Positions 1 to 64,000 of a DNA stretch of 64,000 nt are shown piece after piece; position 1 is the first letter of the stretch, and each line of letters opens with the position of its first letter. A program made the translations under genes and the position numbers. Below the pieces are notes generated by a model. That model worked only from the letters and a program-made list of their open reading frames with translations, was not told the origin of the DNA and ran no database searches. Source of the stretch: Corynebacterium tuberculostearicum (GTDB lineage Bacteria > Actinomycetota > Actinomycetes > Mycobacteriales > Mycobacteriaceae); contig NZ_CP073096.1 of NCBI RefSeq assembly GCF_030503735.1, forward strand, positions 1,488,001 through 1,552,000, written 5' to 3'.

Positions 1-160
1 CTCGGACGCAGAAGCTCGGACGGGCACCGGCCTCGCCGGGCTGCGCGAGCGCGCCGCCGCACTGGGCGGCACGGTAAACTTTGCCGCGGCTCATGACGCT
101 GCCGCCGGCGAACGCGGCGGCCGGCTGCGGGTCGAATTACCGCTGAAGGAGGCGGAATGA
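1..160 (+). CDS. Sensor histidine kinase, C-terminal end (partial)
   Basis: Only the last 52 codons lie in the window, read in the frame starting at base 2 and ending at the TGA at 158-160. They show the G2 glycine box of a HATPase domain (GTGLAGLRER) followed by an ALGGTV stretch, as in NarX/DesK-type kinases. The stop overlaps the ATG of the next gene (ATGA), so kinase and regulator are translationally coupled and form one two-component pair. The sensor domain and the phosphorylated histidine are outside the window, so the signal sensed cannot be told. Confidence 0.85.
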   Translation, partial: SDAEARTGTGLAGLRERAAALGGTVNFAAAHDAAAGERGGRLRVELPLKEAE

Positions 161-792
161 AACTACTACTGGCGGAAGATTCCGCGCTATTGCGCGCGGG
201 GCTCGAGCAGCTACTCAGCGCTCTGGGGCATAGCGTTACGGCGGCCACGGATGCCGAAGAACTACGCGCCGTTGCTGGGCAAGAAGATTTTGACCTTATT
301 ATCAGCGATGTGCGCATGCCACCGACCATGACCGACGACGGCCTGCGCGCCGTGCATGACCTGCGAGCGGCCAACCCCACCCAGCCAGTGGTAGTGCTGA
401 GCCAATACGTAGCGGCAAGCTACCTTGACCGACTCTTGGAGCACGGCGGATTCGGATACCTGCTCAAGGAACGCGTTTCTGATGTGGAAGAATTCGTGCA
501 CACGCTAGACGAGGTCGCGCACGGCGGCACCGTGGTGGACCCCGAGGTGGTCACTGCGCTGCTCTCTGCAAAGCGCAGTGGCCTGACCCAGCTCACCGCC
601 CGCGAGCGAGAGGTACTGGGACTTATGGCCCAAGGATTGAGCAATAAAGAAATTGAAGACACGCTCGTGCTCACCGCCGGAGCGGTAAGCAAACATGTCT
701 CCAATGTGTTTTTAAAGCTCGGGTTTCTGCCCGAGGACTCCAACCGGCGGGTAAAGGCCGTATTGGCGTGGCTGCGCCACACCGAGCGCTAG
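157..792 (+). CDS. NarL/LuxR-family two-component response regulator
   Basis: A 211-residue protein with an N-terminal receiver domain (acidic pocket E7-D8, phosphoacceptor D51 in SDVRMP, conserved lysine in YLLKERV) and a C-terminal LuxR-type helix-turn-helix (LTAREREVLGLMAQGLSNKEI). The length is usual for the family. It starts inside the stop of the upstream kinase, so the kinase is its likely partner. The output should be DNA binding after phosphorylation; the target genes cannot be inferred from this window. The next gene is convergent, 22 bp away, with no obvious terminator between them. Confidence 0.93.
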   Translation: MKLLLAEDSALLRAGLEQLLSALGHSVTAATDAEELRAVAGQEDFDLIISDVRMPPTMTDDGLRAVHDLRAANPTQPVVVLSQYVAASYLDRLLEHGGFGYLLKERVSDVEEFVHTLDEVAHGGTVVDPEVVTALLSAKRSGLTQLTAREREVLGLMAQGLSNKEIEDTLVLTAGAVSKHVSNVFLKLGFLPEDSNRRVKAVLAWLRHTER

Positions 793-814
793 CCACACCC
801 GGGCACGATGCTAG

Positions 815-2269
815 TTACTTCTTCGAGCTGAGCCCACCGAAAATATCGCTGGAACTCAGGGAGCTGCTGCCTTCTGGATCCTTGGGCGCCTCTGGGGCGT
901 CCGGCTCGGTGGAGTCGGCGGGGTCGGTGGCGTCGTCGGCAGGCGTAGCGCCGCGGTCCTTCTTCTTGAGCGAAACCTTGTCCACCAGCGTGTTATCGGC
1001 TTCGTTGAAGGTGGTGAAGGTGAGCTTGTCATCGGAGACATCCACGCGCATATAGTCCTCGGTGTAGTCCTGGCGCCACATTGCGGTGGACTCGTGAGCA
1101 AGCTTTGGATCGATGGTCTCCATTCGCGCGCCCTTGTGCTTTTTATTATTGACATCGGTGAAGTCGTAATACTTGCCGCCACCCGCGGTGGTGGTGGTCA
1201 GGTACAGCGCCTCGCCATCCTTGGGCTCGAGGACGTCGCCGCGCTGCGGCTTCTTTTCCGGCAGGACCGGCTTATTGTTCTTCATCAGGTGGCTGCGGGT
1301 GTAGATGTGGTCGTGGCCGGAAAGCACGGCATCGACATTGAGCTCAGAAAGCACCGGGGTGAGCTTCTCGCGCAGGTTGGCGACGTCCCTATCAGAATAA
1401 TGCGTGCCCTGGGAGTACGGGCCGTGGTGCATGCCGACGACGATCCAGTCATTATCCGCGCCGCGGGATTCGATAGCCTCGCGCAGGAACTGCTCGTGAC
1501 GGGCGATATCGGCGTCGGAAGAAGCATTGGAATCCAAGCCGATGAAGAGCACGTTATTGCGCTCGAAGTAGTGGTCGCGGATATCGTCCGCCTGGTGCGG
1601 GTTGGAGAAGTGCTCATCATGATGCTTCATGGTGAGGTTATAGGTCTCGTGGTTGCCCGGGACCGTATTGGTAGGGATGTGGCGAATCTCCGGAGCGGAG
1701 AAGTATGCATCGTACTGCGGTACCTGCGCGCCCCACCCCTCAACTTGGTCACCCAGGGACCAGATCATGCTGGCATTCGGCACATGGGAAGCCGCGTGGC
1801 CGATGGTCTTGCGCCACTGTTCGGCTTGGTCATCCACCTTGAGATCTACGCCGATCTGCGGGTCTGCGACGGTAAGGAAGGACCAGTCATCGCCATTGGA
1901 GCCAGTGTTAAAAGTCTCTGGCTCGGACCAGCCGCCTTCTTCGGAGCCTACGCGGTAGGAGTACTCGGTATCCGGCTGCAGGTCGGTAGCGGTGGCGAAC
2001 TGGGACTTGTACAGCAGGGCGCCGTAATCGCGCTCGTCGGCGCGGAAGGTCTTGGTGCCTTCTGGGCCGGTGACCTCGAGGACCTCGTCTGCCTTGGACT
2101 TCGTGCGCCAAGTGACCATGACCTGGGATTCATCCGCGCCCGGCTGCAGAATGGTGCGGTAGATAGGAGAATCAGCGGCCAGCGCTGGGGTGGCGGGCAC
2201 GAGGGCGGTGGCGCCACCCACGGCGAGGGCGGTAACGAAGGAGGCGACGAAGCGCGATGAACGGAGCAT
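815..2269 (-). CDS. Secreted purple-acid-phosphatase-like metallophosphoesterase
   Basis: A 484-residue protein with a Sec signal peptide ending near ATPALAA. It has an N-terminal fibronectin-like purple acid phosphatase domain (about residues 35-125) and a calcineurin-type phosphoesterase core. The metal-binding motifs appear in order: DPQIG, GDQ, GNHE, MHHG and GHDH. The C-terminal tail of about 60 residues is rich in Asp, Pro, Glu and Ser and ends in lysines. It should hydrolyse phosphate esters outside the membrane. The tail has no sortase motif, so the protein is probably free or loosely wall-associated. It sits alone, with about 120 bp to the next gene upstream. Substrate specificity cannot be read from the sequence. 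Confidence 0.88.
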   Translation of the reverse strand: MLRSSRFVASFVTALAVGGATALVPATPALAADSPIYRTILQPGADESQVMVTWRTKSKADEVLEVTGPEGTKTFRADERDYGALLYKSQFATATDLQPDTEYSYRVGSEEGGWSEPETFNTGSNGDDWSFLTVADPQIGVDLKVDDQAEQWRKTIGHAASHVPNASMIWSLGDQVEGWGAQVPQYDAYFSAPEIRHIPTNTVPGNHETYNLTMKHHDEHFSNPHQADDIRDHYFERNNVLFIGLDSNASSDADIARHEQFLREAIESRGADNDWIVVGMHHGPYSQGTHYSDRDVANLREKLTPVLSELNVDAVLSGHDHIYTRSHLMKNNKPVLPEKKPQRGDVLEPKDGEALYLTTTTAGGGKYYDFTDVNNKKHKGARMETIDPKLAHESTAMWRQDYTEDYMRVDVSDDKLTFTTFNEADNTLVDKVSLKKKDRGATPADDATDPADSTEPDAPEAPKDPEGSSSLSSSDIFGGLSSKK

Positions 2270-2390
2270 ACAGTTTTCACCTTTTGAGTCTTAGAAGAAG
2301 CGGTACGGCTCCCTAGAACACCATAAGAATGTGAACACCGTACTACGGGCGTGCAAAAAGCGCTTGAACCCTTCCTGTGAGAGGCGGGGT

Positions 2391-2819
2391 TTAGAGGCTC
2401 TTATCGGAATTGATAACGGCCGCGCGCCAGAGGGTGTATTCCTCCGGGTTGTCTTCGCGGTAGTTCTTGACGGCGCGAATGCCCTGTTCCACGGACTCGA
2501 TGACGGCATCGATGGTGGTATCTTCGCCCTCGGCATCGACGAAAATGACCGGGCCGCAGATGGAGCGGATGGGGTCCTGCAGGAAGGCGGCGTTGCCGGT
2601 GGCGGCCGCGTTGCGTGCTAGAGAGGCTACCGGGTTAGGCTCGGCTCCTTCGGCCTTGGCTTCAGGGTTGTAGAGCGCCGCATAGGTGGTGCCATCTTCT
2701 TGGAATACAACGGAGACGCGGTCCTCGGTGGTGCCGCCCAAGAACTGGTTGGCATGCTCCAGCTCGAACTCCAGCTTGCGGCGGGTGAGATCAGGGTTGA
2801 CAAGAAAACCGACGGTCAT
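2391..2819 (-). CDS. Conserved hypothetical protein, 142 aa
   Basis: A soluble acidic protein starting MTVGFLVNPDL, with no signal peptide, membrane segment or motif I recognise. It has a good Shine-Dalgarno (GAAGGAG, rc of 2829-2835) upstream of the ATG. It lies downstream of tsaD on the same strand with a 90 bp gap, so it may share the transcript or have its own promoter. No function is proposed. Confidence 0.75.
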   Translation of the reverse strand: MTVGFLVNPDLTRRKLEFELEHANQFLGGTTEDRVSVVFQEDGTTYAALYNPEAKAEGAEPNPVASLARNAAATGNAAFLQDPIRSICGPVIFVDAEGEDTTIDAVIESVEQGIRAVKNYREDNPEEYTLWRAAVINSDKSL

Positions 2820-2909
2820 GAGAGAAAGCTCCTTCAGAAAGCCAAGAGGGCATGAACGCCTTTAGAGTACCGGCCCCGCGCCCCGCCTGCAGCGCGAGCG
2901 AGAAGAACT

Positions 2910-3953
2910 TTAGGTTAACTGCGGCTCTTCCACGTCCATCTGGGTATCGGTGCCTACGTCGAGACCAGAAGGCTGGGCACCTTCATGGATGAGTTGCGCG
3001 CCGATGGCCGCGATCATCACCCCGTTATCGGTGCACAGCGAAAAGCGCGGCACTCGCAGCTCTACCCCAGCGGCGGCGCAGCGCTCGGCGGCCAGCTCGC
3101 GCAGGCGGGAATTAGCGGCCACCCCGCCTCCCAGCAGCAACACGCGGGCACCGGTATCCTCGCAGGCACGCACGGCCTTAGCGGTCAGGACATCGGCCAC
3201 GGCTTCTTGGAAGCTGGCACAGACATTTTCCACGCTGATGGTCTCCCCCGCTTTTTCGGCACGCTCCACGTAGCGGGCCACGGAGGTCTTAAGCCCGGAG
3301 AAGGAGAAGTCATGGCGGTGCGGGCCGCGCAAATCCTCGGCGCGGGACATGCCGCGCGGAAAATCGATGGTGGCTTCGCCGCGGGCGGCGAGCTTATCAA
3401 TCACCGGGCCACCGGGGTAGCCCAAACCAAGGAGACGGGAGACCTTGTCGTAGGCTTCACCGGCGGCGTCGTCAAGCGTAGAGCCCAGCTCGCGCATGGG
3501 CTTGCCGACGGCCTCTACCTCCAACAACTGCGTATGCCCACCCGAGACCAGAAGGGCCACCGAGTGCGGCAGCTCTTCGCCTTCCAAGTTGGCCACGGCA
3601 ACGTGGCCGCCAAGGTGGTTAACGCCGTAGAAAGGCACGCCCCAGGCCGCAGCATAGGCCTTGGCAGCCGAGGCGCCTACCAGCAGTGCTCCAGCTAGGC
3701 CGGGCCCTACGGTAGCGGCGATGGCATCCGGCTTAGCTATGCCCGCCTCATCTAGCGCAGCCTGCATCACCTGCGGCATGGCCTCAAGGTGGGCGCGGGA
3801 GGCGATTTCCGGGACTACGCCGCCGAAACGCGCGTGCTGCTCCATGGAGGAAGCGACAGCATTGGCGATGATTTCCATGTGGCCGTCCTCGCGAAGCTCG
3901 ACGATGCCCACGCCGGTTTCATCGCAGGAGGACTCGATGCCCATGATCTTCAT
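2910..3953 (-). CDS. tsaD: tRNA N6-threonylcarbamoyladenosine transferase TsaD
   Basis: A 347-residue Kae1/TsaD-family protein. It opens with [11 protein letters not shown] and carries the metal-binding NHLGGH motif, the SGGHTQL nucleotide-binding strand and [11 protein letters not shown] near the end. With TsaB and TsaE it transfers the threonylcarbamoyl group from threonylcarbamoyl-AMP to A37 of ANN-decoding tRNAs in the cytoplasm. It is the last of a tight minus-strand group, hypothetical-tsaB-rimI-tsaD, with only 9 bp after rimI. Length and motifs are complete. Confidence 0.97.
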
Positions 3954-3962
3954 GACTGCTCC

Positions 3963-4451
3963 TTAATCTTCAGGGCGCTCGGACTGGCGCGGGCGCACCA
4001 TCACGTGCGCATCCGCCCCGGAAGGTTGGTAATAGTTCTTGCGGATCCCCTGCTTGGCAAAGCCAAAGCGCTCATACAGGCCAATGGCTGGATCATTGCC
4101 CACGCGAACTTCGAGGAAGACCGGGGCATCCTTAAGATCTGCGATATGGCAGATATTATCCATCATCATCCGAGCAATGCCGCGGCGCTGCGCAGCGGGG
4201 TCGACGCCGATGGTGTGGATTTCAAATTCCGGGTCCGCGGCCGGGCCCATCATGCCGATGCCCGCATAGCCTAGCAGCGCCACGGGTTCCGGTTCCTCGA
4301 TCGCGCCTTCCACCCCGAAATAGAAGTTGAAAGGCTGGGCCATTTCCTGGTGGAAAACTCTGCTGGACCAGGGGGCTTCTCCGGGGAAAAGGATCTTTTC
4401 CAGCTCGGCGCACCGGGGTGCATCGGCCGGGGTTAGCTCGCGCAACTTCAC
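3963..4451 (-). CDS. rimI: Ribosomal-protein-alanine N-acetyltransferase RimI
   Basis: A 162-residue GNAT-fold acetyltransferase with the acetyl-CoA loop region QRRGIARMMM and the downstream VGNDPAIGLYERFGF segment typical of RimI. It overlaps the end of tsaB by 4 bp (ATGA-type) and precedes tsaD by 9 bp. The tsaB-rimI-tsaD order is the usual actinobacterial arrangement, which supports RimI over a generic GNAT. The family acetylates protein N-termini, classically ribosomal protein S18; specificity here is inferred. Confidence 0.9.
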   Translation of the reverse strand: MKLRELTPADAPRCAELEKILFPGEAPWSSRVFHQEMAQPFNFYFGVEGAIEEPEPVALLGYAGIGMMGPAADPEFEIHTIGVDPAAQRRGIARMMMDNICHIADLKDAPVFLEVRVGNDPAIGLYERFGFAKQGIRKNYYQPSGADAHVMVRPRQSERPED

Positions 4452-5155
4452 AGTTCGACCTTGGGGATGGCGGCAGACAGCCGTTGCTTCTTCGGCGGGA
4501 CCGCGTCCGGACGGCGCAGGTACAGCGGAGCGACGGGGGCCGGTTCTGCATTGAGGTCAGCTACAGCAACTAGGGCTGCTGCGGTGGGATGGGCGGCACG
4601 GTGCGGCAGCATGGTCAGCTTCTCTGGTAGCTGTGTGGCCAGACGCTCGGGGATGATGACCTCAGCGGTGGAGGTGAGTTCCACCTCAATTTCTGCCGGT
4701 TTATTTACCTCGGGGCCACAAATGCGCTGCACACCGGAGTCGGTGGCGCGGTAGGTCGCCCAATAGATCTCTTTGCGGCGTGCATCGGTAGCCACGAAGG
4801 CGGTGGCCTCACTGCCCGCGTCTGCAGGGTTGGCGTGGAGGCCGGCAGCATGAGCGATTGCATCGTGGGTACATACGCCGTGGAGGGGAATGGAGAGGGC
4901 GTCGGCAAGCGCGGAGGCAGTCGCCATACCCACGCGCAGGCCGGTAAACGGGCCTGGACCTATGCCGGTGACTACCGCATCGAGATCGGAATACTCCATT
5001 CCTGCCTCCGCGAGGACATCGGCGATGGTAGGGATAAGCAGCTCATTGTGCGCACGAGTATCTTCGAGCACGCGCTGGGTAGTCTGCCCAACGGCGGTAT
5101 CCACTACCCCGGCCACCAGCGCGGTGGTAGCCGTGTCGATCGCGAGGACGCGCAT
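4448..5155 (-). CDS. tsaB: tRNA t6A biosynthesis protein TsaB
   Basis: TsaB is an inactive paralogue and partner of TsaD that scaffolds the threonylcarbamoyl transferase complex. I place the start at the ATG at 5155, giving 235 residues beginning MRVLAIDTATTALVAG, the standard family start. It overlaps the previous stop as TAATG. A GTG six codons upstream is possible but would reach back into the upstream gene. The conserved GPGPFTGLRVG motif is present. The last bases overlap rimI. Confidence 0.94.
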   Translation of the reverse strand: MRVLAIDTATTALVAGVVDTAVGQTTQRVLEDTRAHNELLIPTIADVLAEAGMEYSDLDAVVTGIGPGPFTGLRVGMATASALADALSIPLHGVCTHDAIAHAAGLHANPADAGSEATAFVATDARRKEIYWATYRATDSGVQRICGPEVNKPAEIEVELTSTAEVIIPERLATQLPEKLTMLPHRAAHPTAAALVAVADLNAEPAPVAPLYLRRPDAVPPKKQRLSAAIPKVEL

Positions 5156-5664
5156 TAGGCGACCATCTTCCACGTGCCATCCTCGCGCTGGAAGCCCAGC
5201 GGCTGGGTGCCCTGAACCATGGGCACGCCGCCATCGAGGCTCTGCCCCTGCTGCTCCATGGCCTTGACCTGCATGTCAATCATCTCGCACACCTCAACCT
5301 TCTCCGGATCCAGCTCTTCGATGAAAGGCTCAGTGCTCTGGGAGATGGCAACCGCGTAGCTCTTGCCTTCAGGGACCTTGCCATCTTCAAAGGTGATGTC
5401 CTTGGTATCGATCTGTGCCTCTTCGACCTTATCTTCCTGCATGCCCGGGCAGATGAAGCCAATGGCGGGGTACTCCTCGCCATAGACATCGGTAGGCATA
5501 ACGGTCATAACCTCCAAGTTATTCGGTGCCTTGGACAGCGTGGAGGTGAGGTTTCCCTCCAAGTGGTCTTCCTCGCGCAGCGTAGAAGAAGCAAGGAGGA
5601 CCATCATGACAACGATAAAGATGGCGATGATGGCGGCGGTGAGGTTGCGAGCGAATTTTGTCAT
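5155..5664 (-). CDS. Membrane-anchored hypothetical protein upstream of tsaB
   Basis: A 169-residue protein with one N-terminal hydrophobic segment (about residues 9-26, AAIIAIFIVVMMVLLASS) and then an acidic extracytoplasmic domain. Two of its cysteines (in ICPG and VCEM) could form a disulfide. It is translationally coupled to tsaB through TAATG. I recognise no enzymatic motif. It is probably a bitopic membrane protein of unknown role that shares the tsaB-rimI-tsaD transcript. Confidence 0.8.
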   Translation of the reverse strand: MTKFARNLTAAIIAIFIVVMMVLLASSTLREEDHLEGNLTSTLSKAPNNLEVMTVMPTDVYGEEYPAIGFICPGMQEDKVEEAQIDTKDITFEDGKVPEGKSYAVAISQSTEPFIEELDPEKVEVCEMIDMQVKAMEQQGQSLDGGVPMVQGTQPLGFQREDGTWKMVA

Positions 5665-5749
5665 GGGGTGAGTAAAGCTCCTTGAAGAATTTAAACTTTC
5701 AGGCGGGCGGCGGTAATTCTGGCAACCGATGCTACCTGGTTAACCGCAA

Positions 5750-5801
5750 CACAAAACCCACAGGGTTATGCCTGCCAGTGTAGGCGGGCGACCCTGCGGG
5801 T
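5750..5801 (-). terminator. Rho-independent terminator after the AspT/SucE-like gene
   Basis: On the minus strand a two-part stem (ACCCGCAGGGT with ACCCTGTGGGT, and inside it GCCCGCC with GGCAGGC) is followed by TTTTGTGTT. It lies 26 bp past the stop of the exporter gene and separates it from the tsaB group. Confidence 0.8.
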
Positions 5802-5826
5802 GAGTAATTAACGCGGAGTATTGGCG

Positions 5827-7416
5827 CTATAGCAACAGCAGGAGCAATACCTGCGAGGCAATAATCTTGCCGATAATCGTGGTGGGATACACCGTAGCCC
5901 AGCCACGACCGGCCAGCTCAGTGCCGGTTTGGTCACGAATATAGGCAAAGACTGCCGGGTTGGTGGTCATACCAGCTGCACAGCCCATGGCTTCGTCCCA
6001 CTTCAGCTTCAGCACCAGCATGCCAATAACGCCGATGAGAATGGCGGAGGTCAAGGTAATAACGAGACCCACGCCCATGATGGTCAGCGAGGACGGATCC
6101 GTTAGGGCATCGCGGAAGGAAGCCCCGGCCGAGGTGCCCACGCCGGCGAGAAACAGGGTAAGGCCCATATTGGACAAGGTCTCACGCGTCTGGAATGGCA
6201 TCTGCCAGTTCAGCCGGCCGGTGCGGTTGAGGTAGCCCAATAGCAGGCCGACAACCACGGGGCCGCCACCGAAGCCCAGCTGCAGGGTGGAACCGCCTGG
6301 CATCGGAATCGGAATGAGGCCAAGCAACATGCCCAGCGTCAGGCCGATAGCCATGGACAGCAGGTCCGCGTTACCCAAAGCAGCTTCAGAGTCACCGAGG
6401 TACTTGCGCACATAAGACAAGCGGCTCGGGCTGGTTACTACGCGAACACGATCCGAATAGTTAAGCACCGTATCTGGATGCGGAACGAGGTCCTTATCGC
6501 CCTTACGAATACGAGCGATGATAAAGCCGTGGTCTAGGCCCTTGATCTCGCGGACCGATTTGCCCGCAATGTCCGGGTTAGACACGGTAACGCGGGCGTA
6601 CTTTAGACCGGCTTCCTCGGTCAGCTCCACCGGGTATTCTTCACCCAAAATCTCAATGGCCTTATCGACGGCCTCTTCGGAGCCATTGAGGAGGTATGCT
6701 TCGCCCTCGCATAGCGGCATTTCTGGGACGGCGAGGCGGTGGCGATCTTCGTCAGAAATGATACGAGTAGCAACGACAGTCTGGCCGGTAACGCGGTAGA
6801 TATGACCCGCGGTGTCATTAAAGTTCTTGGTCAAGCGCACGCCCTTGGCCACGAGCTCAGCGGGAATCATGCCCTCTGCGCGGGCGTCTTCTTCATGGTT
6901 GACCTTGAGCACCTTAGCGCCGATGGCGGCGACGAGAATCGCGCCGATAACCGCACCCGGGTAGGCCAAGGAGTATCCGACAACCGGGGTGGAATCGCCC
7001 ACCATTTCTACCACGGCGGCCATACCTGGCGTGGAGGAGAGCGAACCGGCAAACATGCCGGTGGCTTCTGGCGCGCTCAGGCCAAAGGCACGGATGAGGC
7101 CATAGCCTACCGCGACCAAGATAACCAGCATGCCCAACATAAATACGGTGAGCTTCCAGCCGCGGGTCTTGAACTCGCGGACGAAGGAGGGCCCGAAGCT
7201 TAGGCCAATGGCATAAACGAAAATCGCTAAACCAAATTGATAGACCAAAGGCGGGATTTGGATATCAGGATTAGCGGTAGATAGACCCAAAGCTACGAAC
7301 ATCGCAGCCGCGGCACCGAGGGAGATGCCGAAGATCTTGATCTTGCCAATCGCTAGACCCACCGCCATGATGACGAAGAGAGATAGCAAAGGACTAGAGG
7401 CGAGAAAATTCAACAC
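5827..7416 (-). CDS. AspT/YidE/YbjL-family membrane exchanger, SucE-like
   Basis: A 529-residue integral membrane protein with two blocks of hydrophobic helices (about residues 1-185 and 370-529) flanking two consecutive cytosolic TrkA-C/RCK-C domains (about 200-365). This is the layout of the aspartate:alanine exchanger family. The closest functional precedent I know is the C. glutamicum succinate exporter SucE, of the same architecture and length. The likely role is export or exchange of a dicarboxylate or amino acid across the cytoplasmic membrane. The substrate is inferred from family only. It is monocistronic, with its own terminator downstream. Confidence 0.85.
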   Translation of the reverse strand: MLNFLASSPLLSLFVIMAVGLAIGKIKIFGISLGAAAAMFVALGLSTANPDIQIPPLVYQFGLAIFVYAIGLSFGPSFVREFKTRGWKLTVFMLGMLVILVAVGYGLIRAFGLSAPEATGMFAGSLSSTPGMAAVVEMVGDSTPVVGYSLAYPGAVIGAILVAAIGAKVLKVNHEEDARAEGMIPAELVAKGVRLTKNFNDTAGHIYRVTGQTVVATRIISDEDRHRLAVPEMPLCEGEAYLLNGSEEAVDKAIEILGEEYPVELTEEAGLKYARVTVSNPDIAGKSVREIKGLDHGFIIARIRKGDKDLVPHPDTVLNYSDRVRVVTSPSRLSYVRKYLGDSEAALGNADLLSMAIGLTLGMLLGLIPIPMPGGSTLQLGFGGGPVVVGLLLGYLNRTGRLNWQMPFQTRETLSNMGLTLFLAGVGTSAGASFRDALTDPSSLTIMGVGLVITLTSAILIGVIGMLVLKLKWDEAMGCAAGMTTNPAVFAYIRDQTGTELAGRGWATVYPTTIIGKIIASQVLLLLLL

Positions 7417-7505
7417 CCCAATAGAATTACGTACTGGTTATACCCGCGGCAAGTTCTCCGTCTAGGATATTCATCACTTATCCACACTTTAGGCGGACAT
7501 GTGTG

Positions 7506-8006
7506 CTATAGGCCGCCCCGCCACGACCACGTAAAGCGGCGAACATCCTGGTCTGCATCCGCGTATTCCGCCGGCTCGCGGTCGATGCTGATAAACAGAT
7601 AGCGCTCCGCAATCTGCTCTACTAGTCCCCCGCCCCATTCGGCAATAACCACGGCGTCTTCTAGCTCCGTGTCCAAGTCCAAGGCATCGAGCTCCCCTAG
7701 CGGATCCCCGGAATTAGCACCGCCTTCATCGAGCAGGCGGTAAGCATCAACATGAACGAGGTCCGGACCACCTACGGTTGAGCGGTGCACGCGGGCAATG
7801 ACGAAAGTCGGCGAGGTTACCCGCCCCTTGACCTGCATGCCCTTGGCGACGCCCTGCGTCAGCGTCGTTTTTCCAGCCCCCAACGGCCCGTCCAGGATCA
7901 CCACATCGCCAGCTTCAAGGGCCGCACCCAGCTCTGCGCCGAAGGCATAGGTTTCTTCCACCGTGGATAGGTCACGGCTGCCGGATTCCGGAAAGCTACT
8001 GCGCAT
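7506..8006 (-). CDS. tsaE: tRNA t6A biosynthesis ATPase TsaE
   Basis: A 166-residue P-loop protein with Walker A GPLGAGKTTLTQG, the SPTFVI segment and VHVDAYRL, all hallmarks of TsaE/YjeE. It is the ATPase that regenerates the TsaB-TsaD complex during t6A synthesis. The start overlaps the end of alr by 11 bp, so it is read as the second gene of an alr-tsaE operon. This is the common actinobacterial order. Confidence 0.95.
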   Translation of the reverse strand: MRSSFPESGSRDLSTVEETYAFGAELGAALEAGDVVILDGPLGAGKTTLTQGVAKGMQVKGRVTSPTFVIARVHRSTVGGPDLVHVDAYRLLDEGGANSGDPLGELDALDLDTELEDAVVIAEWGGGLVEQIAERYLFISIDREPAEYADADQDVRRFTWSWRGGL

Positions 8007-9102
8007 CTTCTTCTCCTATGTATTCGCGTTCGGTGCGGCCATCGGGCAAGCAGACCACCTCGTAGTTGATGGTTCCTGCCGCCGCGGCGAGATCCGTAGC
8101 CGATACTCCCCCGTTGCCGAAAATCACGGCATCTTGACCCGTGTCCACGCCATGGGGGTTGTCGCCCAAGTCCACCACAATCTGATCCATACAGATTCGG
8201 CCTACCTGTGGATACAGGTGCCCGCCAATGCCCACGTGCAGATCGCCTTGATAACCACGCGGCAGGCCATCTGCGTAGCCGCAATCCACGGTGGCTAAAA
8301 ATCCCGGCTTATCCGCCTTCCAGGTCAGTCCATAGCAGGTACCTTCCCCTGGTTGAATGGGCTTTACGTTAAAGATCTGCCCGGACCAGGTCATGGCTGG
8401 GCGCAGACCATGCTCGCGGCCGTCAATAGGCTCCAAACCATAGCAGGCGGCGCCTACACGTACCTGCTCAAAATAGGAGGAAGGACGCGTCAGCACAGCT
8501 GGTGAATTGGCCAGGTGATTGACTGGGCACTCCAGCCCAATCTCGCGCGCGAGACGCAGGGCCGTGCGGAACACCTCTTCCTGGGCGTCATTGTGCGGAT
8601 TATCCGGCTCATCGGCACACGCAAAGTGGGACATGAGGCCGAGCACCTTGATGTGTGGGGCGTCGCGCAGCACCTTAAAGGTCTCTACCCAATCGTCCTC
8701 ATCCACGCCGGCGCGATGCATACCGGTTTCCACCTTGACGTAAATCTCCGCGGGAATTTCGGACTTGACCAATTGATGCGCCTGCTCGAGTGAGTTGACC
8801 GCCACCTCAATGCCGCAGGCAAGCGCTTCTTCGAGGATTTCTTCCGTCTGCCAGATCCACGCCACGATGGGTGAATCCACGCCCGCGCGGCGCAGCTCCA
8901 CGGCCTCCCGCAAGGTGGCCACGCCAAAGCAATCCGCGCCCGCGCGCGCCATCACCGGTACAACCTTAGCCGCGCCGTGGCCATAGGCATCGGCCTTAAC
9001 CACGCACATGAGCTTGACCTCAGGCCCTACCTTTTCCTTGATGAGGCGGACGTTGTGCGCGATGGCGGAGAGATCAATGGTGGTTTTCAGCATGTCCACC
9101 AT
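7996..9102 (-). CDS. alr: Alanine racemase
   Basis: A PLP-dependent fold-type III racemase that interconverts L- and D-alanine for peptidoglycan. The PLP lysine lies in VVKADAYGHG. The conserved substrate-side tyrosine region GEGTCYGLTW and the C-terminal QVGRICMDQIVVD strand are present. I prefer the ATG at 9102 (MVDMLKTTIDLS, 368 residues); ATG 9093 is also possible. The open frame extends to 9150, but those extra residues are not family-like. It is coupled to tsaE downstream. The ABC-F gene ends 79 bp upstream on the same strand. Confidence 0.95.
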   Translation of the reverse strand: MVDMLKTTIDLSAIAHNVRLIKEKVGPEVKLMCVVKADAYGHGAAKVVPVMARAGADCFGVATLREAVELRRAGVDSPIVAWIWQTEEILEEALACGIEVAVNSLEQAHQLVKSEIPAEIYVKVETGMHRAGVDEDDWVETFKVLRDAPHIKVLGLMSHFACADEPDNPHNDAQEEVFRTALRLAREIGLECPVNHLANSPAVLTRPSSYFEQVRVGAACYGLEPIDGREHGLRPAMTWSGQIFNVKPIQPGEGTCYGLTWKADKPGFLATVDCGYADGLPRGYQGDLHVGIGGHLYPQVGRICMDQIVVDLGDNPHGVDTGQDAVIFGNGGVSATDLAAAAGTINYEVVCLPDGRTEREYIGEEDAQ

Positions 9103-9181
9103 TGTGCCACTGCTCACCCTTTTGCTGAATTCGGGCGGGTAGGGGCGCATTCACCCGCGATAGCTCGACCTAGGAGTCAGC

Positions 9182-10705
9182 TCATCCAATGTCCTCTATG
9201 GAAACTTGCCTCGTGAGTTTTATCCGCGAGCAGAAATCTTCATCATGGCTCACCACCAGCAATGCGCCCCGATATTTTTTCAATACCGAGACCAGCCAAT
9301 CAACAGTTGAAATATCAATGTTGTTGGTCGGCTCATCGAGCATTAGCAATTGCGGCGCCGGATCCGCCAAAAGCACTCTGGCGAATTCCGCCCTAAACCT
9401 TTCGCCTCCCGAAAGGGTCCTTGTCAACGCATGAACCGAGTCAGATTGAAACAACAACTGAGCAAGCTGATCACGGATAAACTGTGGATCCTCTCTCGGA
9501 TTCGCGTTAGAAACCACGTCCCATACGCTTAGAGAAGGATCTAATTCAATTCGTTGACGTAAGTACCCCGAGTTGTCGATCACGTAGCCCACTTCACCGG
9601 AATGAATTCGGTTTAAAAGCGTGGTCTTGCCACTTCCATTTGGTCCTGACAAGCGCACGCGTTCTGGGCCGACAATCGTCAGCCCGGGAATCGAAATAAC
9701 CCGCTTTCCTTCCGGGAGCTCAGTTTGTGGCAGCTCGATATACACCGAATCATCATCTCGCATGTTTCGCTCAGCTCGAGCTAAAGAGTGTTGAGCCGCT
9801 TCAACTGCGCCTGAATGCAGCTGCGCTCTGTGCGATGCCGTCTTTTCGGATCGCTGCTTATCAAGCTTCATCGTCATACCTGGTTTGCGCTTCGACTCCG
9901 CGAACTTCTTTCCACGGCGCGCATCACGCGCAATCCGTGTTTGCATTGCTTGTCGTTCGCGGAGTTGCTGCTTATAAGTCGCCTTGGCGGTAGATACTGC
10001 TTTTTGGGCTACTTCCTGTTCTGCATTAATCGTGGCAAGGTAGTCGGAATAGTTGCCTTGGAAGAAGCGTAGGTTCCCATCCCTTAACTCCGCTACCTCA
10101 GAAACTACATCCAACAGGTCTTTGTCATGGCTTACCACTAACACCGGCGCCGCGGCATTTACCAACATATCTTTCAGATATTTCTTTGCAGTTCCATCGA
10201 GGTTATTGGTCGGTTCATCGAGGATAATGAAATCTGGCTCAGACAAGAACACCGCCACCAAAGCGACGCGGACCGCTTCCCCTCCAGAGAGGCTTTCGAT
10301 AGGGCGGTCCAACGGGATATCCAATCCAGCGGCAGAAAGGGCAGCGGTAATGCACTCACCGACGTCCCATTGCTCCCCAATTAACTCATAGAGTTCAGGG
10401 TCATACTCACCAGCTTCGACTGCGGAAATCGCCGCGAGCACCTGGGTTACACCGAAGATGTCTGCTACTACGTCATCTCTATTCCAAGCAAGGTCTTGTG
10501 GCAGGTAAGCTACCGATTCCGGCTTTTCCACCGTTCCGGCCGTAGGCAAGATATTTCCAAGGATGACGTCTAATAGAGTTGTCTTCCCTGCACCATTATC
10601 CCCAATTAGTGCAGTTAAAGGGCCAGAAAAGGCACCGTTTAGGCCACTGAAGCAGGTTGTGCCATCGGGCCATACTAGAGAAAGGTCGTTCAATAAAATA
10701 GGCAT
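9182..10705 (-). CDS. ABC-F family ATPase (possible ribosome-protection or translation factor)
   Basis: A 507-residue protein with two ABC cassettes and no membrane domain. P-loops are GDNGAGKTTL (about 36-45) and GPNGSGKTTL. Signatures are SLSGGEAVRVAL and TLSGGERFRAEFARVLL. Walker B boxes are IILDEPTNNLD and LMLDEPTNNID. The basic linker between cassettes (about 235-300) is the region that reaches into the ribosomal E site in ABC-F proteins. By eye the gene is AT-richer than its neighbours, which suggests acquisition. A short leader ORF and hairpin lie just upstream, as is common for antibiotic-resistance ABC-F genes. Resistance activity is inferred, not shown; a housekeeping EttA-like role is less likely given the missing family-typical length. 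Confidence 0.9.
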   Translation of the reverse strand: MPILLNDLSLVWPDGTTCFSGLNGAFSGPLTALIGDNGAGKTTLLDVILGNILPTAGTVEKPESVAYLPQDLAWNRDDVVADIFGVTQVLAAISAVEAGEYDPELYELIGEQWDVGECITAALSAAGLDIPLDRPIESLSGGEAVRVALVAVFLSEPDFIILDEPTNNLDGTAKKYLKDMLVNAAAPVLVVSHDKDLLDVVSEVAELRDGNLRFFQGNYSDYLATINAEQEVAQKAVSTAKATYKQQLRERQAMQTRIARDARRGKKFAESKRKPGMTMKLDKQRSEKTASHRAQLHSGAVEAAQHSLARAERNMRDDDSVYIELPQTELPEGKRVISIPGLTIVGPERVRLSGPNGSGKTTLLNRIHSGEVGYVIDNSGYLRQRIELDPSLSVWDVVSNANPREDPQFIRDQLAQLLFQSDSVHALTRTLSGGERFRAEFARVLLADPAPQLLMLDEPTNNIDISTVDWLVSVLKKYRGALLVVSHDEDFCSRIKLTRQVSIEDIG

Positions 10706-10732
10706 GCTTAAATCCGTTCTTCCTTTGGTGTT

Positions 10733-10759
10733 TTAGGCGAAAACACGACGGATGAGCAC
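10733..10759 (-). CDS. Candidate 8-residue regulatory leader peptide upstream of the ABC-F gene
   Basis: On the minus strand an AAAGGAG Shine-Dalgarno lies 6 nt before a GTG that opens the peptide M-L-I-R-R-V-F-A and a TAA stop. The stop falls inside a hairpin (GTGTTTT, loop CGCCT, AAAACAC). An outer pair, ATCCGT with ACGGAT, encloses the ABC-F ribosome-binding site AAAGGAAG. The ABC-F ATG follows 27 nt after the leader stop. This layout matches translational attenuators of macrolide/lincosamide resistance genes, where ribosome stalling on a short peptide frees the downstream start. A longer frame from ATG 10800 also exists, so the peptide identity is tentative. Confidence 0.45.
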   Translation of the reverse strand: MLIRRVFA

Positions 10760-10827
10760 TGCCTACTCCTTTCACCGACAACAATTGCTCTCAAAAGCAT
10801 AACAGCTTCAAGCTGCAAAGAAATGCC

Positions 10828-10873
10828 AAAGCCCCCTTTCCTACCACGCATGAAACGCAGCAGGTAAGGGGGC
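10828..10873 (-). terminator. Terminator downstream of glmS
   Basis: On the minus strand GCCCCCTT pairs with AAGGGGGC across a 27 nt loop that can itself pair partly, followed by TTTGGCATTTCTTT. It lies 25 bp past the glmS stop and isolates glmS from the ABC-F leader. Confidence 0.7.
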
Positions 10874-10897
10874 CTAACGGCGGACGCTTGGGGTGGA

Positions 10898-12769
10898 TTA
10901 CTCCACGGTTACAGACTTAGCCAAGTTGCGCGGCTGGTCCACATCGTAGCCCTTGGACTTGGCTACGTGAGCGGCGAAGATCTGCAGCGGCACGGTAGCC
11001 AGCAGCGGCTGCATGAGGGTTGGCGCCTTAGGGATGCGGATGACGTGGTTAGCGTAATCCTCCACGGCGGTATCGCCTTCTTCCGCGATCACGATGGTAA
11101 TGGCACCACGGGCGCGGATCTCTTGGATATTGGAGACAACCTTGGAGTGCAAGGAGTCGCGGCCACGTGGGGATGGCACGATAACGAAGACCGGCTGGCC
11201 TTCTTCAATAAGCGCAATTGGGCCGTGCTTGAGCTCGCCGGCAGCAAAGCCCTCGGCGTGCAGGTAGGCAATTTCCTTTAGCTTTAGTGCGCCCTCGAGA
11301 GCCACGGGGAAGCCGACGTGGCGGCCCAAGAAGAGCACGGATTCCGCGTCCTTCATGGAGTTGGCCAGGTTGGCTACTTGGTCTTCCTCGTCAATGACGT
11401 TCTGCACCTTGTCCGGCATATGGCGCAGTTCCGCAAGAACGCTCTGGATCTCATCGGCAAACATATTGCCGCGCAGCTGGGCCAGGTAGAGACCAAGCAG
11501 GTAGGTGGCGGTAATCTGCGCCAAGAAGGCCTTGGTGGAGGCCACGGCGATTTCCGGACCGGCGTGCGTATAGAGCGCGGCATCAGATTCGCGCGGGATG
11601 GACGAGCCCTGGGTATTGCAGATAGCAATAACCTTGGCGCCCTGCTGGCGGGCGTGGCGCACGGCCATCAGAGTGTCCATGGTCTCGCCGGACTGGGACA
11701 ACGCGACAACGAGGGTCTTCTCGTTCACGATGGGATCGCGGTAGCGGAACTCGTGGGCGAGCTCAACCTCGGTAGGAATGCGGCACCAGTGCTCGATAGC
11801 GTAGCGTGCCACGTGACCGGCGTAAGCGGCGGTGCCGCAGGCGATGACGATGATCTTGTCGATGGACTTCAGCACGGTCTCATCGATGCGCAGATCATCG
11901 AGGGTCAGCTGGCCCTGTTCATCGAAACGGCCGAGCAGGGTATCGCGCACAGCAGCGGGCTGATCGTGGATTTCCTTTTCCATGAAGGAATCGAAGCCAC
12001 CCTTTTCAGCAGCGGCGGCATCCCACTTGATTTCAAAAGGCTTGCCCTGCGCAGGGTTGCCCTCATAATCGGTGATCTCTACCTCGTCAGCGGTGATGGT
12101 TACGACCTGGTCGTTGTCCATCTCCACGGCGGACTTGGTGTAATCAATAAAGCCGGATACATCGGAGCCGAGGAAGTTCTCGCCCTCGCCCAAGCCGATT
12201 ACTAGCGGGGAGTCGCGGCGGGCGGCAACGATGCGATCGGCCTGCTCGGCGTGGATGGCCAGCAGGGTAAATGCGCCCTCCAGGCGTGCGCAGGTCAGCT
12301 GCATCGCCTTGGTCAGGTCACCAGCGGCCTCGTTGTGGAAGACATCGCCCAACAACGTAGCGGCAACTTCGGTATCGGTCTCAGAGACGAAGTTATAGCC
12401 TTTATTCAAAAGCTCGGACTTGAGCTCGGCAAAGTTCTCGATGATGCCGTTGTGCACCACGGCCAGCTTGCCGCCATCGACCACGTGCGGGTGCGCATTC
12501 AGGTCGGTGGGTCCACCATGGGTGGCCCAGCGGGTATGGCCAATGCCCAACACGGAGTCAGGCAACGGGCGGGCTGCAATCTCAGAATCCAGCGCAGCGA
12601 CCTTTCCGGCCTTCTTGCGCCAGCTGATTTCTCCATCTGCGTACATCGCTACGCCAGCGGAGTCATAGCCGCGGTATTCCAAACGGCGCAGCCCTTCCAG
12701 AACTACGTCGAGGGCGAAGTAATCACGGTCACCACCAGCGTGACCAATATATCCAACAATTCCACACAT
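10898..12769 (-). CDS. glmS: Glutamine-fructose-6-phosphate aminotransferase (isomerizing)
   Basis: A 623-residue enzyme making glucosamine-6-phosphate from fructose-6-phosphate and glutamine, the first step to UDP-GlcNAc. The N-terminal class II glutaminase starts MCGIVGYIG, with Cys2 as nucleophile. Two SIS sugar-isomerase domains follow (CGTAAYAGHVARY and LGRHVGFPVALEGALKLKE). The C-terminus ends KSVTVE, with the family-typical DQPRNLAKSVTVE tail. The window also holds glmM, the next enzyme of the pathway, about 6 kb away. Confidence 0.98.
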   Translation of the reverse strand: MCGIVGYIGHAGGDRDYFALDVVLEGLRRLEYRGYDSAGVAMYADGEISWRKKAGKVAALDSEIAARPLPDSVLGIGHTRWATHGGPTDLNAHPHVVDGGKLAVVHNGIIENFAELKSELLNKGYNFVSETDTEVAATLLGDVFHNEAAGDLTKAMQLTCARLEGAFTLLAIHAEQADRIVAARRDSPLVIGLGEGENFLGSDVSGFIDYTKSAVEMDNDQVVTITADEVEITDYEGNPAQGKPFEIKWDAAAAEKGGFDSFMEKEIHDQPAAVRDTLLGRFDEQGQLTLDDLRIDETVLKSIDKIIVIACGTAAYAGHVARYAIEHWCRIPTEVELAHEFRYRDPIVNEKTLVVALSQSGETMDTLMAVRHARQQGAKVIAICNTQGSSIPRESDAALYTHAGPEIAVASTKAFLAQITATYLLGLYLAQLRGNMFADEIQSVLAELRHMPDKVQNVIDEEDQVANLANSMKDAESVLFLGRHVGFPVALEGALKLKEIAYLHAEGFAAGELKHGPIALIEEGQPVFVIVPSPRGRDSLHSKVVSNIQEIRARGAITIVIAEEGDTAVEDYANHVIRIPKAPTLMQPLLATVPLQIFAAHVAKSKGYDVDQPRNLAKSVTVE

Positions 12770-12864
12770 GGTTGCTGATTTTACAGCACCAGGGGCAAAG
12801 CTCTAGGCGGGCGGGGCGTCGGCAAGCGGGGCATGGCACCCCACCCGCTAATGCGCTGGGAAAA

Positions 12865-15669
12865 CTAGCGCGTCGCCTGCTCCAAAAGTTCCAAAATGTG
12901 GTGATAATCCTCGCCGGTAGCGCGGGTTAGGCCAAGCTCACAGGTGCGGTTGGTCGAGGCATGATACTGCGCGCCGATTTCCTTGACTTGCGCTGCCTCG
13001 GCGCGGGTAGCAGCCTCTGTAAGCTCCGGGTGGAGCATGCCGCGATCGCCGGCATAACCACAGCAATTCCAGTCGGTAGGAATGTGGACCTCGGTCGCCG
13101 CGGCGCGGGCTACCGTTTCTAAATCCTCCATCATGCCGAGCTGGAAAGACGAGCAAGTGGGGTGCACGGTCACGGAAGCGACCGGGTGCTGCACATCGAG
13201 CTGTGGCAGGAGGGTATCGGCGGTAAAGCTAATGGCGTCAATGACGGTAATGCCCACGGATTCCAGCATGTCCTTGAAACCGGCGGTACAGCTGCTGGCG
13301 TCCACGATAACTGGCAGGCGCGCACCATCAGTAGCGTCCATGACGATATCGCGCACGCGCTGCTCCATTGCATCGTGGCCGGCCTGCATGCCCTTGGAAG
13401 ACCATGGTGTACCACAGCAGAGCTTGTCGATGCCCTGCGGAACCTCCAGCGCTACCCCGGCGCGCTCCAAGAGGGCGAGGAAGGAATCGGTAGCGCCCTT
13501 GCCGCCGCCTTGCGGGCCGAACATGGTGTTTACGCAGGCTGGCAGGTAAATGCCGGTGGTCTGCGCGTAGCGGTCTCCCACGCGCCCGGCCAAGCGGCCG
13601 CGGGACTTGCCGCCTTTGCCCAACTCCGGCTGGTATTGCGGCAGGTTATCGGTGCCGATGAGGCTGCGACCCACATCGGTGACCTTCTTGACTAGGTCCG
13701 TAGGCAGCAGATGCGCTCCGGTCAGCGCTAGCCCAGCGCCCTGGCTAACGACCCGCCAATTTTTCGCGGCAGCGCCCCATAGCTTTTGCTGCGCTGGTTG
13801 GGCCTCCTCGCGACGCAGGCGCTTGATGAACTTGCCGGTATCGATGCCTACTGGGCAAGCAGTGCGGCACATCGAGTCCACGGCGCAGGTCTCAATACCC
13901 ATGTATTCATAGGCCTCATCCAGCTCGGCCACGAGTTGGGTATCGCCGGCTTCTTCCGCGCGCTTGCGGGCGCGGCGCACCACGATGCGTTGGCGTGGGG
14001 TAAGCGTGAGGTCACGCGACGGGCAGACCGGCTCGCAGTAGCCGCACTCCACGCAGCGGTCTACCTCCTCTTCCACGGTGGGATTGAGTTTGATGTTTTT
14101 GATGTGCGCGTCCGGGTCATCGTCCAAGATGACGCCTGGGTTCATGGTGTTGGTGGGATCGCAAGCACGCTTGAGTTCCTGCATAACCTCATAGAGCTCG
14201 TCGCCATACTGGCGGCGCACATATGGTGCCATGGCGCGGCCGGTGCCGTGTTCTGCCTTGAGGTTACCCTCGGCCGAGAGGACCAAGTCCACCATGCCCT
14301 CGTTGAAATCGTTATAGCGGCCGATGGCGTCATCTCCTTCAAAGCGGTCCGTGAGCAGGAAGTGGATATTGCCGTCTTTGGCGTGCCCGAAGATAACGGC
14401 GTCGTCATAGCCATAGCGGGCAAAGAGTTCCTGCAGGGAAGAACACGTATCCGCCAGATCGCCGACGGGCACCACGATGTCTTCCAAAAGGGCGGTCGTC
14501 CCGGATGGACGTGCCTCAGCCACCTGGGCGTAGAGCCCCTTGCGGAAGCTCCATGCGGTATTGCGGGATGCAGCATCGGCTGAGAAGGCAGCCGGCGACT
14601 GCAGCGGCAATTCGCGCAGCAGCTGCGAGCCTTTGCCTTCCTTCTCCCGCAATTCTTCTTCTGCATCCGCGTGGTACTCAATGAGCAGCGCGGCCTGCTG
14701 GTCCACATCGAAACCAGTGATGGCCTGCGGCACCTTATAAAAGCCTTGGCCCACGCGAATAGAGGCGGAATCCATTAGCTCCAGGGTGGCCGCCCCGGTA
14801 TCCAGCAGGGCCGGCAGGGACTTGGTGGCAGCGGTGAGGTCATTAAATACGGCCACCGTGGTGGTGGTCAGCTTGGAAATCGGCACCGTGCGGAAAACCG
14901 CTTCCGCAATGAAGGCCAGGGTTCCTTCCGAACCGATAAGCAGGTGCTCAAAGAGCTTGACCGGGCTATCAAAGTCGAGGAAGGAATTGAGACCATAGCC
15001 CATCGTGTTTTTCAGCTGGAAGTGGCGGCGGATAATATCCACGGATTCCTGGTTATCGCGCACGCGGCGCTGCAGGCGGAGAAGTGTCTCCACCAGCTCC
15101 GGTTCCTGCTCTTGGAACTGTCGGTCTGCGTCCGGATCGGCAGTGTTGATTACGGTGCCGGTAGGCAGCACGAAGGTCAACGATTCCAGAGTGTTATACG
15201 TATTGAGCTCAGTGCCGCAGGCCATGCCGGAGGAGTTATTAGCCACCACGCCGCCGATGGTGCAGGCAGACTCGCTGGCCGGATCCGGGCCGAGCTTGCG
15301 GTTGCGCAGCCCCAGACGGGCGTTGACCTGACGCACCGTCGCACCAGGCTGGACGCGCACGCGCTTGCCCTCATCAAGTACTTCGATGCCGCGGAAGTGC
15401 TTGCGCACATCCACCAGATAGCCATCACCGGAAGCCTGGCCGGCAAGGGAAGTGCCGCCGGAGCGCAGGGTTACCGGAATATTCTGCTGCCGGCCCGCAC
15501 GGAAGATGGCGGCCACGTGCTCGGCGGAGCGAGCTTCAATGACTGCCTTGGGGGTGTACAGGTAGTGCGAGGCATCGGAGGCATGTGCCACACGATCAAT
15601 GACCTCGGTCTTTACTTCCATCCCATAACGAGTAGAAAGTTCTTCCACATCAACGACGCCGGTAGTCAT
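12865..15669 (-). CDS. FAD-linked oxidase fused to Fe-S/CCG dehydrogenase (D-lactate/D-2-hydroxyacid type)
   Basis: From the ATG at 15669 the protein is 934 residues (MTTGVVDVEELSTRYGMEV). The open frame runs back to 15813, but the extra 48 residues look non-coding. It combines a VAO-type FAD-binding domain (TLRSGGTSLAGQASG), an FAD-oxidase C-terminal domain, two 4Fe-4S motifs (CVECGYCEPVCPSR and CAVDSMCRTACPVG) and CCG-type cysteine domains (LCCGTPWSSKG, NCCGYAGDRG). This is the GlcD+GlcF / quinone-dependent D-lactate dehydrogenase layout in one chain. It probably passes electrons from a D-2-hydroxyacid to menaquinone at the membrane. The exact substrate is open. Confidence 0.9.
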   Translation of the reverse strand: MTTGVVDVEELSTRYGMEVKTEVIDRVAHASDASHYLYTPKAVIEARSAEHVAAIFRAGRQQNIPVTLRSGGTSLAGQASGDGYLVDVRKHFRGIEVLDEGKRVRVQPGATVRQVNARLGLRNRKLGPDPASESACTIGGVVANNSSGMACGTELNTYNTLESLTFVLPTGTVINTADPDADRQFQEQEPELVETLLRLQRRVRDNQESVDIIRRHFQLKNTMGYGLNSFLDFDSPVKLFEHLLIGSEGTLAFIAEAVFRTVPISKLTTTTVAVFNDLTAATKSLPALLDTGAATLELMDSASIRVGQGFYKVPQAITGFDVDQQAALLIEYHADAEEELREKEGKGSQLLRELPLQSPAAFSADAASRNTAWSFRKGLYAQVAEARPSGTTALLEDIVVPVGDLADTCSSLQELFARYGYDDAVIFGHAKDGNIHFLLTDRFEGDDAIGRYNDFNEGMVDLVLSAEGNLKAEHGTGRAMAPYVRRQYGDELYEVMQELKRACDPTNTMNPGVILDDDPDAHIKNIKLNPTVEEEVDRCVECGYCEPVCPSRDLTLTPRQRIVVRRARKRAEEAGDTQLVAELDEAYEYMGIETCAVDSMCRTACPVGIDTGKFIKRLRREEAQPAQQKLWGAAAKNWRVVSQGAGLALTGAHLLPTDLVKKVTDVGRSLIGTDNLPQYQPELGKGGKSRGRLAGRVGDRYAQTTGIYLPACVNTMFGPQGGGKGATDSFLALLERAGVALEVPQGIDKLCCGTPWSSKGMQAGHDAMEQRVRDIVMDATDGARLPVIVDASSCTAGFKDMLESVGITVIDAISFTADTLLPQLDVQHPVASVTVHPTCSSFQLGMMEDLETVARAAATEVHIPTDWNCCGYAGDRGMLHPELTEAATRAEAAQVKEIGAQYHASTNRTCELGLTRATGEDYHHILELLEQATR

Positions 15670-15874
15670 GTACCGCAGCCTGCCTTCCCAGAAATGAACG
15701 AGTATGTAGTTGCCCACACATTGCACTCCCCTACGCACAGGGGCGCAAGTTAGGAGGGGCTTAGTAAAGCCTTGCCGCCACACCCGCGACTGAGCTGGAT
15801 AATGCGCAGACATTTCTCAGCTAAATCCGCACCCTTTCCCGCCTAGCGGGTAATCTTCATCTATCCTGGAATGC

Positions 15875-16708
15875 GTGTCTGCGAATTTGAAGAAACATCT
15901 AGCAACGTTGTCGAAGCGTGGCCGCAACCGAGTTTTGGTTGGCGACCTTGACTATGCCGGAATCACCGGCAAGGTTTATACCCCCGCGGAGGGCCAGAGC
16001 CTGCCCGCCGTGGCTTTTGGCCATGACTGGATGCACAAAATTAAGGATTATCACGCCACCCTGCGCCACCTGGCTAGCTGGGGCATCGTCGTGGTAGCCC
16101 CCGATTCTGAGACTGGCCCCTTCCCCAACCACCGCAACCTAGCTGCGGATATGGAATCCGCGTTGCAGATTGCCGCTGGGGTAAAGCTGGGCGCTGGCAA
16201 TATTACGGTCTCTCCGGGCAAGCTCGGCATGATTGGCCACGGTATGGGCGGTGGCACGGCCGTACTTGGCGCTTTGGACAATAAGAAGGTCGCCGCCGTC
16301 GCTGCCATTTATCCTTCCATCACCGCGCCTTCCGCGGTGCAAGCCGCCCGTCGTATCAACACCCCGGGCTTGGTCATCGGTGCTGGCAAGGAAGACATTT
16401 TCAACGCCGGCAACCCCGCCAAGCTGGCCCATAATTGGAATGGTCCGGTCTGCTTCCGCGCCATCGACAAAGGCAGCCACGCCGGCTTTACTGAGGATCG
16501 CCTGCGCAAGCTGGCAATCGGCACCGCCGCTTTCCAGTCCGGCCCCACCGAAATCGCCCGCGGTTTGGTCACCGGCTTCCTGCTAGCCACCCTAAATGAC
16601 GATTCCACCTACGCCGCCTTTGCAGATCCAGAGGCAAGCGCAAAGAAGGTAGAAAGCCTGGTGGGCGAGGACCTCGCCGAGCGTGCCGGCGTAACCCGCG
16701 ACGCCTAA
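15875..16708 (+). CDS. Alpha/beta-hydrolase-fold protein lacking the nucleophile serine
   Basis: A 277-residue protein starting at a GTG, resembling the dienelactone-hydrolase/cutinase-like branch (FGHDWMHKIKDYH oxyanion region). The nucleophile elbow reads G121-H-G123-M-G-G, where relatives have G-H-S-M-G-G. Codon 16241-16243 is GGT, so the catalytic Ser is a glycine. The other two triad positions look intact (Asp174 in GKEDIF, His202 in KGSHAGF). It has no signal peptide. It is either a pseudoenzyme with a binding role or uses another residue. It diverges from the FAD/Fe-S gene and ends 4 bp from the convergent type VII cassette. Confidence 0.8.
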   Translation: MSANLKKHLATLSKRGRNRVLVGDLDYAGITGKVYTPAEGQSLPAVAFGHDWMHKIKDYHATLRHLASWGIVVVAPDSETGPFPNHRNLAADMESALQIAAGVKLGAGNITVSPGKLGMIGHGMGGGTAVLGALDNKKVAAVAAIYPSITAPSAVQAARRINTPGLVIGAGKEDIFNAGNPAKLAHNWNGPVCFRAIDKGSHAGFTEDRLRKLAIGTAAFQSGPTEIARGLVTGFLLATLNDDSTYAAFADPEASAKKVESLVGEDLAERAGVTRDA

Positions 16709-16712
16709 GGCT

Positions 16713-16976
16713 TTAGCCCCGCCGCAGCACAGATTGCACCTGCCCCGACGCGTTTCGTGAGCGCGCCGGGGCAGCGCCATATCTAGGCCTTTGCGCTGCC
16801 GCTTGCCGACGTCCCACCTGTCCCCGTTCCCTTCGCGCCTCCTGCATGGCCTTATCTGCGGATTTTTCAAGCTCGTCTTGCGCTTTTGCTAGCGTTTTTT
16901 CAAATTCCAGCAGGCGTTTAGCCGTCCTTTCCCGAAAGCCCTGCGCAAACTCCGCAAAATCGTTCTTCATTACCAC
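16713..16976 (-). CDS. Small coiled-coil hypothetical protein, third gene of type VII-like cassette
   Basis: An 87-residue basic protein starting MVMKNDFAEFAQGF. Residues about 8-48 form a charged amphipathic helix likely to be coiled coil (AKRLLEFEKTLAKAQDELEKS), followed by an arginine-rich tail. It overlaps the end of the 578-residue gene by 7 bp, so it is cotranslated with it. I do not recognise a family. By position and shape it could be a chaperone, immunity protein or structural partner of the large protein. Confidence 0.65.
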   Translation of the reverse strand: MVMKNDFAEFAQGFRERTAKRLLEFEKTLAKAQDELEKSADKAMQEARRERGQVGRRQAAAQRPRYGAAPARSRNASGQVQSVLRRG

Positions 16977-18706
16977 TGACCTGCCTTTCGTGCCTTAATG
17001 GATGGTTCTTCTGGCGCGGGACCTGCCTCCGGCTGAGGCGCTGCCTCCGGCTGGGGTGCTGCCTGAGGCTGCGGTGCAGGGGCCGGTTCCGGGCTCGGCG
17101 CAGGTGCTGGCGCTGGTGCAGGAGCCTGTTCGGCTGCCGGTGCTGGGGCTGGCGTCTCCGCTGCACCAGCGGCTTGAAGGTGCGCCACCTTCTCCGGTGG
17201 CGGCGTAGGCTCCTCTACCTGAGAAAGCTCTGGAGGTGGCGTCATGACACCATCGTCACCGGTTGGTTCTGGTTCAGGGCAAGGCTCCGGTTCGGGCTCT
17301 GGCTTAGGCTCAGGGCATGGCTCCGGTTCGGGCTCAGGTACTGGCTCGGGTTCTTGCACCGGACAATCCACTTCGGACATATTCTCCAAACACTGTGCGG
17401 CGCCTTCCATGATGAGGCCCACGCCGACCAAAGCGATTCCGGCACCGACCAGGCCGAGGCTACCGCTACAGGAGGATTCAATCTCACAGTCTTCTGAGCT
17501 GGTCTGGGTAGTATCGACACATTCTTCAGTACTCTCCCCGGTATTCTCTGGGCACAGTGGTTCTTCGCTTGTGGCCGATTCAGAGGCGGGTTCGGTATCC
17601 ATTTCTGGCTTGGGCTTCGGCTCTGGATTAGATTCTGGTTCCGGGCATGGCTCTTCTACCGGTTGCGGCTGTTCCGGTGCCTCCTGCGGCGGGATAATCT
17701 CCGCCTGCGCCGGCCTAGTGGTCTCTACTTCGCGCTCCGACTGTACTGGTCGGTCGGTGCTTGATTGCTCAGTGCATTCATGGCAATGGCACTCAGCCCT
17801 GTGCTCTGATGAGGTCTCCGTGTGCATTTCTGTCTTGGCTGCAGGATCGGGCTCGGGGTCGGGCTCGGGTGTGCTGATTGGCTCCGGTGCGCGACATTCC
17901 TCAGGTTGAGTAGGCGGTGGCGAAGGAGGCGTCGGTTGTGGTGGAACGGAGGTGGCGTGGTGTGATTCCGGCTTGGAATCAGGCTCCGGCATCGGCTTCG
18001 TGGGAGTTGGAGTCTCTGGGCACTTCTCTACGGGTGCGGGGCAGGCATCATCCATGGGCTTCTCCGGCGCAGGGCATTCTTCCGGCATGGGGCGCTCACA
18101 CACGCACTCGCAGCGCGATTCAAACTCGCTATAGCACAACTCGATCGCATCATCGCGGTCACGACAGGTGCTGGCGATATTGTGATTCGTCTCTTCGATA
18201 ACGCGCCCACCGATGGTGGAAAGAATGGGAATAATAAACCTAGCCAGCGGATGTTTGGTAGCAACCATGGACAAGATGTTCAGCAACGGGATGACTGCTG
18301 AGATGAGCTCAGTTAAGGCAGTATCGGAGACATCGACGACGTCAGCAATAGCACCCGAGCATTGCTCCGCCGAGCTGGTCAGGTGTGCGGCATCCTGGCG
18401 GTCAACATCGAAATCATCCTGCACACCGCGCAGATGCTCGCGCATGGCGCCCTGCGCAATCTGGGAATCATCCTGCTGCAAGTAACCCGCTAGGCCAGCC
18501 CCGCCGCCTTTCGGACGGTTCCCGCCCACGGCCGCAACGGTGTTTTTCACCAAATTTTCGGGCGCAATGCCATCAACCGCACCGACTAACTCGCCTAGCA
18601 GATTCATCGGCATGCTGGGGCCCGAGTAGCTGCCCAGGCAGGCGAATTGAAATTGAGAAATAGCGTTAGAGTAGTCCCCCAACAGGGATTTTGTCAGCGT
18701 ACTCAC
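16970..18706 (-). CDS. Cysteine-rich Pro/Glu-repeat protein with two hydrophobic segments, candidate type VII substrate
   Basis: A 578-residue protein that starts at a GTG overlapping the previous stop. Residues 1-125 look helical. Residues about 131-165 are strongly hydrophobic (LTELISAVIPLLNILSMV). Residues 200-410 and 450-570 are low-complexity Pro-Glu and Pro-Ala repeats. Residues 415-438 form a second hydrophobic stretch (LGLVGAGIALVGVGLIMEG). I count 23 cysteines, many next to Pro-Glu repeats, which is unusual for a cytosolic protein and suggests an oxidised extracellular product. There is no Sec signal peptide. The small helical partner upstream and the promoter shared with esxBA suggest export by the nearby type VII system. 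Function is unknown. Confidence 0.75.
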   Translation of the reverse strand: MSTLTKSLLGDYSNAISQFQFACLGSYSGPSMPMNLLGELVGAVDGIAPENLVKNTVAAVGGNRPKGGGAGLAGYLQQDDSQIAQGAMREHLRGVQDDFDVDRQDAAHLTSSAEQCSGAIADVVDVSDTALTELISAVIPLLNILSMVATKHPLARFIIPILSTIGGRVIEETNHNIASTCRDRDDAIELCYSEFESRCECVCERPMPEECPAPEKPMDDACPAPVEKCPETPTPTKPMPEPDSKPESHHATSVPPQPTPPSPPPTQPEECRAPEPISTPEPDPEPDPAAKTEMHTETSSEHRAECHCHECTEQSSTDRPVQSEREVETTRPAQAEIIPPQEAPEQPQPVEEPCPEPESNPEPKPKPEMDTEPASESATSEEPLCPENTGESTEECVDTTQTSSEDCEIESSCSGSLGLVGAGIALVGVGLIMEGAAQCLENMSEVDCPVQEPEPVPEPEPEPCPEPKPEPEPEPCPEPEPTGDDGVMTPPPELSQVEEPTPPPEKVAHLQAAGAAETPAPAPAAEQAPAPAPAPAPSPEPAPAPQPQAAPQPEAAPQPEAGPAPEEPSIKARKAGQW

Positions 18707-19017
18707 TTGCTGCCAGCCTCCCTGCCGCGTGCAAAGGAGCTGCCAAAGGACTCATCAAAATCGGCGAAGGCGCGCACCTGTTCATGAGCGGCGTGGGCGG
18801 TGGCAGATAAGTTATCCAACCGCTGCCCACCACGCTCATGGATGCGCGCCAAGACATTGCGAATACGCTCACCGTGGCCGCCAAAACTACGTCCGGCCGC
18901 CGCCACCGGAAAATTCGGCACCTCAGCCCAGTGGGCGTCGCGTTGTTCGTCGTTATCGGCTACGACCTGTCGTAGTGCGGACATCGCCTCCGAGGGGCGA
19001 AGAAAGACCTCAGACAC
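18703..19017 (-). CDS. Small helical WXG100-sized protein, first gene of the cassette
   Basis: A 104-residue protein from a GTG start (MSEVFLRPSEAMSALRQVV). It is predicted as two helices separated by a glycine-rich turn (GRSFGGHGERI) where WXG100 proteins carry Trp-X-Gly. Near the C-terminus, FADFDESFG has an aromatic-x3-acid pattern like the YxxxD/E export signal. Size, layout and promoter suggest an Esx-like partner for the large protein whose start overlaps its stop by 4 bp. The lack of a true WXG means assignment to the family is inference. Confidence 0.7.
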   Translation of the reverse strand: MSEVFLRPSEAMSALRQVVADNDEQRDAHWAEVPNFPVAAAGRSFGGHGERIRNVLARIHERGGQRLDNLSATAHAAHEQVRAFADFDESFGSSFARGREAGSK

Positions 19018-19053
19018 TGGTGTATTCCCCCAAATCCATATGCGGTAAAAGTG

Positions 19054-19094
19054 CTCACCTTCATTGGACTGGGGATTGCGCCAAATGGTTCCCT
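19054..19094 (-). promoter_or_regulatory. ECF-like promoter block shared with esxBA
   Basis: On the minus strand the block GGGAACCATTTGG is followed after 9 bp by CAGTCCAATGAAGGTGAG. The esxB upstream region has the same two blocks with the same 9 bp gap (29 of 31 block positions identical). GGAAC at 19088-19092 and AGTCC at 19066-19070 are 17 bp apart, which fits an ECF sigma -35/-10 pair. The cassette GTG start lies 36 bp downstream. Confidence 0.65.
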
Positions 19095-19129
19095 CGGATT
19101 ACAAAAATCTTCCGCACCAAGCAGTGCCT

Positions 19130-20473
19130 CTAGACCGAAGAAACGATGGCGGAAAGCCTCCCTGCAACCTTACGGGCTTGCTCCTTGTCCGCTGCCTCTA
19201 CCATGACGCGGAATACTTCCTCTGTGCCAGATGGGCGCAGCAAGACGCGGCCGGTCTCGCCAAGTTCTTCCTCGGCCTGAGCGATGGCTTCTTGTACTTC
19301 GGGGGCATCCATGATGACGCTCTTATCAGAAACCGGCACGTTAATGAGCACCTGCGGTAGCACGGTCATCACCGATGCCAATTCCTTGAGGGACTTTCCA
19401 GACTTTGCCATGCGCGCCATGATGGACAGGCCGGTAAGGGTGCCGTCGCCAGTCGTGCAATCATCCGGCAGCACCACGTGGCCGGATTGCTCGCCGCCCA
19501 AGGAGAAGTCTCCGCGGTTGAGCTCTTCAAGGACGTAGCGGTCACCCACCGCGGTATGGCGCACCTCAATGCCTTGTTCCTGCATCGCCAGCTTCAGGCC
19601 CAAGTTGGACATCACGGTTGCTACCAAGGTGTTATAGCGCAGGTCATTATCGTCCTTCATGCCCACGGCCAACAGCGCCATAATTTGGTCGCCGTCAATA
19701 ACATTGCCCTCGGCATCCACGGCCAGGCAACGGTCAGCGTCGCCGTCGTGTGCGAGGCCCAAATCGGCGCCGTGCTCGACAACGGCCGCCTGTGCCTTTT
19801 CAATATGCGTCGAACCGCAGTCCTCATTGATATTAAAGGCGTTCGGCTTATTGTGGATAGCAATAACCTCAGCACCGGCCGCCTCATAGGCGATAGGAGC
19901 GACCTTGGAGGCCGCACCATTGGCGGTGTCCACGACCACCTTGATGCCGCTCAAATCCGTAGAGACCACTTCCTTCAAGTGATTGAGGTAGCGCTCGCGT
20001 CCGTCTGGGGCCTCTGAGATGATACGTCCCAGTTTGGTGCCAGTAGGTCCGTCCTCAGTGAGGTTTTCCATGGTGGCCTGAATCTGGTCTTCTACCTCAT
20101 CAGGTAGCTTCTTTCCGCCGGCGGAGAAGAACTTGATGCCATTGTCCGGCATTGGATTATGGGAGGCGGAAATCATCACGCCGAGATCCGCACCGTAGTC
20201 ATCCGTCAGGTAGGCAATTGCTGGGGTCGGCAGCACGCCCACGCGGACCACGTCGACACCGCGGGAGGCCAAACCGGACGCAATCGCCGCATCCAGCATC
20301 TCACCAGAAACACGCGGGTCGCGGCCGATGATGGCCAGCGGCTGGCGCTCATAGGATTCACGCTTAGCGGTAAAAACCTCTGCAGCGGCCTGGCCGAGTC
20401 GCAAAGCCAGAATCGGGGTCAGCTTCTTGTTCGCGAGGCCGCGAACGCCATCGGTTCCAAAAAGTCGAGTCAT
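19130..20473 (-). CDS. glmM: Phosphoglucosamine mutase
   Basis: A 447-residue member of the alpha-D-phosphohexomutase family converting glucosamine-6-phosphate to glucosamine-1-phosphate for UDP-GlcNAc. It starts [15 protein letters not shown]. The phosphoserine loop [14 protein letters not shown] (about residue 100), metal loop DGDADRC and phosphate-binding [12 protein letters not shown] are all intact. It follows rplM-rpsI after a terminator, the common actinobacterial order. The cassette promoter lies directly downstream of its stop. Confidence 0.98.
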
Positions 20474-20591
20474 GCAGTCAATTATGCACGTCTGTGCCCA
20501 GCGATTGCATGTTGGGGCGGTTTAGGCGAAATCAAGCTTTTGGTTTATCGACGGACTGAGCGATATTCCTTCCGTTCGCGCTTCCATAAAA

Positions 20592-20630
20592 CGACGAAAG
20601 CCGCCGCCTCCAAAAGGAAGCAGCGGCTTT
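20592..20630 (-). terminator. Terminator after rplM-rpsI
   Basis: On the minus strand AAAGCCGCTGCTTCC pairs with GGAGGCGGCGGCTTT around a TTTT loop and is followed by CGTCGTTTT. It lies 32 bp past the rpsI stop. Confidence 0.85.
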
Positions 20631-20661
20631 CGTAGCGCTTGCGCGCGCAATAAGAGCGAAA

Positions 20662-21204
20662 TTAACGCTTGGAGTACTGCGGTGCGCGACGTGCCTTGTG
20701 CAGACCGGCCTTCTTACGCTCAACTGCACGAGCATCTCGGGTGAGCAGACCAGCCTTCTTGAGGGTGGTGCGGTCAGCCGGGTTGTAAATGTTCAGTGCA
20801 CGAGCGATAGCCAGACGCAGGGCGCCAGCCTGACCGGTTGGGCCGCCGCCGTTAACGGTGACCTTAAGGTCGAACTGGTTCTCGCGCTCCAGCAGGGTCA
20901 GCGGAGTGAGAATATCCTGCTGGTGCAGCTTGTTCGGGAAGTACTCGCCGAACTCGCGGCCGTTAACCACGATCTGGCCGGAGCCAGCAACGAGGCGAAC
21001 ACGAGCGACGGCGCGCTTACGGCGGCCGACGGTCTGGATCGGACCCTCGTGTACCGGAGCGGCAGCCTCGACCTCTGCCTCAGTCTCCGCGTTGGCGCTA
21101 GCCAACGAATCACCGATGGTGTTGGTGAACTCTTCGGTAGCGGCGCTTGCTGCAGCGATGTCAGCAGCGTCGGCTACGTTGTTGTCGATGTTCTGCTCAG
21201 ACAT
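20662..21204 (-). CDS. rpsI: 30S ribosomal protein S9
   Basis: A 180-residue S9. The conserved core begins about residue 50 ([16 protein letters not shown]) and ends in the basic tail RRAPQYSKR that contacts P-site tRNA. The acidic alanine-rich N-terminal extension of about 50 residues is typical of corynebacterial S9. The start overlaps the rplM stop as TAATG, so the two are coupled. Confidence 0.98.
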
Positions 21205-21647
21205 TACTGTGCCACCTGCTTAAACTCGAAGGTTTCCGGCTTCTGGCCGGCGTACGGATGCTCTTCGCCTGCAAAGACGTGCAGCTTCTTGATGGAAGCG
21301 CGGGAGAGCTTGTTGTGCGGCATCATGCCGGCAACGGATTCTTCGATAACGCGGACTGGGTTGGCGTCCAAAGACTGACCCAGGGTCATGGACTTCAGGC
21401 CGCCCGGGTAACCGGAGTGACGGTAGCGCATCTCGCGGCCGCGCTTGACGGAAGAAACGTGGATCTTGTCAGCGTTGATGATGATGACGTGGTCACCAGT
21501 GTCAACGTTCGGTGCGAACTGTGGCTTGTGCTTGCCGCGCAGGAGGTCTGCAACGGTGGAAGCGAGCTTGCCCAGCACCACATCAGTAGCGTCGATGACG
21601 TACCACTTGCGGGTGATGTCACCGCTCTTTGGGTGGAAAGTAGACAA
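21204..21647 (-). CDS. rplM: 50S ribosomal protein L13
   Basis: I place the start at the TTG at 21647, giving 147 residues ([20 protein letters not shown]), the usual corynebacterial length. AAGGAG lies 5 nt upstream. The frame stays open back to an ATG at 21773 that has its own AGGAG, so a 42-residue longer form cannot be excluded from sequence alone. The conserved LRGKHKP and [12 protein letters not shown] segments are present. Confidence 0.95.
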
Positions 21648-21814
21648 TTTGACTCCTTGAAAGTCTGTCTCGGAACTGCCGGCCAGCGCTAAGCATCCAT
21701 TCCCTCCCGTACAGCGGCCGGTGGAGACCTGCAGGGAGCTCTTCGCCAGCTGCTTGCCGACGAGCGAACACATAGGTCTCCTACCCTACTTGCTCACCTG
21801 CCCAAAGACCAAAA

Positions 21815-21857
21815 CACCGAAACCGGCACCTTCCGCAGTTCAAATGGAAGGTGCCGG
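21815..21857 (-). terminator. Terminator after esxB-esxA
   Basis: A perfect 12 bp stem (CCGGCACCTTCC at 21823-21834 with GGAAGGTGCCGG at 21846-21857) is followed on the minus strand by TTTCGGTGTTTTGG. It ends the esx transcript 180 bp past esxA. The rplM promoter must lie between this hairpin and 21647; a weak TTGGTC-N18-TAGGGT candidate sits next to it. The stretch 21858-22035 shows nothing else I can support. Confidence 0.85.
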
Positions 21858-22035
21858 CTCGTGGGTGTGGACTAGAAGAAGTACGACTTGAAAGCTAGGA
21901 AAAGATAACAAAGCGTGTACACGCTCTAGTCTCAGCCGCGGCTGCGGCCGCGTCCGCCCCCTGCCAACCGGATATGGCATGTGGCACCGCAGTCCCGACC
22001 GAGAAAATACGGGAATGGACTCGCAGTGGTGAGGT

Positions 22036-22323
22036 TTAGCCCCAGCTGGCAGCGGCGCGGCGGTTGACGTCGCTCATCGCGTCATTGCCTTGGGAAACGG
22101 TCTTTGAGATGGTGGCGAGCACGGTATTGAGCTCCTGGGATGCCTTATCCCACTTGGCCTGTGCCTGGTTATACGCCACGGCGGACTCGCCTTCCCAAGT
22201 GCTCACCATCGGCTGCAGACGAGCCTTCAGGTCTGCCAAGGTGCTGTTAATGCGACCGGAGGTGGCGTTGATATCGGCAGCGGCGGAAGAAATGGCCCCG
22301 AATTCGTACTTGATCTCGGACAT
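22036..22323 (-). CDS. esxA: WXG100 protein, EsxA-like (ESAT-6 family)
   Basis: A 95-residue helical hairpin protein with the turn motif W-E-G (VSTWEGESAVAYNQAQ). It lacks a Sec signal, as expected for a type VII substrate. It pairs with the WXG100 protein encoded 69 bp upstream, and the two should form the heterodimer exported by EccC. A Shine-Dalgarno (AGAAGGGAA) precedes the ATG. A strong terminator follows. Confidence 0.93.
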   Translation of the reverse strand: MSEIKYEFGAISSAAADINATSGRINSTLADLKARLQPMVSTWEGESAVAYNQAQAKWDKASQELNTVLATISKTVSQGNDAMSDVNRRAAASWG

Positions 22324-22392
22324 GTGGTGGTGGATTCCCTTCTGTGAATCTATAGCGTTTTGGCTGTGGAACGGTGCAGTATGCGGTGTGGT

Positions 22393-22707
22393 TTAGAGGG
22401 CGAGGCCGCCGCCAACGTTGGAAAAGGCCTGGGTGTTTTCTGCTTCCACGTTGTCGAAGTTGTGGGCATTGCTGCGGATATTGTCGGAGATGGAGGCCAA
22501 TGCCTCGCGCAACTGCTGTGCAGAGGTGTTATAGCGCTGCATCAGGTCATCGAAGGAGACCTGCGCCTGGCCGGCCCAACTGCCGCGCACGGAATCAACA
22601 ACACCCTGCAGGCGGGTGAGCTCGCCTTGGACTTCATCATTGGTGTTATCGACCTTGCCGGCGGTGGAAATCATGACATCGGCTTGTGTCTTAAAAGTCT
22701 GAGACAT
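22393..22707 (-). CDS. esxB: WXG100 protein, EsxB-like (CFP-10 family)
   Basis: A 104-residue WXG100 protein with turn motif W-A-G (VRGSWAGQAQVSF). Its C-terminal tail contains F-D-N-V-E, which fits the aromatic-x3-acid export signal read by EccC and identifies it as the CFP-10-like partner. It is the first gene of a two-gene operon with esxA. Its 5' region has the shared ECF-like block and a small stem-loop. Confidence 0.92.
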   Translation of the reverse strand: MSQTFKTQADVMISTAGKVDNTNDEVQGELTRLQGVVDSVRGSWAGQAQVSFDDLMQRYNTSAQQLREALASISDNIRSNAHNFDNVEAENTQAFSNVGGGLAL

Positions 22708-22756
22708 AAGAGTGCGCCCCTCCTTAGGGCGGGTGAGATAGTAAGTGTTTCCCCCG

Positions 22757-22780
22757 AAAAAGCAACTGCGTTTCGCAGCT
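22757..22780 (-). other. Stem-loop with T-run in the esxB leader
   Basis: On the minus strand AGCTGCG, loop AAA and CGCAGTT form a 7 bp stem followed by GC and TTTTT. If the shared promoter is used, transcription starts about 10 nt before it. It is too early for a classical attenuator and more likely a 5' stabilising hairpin. A TTCGGGGGAA element follows directly. Confidence 0.4.
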
Positions 22781-22787
22781 GTGCTTT

Positions 22788-22827
22788 CTCACCTTTATTG
22801 GACTGAGTTTTCGGCCAAACGGTTCCC
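22788..22827 (-). promoter_or_regulatory. ECF-like promoter block upstream of esxBA
   Basis: On the minus strand GGGAACCGTTTGG, then 9 bp, then CAGTCCAATAAAGGTGAG. GGAAC (22822-22826) and AGTCC (22800-22804) are 17 bp apart. The same arrangement occurs at 19054-19094 before the three-gene cassette. The esxB start is 80 bp downstream. Confidence 0.65.
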
Positions 22828-22849
22828 GGCTTAAGCAAAATTTTTAATA

Positions 22850-23974
22850 CTATTTTTTGACTAAGCTTTCAGTAGCCATGCGGCAGGCTGCCTTTTGTAC
22901 AGCGTTGGCATTGTGGCGAGTGTGGCAGCCCACGGACATTTGATGTCCGCGGTCCTCCCAAGTAGTCCACTCCACCAATGAGCCGTCTCCGGGATCTTCG
23001 GTATAACTCAGCCGGCCAGCCTTTTCGGTGGCCTCGCGAAGGTCTGGGTCTTCGTCCACTTGAGCGTGGATTTCTTTAAAAAGGGCATCAGCCGGAACGT
23101 TAAACATTTCATCCGCTGCTAAAAGGATGCGCAGGTTGGGATCCTCACCGGTGGCAGTAACTAGGCCATCTTCGACCTTGGTGTGAAATCCGCTAGGTAC
23201 AACCACGGACATTCCCTCGACGTCGAGGTGCTTCTCCCCTGGGTTTAATTTTTCGCTGCCAGGTTTCTGTGCACTTGGCGTTTCGGATTCTAGCGAAGCG
23301 GGCGCGGACTCTGGGGTGCTATCGCGCCCGGGATCGGCCGCGCGTGGTTGCGGGCGCGAGGACTCTGGAGCGGCATCGTCGTTGCTTGATGCTTGGGCGC
23401 CGATAGCCCACCAGGAAGCCCCGGCTACAGCAATGATGACCACTGCAATGGCCACGTGGAAGATATCGATAGCTCCGAGCCAACCGCGCAGACGATCAGA
23501 CCAAGTAGGCGCAATTGGCTCTTCATGCACAGGTGCTTCCATCACCGTGGTGGGTGGAGCCGAGTCAGTGGACTGGGCAGTTGGATGCGGCGATGGAGCT
23601 GCTGTGTATCGTGCAGCCAACGGAGAGATAGCTGGTTCTGGGTCGACAAGGCGTACCCCAGTTACCTCCAATTGCCGGCAGATGATGGTTGTGGCTTCTT
23701 GCGCGATATCGGTGCCAGAAGTATCTGCAACCACGCAAGCTTCTACTTCCGGCCAGGATGGCCCAGCCATCTTGGATATCTGGTCCATGACTTGGCCTAA
23801 GGCCCAGCCTTCCACAATGCCGGTTCCCGGCAGGTCATAGCGGTAGACCGTTTCGGGACCTTCAAAGATAGTGGCCGCATCCAGGATAGTAACCGTAATC
23901 GGTTCTGCACTGGCTAGATCTCCATTGGAGGTAGGGGGCTCGCTGTGCGGATCGGCGCTCAGGTGGGTGGTCAT
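22850..23974 (-). CDS. Type VII secretion-associated protein (Rv3446c family)
   Basis: A 374-residue protein with an N-terminal cytosolic domain (about 1-160), one membrane helix (about 171-194, IFHVAIAVVIIAVAGASWW), a Pro/Ser/Glu linker and an extracytoplasmic domain (about 240-374). This matches the actinobacterial type VII secretion-associated family named after Rv3446c. Its ATG abuts the eccC stop (TAAATG), so it is cotranslated with the secretion ATPase. The precise role of the family is not established. Confidence 0.82.
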   Translation of the reverse strand: MTTHLSADPHSEPPTSNGDLASAEPITVTILDAATIFEGPETVYRYDLPGTGIVEGWALGQVMDQISKMAGPSWPEVEACVVADTSGTDIAQEATTIICRQLEVTGVRLVDPEPAISPLAARYTAAPSPHPTAQSTDSAPPTTVMEAPVHEEPIAPTWSDRLRGWLGAIDIFHVAIAVVIIAVAGASWWAIGAQASSNDDAAPESSRPQPRAADPGRDSTPESAPASLESETPSAQKPGSEKLNPGEKHLDVEGMSVVVPSGFHTKVEDGLVTATGEDPNLRILLAADEMFNVPADALFKEIHAQVDEDPDLREATEKAGRLSYTEDPGDGSLVEWTTWEDRGHQMSVGCHTRHNANAVQKAACRMATESLVKK

Positions 23975-26900
23975 TTACTTCTCTCCTTCTGTGTACACTG
24001 CTTGGGCAATGCCGAGGTTTTCGCCGCGGATGCTCCATTGGCCACGGCCGGGTGGTTGATGGCTGGGTTTTAAGCCAAAGATGGTGCCTTCGTCCCGGTC
24101 GGCGTCGAAAAGCAGCAACGCTGGCTGAAGATCACGCACGGCGGAGAAGAACTGGCCAAAGAGTGCTCGCCCGATGCCGCCGGATTTGCGGGCGATGACT
24201 AGATGCAGGCCGATGTCGCGGGCGTGAGGGAGCAGCTCCAGGAGAGGCGATAAGGCGATATCGCTCAACAGATCAGCATCGTCAATGACCAGGTAAATAT
24301 CTGGGCCCTCCCACCAATCCCGCGCGGCAAGCTGCGCTGGCGTAATGTCCGGACCTGGAAGACGGGATTCCAGCGTGCGGACGGTATCTAGGATGGTCTC
24401 CTGGACGCTGGACTGTGTTGCGGCGTAGGCGGCCACCATGTCTTCGTCCAAGGTTCCCAAGTGGGCGCGGCGCTGATCGATGACCACTAGGCGCGCGTCT
24501 TTGCGCGCGAAGCCACTAATCCCGCGCATGATCTGCGCCAGGAAGGTGGATTTGCCACACCCCTGCGCGCCGATTGCCACGAGGTGCGGCTCGCGAGACG
24601 GATTCCACGTCAGCGTATCGAGGTCACGCCCACCAATGCCCCAGGCAATCTCTCCAGCGAGTACCTCTCCTTGGGCTGCAAGTGCGCCTGGGGTGAGCAC
24701 TGCGGGCAGCATTTTCAAGCTCGGAACTGGGTCGGCCGCAGCATGGACGCGACAAATATGGGCGATGTCTTGGTTAGAAGTGCGGGCCAAGAGCATGTTC
24801 TCCCCTGCCGAAGTGAGCCCGCGCCCTGGCGCGCTGGGGAGCTTTTGCTGCAGCTTGCGGTCAATGAGCGAATCCAGGGCTTCGCCTAAGCGCAATTCGA
24901 GGCGGTTGGCAATGAGATCGCGGATAGCGGGGCGCATCGTGGTCCACCGCGAGGTGGCAATAACTACATGCACATGGGCGGAGGCGCCATCCGCAACGAT
25001 CTCGGTGACCTTCTCCGAAAGATCTTCAAACTCTGCGTTCGAGGTTCCTATATGGTGCCAACCATCAATAACGAGGAAGGTTGCACGTTGTTCTGGGCGG
25101 CGGATAAACCCTGCTACCTCGTCCACGATGCGGCGCACCTTCTCGCCTTCCTCGCGCCCGGCTACACCCGATACGTGGGGCAAACGGTCCAAGGACGCTA
25201 ACTGTCCGCCGCCAAGATCGATGACGTAGAAGCGCGCCTCCCGGGGACTATGCCGCAACGCCAGTGCGGAGACGATGGTGCGCAGCGCGCTCGATTTGCC
25301 GGACTGCGGGCCACCGCACAGGGCCATATGTCCGCCGTGCTGGGTGAAATCAATAATCAGTTCATCCTGGCGTTGGTAGTACGTCCTATCGATAATGCCG
25401 ATGGGGGCGAGCAACTGGCCTTGGTCTGCTGCGGTCGAGGGCGCACGCGCGTCATGCGCGGCAGAAAGTCCCGGCAACGCGGATAGTTCAATGACCGGCG
25501 GTAGCGGCGGCAACCAGATGCGGTGGGCCGACTGCCCGCGCAACTGGGCTTCTTGTGCGGCGGCACGCACGACCTCAGAAAGCACCGTAGTGGATTCATC
25601 GAGAACCACCTCCGAGCCGGCATCTTCTACCTCTTGCGCCCAGCCATGAAAGAGCTGCACACGGCCACTGGGCAAAGCACTGTGGCCGTCTAAAGAACCG
25701 CTGGCTAGCGCCCGGCGCGGCAAAGGACCAGAAACATATGAGGCTTGGAAGCGGGTAAGTGCTTCGGCATCGGACTTGAGGTAGCCCGCGCCGGGTTGGC
25801 CGGGCAAATGGTAAGCATCGGTCACGCCGAGCACCTGGCGGGATTCCGCCGAGGAGAAGGTTTTCAGGCCGATTCGGTAAGACAGGTGGGAATCCAGCCC
25901 CCGCAATCGGCCTTCCTCGAGCCTTTGGGAGGCTAAAAGCAGGTGCACGTGGAGACTGCGTCCCAAGCGGCCGACGGCAACGAAAAGTTCCGCAAAGTCT
26001 GGGTGCTGGCCCAAAAGCTCCGAGAACTCATCGACGACGATAACTAAGGCTGGCAGTGGCCCGTGCTCATCCACTGCGGTGGCGGAGGCATTGTATTCGC
26101 CAACGTTGGCAAAATTCCCGGCGGTGCGCAGGAGCTCTTGCCGGCGGTTCATTTCACCGGAAATGGCATCATACATGCGCTCTACCAGAGTAGATTCCTC
26201 CTCCAGGTTGGTAATCACCGCGGAGGTATGCGGCAGGCGATCACAGCCTAAGAAGGTCGCACCGCCTTTGAAATCCACCAATACGAGGTTGAGCTCGTCT
26301 GGGCTATGAGTGGCGGAAAGCGCGGTCACTAGGGTGCGCAGCAACTCAGATTTTCCGCTGCCCGTCGCACCAATGCACAGGCCGTGCGGACCCATGCCGC
26401 CGTGCGCGGATTCTTTTAGGTCCACCGTGACGGGCTGGCCTACCGTATCGATGCCAATGGGCACCATGAGGCGTGCCGATCCTTCTCGACCCTGCCACAT
26501 TCCGCTAGCAGCCAGTTCTTCTACGTCGCGGTAGCCTAAAAGCCCCATGAGGTCGGTACCGCGGCGGCCGGCGGTGCTATCGGGGCGTCGGAAAGCGGCC
26601 ATGCTACGCGCGAGCAACGTAGAGGAAGGCGCGCTCATGCCATCTGGGGCTCCGAGCACTTCTACGCCGGCTGCGGTAGCCACCTGCAGCTCTTGTCCTG
26701 CTACGAGGCACAGGCCTTCGTGCTCCGCGCGCACTCCCAGGGCAGAAGACGGCGCGCCGCCGACCTCGATGATGGTGGTGTAGGAATCATCGTGAAAGAA
26801 ATTCTCAGTACCGGTGGTCAATACGCCATCGACCACGAGGATGCGAAAGCGCGCCTTTTCCGGCTCGCGGGCATGCGGTAGCCACTTCAGCCACTCCCAC

Positions 26901-27697
26901 TGGCCGCCGGTGGCTTCGATGCCGCAGGTCTCTGGACCATGGGCTAAGGCTAACTGCAGCACCATCGCGCGCACCATATCGCGCGCGGGGTCCTCAGACT
27001 CGCTGTTGCGCGCGCATGCGCTTCCGGAAACGGACAGGAAGCGAAACGCCTGTAGTTGAATGACTACTGGCATATCGGGCACGGTGCCTACCGCCTTGAT
27101 GGTCTGGCGCATGCTTACCGCACACACTGGATCCAGATCCTCAGTCGCGCCAGAATCCGGCACGTTGATGGGCGTGCACAAGGTGGTGGGACCAGTTCCC
27201 ACGCGAACTTCGAGGGCATCCGGATCATCGGGTCCACGCTCCCACATGCGACGCGAGCCCACCATCACGCTCAACTCCCCCGGTGCGGGGTGGCGATAGG
27301 TCTCATGCGCGCGCTGCGCGGCCGCATTCCGCAGCGCCTTTTCCCGCAGAGCTTTGATGTGGCGCAGGTAGGTGCGCCGAGTCTCATCCGGATCTTGTCC
27401 GCCGTTATTGGGCCCAAACATCATGGCCATGCTCGCTAGCATCATCAGCGGAAACATCAAGGCCATAGGGCTAATCTGGCGCGAGCTTCCCGCACCCAGC
27501 ACCATAAGGGCTACCATGCCGAGCATCGCCGCAATCATCACCACCGGAAGAAGCAACCGTACCAGCGGCACCGGTTGCGGGCGCACCGCCTCTGGAACCT
27601 CCTCGGCCTCTATGCTGCCGGTGGGCAGCGGTGGTGCTGTATCCCGCAACGGCATGGTCAACGGCTCGATCACGCGGGTCTCCCCGATCCCAAGCAT
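23975..27697 (-). CDS. eccC: Type VII secretion ATPase EccC (fused EccCa/EccCb)
   Basis: A 1,240-residue FtsK/SpoIIIE-type ATPase with two N-terminal membrane helices (about 43-68 and 76-95), then three ATPase domains in one chain. Walker A motifs are at 443-450 (GATGSGKS), 795-802 (GGPQSGKS) and 1043-1050 (GAQGCGKS). Matching Walker B strands are VIVVDEFSE, FLVIDGWHH and YLVIDDADLL. All three P-loops keep the lysine and serine. Domain 1 powers export and domain 3 normally binds the EsxB tail. It is divergent from eccD across 152 bp. Confidence 0.96.
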   Translation of the reverse strand: MLGIGETRVIEPLTMPLRDTAPPLPTGSIEAEEVPEAVRPQPVPLVRLLLPVVMIAAMLGMVALMVLGAGSSRQISPMALMFPLMMLASMAMMFGPNNGGQDPDETRRTYLRHIKALREKALRNAAAQRAHETYRHPAPGELSVMVGSRRMWERGPDDPDALEVRVGTGPTTLCTPINVPDSGATEDLDPVCAVSMRQTIKAVGTVPDMPVVIQLQAFRFLSVSGSACARNSESEDPARDMVRAMVLQLALAHGPETCGIEATGGQWEWLKWLPHAREPEKARFRILVVDGVLTTGTENFFHDDSYTTIIEVGGAPSSALGVRAEHEGLCLVAGQELQVATAAGVEVLGAPDGMSAPSSTLLARSMAAFRRPDSTAGRRGTDLMGLLGYRDVEELAASGMWQGREGSARLMVPIGIDTVGQPVTVDLKESAHGGMGPHGLCIGATGSGKSELLRTLVTALSATHSPDELNLVLVDFKGGATFLGCDRLPHTSAVITNLEEESTLVERMYDAISGEMNRRQELLRTAGNFANVGEYNASATAVDEHGPLPALVIVVDEFSELLGQHPDFAELFVAVGRLGRSLHVHLLLASQRLEEGRLRGLDSHLSYRIGLKTFSSAESRQVLGVTDAYHLPGQPGAGYLKSDAEALTRFQASYVSGPLPRRALASGSLDGHSALPSGRVQLFHGWAQEVEDAGSEVVLDESTTVLSEVVRAAAQEAQLRGQSAHRIWLPPLPPVIELSALPGLSAAHDARAPSTAADQGQLLAPIGIIDRTYYQRQDELIIDFTQHGGHMALCGGPQSGKSSALRTIVSALALRHSPREARFYVIDLGGGQLASLDRLPHVSGVAGREEGEKVRRIVDEVAGFIRRPEQRATFLVIDGWHHIGTSNAEFEDLSEKVTEIVADGASAHVHVVIATSRWTTMRPAIRDLIANRLELRLGEALDSLIDRKLQQKLPSAPGRGLTSAGENMLLARTSNQDIAHICRVHAAADPVPSLKMLPAVLTPGALAAQGEVLAGEIAWGIGGRDLDTLTWNPSREPHLVAIGAQGCGKSTFLAQIMRGISGFARKDARLVVIDQRRAHLGTLDEDMVAAYAATQSSVQETILDTVRTLESRLPGPDITPAQLAARDWWEGPDIYLVIDDADLLSDIALSPLLELLPHARDIGLHLVIARKSGGIGRALFGQFFSAVRDLQPALLLFDADRDEGTIFGLKPSHQPPGRGQWSIRGENLGIAQAVYTEGEK

Positions 27698-27787
27698 GCC
27701 TTAATACCTCCCCCGAGCCACGCGCCAAGCGCCCTTGGCCCCCTGCCAAGATTCCCCGCGCTGCGGTGGACACGTCGCCTCTAGTAA

Positions 27788-27802
27788 GCCACAATATGTG
27801 GC
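27788..27802. promoter_or_regulatory. Palindrome in the eccC-eccD divergent promoter region
   Basis: A perfect inverted repeat GCCACA-ATA-TGTGGC lies in the middle of the 152 bp between the divergent eccC and eccD starts. Its position suggests an operator acting on both arms. No regulator can be named. Confidence 0.4.
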
Positions 27803-27849
27803 ATTGGGCAAGGGGGACGCCCACAATCCATTCAAAGTTCGGGGGAATC

Positions 27850-29277
27850 ATGACTACTGCTACGGCGCACCACCTGCGCCTTACCATCCGCATACACGCC
27901 GGCACTTTTCACAAAGAAGCAGACGTGGCGCTGCCGCTAAGTTCTAGCGTGGGCGAGCTTTTGGCCGAAATCACGGACTTGGTGGACGCTCCCACCATTT
28001 CCGAGCCTTGGCGTGCCAGCACTGTTTCTGGCCGCGCCATCGATCTCACCGCACCGCTGGCCGCCACTCCGCTCACGGAAGGCGCAATTCTTGTCCTGAG
28101 CCCGCGTGAGCGCCGACCCGCGCCCGTAATCCGGGATGCCGCAGAATCCCTCGCCGCCGCGGCCGAAGAGGATTCTACTGCCGCTCTTCCCACCGTCTGG
28201 GCATGGGCGGGGCTGCTTGCTGCTTTCATCTTGGCCCGGGCTTCAGCCCCGCCTATAGCAGCCTGGGCGGCTTTGTCCGTCGGTGCCTTCTTGCTAGCGC
28301 TGTGGACTCGGGCGCTTTCGCTAGTACACCTCACCTTGGCGGCCGGCATGGTGTGCGGTTGGGTGGCAATTTCGCCCGCGCTTGGCGACGTCCCCTTCGC
28401 CGCCCTAACTGCCAGCTCCACCCTCCTCCTTGTTCAGCTTGCCTGCCACGTCACCAGGTTGAGTACGGTGCGCACCACCGCAGCAGTGCTCACCGTAGCG
28501 GCGCTTTTATTGGTTGCAACCCTCGGCTATCTGCTGCCGGGTCTCGGTACGGGGCTGCACACCAGTCATGGTACGGCGGCCGCCGCGTGCACCATCATCG
28601 CAGGCATCATTCTGTTGGCCACAGCGCCAGCGGCAAGCATCGCCACTGCCGGTCTCAAGGTCCCGCAATTGCCCACCGCCGGCCAAGATCTCGCGGTATC
28701 TGATGCCCTACAACCAGATGTGGATACCCGCGCGCAGCGGGCCGGGCGCGCCTACGAGGGAATATGCTGTGGCCTTGCGCTCTGCCTCATTCCGGCTCTT
28801 TTCGCCCTCTCGCTTACGGGTAGTGGCGCGGCTCTTTCGCGGACCAGCGGTGCCCCTGATTCTCTCGCCGAATACATTGCGGTGCTCTTTGGTACCCAGC
28901 ACACCGGCCTAGGATTCGTCCAAGCGCTGTGCGTTACCGTCGCGGGGGCCGTGGTGATGCACGCCGCTCGACACGGTCGTGCGCTGGCTAGTTGGGCGCT
29001 GATGCTGCTTGCCATCGCCTCGTGCCTTGCAACCTGCTTGTGCGCTACCCACGCCGTGGCGGATTCGGGGCTTGTGGCTTCTTGGGCACCGGCTCTCGTC
29101 TCCGGCCTGGTCTTGGCAGCGATGATAAGTGCCCCGCTGTGGGCGCCCAAGGTTGCTGAATTGGAGCCCACCACTATTGCTTGGTTTGAACGCATCGAAT
29201 CGCTAGCCATTGCCGCTAGTCTTCCCTTGGGCTTGCACCTTGCGGGTATCTTCGTGCTTATTAGGGGGTTGGGATGA
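27850..29277 (+). CDS. eccD: Type VII secretion membrane channel protein EccD
   Basis: I place the start at the ATG at 27850 (MTTATAHHLRLTIRIHAG) behind a TTCGGGGGAA element. The open frame runs further upstream but across the promoter region. The 475-residue protein has an N-terminal ubiquitin-like YukD domain (about 1-90) and then about eleven hydrophobic helices (from residue 117). Both are defining for EccD, the multi-spanning core of the secretion pore. Its stop overlaps the mycP start (ATGA). Confidence 0.95.
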   Translation: MTTATAHHLRLTIRIHAGTFHKEADVALPLSSSVGELLAEITDLVDAPTISEPWRASTVSGRAIDLTAPLAATPLTEGAILVLSPRERRPAPVIRDAAESLAAAAEEDSTAALPTVWAWAGLLAAFILARASAPPIAAWAALSVGAFLLALWTRALSLVHLTLAAGMVCGWVAISPALGDVPFAALTASSTLLLVQLACHVTRLSTVRTTAAVLTVAALLLVATLGYLLPGLGTGLHTSHGTAAAACTIIAGIILLATAPAASIATAGLKVPQLPTAGQDLAVSDALQPDVDTRAQRAGRAYEGICCGLALCLIPALFALSLTGSGAALSRTSGAPDSLAEYIAVLFGTQHTGLGFVQALCVTVAGAVVMHAARHGRALASWALMLLAIASCLATCLCATHAVADSGLVASWAPALVSGLVLAAMISAPLWAPKVAELEPTTIAWFERIESLAIAASLPLGLHLAGIFVLIRGLG

Positions 29278-30395
29278 TACGCTGCCGATTTCCTGCCGTT
29301 CACGTAGGCCGAAGTCGTACTCTCTCCGTTTACGCGGCCGCCGCGATGCTGCCTGGTGTCGTGCTGGCGGCTGTAGCTACTTCCGCACCGAACGCTGCTG
29401 CCCGCGAACCGGATCACGAGTGCGCGACCGCGCATGCCTCACCGCTATCGCCTCAGCCCAACGAAGATCAGCGCGATTACCGGGCTCGCCTCCATTCCTT
29501 TGCCACTGGTGAAGGCGTAAAGGTAGCCGTGATCGATACGGGTGTGGAGCCCCACGACCAACTGCGGAATCTTAGCGGCGGCGCAGACCTCGTCGCCCCA
29601 GAGGATCCCGAACCACACCGCGATTGCGACTTGCACGGAACCGTAGTGGCCGGTGTCATTGCGGGCCACGATATAGGAATCGCCCCGCGGGCAGAGATCT
29701 ATGCCGTGCGCCAGACCAGCGCGCATTACCGCAAAGAGAAAGAAGAAAGCACCACTGGTTCGCTGGATACCTTGGCCCAGGCGATTGATGACGCCGCCGA
29801 TGCCGGCGCCCGCATTATCAATGTCTCTGTGGTTTCCTGCGTCCCACCGGATGTGGCCGCGCAGGTGGATACCTCTCGGTTGGACGGTGCCTTAGCGCAC
29901 GCGGAGAACTCCGGAGCGCTGGTCATTACTGCTTCTGGCAATGCCTCTTCTGGCGGATGTGAAATGGGTGACCGCGTCTTTCCAGCGGATTCGCCTACGG
30001 TGCTTTCGGTGAGTGCCCAAGCGGATTCTCATGAACTCGCTGACTACTCTCTGAATTCGGCCGAAGGTCCCCAGCTTGCCGCGCAAGGATTTGTGCCACT
30101 TGCTCTAAACCCCGCAGGAGGCTGGGCCGATGGCAAGGAGGGCGCTGATGGCACTGCACAGTTCCATGGCACGTCCTTTGCTGCGCCGGTGGTCAGCGGC
30201 ACGGCTGCATTGCTGGCGCAGCGCTTTCCCAACGATAGCCCGGCTGCGCTCCGCGACCGATTGAAAGACGCCGCGCAGCCGGGGCACGGATTCATCGACC
30301 CGCTTACGGTGCTCACCCATGTGGAATCAGCTTCGGGCATTGACACCAGGGCGATGGTGTCTGAGTTCATGACATATTTGACAGTCTGTGCCTGA
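29274..30395 (+). pseudogene. mycP: Mycosin protease MycP, 5' part, anchor lost through IS insertion
   Basis: The frame encodes a subtilisin-like mycosin with a signal peptide and an intact catalytic triad: Asp88 (AVIDTGV), His121 (DLHGTVVAG) and Ser301 (FHGTSFAAP). After residue 361 an IS481-family element at 30358 replaces the native tail with 12 IS-encoded residues and a stop. The native last 40 codons, holding the C-terminal membrane helix, survive beyond the element at 31806-31928. The 373-residue product could still fold as a protease but would be released rather than held at the ESX pore. The intact gene would encode 401 residues. Confidence 0.92.
30346..30357. repeat. Left target-site duplication of the IS481-family element
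   Basis: CCAGGGCGATGG ends directly before the element and recurs at 31795-31806 directly after it. Joining the two sides at this repeat restores the mycP frame, which supports both the boundaries and a recent insertion. Confidence 0.85.
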
Positions 30396-31794
30396 GGGAA
30401 CCGTCGTGATGCTTGACAGATCAGCCGCGACATATTTGACGCTTAGGGCTACCTTACCGTGTCGGGTGATGCTTGACTGGTGAGTCGGGACATGTTTGAC
30501 ACTATGAACAGTCCTAACCGCAATATGGCCATTGTCCGAGCAGTCCGTGAGCAAAAGCGCAGCCCGTCAAAGGTAGCTAAGCAATTTGGTATTTCCCGGC
30601 AGCGCGTCTATCAAATCCTCAACGCTTTCGACGCCGGCGGTGCCAAGGCTGTCGCGCCGAAATCACGTGCCCCACACACCCATCCACAGGCCGTGCCAGA
30701 TAAGTTGCGGGCAGAAATTGTTACTATCCGTCGTCAACTAACGCGTCATGGGCTTGATGCAGGACCCGAGACTATTGCTTTTCACCTTGAAAGAGACGGA
30801 AAACGCAGCCCGTCTACGTCTACGATTCGACGCATCTTGGCCAAAGAGGGACTTATCATCCCGGAGCCGAAAAAGAAGCCTAAAAGCTCATTTATCCGCT
30901 TTGAAGCAGCCATGCCCAATGAATGCTGGCAGGCAGACATCACCCATATCTTCCTAGCCGATGGCACCAGGGTTGACGTCCTAGATTTCCTCGATGACCA
31001 CTCGCGCTACCTTTTATCGATTACCGCTGCCAGCTCTTTTACAGGCCCACAAGTAGCTGCTGAGCTTACTCGATTGATAACAACCTATGGTCCGCCAGCA
31101 TCGACGCTTACAGATAACGGGTTAGTCTTTACTGCCCGCTTAGCTGGGCGTAAAGGCGGACGAAATGCTTTTGAAAAAGTCTTGAGTACGTACAAAATTC
31201 AGCAGAAAAACGGCCGCCCAGGCCACCCGCAAACGCAAGGGAAAATTGAGAGATTCCACCAAACACTCAAAAAATGGATCACTGCCAGACCACCCGCGAA
31301 AACTATAGGTGAACTGCAAGAACAACTAGATGAATTTCGCGACTACTACAACATTCACCGCCCTCACCGAGCGCTTGGCAGGCGCAGCCCGCACCACAGC
31401 TACACGACAGGACCCAAAGCCAGCCCAGGTGATAACCCAAAGCAAGAATGGCGCACCAGAAACGACATTGTCTGGGACAACGGCAAAGTCACTGTGCGCT
31501 ACGCTGGCAAGCTTTTCCACTTAGGCATCGGTAGAGCCTTTAAGCGACAAAAAGTCCTCATGGTCATAGCCGACAATCACGTCATCACATCACTAGCCGA
31601 AACCGGCGAAGTGATCACCGAGCACTACATCGACACAGCCCGCGACTATCAAAGGCCCTACTGGAAACAAGGAGACCCGCCCCAAGCCACGAAATAAAAG
31701 AAACCGGCACTCCAGAACAAAAAGCAACTGGAATGCCGGTTTGTCAACAATGTCGCGACTCATCTGTCAAACATGTCGCGACTCATAACAGACA
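30358..31794 (+). mobile_element. IS481-family insertion sequence, 1,437 bp, inside mycP
   Basis: The element starts TGTCTGAG and ends with CAGACA, giving a 6 bp perfect terminal inverted repeat. It is flanked by a 12 bp duplication of CCAGGGCGATGG. Both ends carry extra copies of a GACATRTTTGACA motif: three on the left (30371, 30429, 30489) and two on the right in inverse orientation (31742, 31765). These are probably transposase-binding sites. It carries one transposase gene in the same direction as mycP. Confidence 0.9.
30504..31697 (+). CDS. IS481-family transposase
   Basis: An N-terminal helix-turn-helix (VAKQFGISRQRVYQIL) is followed by an rve integrase core with the DDE residues in WQADITH, LTDNGLVF and GKIERFHQTL. 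ATG 30504 (MNSPNRNMAIVR) gives 397 residues. The frame is open back to GTG 30480, with another ATG at 30492 inside an end-repeat, so the start is uncertain. The frame is complete, so the element may be active. Confidence 0.93.
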   Translation: MNSPNRNMAIVRAVREQKRSPSKVAKQFGISRQRVYQILNAFDAGGAKAVAPKSRAPHTHPQAVPDKLRAEIVTIRRQLTRHGLDAGPETIAFHLERDGKRSPSTSTIRRILAKEGLIIPEPKKKPKSSFIRFEAAMPNECWQADITHIFLADGTRVDVLDFLDDHSRYLLSITAASSFTGPQVAAELTRLITTYGPPASTLTDNGLVFTARLAGRKGGRNAFEKVLSTYKIQQKNGRPGHPQTQGKIERFHQTLKKWITARPPAKTIGELQEQLDEFRDYYNIHRPHRALGRRSPHHSYTTGPKASPGDNPKQEWRTRNDIVWDNGKVTVRYAGKLFHLGIGRAFKRQKVLMVIADNHVITSLAETGEVITEHYIDTARDYQRPYWKQGDPPQATK

Positions 31795-31806
31795 CCAGGG
31801 CGATGG
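31795..31806. repeat. Right target-site duplication of the IS481-family element
   Basis: Second copy of CCAGGGCGATGG, identical to 30346-30357, directly after the CAGACA end of the element. Confidence 0.85.
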
Positions 31807-31928
31807 CCATCGAACCCGCCGAAGAAAACGCATCGTGTGCACCCCAACGCAGTTCCTGGGTGCTGGGCGGCTTGGTACTCTCACTAGCTGCATGGGCAGC
31901 CTGGCGAGGGATGCGGCCTAAGAGCTGA
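31806..31928 (+). pseudogene. mycP: mycP 3' remnant encoding the membrane anchor
   Basis: Forty codons continue the mycP frame after removal of the element: a polar stretch (AIEPAEENAS), the hydrophobic helix SWVLGGLVLSLAAWAAW, a basic RGMRPKS end and TGA. This is the C-terminal anchor that fixes mycosins in the membrane. It has no start of its own and should not be made. It overlaps the convergent eccB end by 11 bp. Confidence 0.9.
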
Positions 31929-33204
31929 CCTGCAAGGCTTGGTCACGACTCAGCGCCGAACCTTCCGGCAACAGCCGCAGGATCTCCCACGGTACTCGCG
32001 CGCCCACGCCTGTACCCAGGGCTTCCAAGGTCTCTTTATCCTTGACCTCGTGCCGCTGCCCCGTGGGTGAGACCACGTGATAACCATGGCCGCTGTCCGC
32101 ACCTACTCCACCAGCATTGAGCCCACCGAAGCGATGTGCCACCGCCTTGCCAGCCAAGGCAACGGTACCTGCTTGGGCGGGTACCACTACCCCGCCGCCC
32201 TCGTTGCCCGCGCACATCCAGCCGTCGTCTGGGTTTAAGAAACGGAACGACGCGGAGGGAAGGTTGAGGTTTAAGGGGGCGTCGGCAAGCGCGGCTACCT
32301 CCTGCGGCGAAGCTGCCGATTCCTTGGCCCCTAGGCCCGTAAGCATCTCCGCTTGGGTGGGCGTGAGCTCTGCTACGCCCTTGGCTGTGCGCGCCCATAA
32401 GCCTTGGCCGGTGTCGATAACCTCGGGCGGATCGGCCGGAAAGTTCAGCGGTGGCAGCTCCTCAAAAGCATTGAGCAGCTCGGGAGGCACGGGCCAGGTG
32501 TGGGTGCTGTCTTCCACGCCGATGGCGCGCCGCACCACGCGCCCCTCAGTGCTGGAGGGATCTGGCAACGCTACGCGACCTTCCTGAGTGATAAGCCACT
32601 GCGTGCCTTCAGAGTCTACTAATGCGGCTCGCTTTTGGCCCAAGCCTTCCTGCTCAGGCTCGGCTAGGACAATGACCTCCTGCGAAGCGACCTGCTGGCC
32701 GCCAATACTGGTCGGGCTCTCCGCGGCGGGAGCCTCATCTTTGCCGGCCAAACAAGCTGTCCACTGCTGTTGTGGGGACTCGCCTTCGGCCGCAAGATAC
32801 CCCGGCGCATCCGCGATGCCCACCGGCGAGCCCAATAAGGCTTCCTGCAGGTGCTCATCTCCGATGGTCTGCGCCTCCGCTGCCTGCCCGGCGATAATGC
32901 GCGCAGACGCCAGGTTGAATACTGGGTGGTAGGTGTCGTGGACATCCACAAAGAGCTGCCCTTGCTGCGAGCGAACGATCGGCGCATCGCCTGGCTGCGG
33001 ACTTGGTTGCAACCATGCCAACATACCGGACCCTACCGCCAGGAAGGCGACGCCGACCCCACCGAAAAGTAGAGCTTTCCGGCGCCTAGCCAAAGGATCA
33101 TGAATCATGCGGATATCGCCCAGCACAAGCCCATGCTCGACGCGGCGACGCAAGAATTTATGGCCCGATACCTGGGCCTTGGTAGTAGGCAGCGGACGTG
33201 CCAT
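31918..33204 (-). CDS. eccB: Type VII secretion protein EccB
   Basis: A 428-residue EccB with a short cytosolic N-terminus (KAQVSGHKFLRRRVEHGLV, typical of the family), one membrane helix (about 43-65) and a large periplasmic domain with paired cysteines. EccB is part of the EccBCDE pore complex; its outer domain may act as an ATPase. It lies tail-to-tail with mycP. The ATG sits behind TTCGGGGGAA. A CTGTGT...ACACAG inverted repeat lies 20 bp further upstream. I find no eccE in the window. Confidence 0.94.
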   Translation of the reverse strand: MARPLPTTKAQVSGHKFLRRRVEHGLVLGDIRMIHDPLARRRKALLFGGVGVAFLAVGSGMLAWLQPSPQPGDAPIVRSQQGQLFVDVHDTYHPVFNLASARIIAGQAAEAQTIGDEHLQEALLGSPVGIADAPGYLAAEGESPQQQWTACLAGKDEAPAAESPTSIGGQQVASQEVIVLAEPEQEGLGQKRAALVDSEGTQWLITQEGRVALPDPSSTEGRVVRRAIGVEDSTHTWPVPPELLNAFEELPPLNFPADPPEVIDTGQGLWARTAKGVAELTPTQAEMLTGLGAKESAASPQEVAALADAPLNLNLPSASFRFLNPDDGWMCAGNEGGGVVVPAQAGTVALAGKAVAHRFGGLNAGGVGADSGHGYHVVSPTGQRHEVKDKETLEALGTGVGARVPWEILRLLPEGSALSRDQALQVSS

Positions 33205-33278
33205 GATTTTCCCCCGAAAAGTCTGTGTACACCCAGCACACAGGCTAACCCAGGTGGCAGCCCACCGCCACTTGGGCG

Positions 33279-34172
33279 CTAATCGGCGCTGCGCCTTTCG
33301 CGGGTCACTTCTGCGCGCGCCGCCAGCTGGTCCGCCGCCGGGTAATCAACGGCAACTAGCGAAAGCCCCTTTGCCGGGGCCACAGGAATGCTCGAGGAAC
33401 GCTTCGTCTCTTGGAGCAGCGACGCGGCGAAGTCAGCACCGCGGCGCCCCTCCCCCACACGCAGGCAGCACCCTACCAAGGAGCGCACCATCGACCAGCA
33501 AAAAGCATCGGCGCTCACGCGGGCTTCAAAAAGCTCTGGTTCTTCTGGAGTTGAAACATCTCGCCAGGAAAAATCCTGCAATTCACGGATGGTCGTGGCA
33601 TTCGGCTTGGCTTTGCAAAAGGCCGCAAAGTCATGCAGGCCCACCAGCGCGGTGGCGGCTTCCTGCATGGCATCGATATCCACTGGCTTAATCCACTCGG
33701 CCGTATCCCGCGCACGGGTCGGCAGCGCGCCGCGCAGGTTGGTGGTAATCCGGTACACGTAGTGCCGCCGCAGCGCCGAAAAACGCGCATCGAAGCCTGC
33801 AGGCGCAAACTCGCAGCCATGCACCCGCACGTCCTCTGGCAAGAGCTTTGCTAACCGACGCACCAGCTTCCCCGGCTCCCCCGCCACCGAGCGCTGATCC
33901 AGCATCTCTGTAGGAACGTCCACGTGCGCCACCTGGCCACGAGCGTGAACACCGGCATCCGTCCGGCCAGCGACCATAAGCGGGACCTCTGTGCGAGCAA
34001 TCATCGCCAGCTTTTCTTCCAGCACGCCTTGCACGGTACGAAGACCGCCCTTCTGCTTGGCCCAACCGTGGAAATCCGTGCCGTCATAGGCCAAGTCCAA
34101 GCGCAGGCGAACGAATCCGTCCGCCGGCCCCTCTGGGGTGGTAGATGCTGCAACAGTCATGGTGGGCTTCAT
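33279..34172 (-). CDS. truA: tRNA pseudouridine(38-40) synthase
   Basis: TruA modifies U38-U40 in tRNA anticodon arms. The catalytic aspartate is in [14 protein letters not shown]. The family start region [16 protein letters not shown] and [10 protein letters not shown] are present. I choose the ATG at 34172 ([10 protein letters not shown]); the frame opens at 34223, and ATG 34160 is also possible. It follows rplQ after a terminator, the common actinobacterial order rplQ-truA, and precedes eccB by 74 bp. Confidence 0.94.
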
Positions 34173-34244
34173 GCTACCGGAGTGTTTTCTGCTCGCCGAC
34201 GCTAGGTCTGGCGCTGGAGGCAAGGCCCGCCAAGCGTAAACATG

Positions 34245-34284
34245 AAAAAGCCGCCGCCCTCCCAGAGGTGGGAAAGGCGGCGGC
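34245..34284 (-). terminator. Terminator after rplQ
   Basis: On the minus strand GCCGCCGCC pairs with GGCGGCGGC around a loop that itself pairs (TCCCACCTCTGGGA), followed by TTTTT. It ends the rpsM-rpsK-rpsD-rpoA-rplQ transcript. Confidence 0.9.
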
Positions 34285-34307
34285 TAAGCGCTAAGGCCGA
34301 AGAGGAA

Positions 34308-34805
34308 TTACTTCTCCTCGGACTCCTCAGCTGCGGTCTCCTCGGCAGGTGCCTCGGTCTCTGCAGCTTCGTCTGCCTTAGCTTCCTCAGCCTCAGCGGC
34401 CTTGGAAGCGGCAGCGCGGGTAGCGCGGTTAGCCTCGGAGGTCACAGTCTCCTCGAGAACGAGGGAGATCTGGGACATCGGGGCGTTGTCACCAGTGCGG
34501 TTGTCCAGCTTGATGGTGCGGGTGTAGCCACCCTCACGGTTCTCAAACTTCGGTGCGACCTCGTCGAACAGGTAGGAAACGACATCCTTGCGCGGGATGA
34601 GCTTCAGCACTGCGCGGCGGTCAGCAACGGTGCCGGACTTAGCCTTGGTGATGATCTTTTCGATGTACGGGCGAAGAACCTTCGCCTTGGCATCGGTGGT
34701 CTTGATAGCGCCGTGCTCGATCAGGCTGGCTGCCAAGTTGCTCAGCATGTGAGCCTGCTGCTTGGCGGAGCCGCCGAGACGGGCACCCTTCTTAGGGGTT
34801 GGCAT
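34308..34805 (-). CDS. rplQ: 50S ribosomal protein L17
   Basis: A 165-residue L17 starting [20 protein letters not shown]. The core ends near residue 120. The remaining acidic Glu/Ala-rich tail of about 45 residues is a usual actinobacterial extension. It is the last gene of the alpha operon, 76 bp after rpoA. Confidence 0.97.
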
Positions 34806-34881
34806 TGTGTACTCCTCGTATGCGGTAAAAGTTGAGCGCGCGGCAATAGGAATGAATATTGCCGCAAGTCAGCGGGGTTCT

Positions 34882-35892
34882 TTACTCGGAATCCTCAGCA
34901 GCCGGATCCTTGAAGTCACCGGTTTCTGCGTCGTAGCCCTCGAGCTGGGTTGGGTCGAAATCCTCAGGGGTGTCCTTAAGAGCCAGGCCCAGGTTAGCCA
35001 GCTTGATCTTTACCTCATTGATCGACTTCTGGCCGAAGTTGCGGATATCCAGCAGGTCGGACTCGGTGCATTCAGCGAGCTCGCCCACAGTGTGGATCTC
35101 CTGACGCTTCAGGCAGTTATAAGAGCGGACGGAGAAGTTCAGATCCTCGATCGGCATACCATAAGCAGCGATGTACTCGGTCTCCTGCGGAGAGGGTCCG
35201 ATCTCAATGCCTTCGGCGGCGTTATTCAGCTCGCGAGCCAAGCCAAAGAGCTCGACCAGGGTGCCACCGGCGGAAGCCAGGGCATCGCGGGCAGAAATCG
35301 AGTTTTTGGTTTCGACGTCGATGGTCAGCTTGTCAAAGTCGGTGCGCTGCTCAACACGAGTTGCCTCGACCTTGTAGGAGACCTTAAGAACCGGGGAGTA
35401 AATCTGGTCGACCGGGATGCGGCCGATCTCACCGGAGGTAGGAGCGGCTGGGACGTAGCCACGGCCGCGCTCGACGACGAGCTCAATGTCCAGCTTAGCG
35501 GTGTCATTCAGGGAAGCGATGTGCAGATCCGGGTTGTGGATCTCCACGCCAGCCGGCGGCTGGATATCGCCCGCGGTGACATCGCCTGGGCCTTCCTTGC
35601 TCAGGTACATAACAACCGGCTCATCGGAGTCGGAAGAAAGCACCATGCTCTTGATGTTCAAGATGATCTCGGAAACGTCTTCCTTCACACCGTTGATAGT
35701 GGTGAACTCATGGAGAACACCATCGATCTTGATGGAGGTTACCGCTGCACCCGGGATGGAGGACAGCAGGGTACGACGCAGCGAGTTACCGAGGGTGTAG
35801 CCAAAGCCCGGCTCGAGCGGTTCGATGACGAACTTGGAACGAGACGAGTCGATGAATTCCTCGGTGAGCTGAGGACGCTGGGAAATGAGCAT
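34882..35892 (-). CDS. rpoA: RNA polymerase alpha subunit
   Basis: A 336-residue alpha subunit. The N-terminal dimerisation domain ([25 protein letters not shown]) is followed by a C-terminal domain (about 250-310) with the helix-hairpin-helix motif [19 protein letters not shown] that contacts UP elements and activators. Complete and normal length. Confidence 0.98.
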
Positions 35893-36006
35893 TGAAATTC
35901 TCCTTTTCGGCGACCGCTATTTGACGCCGGTAGAGGGGTAAAAATCTTCGGGTTCGAAGATTCCTGGTTATCCGCCAAGCCATCACAGGCCGTGCGGTAT
36001 AACAGT

Positions 36007-36612
36007 TTACTTCGAGTAAAGCTCGACGATGAGCTGCTCCTGCAGCGGAATGTCGATCTGAGCGCGCTCGGGCAGCTGGTGCACGAGGATGCGCAGGGTA
36101 TCAGGAACAACCTGCAGCCATGCCGGCACATTGGCATCGACGAGGGCGTCCTGAGCATCTTCGAACCATTCCATCTTCTTGGAGCGGTCACGGACATCAA
36201 TGATGTCGTACTGGGTGACCTTGTAGGAAGGAACGTTGATGTTCTTGCCATTCACGGTGAAGTGACCGTGGGAGACAAGCTGGCGAGCCTGGCGGCGGGT
36301 GCGTGCCAGACCTGCACGGTAGACTACGTTGTCCAGGCGGGACTCAAGCAGGATAACCAGGTTATCGCCGGTCTTGCCTGGGAGGCGGTTAGCCTCTGCG
36401 TAGTAACGACGGAACTGACGCTCCAGCACACCGTAGGTGTACTTTGCCTTCTGCTTCTCTTGGAGCTGCAGCAGGTACTCAGATTCCTTGATGCGGTTGC
36501 GGCCAGCCTGTCCCGGTGGGTACGGGCGGCGCTCGAATGCCATATCTCCGCCGATCAAGTCGACGCGAAGACGGCGGGATACGCGGGTAGCGGGGCCAGT
36601 GTAACGAGCCAT
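36007..36612 (-). CDS. rpsD: 30S ribosomal protein S4
   Basis: A 201-residue S4 with an S4 RNA-binding domain (about 90-150, [20 protein letters not shown]). It starts [20 protein letters not shown]4 is the usual autogenous repressor of the alpha operon, so regulation through the rpsM leader is possible. It lies between rpsK and rpoA with standard spacing. Confidence 0.98.
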
Positions 36613-36633
36613 TTTCTTACCTCTTCCTTTCCC

Positions 36634-37038
36634 TTAAACCTTGCGGCGCTTGGTCGGACGGCAGCCGTTGTGCGGCTGTGGGGTTGCATCCGTGATCGAG
36701 GAAACCTCGAGGCCTGCAGCCTGCAGGGAACGGATGGCGGTCTCGCGGCCGGAGCCCGGACCCTTGACGAATACGTCAACCTTCTTCATCCCATGATCCA
36801 TTGCCTTGCGAGCAGCGTTCTCGGCTGCCATCTGCGCGGCGAACGGAGTGGACTTACGGGAACCCTTGAAGCCAACGTGGCCGGAGGATGCCCAAGAGAT
36901 AACAGCACCGGTCTGATCGGTGATCGAGACGATGGTGTTATTGAAGGTGGACTTGATGTATGCGTGGCCGAGGGCCACATTCTTCTTTACGACGCGACGG
37001 CCGGAACGGCGCGCGCCGGAACGAGTCTTTGGAGGCAT
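36634..37038 (-). CDS. rpsK: 30S ribosomal protein S11
   Basis: A 134-residue S11 with the conserved core [15 protein letters not shown] sequence (here [16 protein letters not shown]) and the C-terminal [18 protein letters not shown]. It is 3 bp downstream of rpsM and 21 bp upstream of rpsD. Confidence 0.98.
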
Positions 37039-37041
37039 GAA

Positions 37042-37410
37042 TTACTTCTTCTTTCCTGCGATCGTCTTCTTCGGACCCTTACGAGTGCGCGCATTGGTCT
37101 TGGTGCGCTGGCCACGTACAGGCAGGCCACGGCGGTGGCGCAGGCCCTTGTAGCTACCGATTTCAATCTTGCGGCGGATATCAGCCTGAACCTGACGGCG
37201 GAGGTCACCCTCAACCTTCCAGGTAGCCTCAATTGCGTCACGGAGCGCCGACAGCTGGTCATCATCCAGGTTGTCAGTGCGCAGGTCAGGAGAAATGCCA
37301 GTCTTTTCTAGCAGTTCCTTGGCACGGGTTGGACCGATGCCGTAGATGTAGGTGAGAGCGACCTCCATGCGCTTATTGCGGGGGAGGTCAACACCAGCTA
37401 GACGTGCCAT
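37042..37410 (-). CDS. rpsM: 30S ribosomal protein S13
   Basis: A 122-residue S13 starting [19 protein letters not shown], with the C-terminal basic tail [15 protein letters not shown] that reaches the tRNA. It is the first gene of the alpha operon here. rpmJ, which often sits between infA and rpsM, is not present in the 181 bp spacer. Confidence 0.98.
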
Positions 37411-37519
37411 ATGGCGTGTCCTTTCGGGTTGTTACGGCGGTTTTCTCCCCATCCGTCCCGCACCATGCAACGCTTCGCCCGGGCCGTGCCGGGATCCTTG
37501 GGTTGCTTATCAGTGCGGG

Positions 37520-37569
37520 CTCAGGCCACCGTCGCCTGAGGTGGACAGGGCGAACTTAGGGTTCGCCCT
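37520..37569 (-). other. Two tandem hairpins in the infA-rpsM spacer
   Basis: CTCAGGC (37520) pairs with GCCTGAG (37534), and AGGGCGAAC (37547) pairs with GTTCGCCCT (37561) around a 5 nt loop. Neither is followed by a T-run on the minus strand, so they are not classical terminators. They could form part of the alpha-operon leader bound by S4, or an mRNA processing site. Confidence 0.4.
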
Positions 37570-37591
37570 TGGGTGAGGAGGCTTACTGTCT

Positions 37592-37810
37592 TTACTTGTA
37601 GCGGTAGACGATGCGTCCGCGGGTAAGGTCATAAGGAGACAGCTCTACAACCACGCGATCCTCTGGGAGGATGCGAATGTAGTGCTGACGCATCTTGCCA
37701 GAAATGTGTGCAAGAACCTTGTGTCCGTTGTCGAGCTCGACACGGAACATTGCATTCGGCAAAGGCTCGATAATGCGGCCTTCTACCTCGATTGCGCCTT
37801 CCTTAGCCAT
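37592..37810 (-). CDS. infA: Translation initiation factor IF-1
   Basis: A 72-residue OB-fold protein starting [13 protein letters not shown] at ATG 37810 behind AGAGG. The open frame extends to 37855, but the extra 15 residues are not part of the family. It ends RGRIVYRYK. It sits between map (now separated by an IS30 element) and rpsM, the standard order. Its 221 bp upstream region is intact up to the IS boundary at 38032. Confidence 0.97.
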
Positions 37811-38031
37811 AACCTCTACTTTTCTGGTGCCGGACAAGTGTGCCGTCACCTGCATGTTTGTTGTCTACTGCGGTGGCGTATCGGCGCCAGCCTCGCTGAC
37901 GCTATACACCGACTTAACAGCATACGCTGCAGCGACACGATTTCCAAACCGCTGCGCTTTCCGACGCCCACCGCCGAGCCCACCTACTTCCCTCCCCCAC
38001 CTTCCTTCCGAAGGGAGGAAAATTTGTGAGG

Positions 38032-39751
38032 CTTGAGTTCAGAGGGTCGTTGCAACACTTTCCCTTAGGAGGGTGTTGTTGTGTCTGGGGTTGTTGGCCC
38101 GTTTCATTCGTTGTCTGAATCGGATCGTCGTGGCTTAGTTGCCTTGGTTGGCAGTGGGCGTAGTGTCCGTTCGGCGGCTGGTGAGCTTGGCTGTCATTAC
38201 GGGCATGCTTTGAATTTTTGCCATGCCTTTGGATTGCCAGTCGTGTATAAAGCCAAACGAGTTGATCGCCGCGGCAGCCAGGCTGTCCAGCTTGTAGAGC
38301 TAGTCCGAAGCGGACTGTCGGTACGCCAAGCTGCTAAAAGATGTGGGATGCATCTTACCGCTGCGTATGCCGTAGCTACGGAAGCTGGGTGCCATATCCG
38401 GTTAAGTCAGTATGCTCGGAAAGTCCGCCAGACGCAGTTAAGAGTGGAATACCTGCGCCTTCGGCTGGCGAGCCTGCCTGGTGGTGATGCTGGCACGGCA
38501 GTAGGAATTGATCGTCGACTGCGTTTAGATTTCGAAAAAGGACTCACCAAATCCCAGGGTCGACGAGAAGAGTTCATACCCGTCGGCGAAGACGCCAGCA
38601 CGTATAACAGACTTATGAAAGCGCTGCACCAACGCCATGATGTCATCGAATCCGGAAGGCTTGCCCCTCCCGCCTTACCTAGCGGGGTAGATCCGTATAA
38701 ACGCATCAGCAATCGCTACATTTGCTTCGAAGAACGCGTCATTATCGCCGATCTTCTCCGCGAAGATGTGCCACTGCGTGAGATTGGGCGCCGTTTAGGG
38801 CGTAGTGCATCGTCAATTCAGCGTGAAGTGCGCAGAAACCACAGTGCTGAAGGCCCGTATCGTGCGGAAACAGCCCAGTTAAAGGCCTGTGCGCGGAGAT
38901 TGCGGCCGAAAATACCGAAACTACTAGCCAACAAAAGGCTATGGGACTATGTATGCGCACAATTGCGGGCACAATGGTCACCTGAGGAGATTTCTAATCG
39001 CCTGCCCATCGACTACCCCACTGATAAGGACATGCGCATTAGTCACGAAACGATTTATGACGCCTTTTACCTGCAGGCCAAAGGAAGACTCAAAGACCTT
39101 GGCTTGGACTTGCCGACCGGTAGAAAGAAACGCAAGAAACGCCAATCACGCACCACCACAGCTTCCCAGCAACGCTTCGTCGACGACATGATCCTCATAG
39201 ACGACCGGCCAGATGAGGTAAGTGAACGTATTTTGCCAGGCCACTGGGAAGGCGACCTCATCCTCGGTAAAAACAACCAATCAGCGGTAATCACGCTAGT
39301 AGAACGCGTTAGCCGATTTGTTGTCCTTGGCCACTTACCGGGAAGGCATACCAGCAAAGAAGTATTCACAGCCCTGCACAAGGCAGTTGCAGGAATCGAT
39401 AAAGCTATCTGGTCATCAATTACCTGGGACCAAGGAAGCGAAATGGCTGGCCATAAAGCCTTTACCATGGCTACTGACATTCCCATCTACTTCTGCCATC
39501 CAGGATCGCCATGGGAACGCGGCAGCAACGAAAACACCAACGGCAGGCTGAGAAGAAACCTTCCTAAAAACAGCGACCTGTCCATCTACAGTGCCGAGGA
39601 CTTGGAGATGATCGCCAACATTCACAACCACAAACCACGCAAAGCACTCAACTGGCGCACCCCAGCCGAAGTCATGACCAACGCCCTCACACAAACCGGT
39701 AGCATCAAACCAAACTAACCATCATCGTTGCAACGACCCCTAGAATCCAAG
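38032..39751 (+). mobile_element. IS30-family element, copy 1, 1,720 bp
   Basis: The ends are imperfect 25 bp inverted repeats containing the shared GGGTCGTTGCAAC core (left 38032-38056). They are flanked by a 3 bp duplication, AGG (38029-38031 and 39752-39754), typical of IS30. It is inserted between infA and the L,D-transpeptidase gene, 19 bp beyond the stem of that gene's terminator. A second copy of identical length lies inverted at 53413-55132. Confidence 0.93.
38081..39718 (+). CDS. IS30-family transposase, copy 1
   Basis: A 545-residue transposase from a GTG start behind AGGAGG. Two N-terminal helix-turn-helix regions (about 10-70 and 225-260, LREIGRRLGRSASSIQREVRRN) precede a DDE core: D in GHWEGDLILG, D in WDQGSEM, E in GSNENTNGRLRR. 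It is longer than many IS30 transposases because of the added N-terminal helix-turn-helix region. The product is identical to that of copy 2. Confidence 0.95.
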   Translation: MSGVVGPFHSLSESDRRGLVALVGSGRSVRSAAGELGCHYGHALNFCHAFGLPVVYKAKRVDRRGSQAVQLVELVRSGLSVRQAAKRCGMHLTAAYAVATEAGCHIRLSQYARKVRQTQLRVEYLRLRLASLPGGDAGTAVGIDRRLRLDFEKGLTKSQGRREEFIPVGEDASTYNRLMKALHQRHDVIESGRLAPPALPSGVDPYKRISNRYICFEERVIIADLLREDVPLREIGRRLGRSASSIQREVRRNHSAEGPYRAETAQLKACARRLRPKIPKLLANKRLWDYVCAQLRAQWSPEEISNRLPIDYPTDKDMRISHETIYDAFYLQAKGRLKDLGLDLPTGRKKRKKRQSRTTTASQQRFVDDMILIDDRPDEVSERILPGHWEGDLILGKNNQSAVITLVERVSRFVVLGHLPGRHTSKEVFTALHKAVAGIDKAIWSSITWDQGSEMAGHKAFTMATDIPIYFCHPGSPWERGSNENTNGRLRRNLPKNSDLSIYSAEDLEMIANIHNHKPRKALNWRTPAEVMTNALTQTGSIKPN

Positions 39752-39770
39752 AGGAGAAATAAATAGCGAA

Positions 39771-39817
39771 AGTCCCCCGCACCGGCTTTCCTTTTCAAGG
39801 AACCGGCACGGGGGACT
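39771..39817 (-). terminator. Terminator after the L,D-transpeptidase gene
   Basis: On the minus strand AGTCCCCCG pairs with CGGGGGACT, and inside it CCGGTTCC pairs with GGAAAGCCGG, followed by TTCGCTATTTATTT. The IS30 copy begins 19 bp after the stem, so the T-rich stretch runs into the element. Confidence 0.9.
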
Positions 39818-39842
39818 CAGTTAGCGCGGTAGCGCCAAAGTC

Positions 39843-40694
39843 TTAGTAGATGAAGACCTTATCGCCAACCTGCACGTTATCCCAGTAACGTTTTGCAGCG
39901 TCTGGCGGCAGGTGAACGCAGCCATTGGAATCAACGGCCGGGTCATCCAAGTGGAAAGCGTGGCCGTTATTGGTGAAGTAAATGGAGTACGGCATCGGCG
40001 CGTTGTTGAACTCGCGGGAGATGTCGTTCTCTACCTTGCGGCTGACGTGGAAGGTGCCGCGTGGGGTTTCCTGACCGCGCATGCCGGCGGACATTGCCGG
40101 GGAGACGTAGGAAACCTTGCCGCCATCCTGCAGCCAGGTGCGACGGCCATTGAGGTCGACACAAACCTTCGCATCGGCCGGGCACGGGCCGCGGTCGAAC
40201 TGGTTAGCGCGACGCTGTGCTTCTGCCTTACGGGCGGCTGCCTCAGAGCGTGCCTTTTCCGCGGCAACGCGTTCGGCATTAGCGCGGGCAGCGGCTTCAC
40301 GGGCCTTGCGTGCTTCCTCGTTCTTCTGGGCGATCAGGCCTGGGAATAGGAACTCTACAGCACCGTCAACTGCAGTCTGGACGCTAGGAGCCAGTTCAGG
40401 GGAGAATTTCTCTGCCTGGTCCAGAACCTGGTTGCGAGTATTCCATGCCTGCTCGCGAGTCTGGCCGTAGAAATTGTCCAGCTGTGCCTTAGCGTCAGCA
40501 GTGAGCTTATCCAGGCCAGATTGAGAAGAGAGATGGTGGAGATCGGAATTTGCCTTGGAGCTGAGCTGATCCAGGTTAGGAATCTCCTGGGCGGTAGCGG
40601 CAGGAGCTGCAACGGTGGCGCTCAAGGCCATAACGCCAGCCACAGCGGGCGCTGCAACCGTGGCGCGGATCTTGCGGAAGCTAAATTTCGACAT
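39843..40694 (-). CDS. Secreted L,D-transpeptidase (YkuD domain)
   Basis: A 283-residue protein with a Sec signal peptide ending at ATAQE and a charged alanine-rich helical stretch (about 120-168) that should be coiled coil. The C-terminal YkuD domain has the catalytic motif HAFHLDDPAVDSNGCVHL, with the nucleophile Cys in SNGC instead of the usual SHGC. It should form 3-3 cross-links in peptidoglycan or link proteins to it, outside the membrane. It follows map on the same strand after 64 bp. Confidence 0.9.
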   Translation of the reverse strand: MSKFSFRKIRATVAAPAVAGVMALSATVAAPAATAQEIPNLDQLSSKANSDLHHLSSQSGLDKLTADAKAQLDNFYGQTREQAWNTRNQVLDQAEKFSPELAPSVQTAVDGAVEFLFPGLIAQKNEEARKAREAAARANAERVAAEKARSEAAARKAEAQRRANQFDRGPCPADAKVCVDLNGRRTWLQDGGKVSYVSPAMSAGMRGQETPRGTFHVSRKVENDISREFNNAPMPYSIYFTNNGHAFHLDDPAVDSNGCVHLPPDAAKRYWDNVQVGDKVFIY

Positions 40695-40758
40695 GGCTGT
40701 GAGTATAAACCTTTCGGGGATATATGCCTAGTTGAACAGGCAATTTTGGGAATATGTA

Positions 40759-41553
40759 TTAGTAGCGGCGAGTGAGAATTCGAGGACCATCGGCGGTGGC
40801 GGCCACCGTATGCTCCCAGTGAGCGGCAAAAGAGCCATCGAGGGTGACGACCGTCCAGTCATCTTCCAGCACGGCAGAATCCTCTGTGCCCAAAGTTAGC
40901 ATGGGTTCAATCGCCAGCACAGAACCTTCTTGAATCAGCGGGCCGCGGCCTGGCCGGCCTTCGTTAGCCAAGTACGGATCCTCATGCATGGTGCGGCCAA
41001 TGCCGTGTCCGCCGTAGCCGTCAACGATGAAAAGATCTACGCCAAACTTTTCCTCTGCGTGGCGGGTGGCCTGTTCGAGGGCATGGGAGACGTCGGTAAG
41101 CAGATTGCCTGGAACCATAGCCTGGATGCCTTCCATGAGGACCCATTCGGTGGCTTTATTGAGGGCATCCACATCGGGGTCCAGCTCCCCTACGGCAAAG
41201 GACCAGGCGCTATCGCCCACCCAGCCGTCGAGGGTAGCTCCGCAATCGATCGAAACCAGATCCCCCTCAGCAAGGATGGTCTCCTCATCGGGGATGCCGT
41301 GAACAATGACGTCATTGACGGAGGCGCAAATGGAACCAGGAAAGCCCTCGTAGCCCTTAAACGTGGGATAGGCGCCGGCATCGCGGATGGTCTGCTCTGC
41401 CACTGCGTCGAGCTCGAGGGTAGATACGCCAGACGCCGCAGCAGCGCGGACTTCCTGCAGTGCCTTACCGACGATCTCGCCGGCAGCCTGCATGGCGTCT
41501 AGCTCACCCGGGGTACGGGCGGGGATGCGCTTGCTGCGGCGTCGAAAAGCCAT
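40759..41553 (-). CDS. map: Type I methionine aminopeptidase
   Basis: A 264-residue enzyme removing N-terminal methionine. The metal ligands are in [31 protein letters not shown], and the two late glutamates (AIEPML and the final WEHTVAAT). It follows adk by 2 bp in the secY-adk-map operon. Confidence 0.97.
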
Positions 41554-41555
41554 GC

Positions 41556-42101
41556 TTATTTACCCAGTGCTTCCATGGCACGGGCACTGATTTCTTCCAC
41601 GGTGCCTTCGGCCTTGATGGGAATAATGGCATCGCCGTAGTGCTCGATGAGCGGGAAGGTTTCCTCGCGGTACACACCGAGGCGGGTGCGAATGGTCTCC
41701 TCGTTATCATCGGCGCGGCCCCGGGCCATCATGCGCTCGACCACAACATCTTCAGAAACCTCGAAGTTGAGCACGCCATCGAGCTTTTCGCCCTTCTTAG
41801 ACAGCAGCTCCTCCAAGATGTTAGCCTGCTCGGTCGTGCGTGGGAAGCCGTCCAGCAGGAAGCCATTCTTGGCATCATCTTGATTCAAACGATCCTCAAC
41901 CATGCGGGCGGTGACGTCAGTAGGCACCAGCTTGCCTGCATCAATGTAGGACTTTGCCTCTACACCCAGCGGGGTGCCCTCGCCGATATTGGCGCGGAAC
42001 AGGTCGCCAGTGGAAATGTGCGGGACGTTCAACTTCTCGCTGAGGATGGCTGCCTGGGTGCCTTTGCCGGCACCGGGAGGTCCTAGAAGTACAAGACGCA
42101 T
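41556..42101 (-). CDS. adk: Adenylate kinase
   Basis: A 181-residue short-form kinase lacking the zinc LID insertion. P-loop [21 protein letters not shown] and [19 protein letters not shown] are present. It balances ATP+AMP with 2 ADP. Its ATG overlaps the secY stop as TAATG. Confidence 0.98.
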
Positions 42102-43426
42102 TACTTAAGTAGTCCTTCGTAGTTAGATTGCAGTAGCTGGGACTCGATCTGCTTGACCGTAGTCAAGGCGACGGAGACCATAATCAGGATGGCCGTACCG
42201 CCAAAGGCGGAAGTACCGCTGGCGGACGAGCTACCCACACCGAGGTCCAAGAGGATATTCGGCAGGATGGCGATGACCGCCAAGTACAGGGCGCCAACGC
42301 ACAGCAGTCGGTTCATCACATAACCAAGGTACTCTGCGGTCGGGCGGCCCGGGCGAATGCCGGGGATAAAGCCGCCGTACTTTTTCATATTATCCGCCTG
42401 CTCTGCCGGGTCGTACTGCACCGAAACGTAGAAATAAGCAAAGAAGATGGTCAGGACGAAGTACAGCACAATGTACTGCCAGGAGGATGGCGCCTGCAGG
42501 TGCGCGATGACATTGCGCTGCCACCAGTTATCCGGGGTGCCAGAGGAGCCAGAGTTAACAATCTGGGTAATTAGCACCGGCATGTAGATGAGGGAGGAAG
42601 CGAAGATGACCGGGATAACGCCGGCCTGGTTGACCTTCAGCGGCAGGTAGGTGGAGGAACCACCGTACTGGCGGCGGCCCACCATGCGCTTGGCGTACTG
42701 GACCGGGATGCGGCGCTGGCCCTGCTCGATGAAGGTAATGCCCACGACCAGGATGACCAAGCCAGCGGCGACCATAGCGAAGACAAGGCCGCCATTGTTC
42801 TGCAGAATGCTTACACCATCGGTAGGCAGACGGGTGGCAATACCGGCGAAGATGAGCAGGGACATACCGTTGCCAATGCCCTTTTCAGTAATGAGCTCGC
42901 CCATCCACATCACTAGTACGGCACCAGAGGTCATGGTGACCACGAGGACGATGAGGGTAAAGAAGTTACGGTCTTCTGCCAAGACCGGTACACCCTGGCC
43001 CAGCAACTGCTCGCGGTCTGCCAGCGCGACGATGCCGGAGGATTGCAGCAGCGCCAACGCCAGAGTCAAGTAGCGGGTGTACTGGGTCATCTTGGCCTGT
43101 CCGGACTGGCCTTCCTTCTTCAATTCCTCGAAGCGCGGAATGACCACGGTCAGCAGCTGCACAATAATCGAGGCCGTAATGTACGGCATGATGCCGATGG
43201 CGAAGATCGACAGCTGCAGCAACGCGCCACCCGAGAAGAGGTTGATGACGGAGTAGAGATCTCCGGACTGTTCGGTCAGCTGGCGCAAGCGCCCAGCAAT
43301 GGACGCATAGTCAACACCCGGAGATGGAATCTGTGCGCCGACGCGGTACGCAATGATCATCACGATGGTGAAGATGATCTTTTTACGTAGGTCGGCATCC
43401 TTGAAAGCCTGCAAAATGGCGGACAC
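42101..43426 (-). CDS. secY: Protein translocase subunit SecY
   Basis: A 441-residue ten-helix channel protein of the Sec translocon. It starts at GTG 43426 ([17 protein letters not shown]) with AGGAGG 8 nt upstream. The conserved plug-region sequence and the PGVDY, LLFAGIA and [13 protein letters not shown] segments are present. It leads the secY-adk-map operon. Confidence 0.98.
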
Positions 43427-43799
43427 TACAAAATCCTCCTGGCCTACCGCTGCCGAACGCGAAATCTAGGGAGGGTTTCGCGTCCATTCGCGGAGGTGGA
43501 ACTCATCTGCCCCTAGGAAACTGGACCCCCTGAGCCAAATGGCTTAGGGGAAAATTAGCTTTCCTTCAGGAACGGTTGAACACTTATGACCCCATCACCC
43601 TACCAGCCTTGCCCGGCATAGCCACATTAAGACCCAATAGTGTGACCATGATTGCTTCTTCTTTCGCACGTTTGGTATCCGGGGTTTACCATGAAGGGGT
43701 ATTGCCATCGCGCAATTCCCTTTTTAATCTCCGACCTCGCGGGTCCCTGCACCACGAGGCCGTTATTGGTGTGAACCTAATGTTGCGAAAGAAGATCAG
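43427..43799. promoter_or_regulatory. Divergent promoter region between secY and tmsB
   Basis: This stretch of 373 bp has no gene. On the minus strand TTCAAC (43575-43580) and TAATTT (43552-43557) are spaced 17 bp and could drive secY. A hairpin (CCCCTAAGCC with GGCTCAGGGG, 43527-43550) lies just downstream. A second TAGGGG (43510-43515) could compete for the same CCCCTA arm. The plus-strand promoter of tmsB is not clear to me. Confidence 0.4.
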
Positions 43800-45107
43800 A
43801 TGAGCAAGAAATTCACGCCGATGACCATTGCTGAGATCATCGACGTATTTATCCCTAGTCCGAATCCCTTCCGCTGGGAAGCTTTCGATGGTTCCGCTAC
43901 TGGACCCGAAGATGCCCAGTACAAGGTGACCATCAATAGCCTTGAAGGCTTGTCTTTTATAGCCACCCATCCCGGCGATGTGGGATTCGCCCGCGCCTAT
44001 GTCACCGACGGCATCACGGTGCACGGCGATCACCCGGCCCACCCCTATGGCATTTTCGACGCCCTGCATGCCATGTACGACAAGTTTGAAAAGCCGGATG
44101 CGAAGACACTGGCACGCGTGGTGCGCTCACTGGCGTCCATGGGTGCCTTCCAGATCCAGCCCGTTCCCGAGGTAGAGCGCGCCTCTTGGCTGCGCCGCAA
44201 ATTGCACGATGGCCTTTCTAAGCACTCGAAGCAGCGCGATGCAGACGTCATTTCAGACCACTATGACGTGGGCAATGACTTCTACGAGCTCTTCTTGGGC
44301 GATTCCATGACCTATACCTGCGCCTACTACCCTTCCCCAGACGCCACCTTGGAGGAGGCGCAGGAGAATAAGTACCGCCTCATCTTTGACAAGCTGCGCC
44401 TCAAGGAAGGCGACCGCCACCTAGACGTCGGCTGCGGCTGGGGCGGCATGGTGCGCTACGCGGCACGCCGAGGCGTGAAGTCCGTTGGCGTAACCCTGTC
44501 CAAGGAGCAGGCCGAGTGGGGCCAGCGCAAGATTGAAGAGGAAGGCCTGCAAGACCTCGCGGAGGTCCGCTTTATGGATTACCGCGATATCACCGAAGAG
44601 GGCTTCGATGCCATCTCCGCCATTGGCATTATCGAGCACATTGGCGTGAAGAATTACAACGACTTCTTCAAGTTCCTCCACGGCAGGCTGAAAGTCGGCG
44701 GCCTGATGCTCAACCACAACATCACCTACCCGGATAACCACAAGACGCCTAAGGGCGGCTTCATTGACCGCTATATCTTCCCCGACGGCGAGCTCACCGG
44801 TTCCGGCAACGTCACCAAGGCCATGCAGGACAATGGCTTTGAAGTCATTCACACCGAGTCTCTGCGCTTTGATTACATGCGCACGCTGCACGATTGGTGC
44901 GAGAACCTGAAGGAAAATTGGGATGAGGCCTGCGCCACCGTGGGCCTGCCAACCGCCCGCCTCTACGGCATTTATATGGCCGGATCCGAATGGGGCTTTG
45001 AGCGAAATATTATCAACCTTTATCACTTCCTCGGCGTAAAGCTGGGCGAGGCCGGCTCCCGCGCCGGTGTGCCTGAGCGCCGCTGGTGGGAAGATAGCCG
45101 CTTTTAA
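43800..45107 (+). CDS. tmsB: Cyclopropane-synthase-type fatty acid methyltransferase (tuberculostearate TmsB/BfaB)
   Basis: A 435-residue SAM-dependent methyltransferase of the cyclopropane-fatty-acyl-phospholipid synthase family. The SAM site is in DVGCGWGGMVRYAARR, with the catalytic bicarbonate-side residues in the usual C-terminal part (RNIINLYHFLG). Paired with the FAD-dependent reductase 11 bp downstream, it fits the two-step 10-methylstearic acid pathway: methyl transfer to oleoyl phospholipid gives a methylene intermediate, which the partner reduces. The pair, rather than this gene alone, supports the assignment. Confidence 0.87.
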   Translation: MSKKFTPMTIAEIIDVFIPSPNPFRWEAFDGSATGPEDAQYKVTINSLEGLSFIATHPGDVGFARAYVTDGITVHGDHPAHPYGIFDALHAMYDKFEKPDAKTLARVVRSLASMGAFQIQPVPEVERASWLRRKLHDGLSKHSKQRDADVISDHYDVGNDFYELFLGDSMTYTCAYYPSPDATLEEAQENKYRLIFDKLRLKEGDRHLDVGCGWGGMVRYAARRGVKSVGVTLSKEQAEWGQRKIEEEGLQDLAEVRFMDYRDITEEGFDAISAIGIIEHIGVKNYNDFFKFLHGRLKVGGLMLNHNITYPDNHKTPKGGFIDRYIFPDGELTGSGNVTKAMQDNGFEVIHTESLRFDYMRTLHDWCENLKENWDEACATVGLPTARLYGIYMAGSEWGFERNIINLYHFLGVKLGEAGSRAGVPERRWWEDSRF

Positions 45108-45118
45108 GGAGGCCTTCC

Positions 45119-46621
45119 ATGACACTCATTGATAACTTGCGCGAACGCCTCTCCGCCGCACGACCGCGGCCAGTGGATGCCATGCCCATCGAGCCGGTGG
45201 GGTGGGCGGCGCATCATGAGGGCGTCGATAAGCTGCTGGCCAGCTTCCGTGCAGTTCCGTCCGATAAGCGTGTGCGCCTAGCTAAGAAGACGTCTAACCT
45301 TTTCCGCGGCCGCAGCGAGGAGCAAGCGGGCCTAGACGTTTCGGGCCTCGGCGGCGTCATCGAGGTCGACCCGGTAGCCCGCACGGCCGATGTCCAAGGC
45401 ATGTGCACCTATGAGGACCTCGTCGATGCCACCCTTCCTCATGGCCTGATGCCCTTTGTTGTACCGCAGCTCAAGACCATTACGCTCGGCGGTGCGGTCA
45501 CCGGCATGGGCGTGGAATCCACGAGTTTTCGCAATGGCCTGCCGCACGAGTCCGTCCTCGAGATGGACGTGCTTACGGGCATGGGTGAGATCCTGACCTG
45601 CTCCCGCGAGGAGAATGTGGATCTCTTCCGCCTCTTCCCTAACTCTTATGGCTCGCTGGGCTATGCAGTGCGCCTTAAGATCGAGCTGGAGCCCGTGCCC
45701 GCCTTTGTGGAATTGCGCGAGGAGCGTTTCCACACCGTGGAAGAAGCCAGCCGCGTGCTTGCCGACGTCGCTTCTTCCCACACCCACCGCGGCGAGCCGG
45801 TACACGGCCTCGACGGCGTAGTGTTTTCCGAAGATGAGGCGTACTTGGTCTTCGCGCGCTTTACCGATGAGGAAGGCCCAACCTCCGATTACACGCGGGA
45901 CAAGATCTACTACCGCAGCCTCCAGCACGTCTCTGGCATCCGGCGCGACCGCCTGACCATCCGCGATTATATCTGGCGCTGGGATACCGACTGGTTCTGG
46001 TGCTCGCGCGCCTTTGGTGCGCAGAACCCCAAGGTGCGCAAGGTGTGGCCGCGCGAATTGCGCCGCAGCTCTTTTTATTGGAAATTGGTCCGGCTCGACC
46101 GCAAATACGAGCTGGAATATAACTTCATCAAAAAGCCCCACGGCAAGCCACGTGCTGAACGCGTGGTTCAAGATATCGAGGTCACTCCAGAAAACCTGCC
46201 GGAATTCCTCCATTGGTTCTTTAATGCTTCCGATATCCAGCCGGTGTGGCTCTGTCCAATCCGACTGCGCGGTGGTGTGGACGAGCTGGTAGGCACGGGC
46301 GACATCGCCTCTAATTCGAGCGACCCCTGGCCGCTCTACCCACTTCGCCCCGGGCAGACCTGGGTCAACGTTGGCTTTTGGTCCGGTGTGGACGGCGATC
46401 ACGTGGATCCCTCCGCTCCAAATAACGGCGCGTTCAACCGCGTCATCGAAGCCAAGGTCAATGAGCTTGGCGGACACAAGTCCCTCTACTCTGAGGCCTT
46501 CTATTCCCGGGAAAAGTTCGAGAAACTCTACGGCGGCAATCTTCCCGCCACCATCAAAGCGGTTACCGATCCAGGCGACCGCTTCCCTGGCCTGTATGAG
46601 AAGACCGTGGACGAGGCCTAG
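45119..46621 (+). CDS. tmsA: FAD-binding oxidoreductase (tuberculostearate TmsA/BfaA, DHCR24-like)
   Basis: A 500-residue VAO-type flavoprotein with the FAD-binding stretch TITLGGAVTGMGVESTSFRNG and a DHCR24-like C-terminal half. In actinobacteria it reduces the 10-methylene to a 10-methyl fatty acyl chain using NADPH. It has a strong AAGGAGG site and is cotranscribed with tmsB. No tmsC is adjacent. A strong terminator follows. Confidence 0.86.
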   Translation: MTLIDNLRERLSAARPRPVDAMPIEPVGWAAHHEGVDKLLASFRAVPSDKRVRLAKKTSNLFRGRSEEQAGLDVSGLGGVIEVDPVARTADVQGMCTYEDLVDATLPHGLMPFVVPQLKTITLGGAVTGMGVESTSFRNGLPHESVLEMDVLTGMGEILTCSREENVDLFRLFPNSYGSLGYAVRLKIELEPVPAFVELREERFHTVEEASRVLADVASSHTHRGEPVHGLDGVVFSEDEAYLVFARFTDEEGPTSDYTRDKIYYRSLQHVSGIRRDRLTIRDYIWRWDTDWFWCSRAFGAQNPKVRKVWPRELRRSSFYWKLVRLDRKYELEYNFIKKPHGKPRAERVVQDIEVTPENLPEFLHWFFNASDIQPVWLCPIRLRGGVDELVGTGDIASNSSDPWPLYPLRPGQTWVNVGFWSGVDGDHVDPSAPNNGAFNRVIEAKVNELGGHKSLYSEAFYSREKFEKLYGGNLPATIKAVTDPGDRFPGLYEKTVDEA

Positions 46622-46681
46622 CCTTCCCCATCCCTCCAGGTGTCAACGCATCATCTGATACGAGGCGAGGCAAAGCACAAC

Positions 46682-46717
46682 GGGTGGAACGCCCTCCCCG
46701 AGCGTTCCACCCTTTTT
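46682..46717 (+). terminator. Terminator after tmsB-tmsA
   Basis: GGGTGGAACGC pairs perfectly with GCGTTCCACCC around a 9 nt loop, followed by TTTTTCTTCTTT. It lies 60 bp past the tmsA stop. Confidence 0.95.
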
Positions 46718-46747
46718 CTTCTTTCCTTTTACAGGATAAAGCTTTGC

Positions 46748-47239
46748 TTAGTATGCAGCGGTGACGTTGTCATAACCGTTGATCTTCAGCGCATCCATGA
46801 TGCGCTGAACCGCCGCCTCATCCTTTTCTGGGGTTATAGGTCTCCGGGAAGGTCACGTGAGCGGAGTGGTCATCCTTGAACTCAATATTCATGAATTCGT
46901 GGCCCACCTCCTGGGTAGCTAGTGCCAGCTCGCGTTGCACAGCCAACTTGCCGCTTTGCAGGTTGCCACCATTGAAACCAGGATCGACTTCTTCAGAGCC
47001 TTCTGCAGTCCCACCATTGATGACATCTCCTTGTAACCGGTGATGCGGCCGTTTTCCGCATGGGCACCCGGCTGCTGATCTGGTGCGGACTGCTGGCCGG
47101 TCTCAGCCGATGCGGCCTGGGCAGTCTCCGCCGGATCCGGCTGGGACAACTGATCTTGAGCATCGACTGGGCCGGTGGAACCCGCGAAGGGCATGATTGC
47201 AGCGACTGCGGTAGCAAGCAGGGAAGAAATAGACGACAT
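46748..47239 (-). pseudogene. Frameshifted small secreted protein gene
   Basis: Translation starts at ATG 47239 behind AAGGTG with a signal-like segment (SSLLATAVAAIMPFAGSTG). It runs into a Gln/Ala/Pro-rich region and leaves its natural frame near 47035-47045, around ITGYKEM. In the next frame a sensible protein continues (DVINGGTAEGSEEVDPGFNG, later HEFMNIEFKDDHSAHVTFPE). It breaks again at a CCCC run near 46838 and ends EAAVQRIMDALKINGYDNV to TAA at 46748. Repairing both shifts gives about 160 residues. Either the gene is decayed or the assembly has two indels here. Family unknown. Confidence 0.7.
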
Positions 47240-47438
47240 AAGAATCACCTTAGATGTAGATGATTGCAAACTAAGATTGGCTGTAACGACAATGAATATA
47301 TATCGCCATACCTGCAACCCTATTAATCAATAAAGGTCTCCTGTCAGACAATTTGACCCGCGGTCCCTACCCAAACACAACCAAAACATAGGAAGTGTTT
47401 CCACGATCACTAGAGTCCGCCCCCAAGAAAAGCGCATG

Positions 47439-47474
47439 AAAAATCCCCCTGCCCCGCTAATACGGAGAGGGGGA
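47439..47474 (-). terminator. Terminator after rplO
   Basis: On the minus strand TCCCCCT pairs with AGGGGGA around a 17 nt loop, followed by TTTTT. It ends the rpsH-rplF-rplR-rpsE-rpmD-rplO transcript. Confidence 0.88.
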
Positions 47475-47495
47475 CGAAAATCTACTTGAAAGAGA

Positions 47496-47942
47496 TTACT
47501 TGGTGTTGGCGGATCCGCCAGCAGCCTCGATCTTCTCTACAGCAGACTTGGAGAACTTATCAGCGGTGACGTTCAACTTAACGTTCATGTCGCCGTTGCC
47601 CAGAACCTTGACCGGCTTATTAGCGCGGACCAGGCCAGCAGCTGCGATGTCAGCAACGGTGATGTCGCCGCCATCTGCGAACTTCTCAGCAAGGTCAGCA
47701 ACGTTGACTACCTGGTACTCAACGTGGTTCGGGTTCTTGAAGCCCTTCAGCTTAGGCAGACGCATGTGGATCGGCATCTGGCCACCCTCGAAAGCAGCAG
47801 GTACCTGCTTACGAGCACCGGTGCCCTTGGTACCGCGACCAGCGGTCTTACCCTTGGAAGCCTCACCGCGACCGACGCGGGTCTTAGGCTTATTTGCTCC
47901 TGCGGTTGGGCGCAGGTCGTGCAGCTTGATGATATCAGCCAT
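47496..47942 (-). CDS. rplO: 50S ribosomal protein L15
   Basis: A 148-residue L15 with the glycine/lysine-rich N-terminus ([20 protein letters not shown]) and the [16 protein letters not shown] core. It is the last gene of the spc-type operon before a terminator. The adjacent secY operon is separated by the tuberculostearate genes and a pseudogene. Confidence 0.98.
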
Positions 47943-47945
47943 GGT

Positions 47946-48131
47946 TTACTCCCCTGCCACTTCTTCGACGGTGACCAGGTGGCGAACCTTCTGAACCATA
48001 CCGCGAACGATCGGGGTGTCCTGCTTCACTACGGACTGACCGATGCGCTTGAGGCCAAGAGCCTCAATGTTCTTGCGGTGGTTCGGATTGGTGCCCACCA
48101 GGCCCTTTACCTGTGTAATCTTCAGAGCCAT
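47946..48131 (-). CDS. rpmD: 50S ribosomal protein L30
   Basis: A 61-residue L30 ([20 protein letters not shown]), complete, 3 bp upstream of rplO and 3 bp downstream of rpsE. Confidence 0.97.
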
Positions 48132-48134
48132 TGT

Positions 48135-48758
48135 TTATGCCTCCTGACCTGCGCGCTTGCGCAGCATACGGGCCGGGGTGACCTCTTCGAGGGACTTGCC
48201 ACGGCGTGCGGCAACCTCTTCAGGGCGAACCAGCTGCTTGAGGCCGTCCACGGTAGCGCGGACGACGTTGAGTGCATTGTCGGAGCCCAGAGACTTCGAC
48301 AGGATGTCCTGCACGCCAGCGCATTCGAGCACTGGACGAGCAGCACCACCAGCGATAACACCGGTACCAGGTGCGGCAGGCTTCATCATGACGATGCCAG
48401 CTGCGTCGCGACCCTCAACCGGGTGGGTGATGGTGCCAGCAATCATTGGAACGCGGAAGAAGTTCTTGCGAGCCTCTTCAGCGCCCTTCTGGATTGCGGC
48501 CGGGACTTCCTTGGCCTTGCCGTAGCCAACGCCAACCTGACCCTGGCCGTCACCGACGACGACGAGGGCGGTGAAGGACATGTTGCGGCCACCCTTAACG
48601 GTCTTGGAGACGCGGTTAATGGTCACAACGCGCTCGATGTACTTATCGCGCTCGTTGTCCTGATGGTTACGACGATCGTTGCGGCGGCCGTTGCCACCGC
48701 GGTTGTTCTTGTTGTTCTCGGCGGAGCGTCCGCCGTCACGCTTTTCACGGTCCGACAT
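48135..48758 (-). CDS. rpsE: 30S ribosomal protein S5
   Basis: A 207-residue S5. The N-terminal 35 residues are an Asn/Arg-rich extension common in corynebacteria. They are followed by the S5 RNA-binding domain ([20 protein letters not shown]) and the C-terminal domain with GRAAPGTG-like sequence ([19 protein letters not shown]). Confidence 0.98.
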
Positions 48759-48798
48759 TAGGCGTTCCTTCCGTTGATGTTTCCGTTGACGATGATCA

Positions 48799-49200
48799 TT
48801 AGAACTTCAGACCACCTTCACGTGCGGCGTCAGCCAGCGCAGCGACGCGGCCGTGGTACTTGTAGCCTGCGCGGTCAAATACGACGTGCTCGATGCCAGC
48901 GGCCTTTGCGCGCTCGGCAACCAGCTCGCCTACCTTGGCGGCCTTGGCCTTCTTATCGCCCTCGAGTGCACGAACGTCCGCCTCCATGGAGGATGCGGAG
49001 ACCAGGGTGTGTCCTGCCAGGTCATCGATGACCTGGACGTGCATGTGGCGGGAGGAGCGGTGAAGAACCAGCCGCGGTGCCTCAGGGGTGCCACGCAGGG
49101 TCTTACGGATACGGAAGTGACGGCGTGCGCGTGCTTCGCGACGACGGGAGGAGATGTCCTTGCCGACTGGAGTGCGCTTGGTGTTTTCAGTGTTTGCCAT
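48799..49200 (-). CDS. rplR: 50S ribosomal protein L18
   Basis: A 133-residue L18, the 5S rRNA-binding protein, with [19 protein letters not shown] and the C-terminal [20 protein letters not shown]. It is 3 bp after rplF; 40 bp separate it from rpsE. Confidence 0.98.
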
Positions 49201-49203
49201 TGC

Positions 49204-49740
49204 TTACTTACCCGTCTTTCCGACCTTGCGACGGATCTGCTCGCCTTCGTAGCGAATACCCTTGCCCTTGTAAGGATCGTCCTTACGCAGACGGCGGATA
49301 TTAGCGGCGATCTGTCCGACTAGTTGCTTGTCAATACCGGTAATGGACAGCTTGGTTGCGCCGTCCACTGCGAAGGTAATTCCCTCCGGAGCCTCGATGA
49401 GGATCGGGTGGGAGTAGCCCAGGCTGAATTCCAGGTCCTTACCCTTCTGCTGAACACGGTAGCCAACACCGAAGATTTCCATCTTGATGGTGTAGCCCTC
49501 GGTCACGCCAACAACGGCGTTGTTCAGCAGGGAGCGGGACAGACCGTGCAGCGCACGGTGCTTGCGGTGGTCATCAGGGCGGGAGACGGACAGGACGCCG
49601 TCTTCCAGGTTGATGGCGATAGGCTCTGGAACGTTAACGCTCTGGGTGCCCTTAGGGCCCTTAACCTCAACGTCTTGGCCGTTGATCTTGATTTCGACGC
49701 CGTTTGGTACGGCGATTGGTGCTAGACCGACTCGAGACAT
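49204..49740 (-). CDS. rplF: 50S ribosomal protein L6
   Basis: A 178-residue L6 starting [17 protein letters not shown], with the C-terminal signature [20 protein letters not shown]. Complete. Confidence 0.98.
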
Positions 49741-49755
49741 GTGTCAAACCTCCCT

Positions 49756-50139
49756 TTACCAGACGTAGGCGAGAACTTCTCCGCCTACGCCCTTCTCCTC
49801 AGCCTGACGGTCAGTCAGCACGCCGTGGGACGTGGAGATGATAGCCACGCCCAGGCCGCCCAAGACCTGTGGCAGTTCGGTGGACTTTGCGTACACACGC
49901 AGACCCGGCTTAGACACGCGACGCAGGCCAGACAGGGAGCGCTCGCGGTTGTTGTACTTCAGCTCGAGGGACAGGGTGTGGCCCTCAACGGTGTAGTCAG
50001 CGATGTAGCCTTCCTGCTTCAAGATGTCAGCAATATTTGCCTTCAGCTTGGAGGTAGGCATCGACACGGTGTCATGGTGCGCATTACTTGCGTTGCGCAC
50101 GCGCGACAGCATGTCGGCAATAGGATCAGTCATAGTCAT
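49756..50139 (-). CDS. rpsH: 30S ribosomal protein S8
   Basis: A 127-residue S8 ([18 protein letters not shown]), ending with [22 protein letters not shown]. The ATG two codons in is an alternative start. It is the first gene of this ribosomal operon, because rplE and rplX lie beyond the fdhD/sortase genes and the second IS30 copy. Confidence 0.98.
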
Positions 50140-50494
50140 ATGAGTGACCGTGTACCTTTCTCGTTGCGGTTCCCGTGCTCACCAAAGCGTTCTCCGTGTG
50201 ATTTCGGGCTACTCACGCTCCCCACGGTCAATACCGCGAGGCGCTCGCCACCCTTTGATTCAGACAACGGTCCGCTATCTACGGCGAGGGGCCTACAACA
50301 AAGTTGATGTTCAGTTCTTGCATCGGCTCGGCGCTTTCTGCAGCTCAGCGCACCAAAATTCGCAATGACTTAGGCACGCCAACGCCTCAGCGCAAGCACG
50401 AGGTACTATGATACGCCATAACCTGCGGTTTTCCAAATGGTCCCACTCCTTCATTAAAGTCGGGACCTGCACGAACGCATATAAGGAGTTAGTC
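50140..50494. promoter_or_regulatory. Divergent promoter region between rpsH and the fdhD operon
   Basis: This stretch of 355 bp has no convincing gene; the frame running in from 50408 lacks a ribosome-binding site. The plus side has a TATGAT -10-like box at 50407-50412 with no good -35, ahead of the start at 50495. The minus side must hold the rpsH promoter, but I cannot single it out. Confidence 0.4.
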
Positions 50495-50743
50495 ATGAGC
50501 GAGACGCACGAGGACCCCATCCAATCCGCACACGAGTGGCTCGAAGAAGCCGCCCGTCTCCTCGGCCTTGATCCTCAGGAGGCAACCGCACTCACCCGCG
50601 AGATCCTGGACCTCACCAAGGACGTCGCGCACAATCGGTCCCGCCCCGCGGCCCCACTTACTGCTTTCCTCGTGGGCCTTGCCTCCAGCAACGTGGATGA
50701 AGCCCGTAGCAATATTGACGCCCTGAAGGAGGTGCTACGGTAA
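50495..50743 (+). CDS. DUF6457-like small protein upstream of fdhD
   Basis: An 82-residue acidic helical protein starting MSETHEDPIQSAHEWLEE at ATG 50495, with AAGGAG 7 nt upstream. It resembles the small DUF6457 proteins that accompany molybdopterin and formate dehydrogenase genes in actinobacteria. It is coupled to fdhD through TAATG, which suggests a shared role in formate dehydrogenase maturation. No catalytic motif is visible. Confidence 0.8.
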   Translation: MSETHEDPIQSAHEWLEEAARLLGLDPQEATALTREILDLTKDVAHNRSRPAAPLTAFLVGLASSNVDEARSNIDALKEVLR

Positions 50744-51561
50744 TGGCCGGCCGCAAGAACTCCACCTTTGCCGTCACCAAGGTCCGCCTGGGAGATGGCC
50801 TGCAGGTCGATACTCGCGCCGATACGGTCGCCGGCGAGGAGCCACTCGAAATCCGCGTGGGCGGTCAGACCATTACCACCACCATGCGCACTCCCGGCCA
50901 TGACGTGGAGCTAGCGCACGGTTTCCTACATTCGGAAGGCCACATTGCTTCGCTTGGCGACGTCGCCGAGGCCCGCTACTGCGCCGGCGCCACCGTCGAT
51001 GGCATGAATACCTACAATTTGCTCGACGTCGAACTTACAAAAAAGAATTTGCTCGACCTCAGCGATCTGCGCTTGACCACCACAACCTCCGCCTGTGGTG
51101 TATGCGGTACCTCCTCTATAGAGGCATTAACCAAGCAGACGCGCTACCCGATTCCCCAAGTTCCGGTAGATCCCTATGTCGTGGCCAAGCTTCCCGAAGC
51201 TCTGCGCGCTGAGCAAAAAGAATTTAAGAAGACCGGCGGAATCCATGCCGCCGGCGCCTTCACCCTAGACGGAGAACCGGTGGTCATCCGCGAAGATATC
51301 GGCCGTCATAACGCCGCGGATAAGGTCATTGGCCACTTACTACTAGAGAACCGACTTCCTGCGGACGACCTCATTCTGGTCATGAGCTCGCGCGCCAGCT
51401 TTGAGCTCGTCCAAAAAGCCGCTATGGCCGGATTCGGCATGCTCGTTGCTGTCAGCGCCGCCTCCTCCCTAGCGGTAGAGACGGCCCGCGAAACTGGCAT
51501 GGCGCTCGTGGGCTTCGCCCGCGATGACCGTTTTAACCTCTATTCCGGCGAGCTCGCTTAG
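50743..51561 (+). CDS. fdhD: Formate dehydrogenase accessory sulfurtransferase FdhD
   Basis: A 272-residue protein with the functional cysteine pair C118-G-V-C121 (TSACGVCGTSS), which carries sulfur from a cysteine desulfurase to the Mo/W-bis-MGD cofactor of formate dehydrogenase. The later segments IGRHNAADKVIG and MSSRASFELVQKA are family-typical. No formate dehydrogenase structural gene is in the window. A formate/nitrite channel gene is convergent and overlaps by 4 bp. Confidence 0.96.
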   Translation: MAGRKNSTFAVTKVRLGDGLQVDTRADTVAGEEPLEIRVGGQTITTTMRTPGHDVELAHGFLHSEGHIASLGDVAEARYCAGATVDGMNTYNLLDVELTKKNLLDLSDLRLTTTTSACGVCGTSSIEALTKQTRYPIPQVPVDPYVVAKLPEALRAEQKEFKKTGGIHAAGAFTLDGEPVVIREDIGRHNAADKVIGHLLLENRLPADDLILVMSSRASFELVQKAAMAGFGMLVAVSAASSLAVETARETGMALVGFARDDRFNLYSGELA

Positions 51562-52343
51562 TCGCGGTAGGCCTCCGGGCCGCGATTGAGCCACGCGTAG
51601 ACGCCGCCAACCAAAAGGCCGCCGCCAATGAAGTTGCCGATCCACACCAGGATCCAATTGAGTGCCACGTTGCCGGCGGTTAGAGCTGCCGGCACCGGGT
51701 CGGAGGCGAATAGCGTGATGCTAAGCAGGCAGAAGTTCGCGATAACGTGCTCTAGGCCTAAAGCCACGAAAGCTCCAATGATCGGAATGATGACAAAGAA
51801 CTTCGAAGCTGCATCCTTGGCGAAGATGGCACCGACGATGCCCATGTTGACCACAAAGTTCGCGGCAATGGCCTCTACCAGCATTCCTTGCGGGGACTTG
51901 ATGAGCTTGCCTTCAGAAACCGTTACCAGAAGGTGCGAGGGATCTAGGTCAGCAAATTTGGCGGACATCGCCATAATGGCGGCAAAGATGATAGCCCCCA
52001 CCAGGTTGAAAATGGTGGTAATAAGCAGCAAGTAAAAGGCCTTGCCCCACGCCACATGCTTATTGCTGGCGGCATAGACCATGTACATCATGTTGCCGGT
52101 AGCCAGATCGGCGCCCAAGAGCAGAATGGCGAATAGGCCGACACCGAAAAACAGGGCGAAAGCCACAGCACCCAAACCCGGCGCTACACCATTGACAGCT
52201 TGGCCTACCACGCCGGCAAAGGCGGTACCGATGCACAGGTACACGCCGGCCAAGGTAGCGCGAACTGCAAAGCGAGCGAAGGATTCATCTAATAAGGTGA
52301 CCTTCTTGACGGCCGCCGCCTTGGTGGCATCATTGAGAGACAT
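51558..52343 (-). CDS. Formate/nitrite transporter (FNT family)
   Basis: A 261-residue membrane protein starting MSLNDATKAAAVKKV at ATG 52343, with GAGG 6 nt upstream. Six hydrophobic helices and FNT signatures are present (LGADLATGNMMYM and NFVVNMGIVGAI). It should be a pentameric channel for formate or nitrite at the cytoplasmic membrane. Its position next to fdhD favours formate. The end overlaps fdhD tail-to-tail. Confidence 0.92.
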   Translation of the reverse strand: MSLNDATKAAAVKKVTLLDESFARFAVRATLAGVYLCIGTAFAGVVGQAVNGVAPGLGAVAFALFFGVGLFAILLLGADLATGNMMYMVYAASNKHVAWGKAFYLLLITTIFNLVGAIIFAAIMAMSAKFADLDPSHLLVTVSEGKLIKSPQGMLVEAIAANFVVNMGIVGAIFAKDAASKFFVIIPIIGAFVALGLEHVIANFCLLSITLFASDPVPAALTAGNVALNWILVWIGNFIGGGLLVGGVYAWLNRGPEAYRD

Positions 52344-52483
52344 TTCTACCTCATTAATCAAAGAGTATTAAATCCTTCTAATCTTATCCTGACCACCTGA
52401 TTCCGCGTCAATTCCGGGTATGCATAACACTGCGTTGTAAGCTAGAACTTTCCTATTACCCGTATTTTCTCTTCGGAGGTCGC

Positions 52484-53365
52484 ATGGATTCCCACTACCG
52501 GCCGCGGAGGGAACCGAATCGGCTTCCCGCTAACGGGCGCCGCAGCGTTCCATCGCGATCCGACCGCACAGATGCTGATCGCCAATGGCGCCAGACCGAA
52601 ACGCGCACCCGCCAACAACAGCGCCGCCGCCCACCGCGCCGCGTTGAGGACACCTCACTTCCCCGACACCGCCGCAAACCCACGCTGTGGGAGCGGATCA
52701 AAAAGGTATGGAAGTCCTCCGGCATCCTTCGCGTGGTTATCGGCATCGTTGCCACGGTGCTACTCGCCAGCACGATTAACCGGGTGGTCAACCCACCAGC
52801 GGGTCTAGAGACCAATGAAGTCACTGCAGAAGAGGCACCTGCCATCGACCCTTCACCTGCAGTCGAGCTCTTCATCCCAGCCATTGAGGTTCATGCCGAT
52901 TTTCAAGACGGCTCCTGCCGCGTAGTAAACGGTGCCATCAATCCGGACTCCATGAATAAGGCCTGCACCTATACTGCCGAAGACCGCCCTTATTCTCTGC
53001 CGAGCACGACGTCCCAGGACATCGTGGTCATTGCCGGCCATACCGGTGCGGGCGTGCCAGGCGTTTTCAATAACCTCTACGATGGTTCCGCGAATGAGCA
53101 CAAGGTTCATCTGGGGGACAAGCTCTACGTGCGCACACAGAACTCCGGCCAGAACTGGCTCATCTATACGGCTACCGACTTACACGACCCAGATAAACAG
53201 GGGCTTTCTGACGACGCCTCTATTTGGGGCGAAGGCCCCATGCCCGGCCGCCTTCTCACCATCAGTTGCATTCAACCTGCCAACCCTTTGGAGCCGGCAG
53301 TGCGTAACGCGGTCGTCGGCTGGCAGTATGAGGGCACCACGCACACAGAGACCGAAAGCGCCTAA
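52484..53365 (+). CDS. Sortase (class E/F-like)
   Basis: A 293-residue protein with an Arg-rich cytosolic N-terminus (about 1-78), one membrane helix (about 79-98) and an extracytoplasmic sortase domain. The catalytic residues are His186 (VVIAGHTGAG), Cys262 (LLTISCIQP) and Arg274 (PAVRNAVVGW). The Cys motif reads L-T-I-S-C rather than the common T-L-x-T-C. It has a strong GGAGG site. There is no pilin gene nearby, so a housekeeping role is likely. A candidate substrate is encoded at 56977. Confidence 0.88.
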   Translation: MDSHYRPRREPNRLPANGRRSVPSRSDRTDADRQWRQTETRTRQQQRRRPPRRVEDTSLPRHRRKPTLWERIKKVWKSSGILRVVIGIVATVLLASTINRVVNPPAGLETNEVTAEEAPAIDPSPAVELFIPAIEVHADFQDGSCRVVNGAINPDSMNKACTYTAEDRPYSLPSTTSQDIVVIAGHTGAGVPGVFNNLYDGSANEHKVHLGDKLYVRTQNSGQNWLIYTATDLHDPDKQGLSDDASIWGEGPMPGRLLTISCIQPANPLEPAVRNAVVGWQYEGTTHTETESA

Positions 53366-53412
53366 GCCACAGCCGCACAAGCCGGCGCCTGCGCACCATT
53401 GAATTCAAGGTG

Positions 53413-55132
53413 CTTGGATTCTAGGGGTCGTTGCAACGATGATGGTTAGTTTGGTTTGATGCTACCGGTTTGTGTGAGGGCGTTGGTCATGACTTCGGCT
53501 GGGGTGCGCCAGTTGAGTGCTTTGCGTGGTTTGTGGTTGTGAATGTTGGCGATCATCTCCAAGTCCTCGGCACTGTAGATGGACAGGTCGCTGTTTTTAG
53601 GAAGGTTTCTTCTCAGCCTGCCGTTGGTGTTTTCGTTGCTGCCGCGTTCCCATGGCGATCCTGGATGGCAGAAGTAGATGGGAATGTCAGTAGCCATGGT
53701 AAAGGCTTTATGGCCAGCCATTTCGCTTCCTTGGTCCCAGGTAATTGATGACCAGATAGCTTTATCGATTCCTGCAACTGCCTTGTGCAGGGCTGTGAAT
53801 ACTTCTTTGCTGGTATGCCTTCCCGGTAAGTGGCCAAGGACAACAAATCGGCTAACGCGTTCTACTAGCGTGATTACCGCTGATTGGTTGTTTTTACCGA
53901 GGATGAGGTCGCCTTCCCAGTGGCCTGGCAAAATACGTTCACTTACCTCATCTGGCCGGTCGTCTATGAGGATCATGTCGTCGACGAAGCGTTGCTGGGA
54001 AGCTGTGGTGGTGCGTGATTGGCGTTTCTTGCGTTTCTTTCTACCGGTCGGCAAGTCCAAGCCAAGGTCTTTGAGTCTTCCTTTGGCCTGCAGGTAAAAG
54101 GCGTCATAAATCGTTTCGTGACTAATGCGCATGTCCTTATCAGTGGGGTAGTCGATGGGCAGGCGATTAGAAATCTCCTCAGGTGACCATTGTGCCCGCA
54201 ATTGTGCGCATACATAGTCCCATAGCCTTTTGTTGGCTAGTAGTTTCGGTATTTTCGGCCGCAATCTCCGCGCACAGGCCTTTAACTGGGCTGTTTCCGC
54301 ACGATACGGGCCTTCAGCACTGTGGTTTCTGCGCACTTCACGCTGAATTGACGATGCACTACGCCCTAAACGGCGCCCAATCTCACGCAGTGGCACATCT
54401 TCGCGGAGAAGATCGGCGATAATGACGCGTTCTTCGAAGCAAATGTAGCGATTGCTGATGCGTTTATACGGATCTACCCCGCTAGGTAAGGCGGGAGGGG
54501 CAAGCCTTCCGGATTCGATGACATCATGGCGTTGGTGCAGCGCTTTCATAAGTCTGTTATACGTGCTGGCGTCTTCGCCGACGGGTATGAACTCTTCTCG
54601 TCGACCCTGGGATTTGGTGAGTCCTTTTTCGAAATCTAAACGCAGTCGACGATCAATTCCTACTGCCGTGCCAGCATCACCACCAGGCAGGCTCGCCAGC
54701 CGAAGGCGCAGGTATTCCACTCTTAACTGCGTCTGGCGGACTTTCCGAGCATACTGACTTAACCGGATATGGCACCCAGCTTCCGTAGCTACGGCATACG
54801 CAGCGGTAAGATGCATCCCACATCTTTTAGCAGCTTGGCGTACCGACAGTCCGCTTCGGACTAGCTCTACAAGCTGGACAGCCTGGCTGCCGCGGCGATC
54901 AACTCGTTTGGCTTTATACACGACTGGCAATCCAAAGGCATGGCAAAAATTCAAAGCATGCCCGTAATGACAGCCAAGCTCACCAGCCGCCGAACGGACA
55001 CTACGCCCACTGCCAACCAAGGCAACTAAGCCACGACGATCCGATTCAGACAACGAATGAAACGGGCCAACAACCCCAGACACAACAACACCCTCCTAAG
55101 GGAAAGTGTTGCAACGACCCTCTGAACTCAAG
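53413..55132 (-). mobile_element. IS30-family element, copy 2, 1,720 bp, inverted
   Basis: Same length and ends as copy 1 but in the opposite orientation, flanked by a 3 bp duplication GTG (53410-53412 and 55133-55135). It lies between the sortase gene and rplE, 18 bp beyond the stem of the rplE terminator. Translations in all frames, including shadow frames, match copy 1, so the two are essentially identical at DNA level and recently duplicated. Confidence 0.93.
53446..55083 (-). CDS. IS30-family transposase, copy 2
   Basis: This 545-residue transposase is identical to that of copy 1: two helix-turn-helix regions and a complete DDE core (GHWEGDLILG, WDQGSEM, GSNENTNG). The GTG start lies behind AGGAGG. 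The frame is intact, so either copy could supply active enzyme. Confidence 0.95.
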   Translation of the reverse strand: MSGVVGPFHSLSESDRRGLVALVGSGRSVRSAAGELGCHYGHALNFCHAFGLPVVYKAKRVDRRGSQAVQLVELVRSGLSVRQAAKRCGMHLTAAYAVATEAGCHIRLSQYARKVRQTQLRVEYLRLRLASLPGGDAGTAVGIDRRLRLDFEKGLTKSQGRREEFIPVGEDASTYNRLMKALHQRHDVIESGRLAPPALPSGVDPYKRISNRYICFEERVIIADLLREDVPLREIGRRLGRSASSIQREVRRNHSAEGPYRAETAQLKACARRLRPKIPKLLANKRLWDYVCAQLRAQWSPEEISNRLPIDYPTDKDMRISHETIYDAFYLQAKGRLKDLGLDLPTGRKKRKKRQSRTTTASQQRFVDDMILIDDRPDEVSERILPGHWEGDLILGKNNQSAVITLVERVSRFVVLGHLPGRHTSKEVFTALHKAVAGIDKAIWSSITWDQGSEMAGHKAFTMATDIPIYFCHPGSPWERGSNENTNGRLRRNLPKNSDLSIYSAEDLEMIANIHNHKPRKALNWRTPAEVMTNALTQTGSIKPN

Positions 55133-55145
55133 GTGCTCGGTAAAA

Positions 55146-55183
55146 CTAGAAAATCCCAACGCCCCTTCCGGGGGTTGGGATTT
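55146..55183 (-). terminator. Terminator after rplE, probably bidirectional
   Basis: AAATCCCAACGCCCC pairs with GGGGGTTGGGATTT around TTCC. On the minus strand it is followed by TCTAGTTTT. The plus side also has TTTCTT, so before the insertion it may have served the convergent sortase gene too. Confidence 0.9.
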
Positions 55184-55196
55184 CTTAGCGCTCTAT

Positions 55197-55748
55197 TTAC
55201 TTGAATGGGAAGCCGAGCTCGCGCAGGAGCTTGCGGCCCTCGTCGTCGTTAGTAGCGGTGGTAACGACGGTGATGTCCATACCACGGGGGCGATCGATCT
55301 TGTCGATGTCAATCTCGTAGAACATGGACTGCTCGGACAGGCCGAAGGTGTAGTTGCCGTGGCCGTCGAACTGCTGATCAGACAGACCGCGGAAGTCACG
55401 AATACGTGGCAGCGCGATGGTCAGCAGGCGGTCCAAGAACTCCCACATGCGGTCGCCGCGCAGGGTAACGCGTGCACCGATGGGCATGCCTTCACGCAGC
55501 TTGAAGTTCGCAATGGACTTCTTAGCGCGACGCAGCTGCGGCTTCTGACCGGTAATAGCGGTCAGGTCCTCGAGTGCGCCGTTGATGACCTTGGAGTCAC
55601 GTGCGGCTTCGCCAACACCCATGTTGACAACAACCTTGGTAACACCAGGGATCTGCATGACGTTGTCGTACTTGAACTCGTCATTCAGGGTCTTGCGGAT
55701 TTCCTCGCGGTAGCGAGTCTTCAGACGCGGGGTGTAGTTCTCGCTCAT
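55197..55748 (-). CDS. rplE: 50S ribosomal protein L5
   Basis: A 183-residue L5 binding 5S rRNA and P-site tRNA, with [20 protein letters not shown] and [20 protein letters not shown]. It is last in rplN-rplX-rplE, 2 bp after rplX. Confidence 0.98.
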
Positions 55749-55750
55749 TT

Positions 55751-56065
55751 TTAGATGTCCTTCCCGTTGCTACGCGCGATACGGACCTTCTTGCCGTTCT
55801 CGTCGAAACGGTAGCCCACGCGGGTCGGGTTGCCTTCGGAGTCAACGATCGCAACGTTGGACACGTGGATCGGAGCTTCCTGGGTAACGATTCCGCCGGA
55901 CTCGGCGCCACGCTCGGCAGCAGAGTTTGCGACGTGCTTCTTGATGCGGTTAACGCCCTCAACGAGGACCTTGTCACGCTTTGGGTATGCCTCGATGACC
56001 TTGCCCTTCGCGCCCTTATCTGGGCCCGAAATGACGATCACCATATCTCCCTTATGGATCTTCAT
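55751..56065 (-). CDS. rplX: 50S ribosomal protein L24
   Basis: A 104-residue L24 with a KOW motif near the N-terminus ([20 protein letters not shown]). It lies 4 bp after rplN and 2 bp before rplE. Confidence 0.98.
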
Positions 56066-56069
56066 AAGA

Positions 56070-56438
56070 CTAGATCACCTCCGGTGCGAGAGAAACGATC
56101 TTCATGAAACGCTTGTCACGAAGTTCGCGAGCAACCGGCCCGAAGATACGGGTACCACGAGGCTCGCTATCGCCCTTGAGAACAACTGCAGCGTTCTCGT
56201 CAAAGCGAATATAGGAGCCGTCTGGACGACGGGTTTCCTTCTTCGCGCGGACGATAACCGCCTTTACGATTTCGTTTTCCTTAACGTTGCCACCTGGGAC
56301 AGCGTCCTTGACAGTCGCAACGATGACGTCGCCGATGCCAGCGGAGCGTCGGACAGAGCCGCCGAGAACGCGGATGCACAGCAGTTCACGTGCACCAGAG
56401 TTGTCGGCGACGCGCAGACGCGATTCTTGCTGAATCAC
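56070..56438 (-). CDS. rplN: 50S ribosomal protein L14
   Basis: A 122-residue L14 from a GTG start at 56438 ([18 protein letters not shown]), with AGGAG 8 nt upstream. The frame is open to 56492, but the extra 18 residues are not L14. It leads this three-gene operon. A minus-strand TTGGTG-N18-TATAGG pair at 56599-56628 is a candidate promoter. Confidence 0.97.
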
Positions 56439-56976
56439 TATGGGTCTCCTGACCTGGATTGATGTGCGGTAAGATTTCCGTCCTTGCCGCACGCGGTCTA
56501 CAAACTTGCGATGCTCAAGCCTTTACAACGGACTGTGCCGAAGGGTCTCGGACCGGCGGTTCGGAAACGCACCACTACGGGCCGACCAGCTTTTGCAACC
56601 TATACATTCAACCACACGCGCACACCAATACCAAAACACTACCTTTTGCTTGCCGACGCCCCCTCTAACGCCAAAATATTCCCTGCATTACCCCCGGATA
56701 CCCCCATAAAGTCTTGTTTCGAATAGGTCAATTCTCCTCGCCCGTCGTATTTAATCGCTCTATCTGGGACTTTAGCTCGCACGTTCAAGTCTTGCGGTGC
56801 AAATCTCCGAGCACGCATGTTCTAAACTTTCTCAACTTTCACACGTGTAACACATGAAAATTCCAGTTAACTCAAGTTTTTGGGGTGACAATTGAGAGCG
56901 ATGTGACTAGTGTGGTTTGCGTCAAGAAAGACATCTGCTTTTTGGCGCGTACCTATATTTCCCGAAGGAGAAACAC
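56439..56976. promoter_or_regulatory. Divergent region between rplN and an envelope-protein gene
   Basis: This stretch of 538 bp has no supportable gene; several frames are open, but none has a ribosome-binding site or protein-like composition. On the plus strand GTGACA (56885-56890), 17 bp and TAGTGT (56908-56913) form a good promoter for the gene at 56977. On the minus strand the rplN promoter candidate lies at 56599-56628, leaving a leader of about 150 nt. The middle part is AT-rich. Confidence 0.5.
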
Positions 56977-57897
56977 ATGAACCGTTTGCCACAGACCCTG
57001 ACCGCTGCTGTTCTGACCGGCGCGCTCGCCTTTGGCGGCGCAGCTGTTGCTCAGGCCCAAATTCCGGATCCGGTAGAGGACAAGCCCCTGACCGAGATGC
57101 CTACCCCGTCTGCGGATGAAGATACCGCTACCGAAGACACCCCAGCTGAAGAGGGCACCAGCGATATTGAACGCCATGATGTTGCTGCCGATCCGATTAC
57201 CGTCGATGGTGTCGAGTACTTCAAGCAGGAAGACGGTTCTTGGCTGTCCAAGCCGGTCGCAGGCAATCCTGTTCGCTTGACTCCTGAGCAGGCAGAAGAG
57301 TTCGTGAAGGAGCAGCAGGACACCTCCACAATTCCTGCTCCTGCCACCAAGAAGGACGCAGAGGGCAACGAGTGGTACCAGAGCCTGAAGGATCCGGCTA
57401 TCTACGTTAACGACCCAGCTCTGGTAAACGAAGAGATCACCGACGAGATGCGTGACGCTTACGCAAAGGCGTTCCCGTCTGAGGATCCGAAGCCAGGCTT
57501 CGACAAGAAGAAGCTGGCTTGGTTGGCACTGCCAGCTGCATTGATCATCGGTGGCATCACCTGGTACCTGTCCCAGGATGGCAAGACCTACGTCAAGGAC
57601 GAGGCACGCAAGAACCAGCAGCCGACCGCTGAGGAGAAGGCTGCTTCCGAGCAGATGCTGAACGCCAACAAGGACGAAGTTATCGCCCAGGGCGGTCAGC
57701 TCGCTGAGGGCGACGCTGCTCAGGCTGACGCCCCTTCCGCTCCATCTGCCCCAGCTGCTGGCGAGTCCGCAGACTCCGCACGTGGTATGTCCGCTGAGAC
57801 GGGCTCCAACTCCGTTGCCCAGGCTCTGGCTGCACTGGCTGTAGCTGCGATGGTTGCTGCTGGCGCATTCGCCGCACGCCGCAAGTTCTTCGCTTAA
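56977..57897 (+). CDS. Secreted envelope protein with sorting-like C-terminus
   Basis: A 306-residue protein from ATG 56977 behind GAAGGAG. It has a signal peptide ending at AVAQAQ, an acidic Thr/Glu/Pro region, a mid-protein membrane-like helix (LAWLALPAALIIGGITWYL), an Ala/Pro-rich stretch, and a C-terminus reading SAETG, a hydrophobic helix (ALAALAVAAMVAAGAFAA) and RRKFFA. That ending has the order of a sortase signal, close to the LAxTG type but with Ser for Leu. Function unknown. It has its own promoter and terminator, so it is probably a well-expressed single gene. Confidence 0.8.
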   Translation: MNRLPQTLTAAVLTGALAFGGAAVAQAQIPDPVEDKPLTEMPTPSADEDTATEDTPAEEGTSDIERHDVAADPITVDGVEYFKQEDGSWLSKPVAGNPVRLTPEQAEEFVKEQQDTSTIPAPATKKDAEGNEWYQSLKDPAIYVNDPALVNEEITDEMRDAYAKAFPSEDPKPGFDKKKLAWLALPAALIIGGITWYLSQDGKTYVKDEARKNQQPTAEEKAASEQMLNANKDEVIAQGGQLAEGDAAQADAPSAPSAPAAGESADSARGMSAETGSNSVAQALAALAVAAMVAAGAFAARRKFFA

Positions 57898-57938
57898 GCA
57901 AGAGCCTTCCTACCAAGTAGGAAACTGAATTGAGACTG

Positions 57939-57979
57939 GCTGCGCCGGTCGGGCTTCGGTCCGGCCGGCGCAGCTTTTT
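57939..57979 (+). terminator. Terminator after the envelope-protein gene
   Basis: GCTGCGCCGG pairs with CCGGCGCAGC and is followed by TTTTT. It lies 42 bp past the stop. Confidence 0.93.
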
Positions 57980-58060
57980 GTATGCCTGACTAAAACTGCG
58001 GTCACGCAGGGTCAAGGACCCATCCGAGTTAAGGCCGATCTGATCAGGCTTAATTGAGGT

Positions 58061-58102
58061 AGAAAAGGCCGATCTGAGGAGTAGTTTTCCTCAGATCGGC
58101 CT
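58061..58102 (-). terminator. Terminator left from the lost PTS gene
   Basis: A perfect 14 bp stem, AGGCCGATCTGAGG with CCTCAGATCGGCCT, is followed on the minus strand by TTTCTACC. It lies 66 bp past the stop of the EIIA remnant. A partial repeat of the arm occurs at 58032-58050. Confidence 0.75.
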
Positions 58103-58167
58103 GATCACTATGGACCTAATGTAATGGGCTCGAGAGCCCACCGTTGACTTGTAAAGGATGCGGCGCA

Positions 58168-58419
58168 TTAAGACGCGGATTCGGAAGCCGGCGAGGCTGT
58201 CTGTACCGGTACTACGGCGGGCTTGGGGTCCACGGTGAAGATATCGGTGCCGGAGCCAATGAGCTCGCCGGGGCGGAAGGCCTCGGTAGGAATAACGGGG
58301 CCGGTCTTCTTGGAGTTGGAGACCACCACCGGGGTGGTTACCGGAAGGCCGGCGGCCTTGATGGCGTCGATATCTCATTCGGCAAGAACATCACCCCGCT
58401 TGACCTCATCGCCCTTCAT
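58168..58419 (-). pseudogene. Remnant of a PTS EIIA (glucose-type) domain
   Basis: The minus strand encodes the C-terminal part of an EIIA-Glc domain: MKGDEVKRGDVLAE, then an in-frame TGA where relatives have Phe, then DIDAIKAAGLPVTTPVVVSN and a tail ending at TAA. The N-terminal part, with the phosphorylated histidine, and any EIIB/EIIC domains are missing. The fragment runs straight into the start of the sugar kinase. It looks like the end of a sucrose- or glucose-type EIIABC gene removed by deletion. Confidence 0.8.
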
Positions 58420-58439
58420 ATCACCGATACTATGAAAAT

Positions 58440-59324
58440 ATGACTATTCATGTGTGCGGCGAATGCCTGGTGGACCTAGTTCCCGTGGCCCCAGGCAGCT
58501 TGAACGACCACACGCCGGCGCTGGGCGGCGGACCATTTAACGTGGCCATCGCTGCGGCACGGCTAGGGGCGGACGTAGAATTCCAATCCCGCATTTCCAC
58601 CGATGGTTTTGGGCAGGAGCTCGTCGCCCGCCTCGAGGCCGAGGGCGTCACCACCACTCACCTGCAGCGCGGCGATGAGCCCACCACTTTGGCTGTGACC
58701 ACCATCCATGAGGACGGCTCGGCCTCTTATAACTTCTATATCGAGGGCACGGCCGACCGCTTGGTCGAACCACGTTTAGTGCCGGCCGATATCGCGTGCT
58801 TCGGCACGGTCTCCCTCGCCCTTGAACCTGGTGCCTCCCGCTATGCGCAACTGCTGAAGGATTTTGCCGCCCAAGGCACGTTGGTCGCCCTGGATCCGAA
58901 TATCCGGCCCTTCTACGCCACCCCAGAGCACCGCGCGTTCTTAGTGGACCTGCTCCCTCACGTCACCTTGCTTAAGCTTTCTGATGAAGAGGTGGATTTC
59001 CTCGGCTCCGATCTCATCTCCCAGGTTCCCGTCGTAATTGTCACCCGCGGCGGGGAGGGGCTTAGCGTGCAGACCGGTGAGACCAAGCTAAACGTGCCGG
59101 CCGCACAGGTTCCCGTGACCGATACCATCGGCGCCGGTGATACCATCATGGCCGCATTGCTGACCCAAATTGACGAGCGGGGGCTCGACTCCTCCGCGCT
59201 CGCCCAACTGGGCGCTGCAGAGTGGAAGGAACTGCTTTCCTTCGCCGCGGCCGCTGCAGGAATCACCGTCTCCCGGAAGGGCGCCAACCCACCGCGGCGC
59301 GAGGAAGTAGAGTCTTCGCTATGA
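58440..59324 (+). CDS. PfkB-family sugar kinase, probable fructokinase
   Basis: A 294-residue ribokinase-fold enzyme starting MTIHVCGECLVDLVP, with the sugar-binding GGGPFNVAIAAARLG motif and the catalytic anion-hole motif DTIGAGDTIMAAL. Such kinases phosphorylate fructose or related sugars and often sit beside sucrose PTS genes. No ribosome-binding site is visible before the ATG because the PTS remnant abuts it, so expression may be reduced or changed. It is coupled to a membrane protein gene downstream (ATGA). Confidence 0.88.
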   Translation: MTIHVCGECLVDLVPVAPGSLNDHTPALGGGPFNVAIAAARLGADVEFQSRISTDGFGQELVARLEAEGVTTTHLQRGDEPTTLAVTTIHEDGSASYNFYIEGTADRLVEPRLVPADIACFGTVSLALEPGASRYAQLLKDFAAQGTLVALDPNIRPFYATPEHRAFLVDLLPHVTLLKLSDEEVDFLGSDLISQVPVVIVTRGGEGLSVQTGETKLNVPAAQVPVTDTIGAGDTIMAALLTQIDERGLDSSALAQLGAAEWKELLSFAAAAAGITVSRKGANPPRREEVESSL

Positions 59325-59713
59325 CTTACATCAAGCGCACCCTGTGGCTGCACGCCGCGCTCTTTCTCCTCGCGTTTCTCGCCTTCATCCTGCCCGTAGT
59401 CTTTGGTACCGCCGCCCTACTCCCCGTCTGGTTGACCGGCGGGCTGAGTCTGGGGCTTGCGGCCTGCGTGCTTGTCGACGCCGCCTATAAATTCTTCGCC
59501 CCCACTTCCCCTCGTAGCCTCCGCCTACTCTCTGGTCTGACCGGCCTCGTGCTGCTCATCGGCTGGGGAATTTGGGTCTATATCTACGGCAATATGGCGG
59601 CCGTCGGCACAGGCTCCTATCGAATCGGCACCTTTTTGCTCGGCGCGGGATGTGTGCTCAACCTCTTTGTAGTGGCAATTTCCTTTCTAGATTTACAACG
59701 AAAGGTCAGCTAG
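59321..59713 (+). CDS. Four-helix integral membrane protein of unknown function
   Basis: A 130-residue protein starting at the ATG that overlaps the kinase stop, with four hydrophobic helices and little else. No motif is recognised. It shares the kinase transcript. Confidence 0.7.
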   Translation: MTYIKRTLWLHAALFLLAFLAFILPVVFGTAALLPVWLTGGLSLGLAACVLVDAAYKFFAPTSPRSLRLLSGLTGLVLLIGWGIWVYIYGNMAAVGTGSYRIGTFLLGAGCVLNLFVVAISFLDLQRKVS

Positions 59714-59752
59714 AGAGTCTGGGAAACAGCCACTATCGGCAGGTTTCCGCTA

Positions 59753-60583
59753 CTACGCCGCTACGACGCGTCGGGGAACGATGATGGGGGCATCACTCTC
59801 CGGATCGTCCCAAACCTCAGCTTCGATTCCGTAGGCCTGCGCCAATACCTTCGGAGATAGCGCTTGTTTCGGCGCCCCGCGAGCGATGATATCGCCGGCT
59901 TTCATCACCATCATGGAATCTGAATAGTGGCCCGCCAGCATAAGATCGTGCAGGACTATTACTACCGTTTTGCCCGCCTGCGCCTGCGCGCGAACCAGCT
60001 CCAGCATGCTCATGGCATGAGCAGGGTCGAGGAAAGTAGTGGGTTCATCGAGAAGCAGCACAGGCGTATCTTGTGCCAGCGCCAACGCCAGCCAAACGCG
60101 CTGGCGTTGCCCACCCGATAGCGAAGCGATATCACGATCGAGGAAGTCCACAATTGCGGTAGCCTCGCAGGCCTGCGCGATGATCTCCCGGTCCGTAGCG
60201 GAAAGGCCGCGCATCCTTCCTTGATGGGGATGACGCCCGCGTGCGACCAGCTCGCCTACTCGCAGCCCATTGGGGGCCACGGGGTGCTGTGGCAGCAGCG
60301 CCACCTGCTGCGCGGCATCTTTCGCGGACATCGCATGTAGGTCAGCTTCCCCGACCATGACGCTGCCCCGCCGCGGGGCCAGGATTTTCGAGAGAGTTTT
60401 CAGCAGCGTGGACTTGCCGCAGCCATTGGGCCCAATGAGCGTGGTGACTTCGCCGGCGCGGGCGTGCAGATCAACGCCGGCAAGGATATCCCCGCCATCC
60501 TTATATCCAGCATGAATGCCGGTGGCTTGGAGGCTGCACCGAGGCTTCGGGCTCGTGGGCTGTTTCGGCTGATTATTCGTCAT
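59753..60583 (-). CDS. Fe-siderophore ABC transporter ATP-binding protein
   Basis: A 276-residue FecE/FepC-type ATPase. Walker A GPNGCGKSTLLKTL, signature LSGGQRQRVWLAL and Walker B VLLLDEPTTFLD are present. I start at ATG 60583 (MTNNQPKQP) behind AAGGA rather than at 60601. It is the last gene of the importer operon, 84 bp after the second permease. Confidence 0.94.
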   Translation of the reverse strand: MTNNQPKQPTSPKPRCSLQATGIHAGYKDGGDILAGVDLHARAGEVTTLIGPNGCGKSTLLKTLSKILAPRRGSVMVGEADLHAMSAKDAAQQVALLPQHPVAPNGLRVGELVARGRHPHQGRMRGLSATDREIIAQACEATAIVDFLDRDIASLSGGQRQRVWLALALAQDTPVLLLDEPTTFLDPAHAMSMLELVRAQAQAGKTVVIVLHDLMLAGHYSDSMMVMKAGDIIARGAPKQALSPKVLAQAYGIEAEVWDDPESDAPIIVPRRVVAA

Positions 60584-60667
60584 ATTTTTTCCTTCATCCA
60601 CGTATGACTATGTAGCACCATCCGGCGCCGTACTTGTCCGTTTCCCCGCTGTGCCGGGGTACTACGT

Positions 60668-61702
60668 TTAGCTGCGCCCGGCCGCATTCCACACCAATAT
60701 CACCAAGGCGCAGCCGCCGATGACCGAGGAAACCGCACCCACCGGCGCATTTACCGGGATAACACCAGCGATCACAGCACACACGGTCAGCAATGCCGCA
60801 CCCGCGGCTGCCGATGCCAGCGGCGATGACGTCGGAGTACGCGCCACCATCCGCGCCAGGTGCGGCGCTAGCAGCGCGATGAACCCAATGGGTCCCACCA
60901 CCGAGACCACCACGGCGCTGATACCGGTTGCCGCAATAAGCAGGAGGGCGCGCTGGCGGGAGATGTTCACGCCCAGGGTGGTTGCGGAGGAATCATCATG
61001 GGCAAGCAGCGGCAGCTCCCGCGCGCACCAGATGCCTATGGCGAGAAACGGCGCTAATGCCGCCAGGAGGGGGAGGATGACCTCCATGTGCACAAATCCA
61101 GTCGATCCCGCGAGCCAAGTTTGCGCCTCCGCAGCGCGCAGGATCTGGGCGCTGCGCATCAAATACGCGACGATGGCTTGAAACATCAGCGATAAGGCGA
61201 TACCGACGATGACGATGCGGTTACTCGTACCGATGCCACCCAAAACGGCGAGGAGGATGACAACGAGGAGGGCGCCGATCGTCGCCAAGCATGCCCGCCA
61301 CCAAAACTCCGGGATACCCTCGGCGAAACTGGGACGCGAATGCACGGTGCCCAAGACCACCAGCACCGATGCCCCTCCGGTAACGCCTAAAATATCCGGC
61401 GAGGCCAGCGGGTTACGAGCCATGGTTTGCGTCCAAGAACCGGCCAGGCCGAGGGCGGCGCCCACGATGACGGTGGCGATGGCAACCGGCAGGCGCAAGT
61501 CCCACACCACCCTGATGTGGTTCTTGCTGCCGCCTCCGGTGAGGACGTCGATGACCTGCCGCGGACTCAATGCCATGGGACCTTGCCCCAGTAACACTAG
61601 GTACGCACTAAGGGCGATGAGGATGAATGCCAGCGTGGAAGCGAGAACGCGCACGTGCCGGCGGCGTTGTTGCGCTTTTAAAGCAGTACTGATTGCGGTC
61701 AT
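60668..61702 (-). CDS. Fe-siderophore ABC transporter permease (FecD/FepG type)
   Basis: A 344-residue FecCD-family permease with about nine to ten helices and the conserved GAALGLAGSWTQTMARNPLASPDILG motif region (seen here from GLAGSWTQ to PDILG). The start overlaps the first permease by 4 bp. With its partner it forms the membrane channel. Confidence 0.94.
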   Translation of the reverse strand: MTAISTALKAQQRRRHVRVLASTLAFILIALSAYLVLLGQGPMALSPRQVIDVLTGGGSKNHIRVVWDLRLPVAIATVIVGAALGLAGSWTQTMARNPLASPDILGVTGGASVLVVLGTVHSRPSFAEGIPEFWWRACLATIGALLVVILLAVLGGIGTSNRIVIVGIALSLMFQAIVAYLMRSAQILRAAEAQTWLAGSTGFVHMEVILPLLAALAPFLAIGIWCARELPLLAHDDSSATTLGVNISRQRALLLIAATGISAVVVSVVGPIGFIALLAPHLARMVARTPTSSPLASAAAGAALLTVCAVIAGVIPVNAPVGAVSSVIGGCALVILVWNAAGRS

Positions 61703-62790
61703 ACGTTATTGCCCCACCCTCTGCCCACGCCGCGGTGAGCACCCCAAATGAGGAAAGGTGCGCCCACTATCGCGAGAACGATGGACATCTCCAGCTCCGA
61801 GCTACCCGCAATGAGACGGCCAATGATATCGGCGGCAAGCACAGAACAACCGCCCAAGATTGCGGAGGGCAAAAGCAAGGTGGCAACGCTAGGGCCCACC
61901 ACTCGCCGCACGATGTGGGGAATGGCAAAGCCGACGAAGGCAATGGGGCCCGTTGCTGCCGTTGCGCTGCCGGCCAGCACCACGACGCTGAGCGCCGCAC
62001 CTACCTGTGCGGTGCTGGGTGATCCGCCCAAGGCGAGGGAGGACTCCTCCCCCATGGCCAAAAGGTCAAGGGGTCTAGCCGCCATCGCCGCACACGTCAC
62101 GCCGATAGCGAGCCCTATGCCCGCGATCGCGACATCTTCTGGGCCGCGGCCAAAGGTCGAGCCGATAGTCCACCGTCGCATGCTATCGAGGACGTCCGTG
62201 GAATATAGACCGATGATCATCGCGCCCGATCCCAGGGCTGCGGAGACGCCGGCGCCCACCAGAATGAGCGTCAGGGGATCCTCAAACCGCCGCGAGACGG
62301 CTAAGACCAGCAACGTAGTGATACCCGCACCAGCGAGCGCGAGGGTAGTCCGCATGGTGGTGGAGGTAGCAATTCCAATGACCGTGCCTAAGGCAACGAA
62401 GAAGGACGCGCCTGCGGTAACGCCAATAAATCCTGGATCCGCTAGCGGGTTTCTGGTCCACGATTGCGCCAGCACACCGGCCACAGCAAGGGCCGCGCCG
62501 GCGAAATAAGCCAAGAAGGTGCGCGGCAGGCGCAGGTTCCACACGATATCGCGGATATCCTGCTCCCCTGCCCCGTGCAGGGCAGCGATAACCTCCCCGG
62601 GCGGAATCGAGCGGGATCCCACCGCCAAAGACGCCACCGCCAACACCAGGCTGGCGAGGATGAAGGCGACAAGGAGCATCTTATGACTCTGTGCCCGGGC
62701 CACTACCGGTGTGGGGGTGCCGGTGATCGTAGGACTATCTGCTGCGGAATCCGACTGGATTTGTTGGCCGTCCATCGTGGTTGCTGACAA
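61699..62790 (-). CDS. Fe-siderophore ABC transporter permease (FecC/FepD type)
   Basis: A 363-residue FecCD-family permease with the signature AVAGVLAQSWTRNPLADPGF and about ten helices. The frame begins at a TTG at 62790, directly after the binding-protein stop, with AGAAG upstream. ATG 62775 is an alternative. It is second in the operon. Confidence 0.93.
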   Translation of the reverse strand: MSATTMDGQQIQSDSAADSPTITGTPTPVVARAQSHKMLLVAFILASLVLAVASLAVGSRSIPPGEVIAALHGAGEQDIRDIVWNLRLPRTFLAYFAGAALAVAGVLAQSWTRNPLADPGFIGVTAGASFFVALGTVIGIATSTTMRTTLALAGAGITTLLVLAVSRRFEDPLTLILVGAGVSAALGSGAMIIGLYSTDVLDSMRRWTIGSTFGRGPEDVAIAGIGLAIGVTCAAMAARPLDLLAMGEESSLALGGSPSTAQVGAALSVVVLAGSATAATGPIAFVGFAIPHIVRRVVGPSVATLLLPSAILGGCSVLAADIIGRLIAGSSELEMSIVLAIVGAPFLIWGAHRGVGRGWGNNV

Positions 62791-63738
62791 TTACAGCTTC
62801 TCTTCAAATTTATCTACTGCCCAGGGGATGGTCACCGGGTTCGGCATACTCATGGCATTGCCGGTATCCGTATCCAAGTAGCGCACGCGACCATCCTTGA
62901 CAATGTCGAGGCCTTGGAAGGTCTTATCCTTCTTCAAGACTGCGGAGGAGCCATCGTAGTCTAGGACAAAAAGGTAATCAACCTGGTTAAGCTTCGCGTA
63001 GTTTTCTGGGGCAATGTCGACGAAGAAGCTGCCGCCATCACCCTGCAATGCATCGGGGATCTCCATGCCAAGGTCCTCGATAAATTGTCCACGCCCATCC
63101 TCCTCGGTGTATAGGCCAATTTTGCCGTCATAAGGCATGACGATAGCCGCAGACTTATCCTGCAATTCCGCGTGCTCGTGGCAGAAGTCCTCGAAGGCCT
63201 TTTCGGTGTCATCGATAAGCTTATCGCCTTCGTCTTCTTTGCCCACCGCATCCGCGATGGTCTCTACTTGCTTTTCCCAGGGCACCTGCCAGTCTTCATA
63301 GCCGTTCGGCTTGACGGTAGTAGGCGCGATTTCTTCCAGGGATTCCTTCGTGCGTGCATCCACCGCCTGGTTCACCGCAATGATCTGGGTGGGGTCAGCC
63401 GCGGTGACCTGCTCAAAGGTATCCGCCGTAAATCCAGTTGCGGTATTATAAATCACCTCAGGCTTTGCCTCGCCCAAAAGTTCCTCTGCCCAGGGGCCGA
63501 CGCCAGAAGGGTCGCTATCGCCCTCAGCACCCCACGGCGCCACCGTTACGGGAGTGATCCCCAGGGCAAGCAGCGTGTCGGCATCACCTAGACCCAGGCT
63601 AGCCACGCGCTGCTCGCTGTCAGCGTCGGTCGCCTGAGCTGTTTCATCGCCCTCACCGCGCGAGCAACCGCCTAAAGCTACGGCTCCGGCGGAAAGCATT
63701 GCTACTGCGCCCATGGTGCGACGGCCGAAAATCTTCAT
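62791..63738 (-). CDS. Fe-siderophore-binding lipoprotein (FepB/FhuD type)
   Basis: A 315-residue periplasmic-binding-protein homologue with a lipoprotein signal (AVALGGCSRGE, lipid on Cys). The ligand-binding fold is of the FecB/FhuD type with a long central helix. It captures the ferric siderophore outside the membrane. It is the first gene of the importer operon and is directly under the DtxR box. Confidence 0.94.
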   Translation of the reverse strand: MKIFGRRTMGAVAMLSAGAVALGGCSRGEGDETAQATDADSEQRVASLGLGDADTLLALGITPVTVAPWGAEGDSDPSGVGPWAEELLGEAKPEVIYNTATGFTADTFEQVTAADPTQIIAVNQAVDARTKESLEEIAPTTVKPNGYEDWQVPWEKQVETIADAVGKEDEGDKLIDDTEKAFEDFCHEHAELQDKSAAIVMPYDGKIGLYTEEDGRGQFIEDLGMEIPDALQGDGGSFFVDIAPENYAKLNQVDYLFVLDYDGSSAVLKKDKTFQGLDIVKDGRVRYLDTDTGNAMSMPNPVTIPWAVDKFEEKL

Positions 63739-63801
63739 GAGGTTAAGCCTTTCAATAAAGGAGGAAAATAGCCTTGCTTACCCTATAACGCATAGGGACG
63801 A

Positions 63802-63820
63802 TTAGGCAAGGCTAAACTAA
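63802..63820. promoter_or_regulatory. DtxR iron box between the importer and the siderophore-interacting protein
   Basis: TTAGGCAAGGCTAAACTAA matches 15 of 19 positions of the DtxR consensus palindrome. On the minus strand it overlaps the TTGCCT -35 (16 bp before TATAGG) of the importer. It also lies upstream of the divergent gene at 63867, so iron-loaded DtxR should repress both. Confidence 0.88.
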
Positions 63821-63866
63821 AATAGTAATTTATTAGACACATGAACCCTTCTCTACAATCGGCCCC

Positions 63867-64000
63867 ATGTCTGCGCACGAACTCATCCCCGTTACTTTGA
63901 CCGCCAATAGACGAATCCGTCCGCGCTTGCACCGGCTCACGTTCTATGCCGAGGCGTTCCGGACATACACCCTCTGCGGCCCCGATGAATTCTTTGGACT
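63867..64000 (+). CDS. Siderophore-interacting protein, N-terminal part (partial)
   Basis: The first 44 codons (MSAHELIPVTLTANRRIRPR, later RTYTLCGPDEFFGL) match the start of the FAD-binding siderophore-interacting (ViuB/SIP) family, which reduces ferric siderophores to release iron in the cytoplasm. The gene runs off the window. It shares the DtxR box with the importer, which supports the assignment. Confidence 0.75.
   Translation, partial: MSAHELIPVTLTANRRIRPRLHRLTFYAEAFRTYTLCGPDEFFG

Follow-up and report, generated by a model that had tools for sequence, protein, structure and literature searches.

In the genome of the skin bacterium Corynebacterium tuberculostearicum, a cassette of three genes next to glmM and the esxBA genes of a type VII secretion locus are preceded by almost the same short sequence. 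This raises the question whether both units are controlled by one alternative sigma factor and which other genes share this control. The question was addressed in a window of 64,000 nucleotides (all positions refer to this whole stretch of DNA) and in further genomes.

An ESX-4 locus and a glmM-linked cassette

Next to rplM-rpsI-glmM the window carries the genes eccC, eccD and mycP together with a pair of esx genes, the arrangement of ESX-4. This system is considered ancestral among type VII systems, and M. smegmatis needs it when acting as DNA recipient. In agreement with the initial annotation, protein models confirmed two WXG100 proteins, one esxB-like (22393..22707, minus strand; PF06013 E 1.7e-20, TIGR03930 E 1.4e-22) and one esxA-like (22036..22323, minus strand; PF06013 E 5.4e-20, TIGR03930 E 1.2e-23), a type VII secretion-associated member of family TIGR03931, whose name derives from Rv3446c (22850..23974, minus strand; E 4.3e-54), EccD (27631..29277, plus strand; TIGR03920 E 1.9e-43, above the cut-off), whose true start is probably later than the start of the ORF, and a mycosin-like protease (29274..30395, plus strand), which reaches 241.5 bits with TIGR03921 and stays below the cut-off of 278.75. 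The EccC-type ATPase of this ESX-4-like system (23975..27697, minus strand) was named from its sequence and place, and RplM and RpsI were assigned from sequence.

The cassette comprises three overlapping ORFs on the minus strand, which are present as described before and encode 104, 578 and 87 amino acids. The gene glmM (19130..20473, minus strand) lies upstream of the cassette promoter and was used as anchor for the comparison of genomes. Gene 2 (16970..18706, minus strand) encodes a helical N-terminal domain followed by a long Pro/Glu/Cys-rich part and a conserved ARKAGxW end, while the product of gene 3 (16713..16976, minus strand), which overlaps gene 2, appears coiled-coil-like by eye and gave helical matches below threshold only. 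Gene 1 (18703..19017, minus strand) had been taken to encode a WXG100-sized helical protein. Size and shape were supported, since a two-helix hairpin of about 100 amino acids, the size of PE and Esx proteins, is predicted (pLDDT 94.2), comparable to the secreted PE/PPE and Esx pairs; its gene overlaps that of a larger partner. The model superimposes on PE25 with an rmsd of 1.9-2.0 Å over 80-83 residues and has a predicted WXG100/PE-like hairpin fold, although its Z score is tied with those of many unrelated hairpins. Matches to the known families were absent: 0/40 members of the gene-1 family match WXG100 (PF06013) or EspC (PF10824) at E ≤ 0.01.

We take the position of the cassette to correspond to Rv3440c-Rv3439c of M. 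tuberculosis, which likewise follow immediately on glmM (mrsA), lie beside ESX-4 and encode a small protein and a large one rich in Ala and Pro; we know of no third gene of 87 codons there. Because of this matching position the cassette is probably not novel, merely uncharacterised. In the literature searched, mentions of Rv3440c and Rv3439c appear to be incidental, as judged at the level of the listed matches.

Conservation of a two-block promoter element

Two blocks, GGGAACCRTTTGG and CAGTCCAATRAAGGTGAG, are found on the minus strand upstream of both units, the exact positions of the motif copies being 19054-19093 and 22788-22827. The strand had been assigned correctly to both sites, whereas the earlier end of the cassette site (19094) was one base too high. 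As claimed before, the two sites are identical at 29 of 31 positions (12/13 in the first block, 17/18 in the second), the blocks are separated by 9 bp in both, and the distance from GGAAC to AGTCC is 17 bp in both. The motif pair did not occur in 100 dinucleotide shuffles at a tolerance of ≤3 mismatches, and the two window sites are the sole matches at ≤3 mismatches in the 2.5-Mb host genome. The predicted esxBA promoter (22788..22827) has its −35 element GGAACC at 22821-22826 and its −10 element CAGTC at 22801-22805; in the predicted cassette promoter (19054..19093) they are located at 19087-19092 and 19067-19071, respectively.

The initial annotation had proposed an ECF-type promoter common to esxBA and the cassette. 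In the window the bare geometry GGAAC-N15-19-GTC occurs 7 times with 9.1 matches expected, i.e. at chance level, and this plain pattern was dropped as evidence. The case for a promoter rests on conservation, and here the proposal was borne out. GGAACC-N16/17-[ACG]GTC lies 3′ of glmM in 70/80 loci and on the opposite strand in 0/80, and in a second, overlapping set of loci it was found after glmM in 57/73 and before esxB in 58/79. Only 1/824 control windows contained it. Of six genomes of the same family outside Corynebacterium, four have a site after glmM. A GGAAC-type −35 and a GTC-type −10 at fixed spacing are thus conserved at orthologous places, as in ECF sigma-dependent promoters. The window sites belong to a promoter set that is conserved over much of the genus Corynebacterium. 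When 18 genomes were scanned at ≤3 mismatches, 178 motif matches were counted versus 56 for a backwards control. All 7 exact sites of the host genome have the start codon of an ORF at 36-120 nt from the first base of the motif, but the backwards control also yields 7 matches in this genome. The information content of the motif arises partly by construction, as sites were selected with the same pattern, and was not used as evidence for conservation.

The −10 in Corynebacterium sites is usually AGTC. Between esx and cassette sites the spacer agrees in 46/50 loci and the first −10 base in 45/50 (means of 38.0 and 36.1 in shuffles, which ignore shared ancestry). With this base left free, CGTC was detected at 17/20 sites in genome G102 and at 9/9 in G159 (controls 0 and 2), while a scan with N15-16 and NGTCYAA gave matches about at or below control level in 7/9 genomes. 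With the fixed-spacing pattern, two of the 18 genomes, G056 and G026, give only matches with three mismatches. Loss of the regulon in G026 was rejected, as in this genome both the recA site and a putative site 5′ of glmM have a spacer that is one base longer; G056 has no site after glmM and none before recA. EccC homologues are present in 33/33 genomes searched; ESX-4 and the promoter have thus not clearly been lost together.

Genes of the putative regulon

Among 67 sites fetched from 18 genomes, 57 precede nine recurring families: esxBA, the glmM-linked cassette, a second cassette with an NlpC/P60 hydrolase, a GmrSD/HNH protein, a CpaB-like SAF protein, an unknown protein, recA, a DNA glycosylase and an AbiEi-like protein. 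The remaining 10/67 precede none of them. Eight sites lie before esxB, ten before the second cassette, eight before the HNH gene and three each before the genes of the DNA glycosylase and the AbiEi-like protein (a weak match). The GmrSD/HNH nuclease carries a hydrophobic N-terminus. Neither a 205-aa family nor the small protein of the second cassette matches Pfam or NCBIfam, and a broad protein search starting from this small protein revealed only six close relatives, one of them named hypothetical.

A putative site is located before recA in 18/30 genomes (opposite strand 0/30) and is absent there in the other 12/30; yraN-comM-dprA is preceded by one in 4/30 genomes, with 2/30 in the opposite-strand comM control. 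The motif search suggested in the initial annotation did return esxBA and the two cassettes, i.e. the three families that fit type VII substrates, at 24 sites, whereas the other six families have DNA-related, envelope-related or unknown functions. Consequently, of the co-regulated type VII substrate operon that had been envisaged, the shared promoter stood, while the regulated unit appears to be wider. Probable secretion cargo, a nuclease, a wall hydrolase and, in many species, recA thereby seem to be under one control.

Sigma factor and possible role of the regulon

Judged from sequence, one ECF sigma factor probably reads both window sites as promoters, and the SigM encoded next to trxB is the most likely candidate. 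In the host the ECF factor adjoining trxB fits the SigM model NF007225 best (148 bits, below the cut-off of 190; next model 111) and was taken as the SigM orthologue. Matches at orthologue level, according to our own E-value cut, were obtained in 39/40 genomes including G056, and all 40 gave some match. The M. tuberculosis SigM consensus is GGAAC..CGTC; the −35 and the GTC of the −10 match it, and esx genes of an ESX-4-like locus belong to both regulons, but the usual −10 in Corynebacterium is AGTC. Furthermore, the composition is like that of the mycobacterial SigM set, since in M. smegmatis SigM regulates ESX-4 together with a nuclease and a hydrolase of the cell wall (PMC9514802). Other reports name SigM of M. 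tuberculosis as activator of eccC4 and mycP4 (PMC10117145) and state that SigM raises esxU/esxT (PMC8593097); in contrast, no site was found before eccC, eccD or the mycosin gene within the window. Co-occurrence with the regulon does not discriminate one ECF factor, as SigM is found in 39/40 and SigC in 16/16 genomes (the survey covered these two and left SigE, SigH and SigD outside). SigM residues did not clearly covary with the A/C shift in the −10, for which three CGTC genomes were at hand. None of the 7 exact host sites precedes sigM, and the host has no anti-sigma ORF between sigM and trxB.

It is rather unlikely that another ECF factor (SigH, SigE, SigC or SigD), or several with overlapping preferences, reads these sites, which would make them an envelope or oxidative stress set with no role in DNA exchange. 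SigC is 70-90% identical in 15 other genomes searched and could be a stable reader, but its regulon is described, for C. glutamicum, as separate and directed to respiratory genes (PMC6338062). According to the same report, SigH (GGAAT/C, GTT) accepts GGAAC at the −35, and the consensus sequences of SigM and SigH seem very similar, a remark that argues in part against the SigM reading. On the other hand, the GTC core is unlike the published −10 of both SigH and SigD (GTAAC, GAT) (PMC6338062). The T7SS genes of C. glutamicum respond to H2O2 and iron (PMC12607788), which would suit a stress set, while in mycobacteria ESX-4 genes are under SigM (PMC10117145, PMC8593097, PMC9514802). As in our host, that C. 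glutamicum system, with ExsI and a function in iron uptake, is the single ESX locus; it differs in that it is reported to be linked to iron, with Fur acting on a promoter 5′ of eccB, and the accessible part of the report mentions neither a sigma factor for the T7SS nor the glmM-linked cassette (PMC12607788). Very improbable is a resemblance of the window sites caused only by recent duplication or gene conversion, with the cassette not co-regulated. In the C. tuberculostearicum group the match does include TTTGG in the spacer and GGTGAG in the start region, but the TTTGG portion belongs to this group. Elsewhere in the genus the two sites have unlike spacers, and −35 and −10 are retained. This genus-wide pattern already contradicts a recent copy, and the same element also stands before other loci. 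Moreover, the flanks of the window sites are dissimilar (14/60 identical positions on each side, 60 nt compared), so the sites are not parts of a longer copy.

Our best reading is an ECF regulon that resembles the mycobacterial SigM/ESX-4 set but would extend to recombination genes. We infer that RNA polymerase with a SigM-type factor, released upon an envelope or contact signal, reads GGAACC-N16/17-[A/C/G]GTCYAA and switches on the ESX-4 substrates, the glmM-linked cassette, the small-protein and NlpC/P60 cassette, the GmrSD/HNH nuclease, the CpaB-like SAF protein and also recA in many species. ESX-4 would export the Esx pair and the products of both cassettes to the envelope, the wall hydrolase would open peptidoglycan, the nuclease would process DNA, and RecA, joined in four genomes by DprA and ComM, may protect or recombine incoming DNA. 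Only tentatively do we go further and propose a dedicated DNA-acquisition programme, in which a SigM-type factor, responding to contact or to an envelope signal, would bring ESX-4 with its hairpin-led cassettes, an NlpC/P60 wall hydrolase and a nuclease, both exported, to the cell surface. Inside the cell the same promoter would raise RecA (and YraN-ComM-DprA in one group), and secretion-assisted DNA uptake and recombination would form one regulon, inherited from the ancestor shared with mycobacterial conjugal transfer.

Doubtful to a similar degree is a programme for interbacterial antagonism or nutrient gain, with ESX-4 exporting the NlpC/P60 and nuclease effectors and with RecA and DNA repair shielding the producer. 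NlpC/P60 and HNH domains also suit secreted effectors, and the DNA glycosylase and the AbiEi-like protein would fit self-protection, but no evident immunity gene was noticed in the flanks that were fetched, and the similar regulon of M. smegmatis is tied to DNA receipt (PMC10906988, PMC9514802). The putative regulon also shares features with natural competence regulons: a single alternative control would cover recA and, in four genomes, dprA and comM, and a CpaB-like SAF protein is among the members. To our knowledge, neither recA nor dprA has been linked to the SigM regulon in mycobacteria; in Corynebacterium, recA (18/30 genomes) and yraN-comM-dprA (four genomes) carry the promoter and thus add recA, and in some species dprA, to a small regulon of mycobacteria-like make-up. 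Among the matches listed in the literature searched, many journals being outside the coverage, neither a report on transformation of Corynebacterium nor a regulon of this kind in the genus was found. In a genus with non-pathogenic members that are easy to culture, the short gene list and the clear promoter make it possible to examine a potential role of ESX-4 in DNA exchange, and they tie the uncharacterised glmM-linked cassette to this question.

The predicted start of transcription lies roughly ten bases 3′ of the GTC. At 34/67 fetched sites the ATG or GTG of an ORF lies at offset 36/37, so that in about half of the examined sites the start codon coincides with the predicted transcription start and leaderless mRNAs may be formed, while esxBA and the cassette would retain a leader.

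Promoters of the cassette and of esxBA

Analysis of the window confirmed the overlapping 104-, 578- and 87-aa genes of the cassette following glmM (minus strand, 16713–19017; ORFs) and the WXG100 pair (minus strand, 22036–22707; ORFs and profile matches) described in the initial annotation. Both are housed in an ESX-4-like locus, in which EccD, a mycosin-like protease and a TIGR03931 protein were identified by profile models and EccC was named from sequence and position. Relatives of the cassette proteins with 95–97% identity are annotated as C. kefirresidentii and C. marquesiae.

The motif GGGAACCRTTTGG-N9-CAGTCCAATRAAGGTGAG is present as an exact match on the minus strand upstream of the cassette (19054–19093) and of esxB (22788–22827). 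With up to three mismatches, these were the only sites in the 2.5-Mb genome of C. tuberculostearicum, and 100 dinucleotide shuffles yielded none. The flanks of the two sites are dissimilar (14/60 identical positions on each side, 60 nt compared per side). The 17-bp spacing between GGAAC and AGTCC, initially taken as ECF promoter geometry, is present at both sites; by itself this geometry proves nothing, because GGAAC-N15-19-GTC is not enriched in the window (7 matches vs. 9.1 expected). In the esxB leader (22710–22790), there is a short inverted repeat, AGCTGCGAAACGCAGTTGCT, as well as a GGGGGAAACAC stretch resembling the GGGGGAATACAC ahead of the cassette start codon.

Conservation of the element

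With glmM as anchor, 80 other genomes of the genus were selected out of 200 that gave a match. In 78 of them, the 300 nt following glmM contain a loose element (GGAAC-N15-18-NGTC); in 70, a stricter one (GGAAC[CT]-N15-17-[ACG]GTC[CT][AG]) is present in the first 220 nt, and scanning the reverse strand of these regions for the stricter form gave 0/80. A second set, the best 80 of 145 loci (79 from Corynebacterium, one from a Mycobacteriaceae MAG), overlaps the first, several contigs being of equal length in both. Here the element followed glmM in 57 of 73 testable loci and preceded esxB in 58 of 79, compared with 1 of 824 control windows inside glmM. Among the 50 loci carrying both sites, spacer length was equal in 46 (shuffle mean 38.0) and the −10 base in 45 (shuffle mean 36.1), both uncorrected for shared ancestry.

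Beyond the genus, the survey covered 29 genomes of the order out of 60. GGAACC-N16-CGTC was located 4–13 nt after glmM in 4 of 6 genomes of the same family, each time followed by a 93–113-aa gene and an overlapping large gene. The other 23 genomes gave a single loose match, 248 nt downstream. In five loci of other families (L294, L299, L300, L303, L311), genes of 103–117 aa and then larger ORFs follow glmM without the promoter, which suggests an older glmM-linked cassette.

Genes downstream of predicted promoters

GGAACC-N15-16-CAGTC had seven exact matches in the host genome, as had the backwards control; at all seven motif sites (not the control matches) an ORF starts 36–120 nt from the first motif base. 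Searching 18 genomes for GGGAACC-N15-CAGTCCAATA with up to three mismatches gave 178 matches vs. 56 for the control; one of the genomes, G026, gave 1 vs. 7. From the matches listed for these genomes, 67 sites with at most two mismatches were fetched. Nine recurring families lie downstream of 57 of them and none of the nine downstream of the other 10. The expected position before esx or ecc genes held for esxB (8 sites), but most other sites precede further families: the second cassette of a small-protein gene and an NlpC/P60 hydrolase gene (10; NLPC_P60 1.1e-24), a CpaB-like SAF protein (9; SAF 4.4e-8, CpaB TIGR03177 48 bits, under the cut-off of 71), an HNH protein (8; GmrSD_C 2.1e-9, HNH_4 4.4e-6), a ~205-aa unknown protein (6), the window's own three-gene cassette (6 sites, identified by position), recA (4), a DNA-3-methyladenine glycosylase (3; Adenine_glyco 1.1e-63) and an AbiEi-like protein (3; AbiEi_4 0.018, under cut-off).

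At 34 of the 67 sites, the ATG or GTG of an ORF of at least 50 aa lies at motif offset 36 or 37. This would be the expected place of ECF transcription start, and the mRNAs are predicted to be leaderless. Several good sites (L169, L170, L181, L212, L218) have no nearby start codon and share a AATAnGGnTTnGGGnTTTT-like stretch just downstream; they may represent small RNAs or chance. By eye, some of them face the recR 3′ end or point away from DUF222/HNH-type genes. One site with one mismatch (G138, L171:292–2601) lies upstream of a methionine-synthase-like gene, with a ligA-like DNA ligase gene starting farther downstream (both by eye). Another is located ~155 nt upstream of an xseA-like gene for the exonuclease VII large subunit (G102, L220:1499–2905; read from sequence).

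The element was found 65–135 nt before the recA match in 18 of 30 genomes and on the opposite strand in none of the 30; a nineteenth site, in G083, has one −35 change. For comM it was present upstream in 4 of 30 genomes (G102, G009, G094, G060) and on the opposite strand in 2 of 30. The gene order at these four sites is yraN-comM-dprA-xerC; in G060, the one genome tested, the YraN and DprA models were under their cut-offs, and ComM and XerC were named by eye. Scanning nine genomes with N15-16 and NGTCYAA gave 20 matches (17 with CGTC) vs. 0 for the control in G102 and 9 (all CGTC) vs. 2 in G159; each of the other seven had 0–2 matches, six of them below control.

In M. smegmatis, SigM is described as governing the ESX-4 apparatus upon contact, together with a cell-wall hydrolase and a nuclease (review PMC9514802), and conjugal transfer as requiring ESX-4 in recipients, where SigM activates it (review PMC10906988). 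In the corynebacterial set, esx genes are likewise accompanied by a wall hydrolase and a nuclease; beyond this core the set includes recA in many species. By analogy, this combination leads us to favour a putative SigM-type, ESX-4-centred programme for the envelope and DNA receiving. Its main functional rival is an antagonism programme with self-protection. Counting against the favoured programme, recA lacks a site in 12 of the 30 genomes, and we know of no DNA-transfer phenotype. Furthermore, the C. glutamicum T7SS has been linked to iron and Fur (PMC12607788).

Candidate sigma factor

SigM is the best candidate for the sigma factor reading these predicted promoters. Its consensus in M. tuberculosis is GGAAC-CGTC. 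Among seven Sigma70_r2 matches in the host genome, a 182-aa ECF factor adjoining trxB has SigM as its best model (148 bits, cut-off 190; next model 111). In M. tuberculosis, esxU/esxT are strongly up upon SigM overexpression (PMC8593097) and esx-4 genes down 2–4 fold upon SigM loss (PMC10117145). For C. glutamicum, SigD and SigH are reported with −10 elements other than the GTC type, and SigC is described as separate (PMC6338062); the same article states that the SigM and SigH consensus sequences look very similar, which argues against a GTC-reading SigM. Surveys of SigM and SigC presence did not discriminate between the candidate readers, and SigM residues compared for three CGTC genomes were not informative on −10 preference.

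Unlike in mycobacteria, sigM and trxB of the host adjoin without an anti-sigma ORF between them (L124:1213–1230). In another genome (G061, L322:1705–2322), the ORF immediately upstream of sigM resembles, by eye, a second GmrSD/HNH-type protein.
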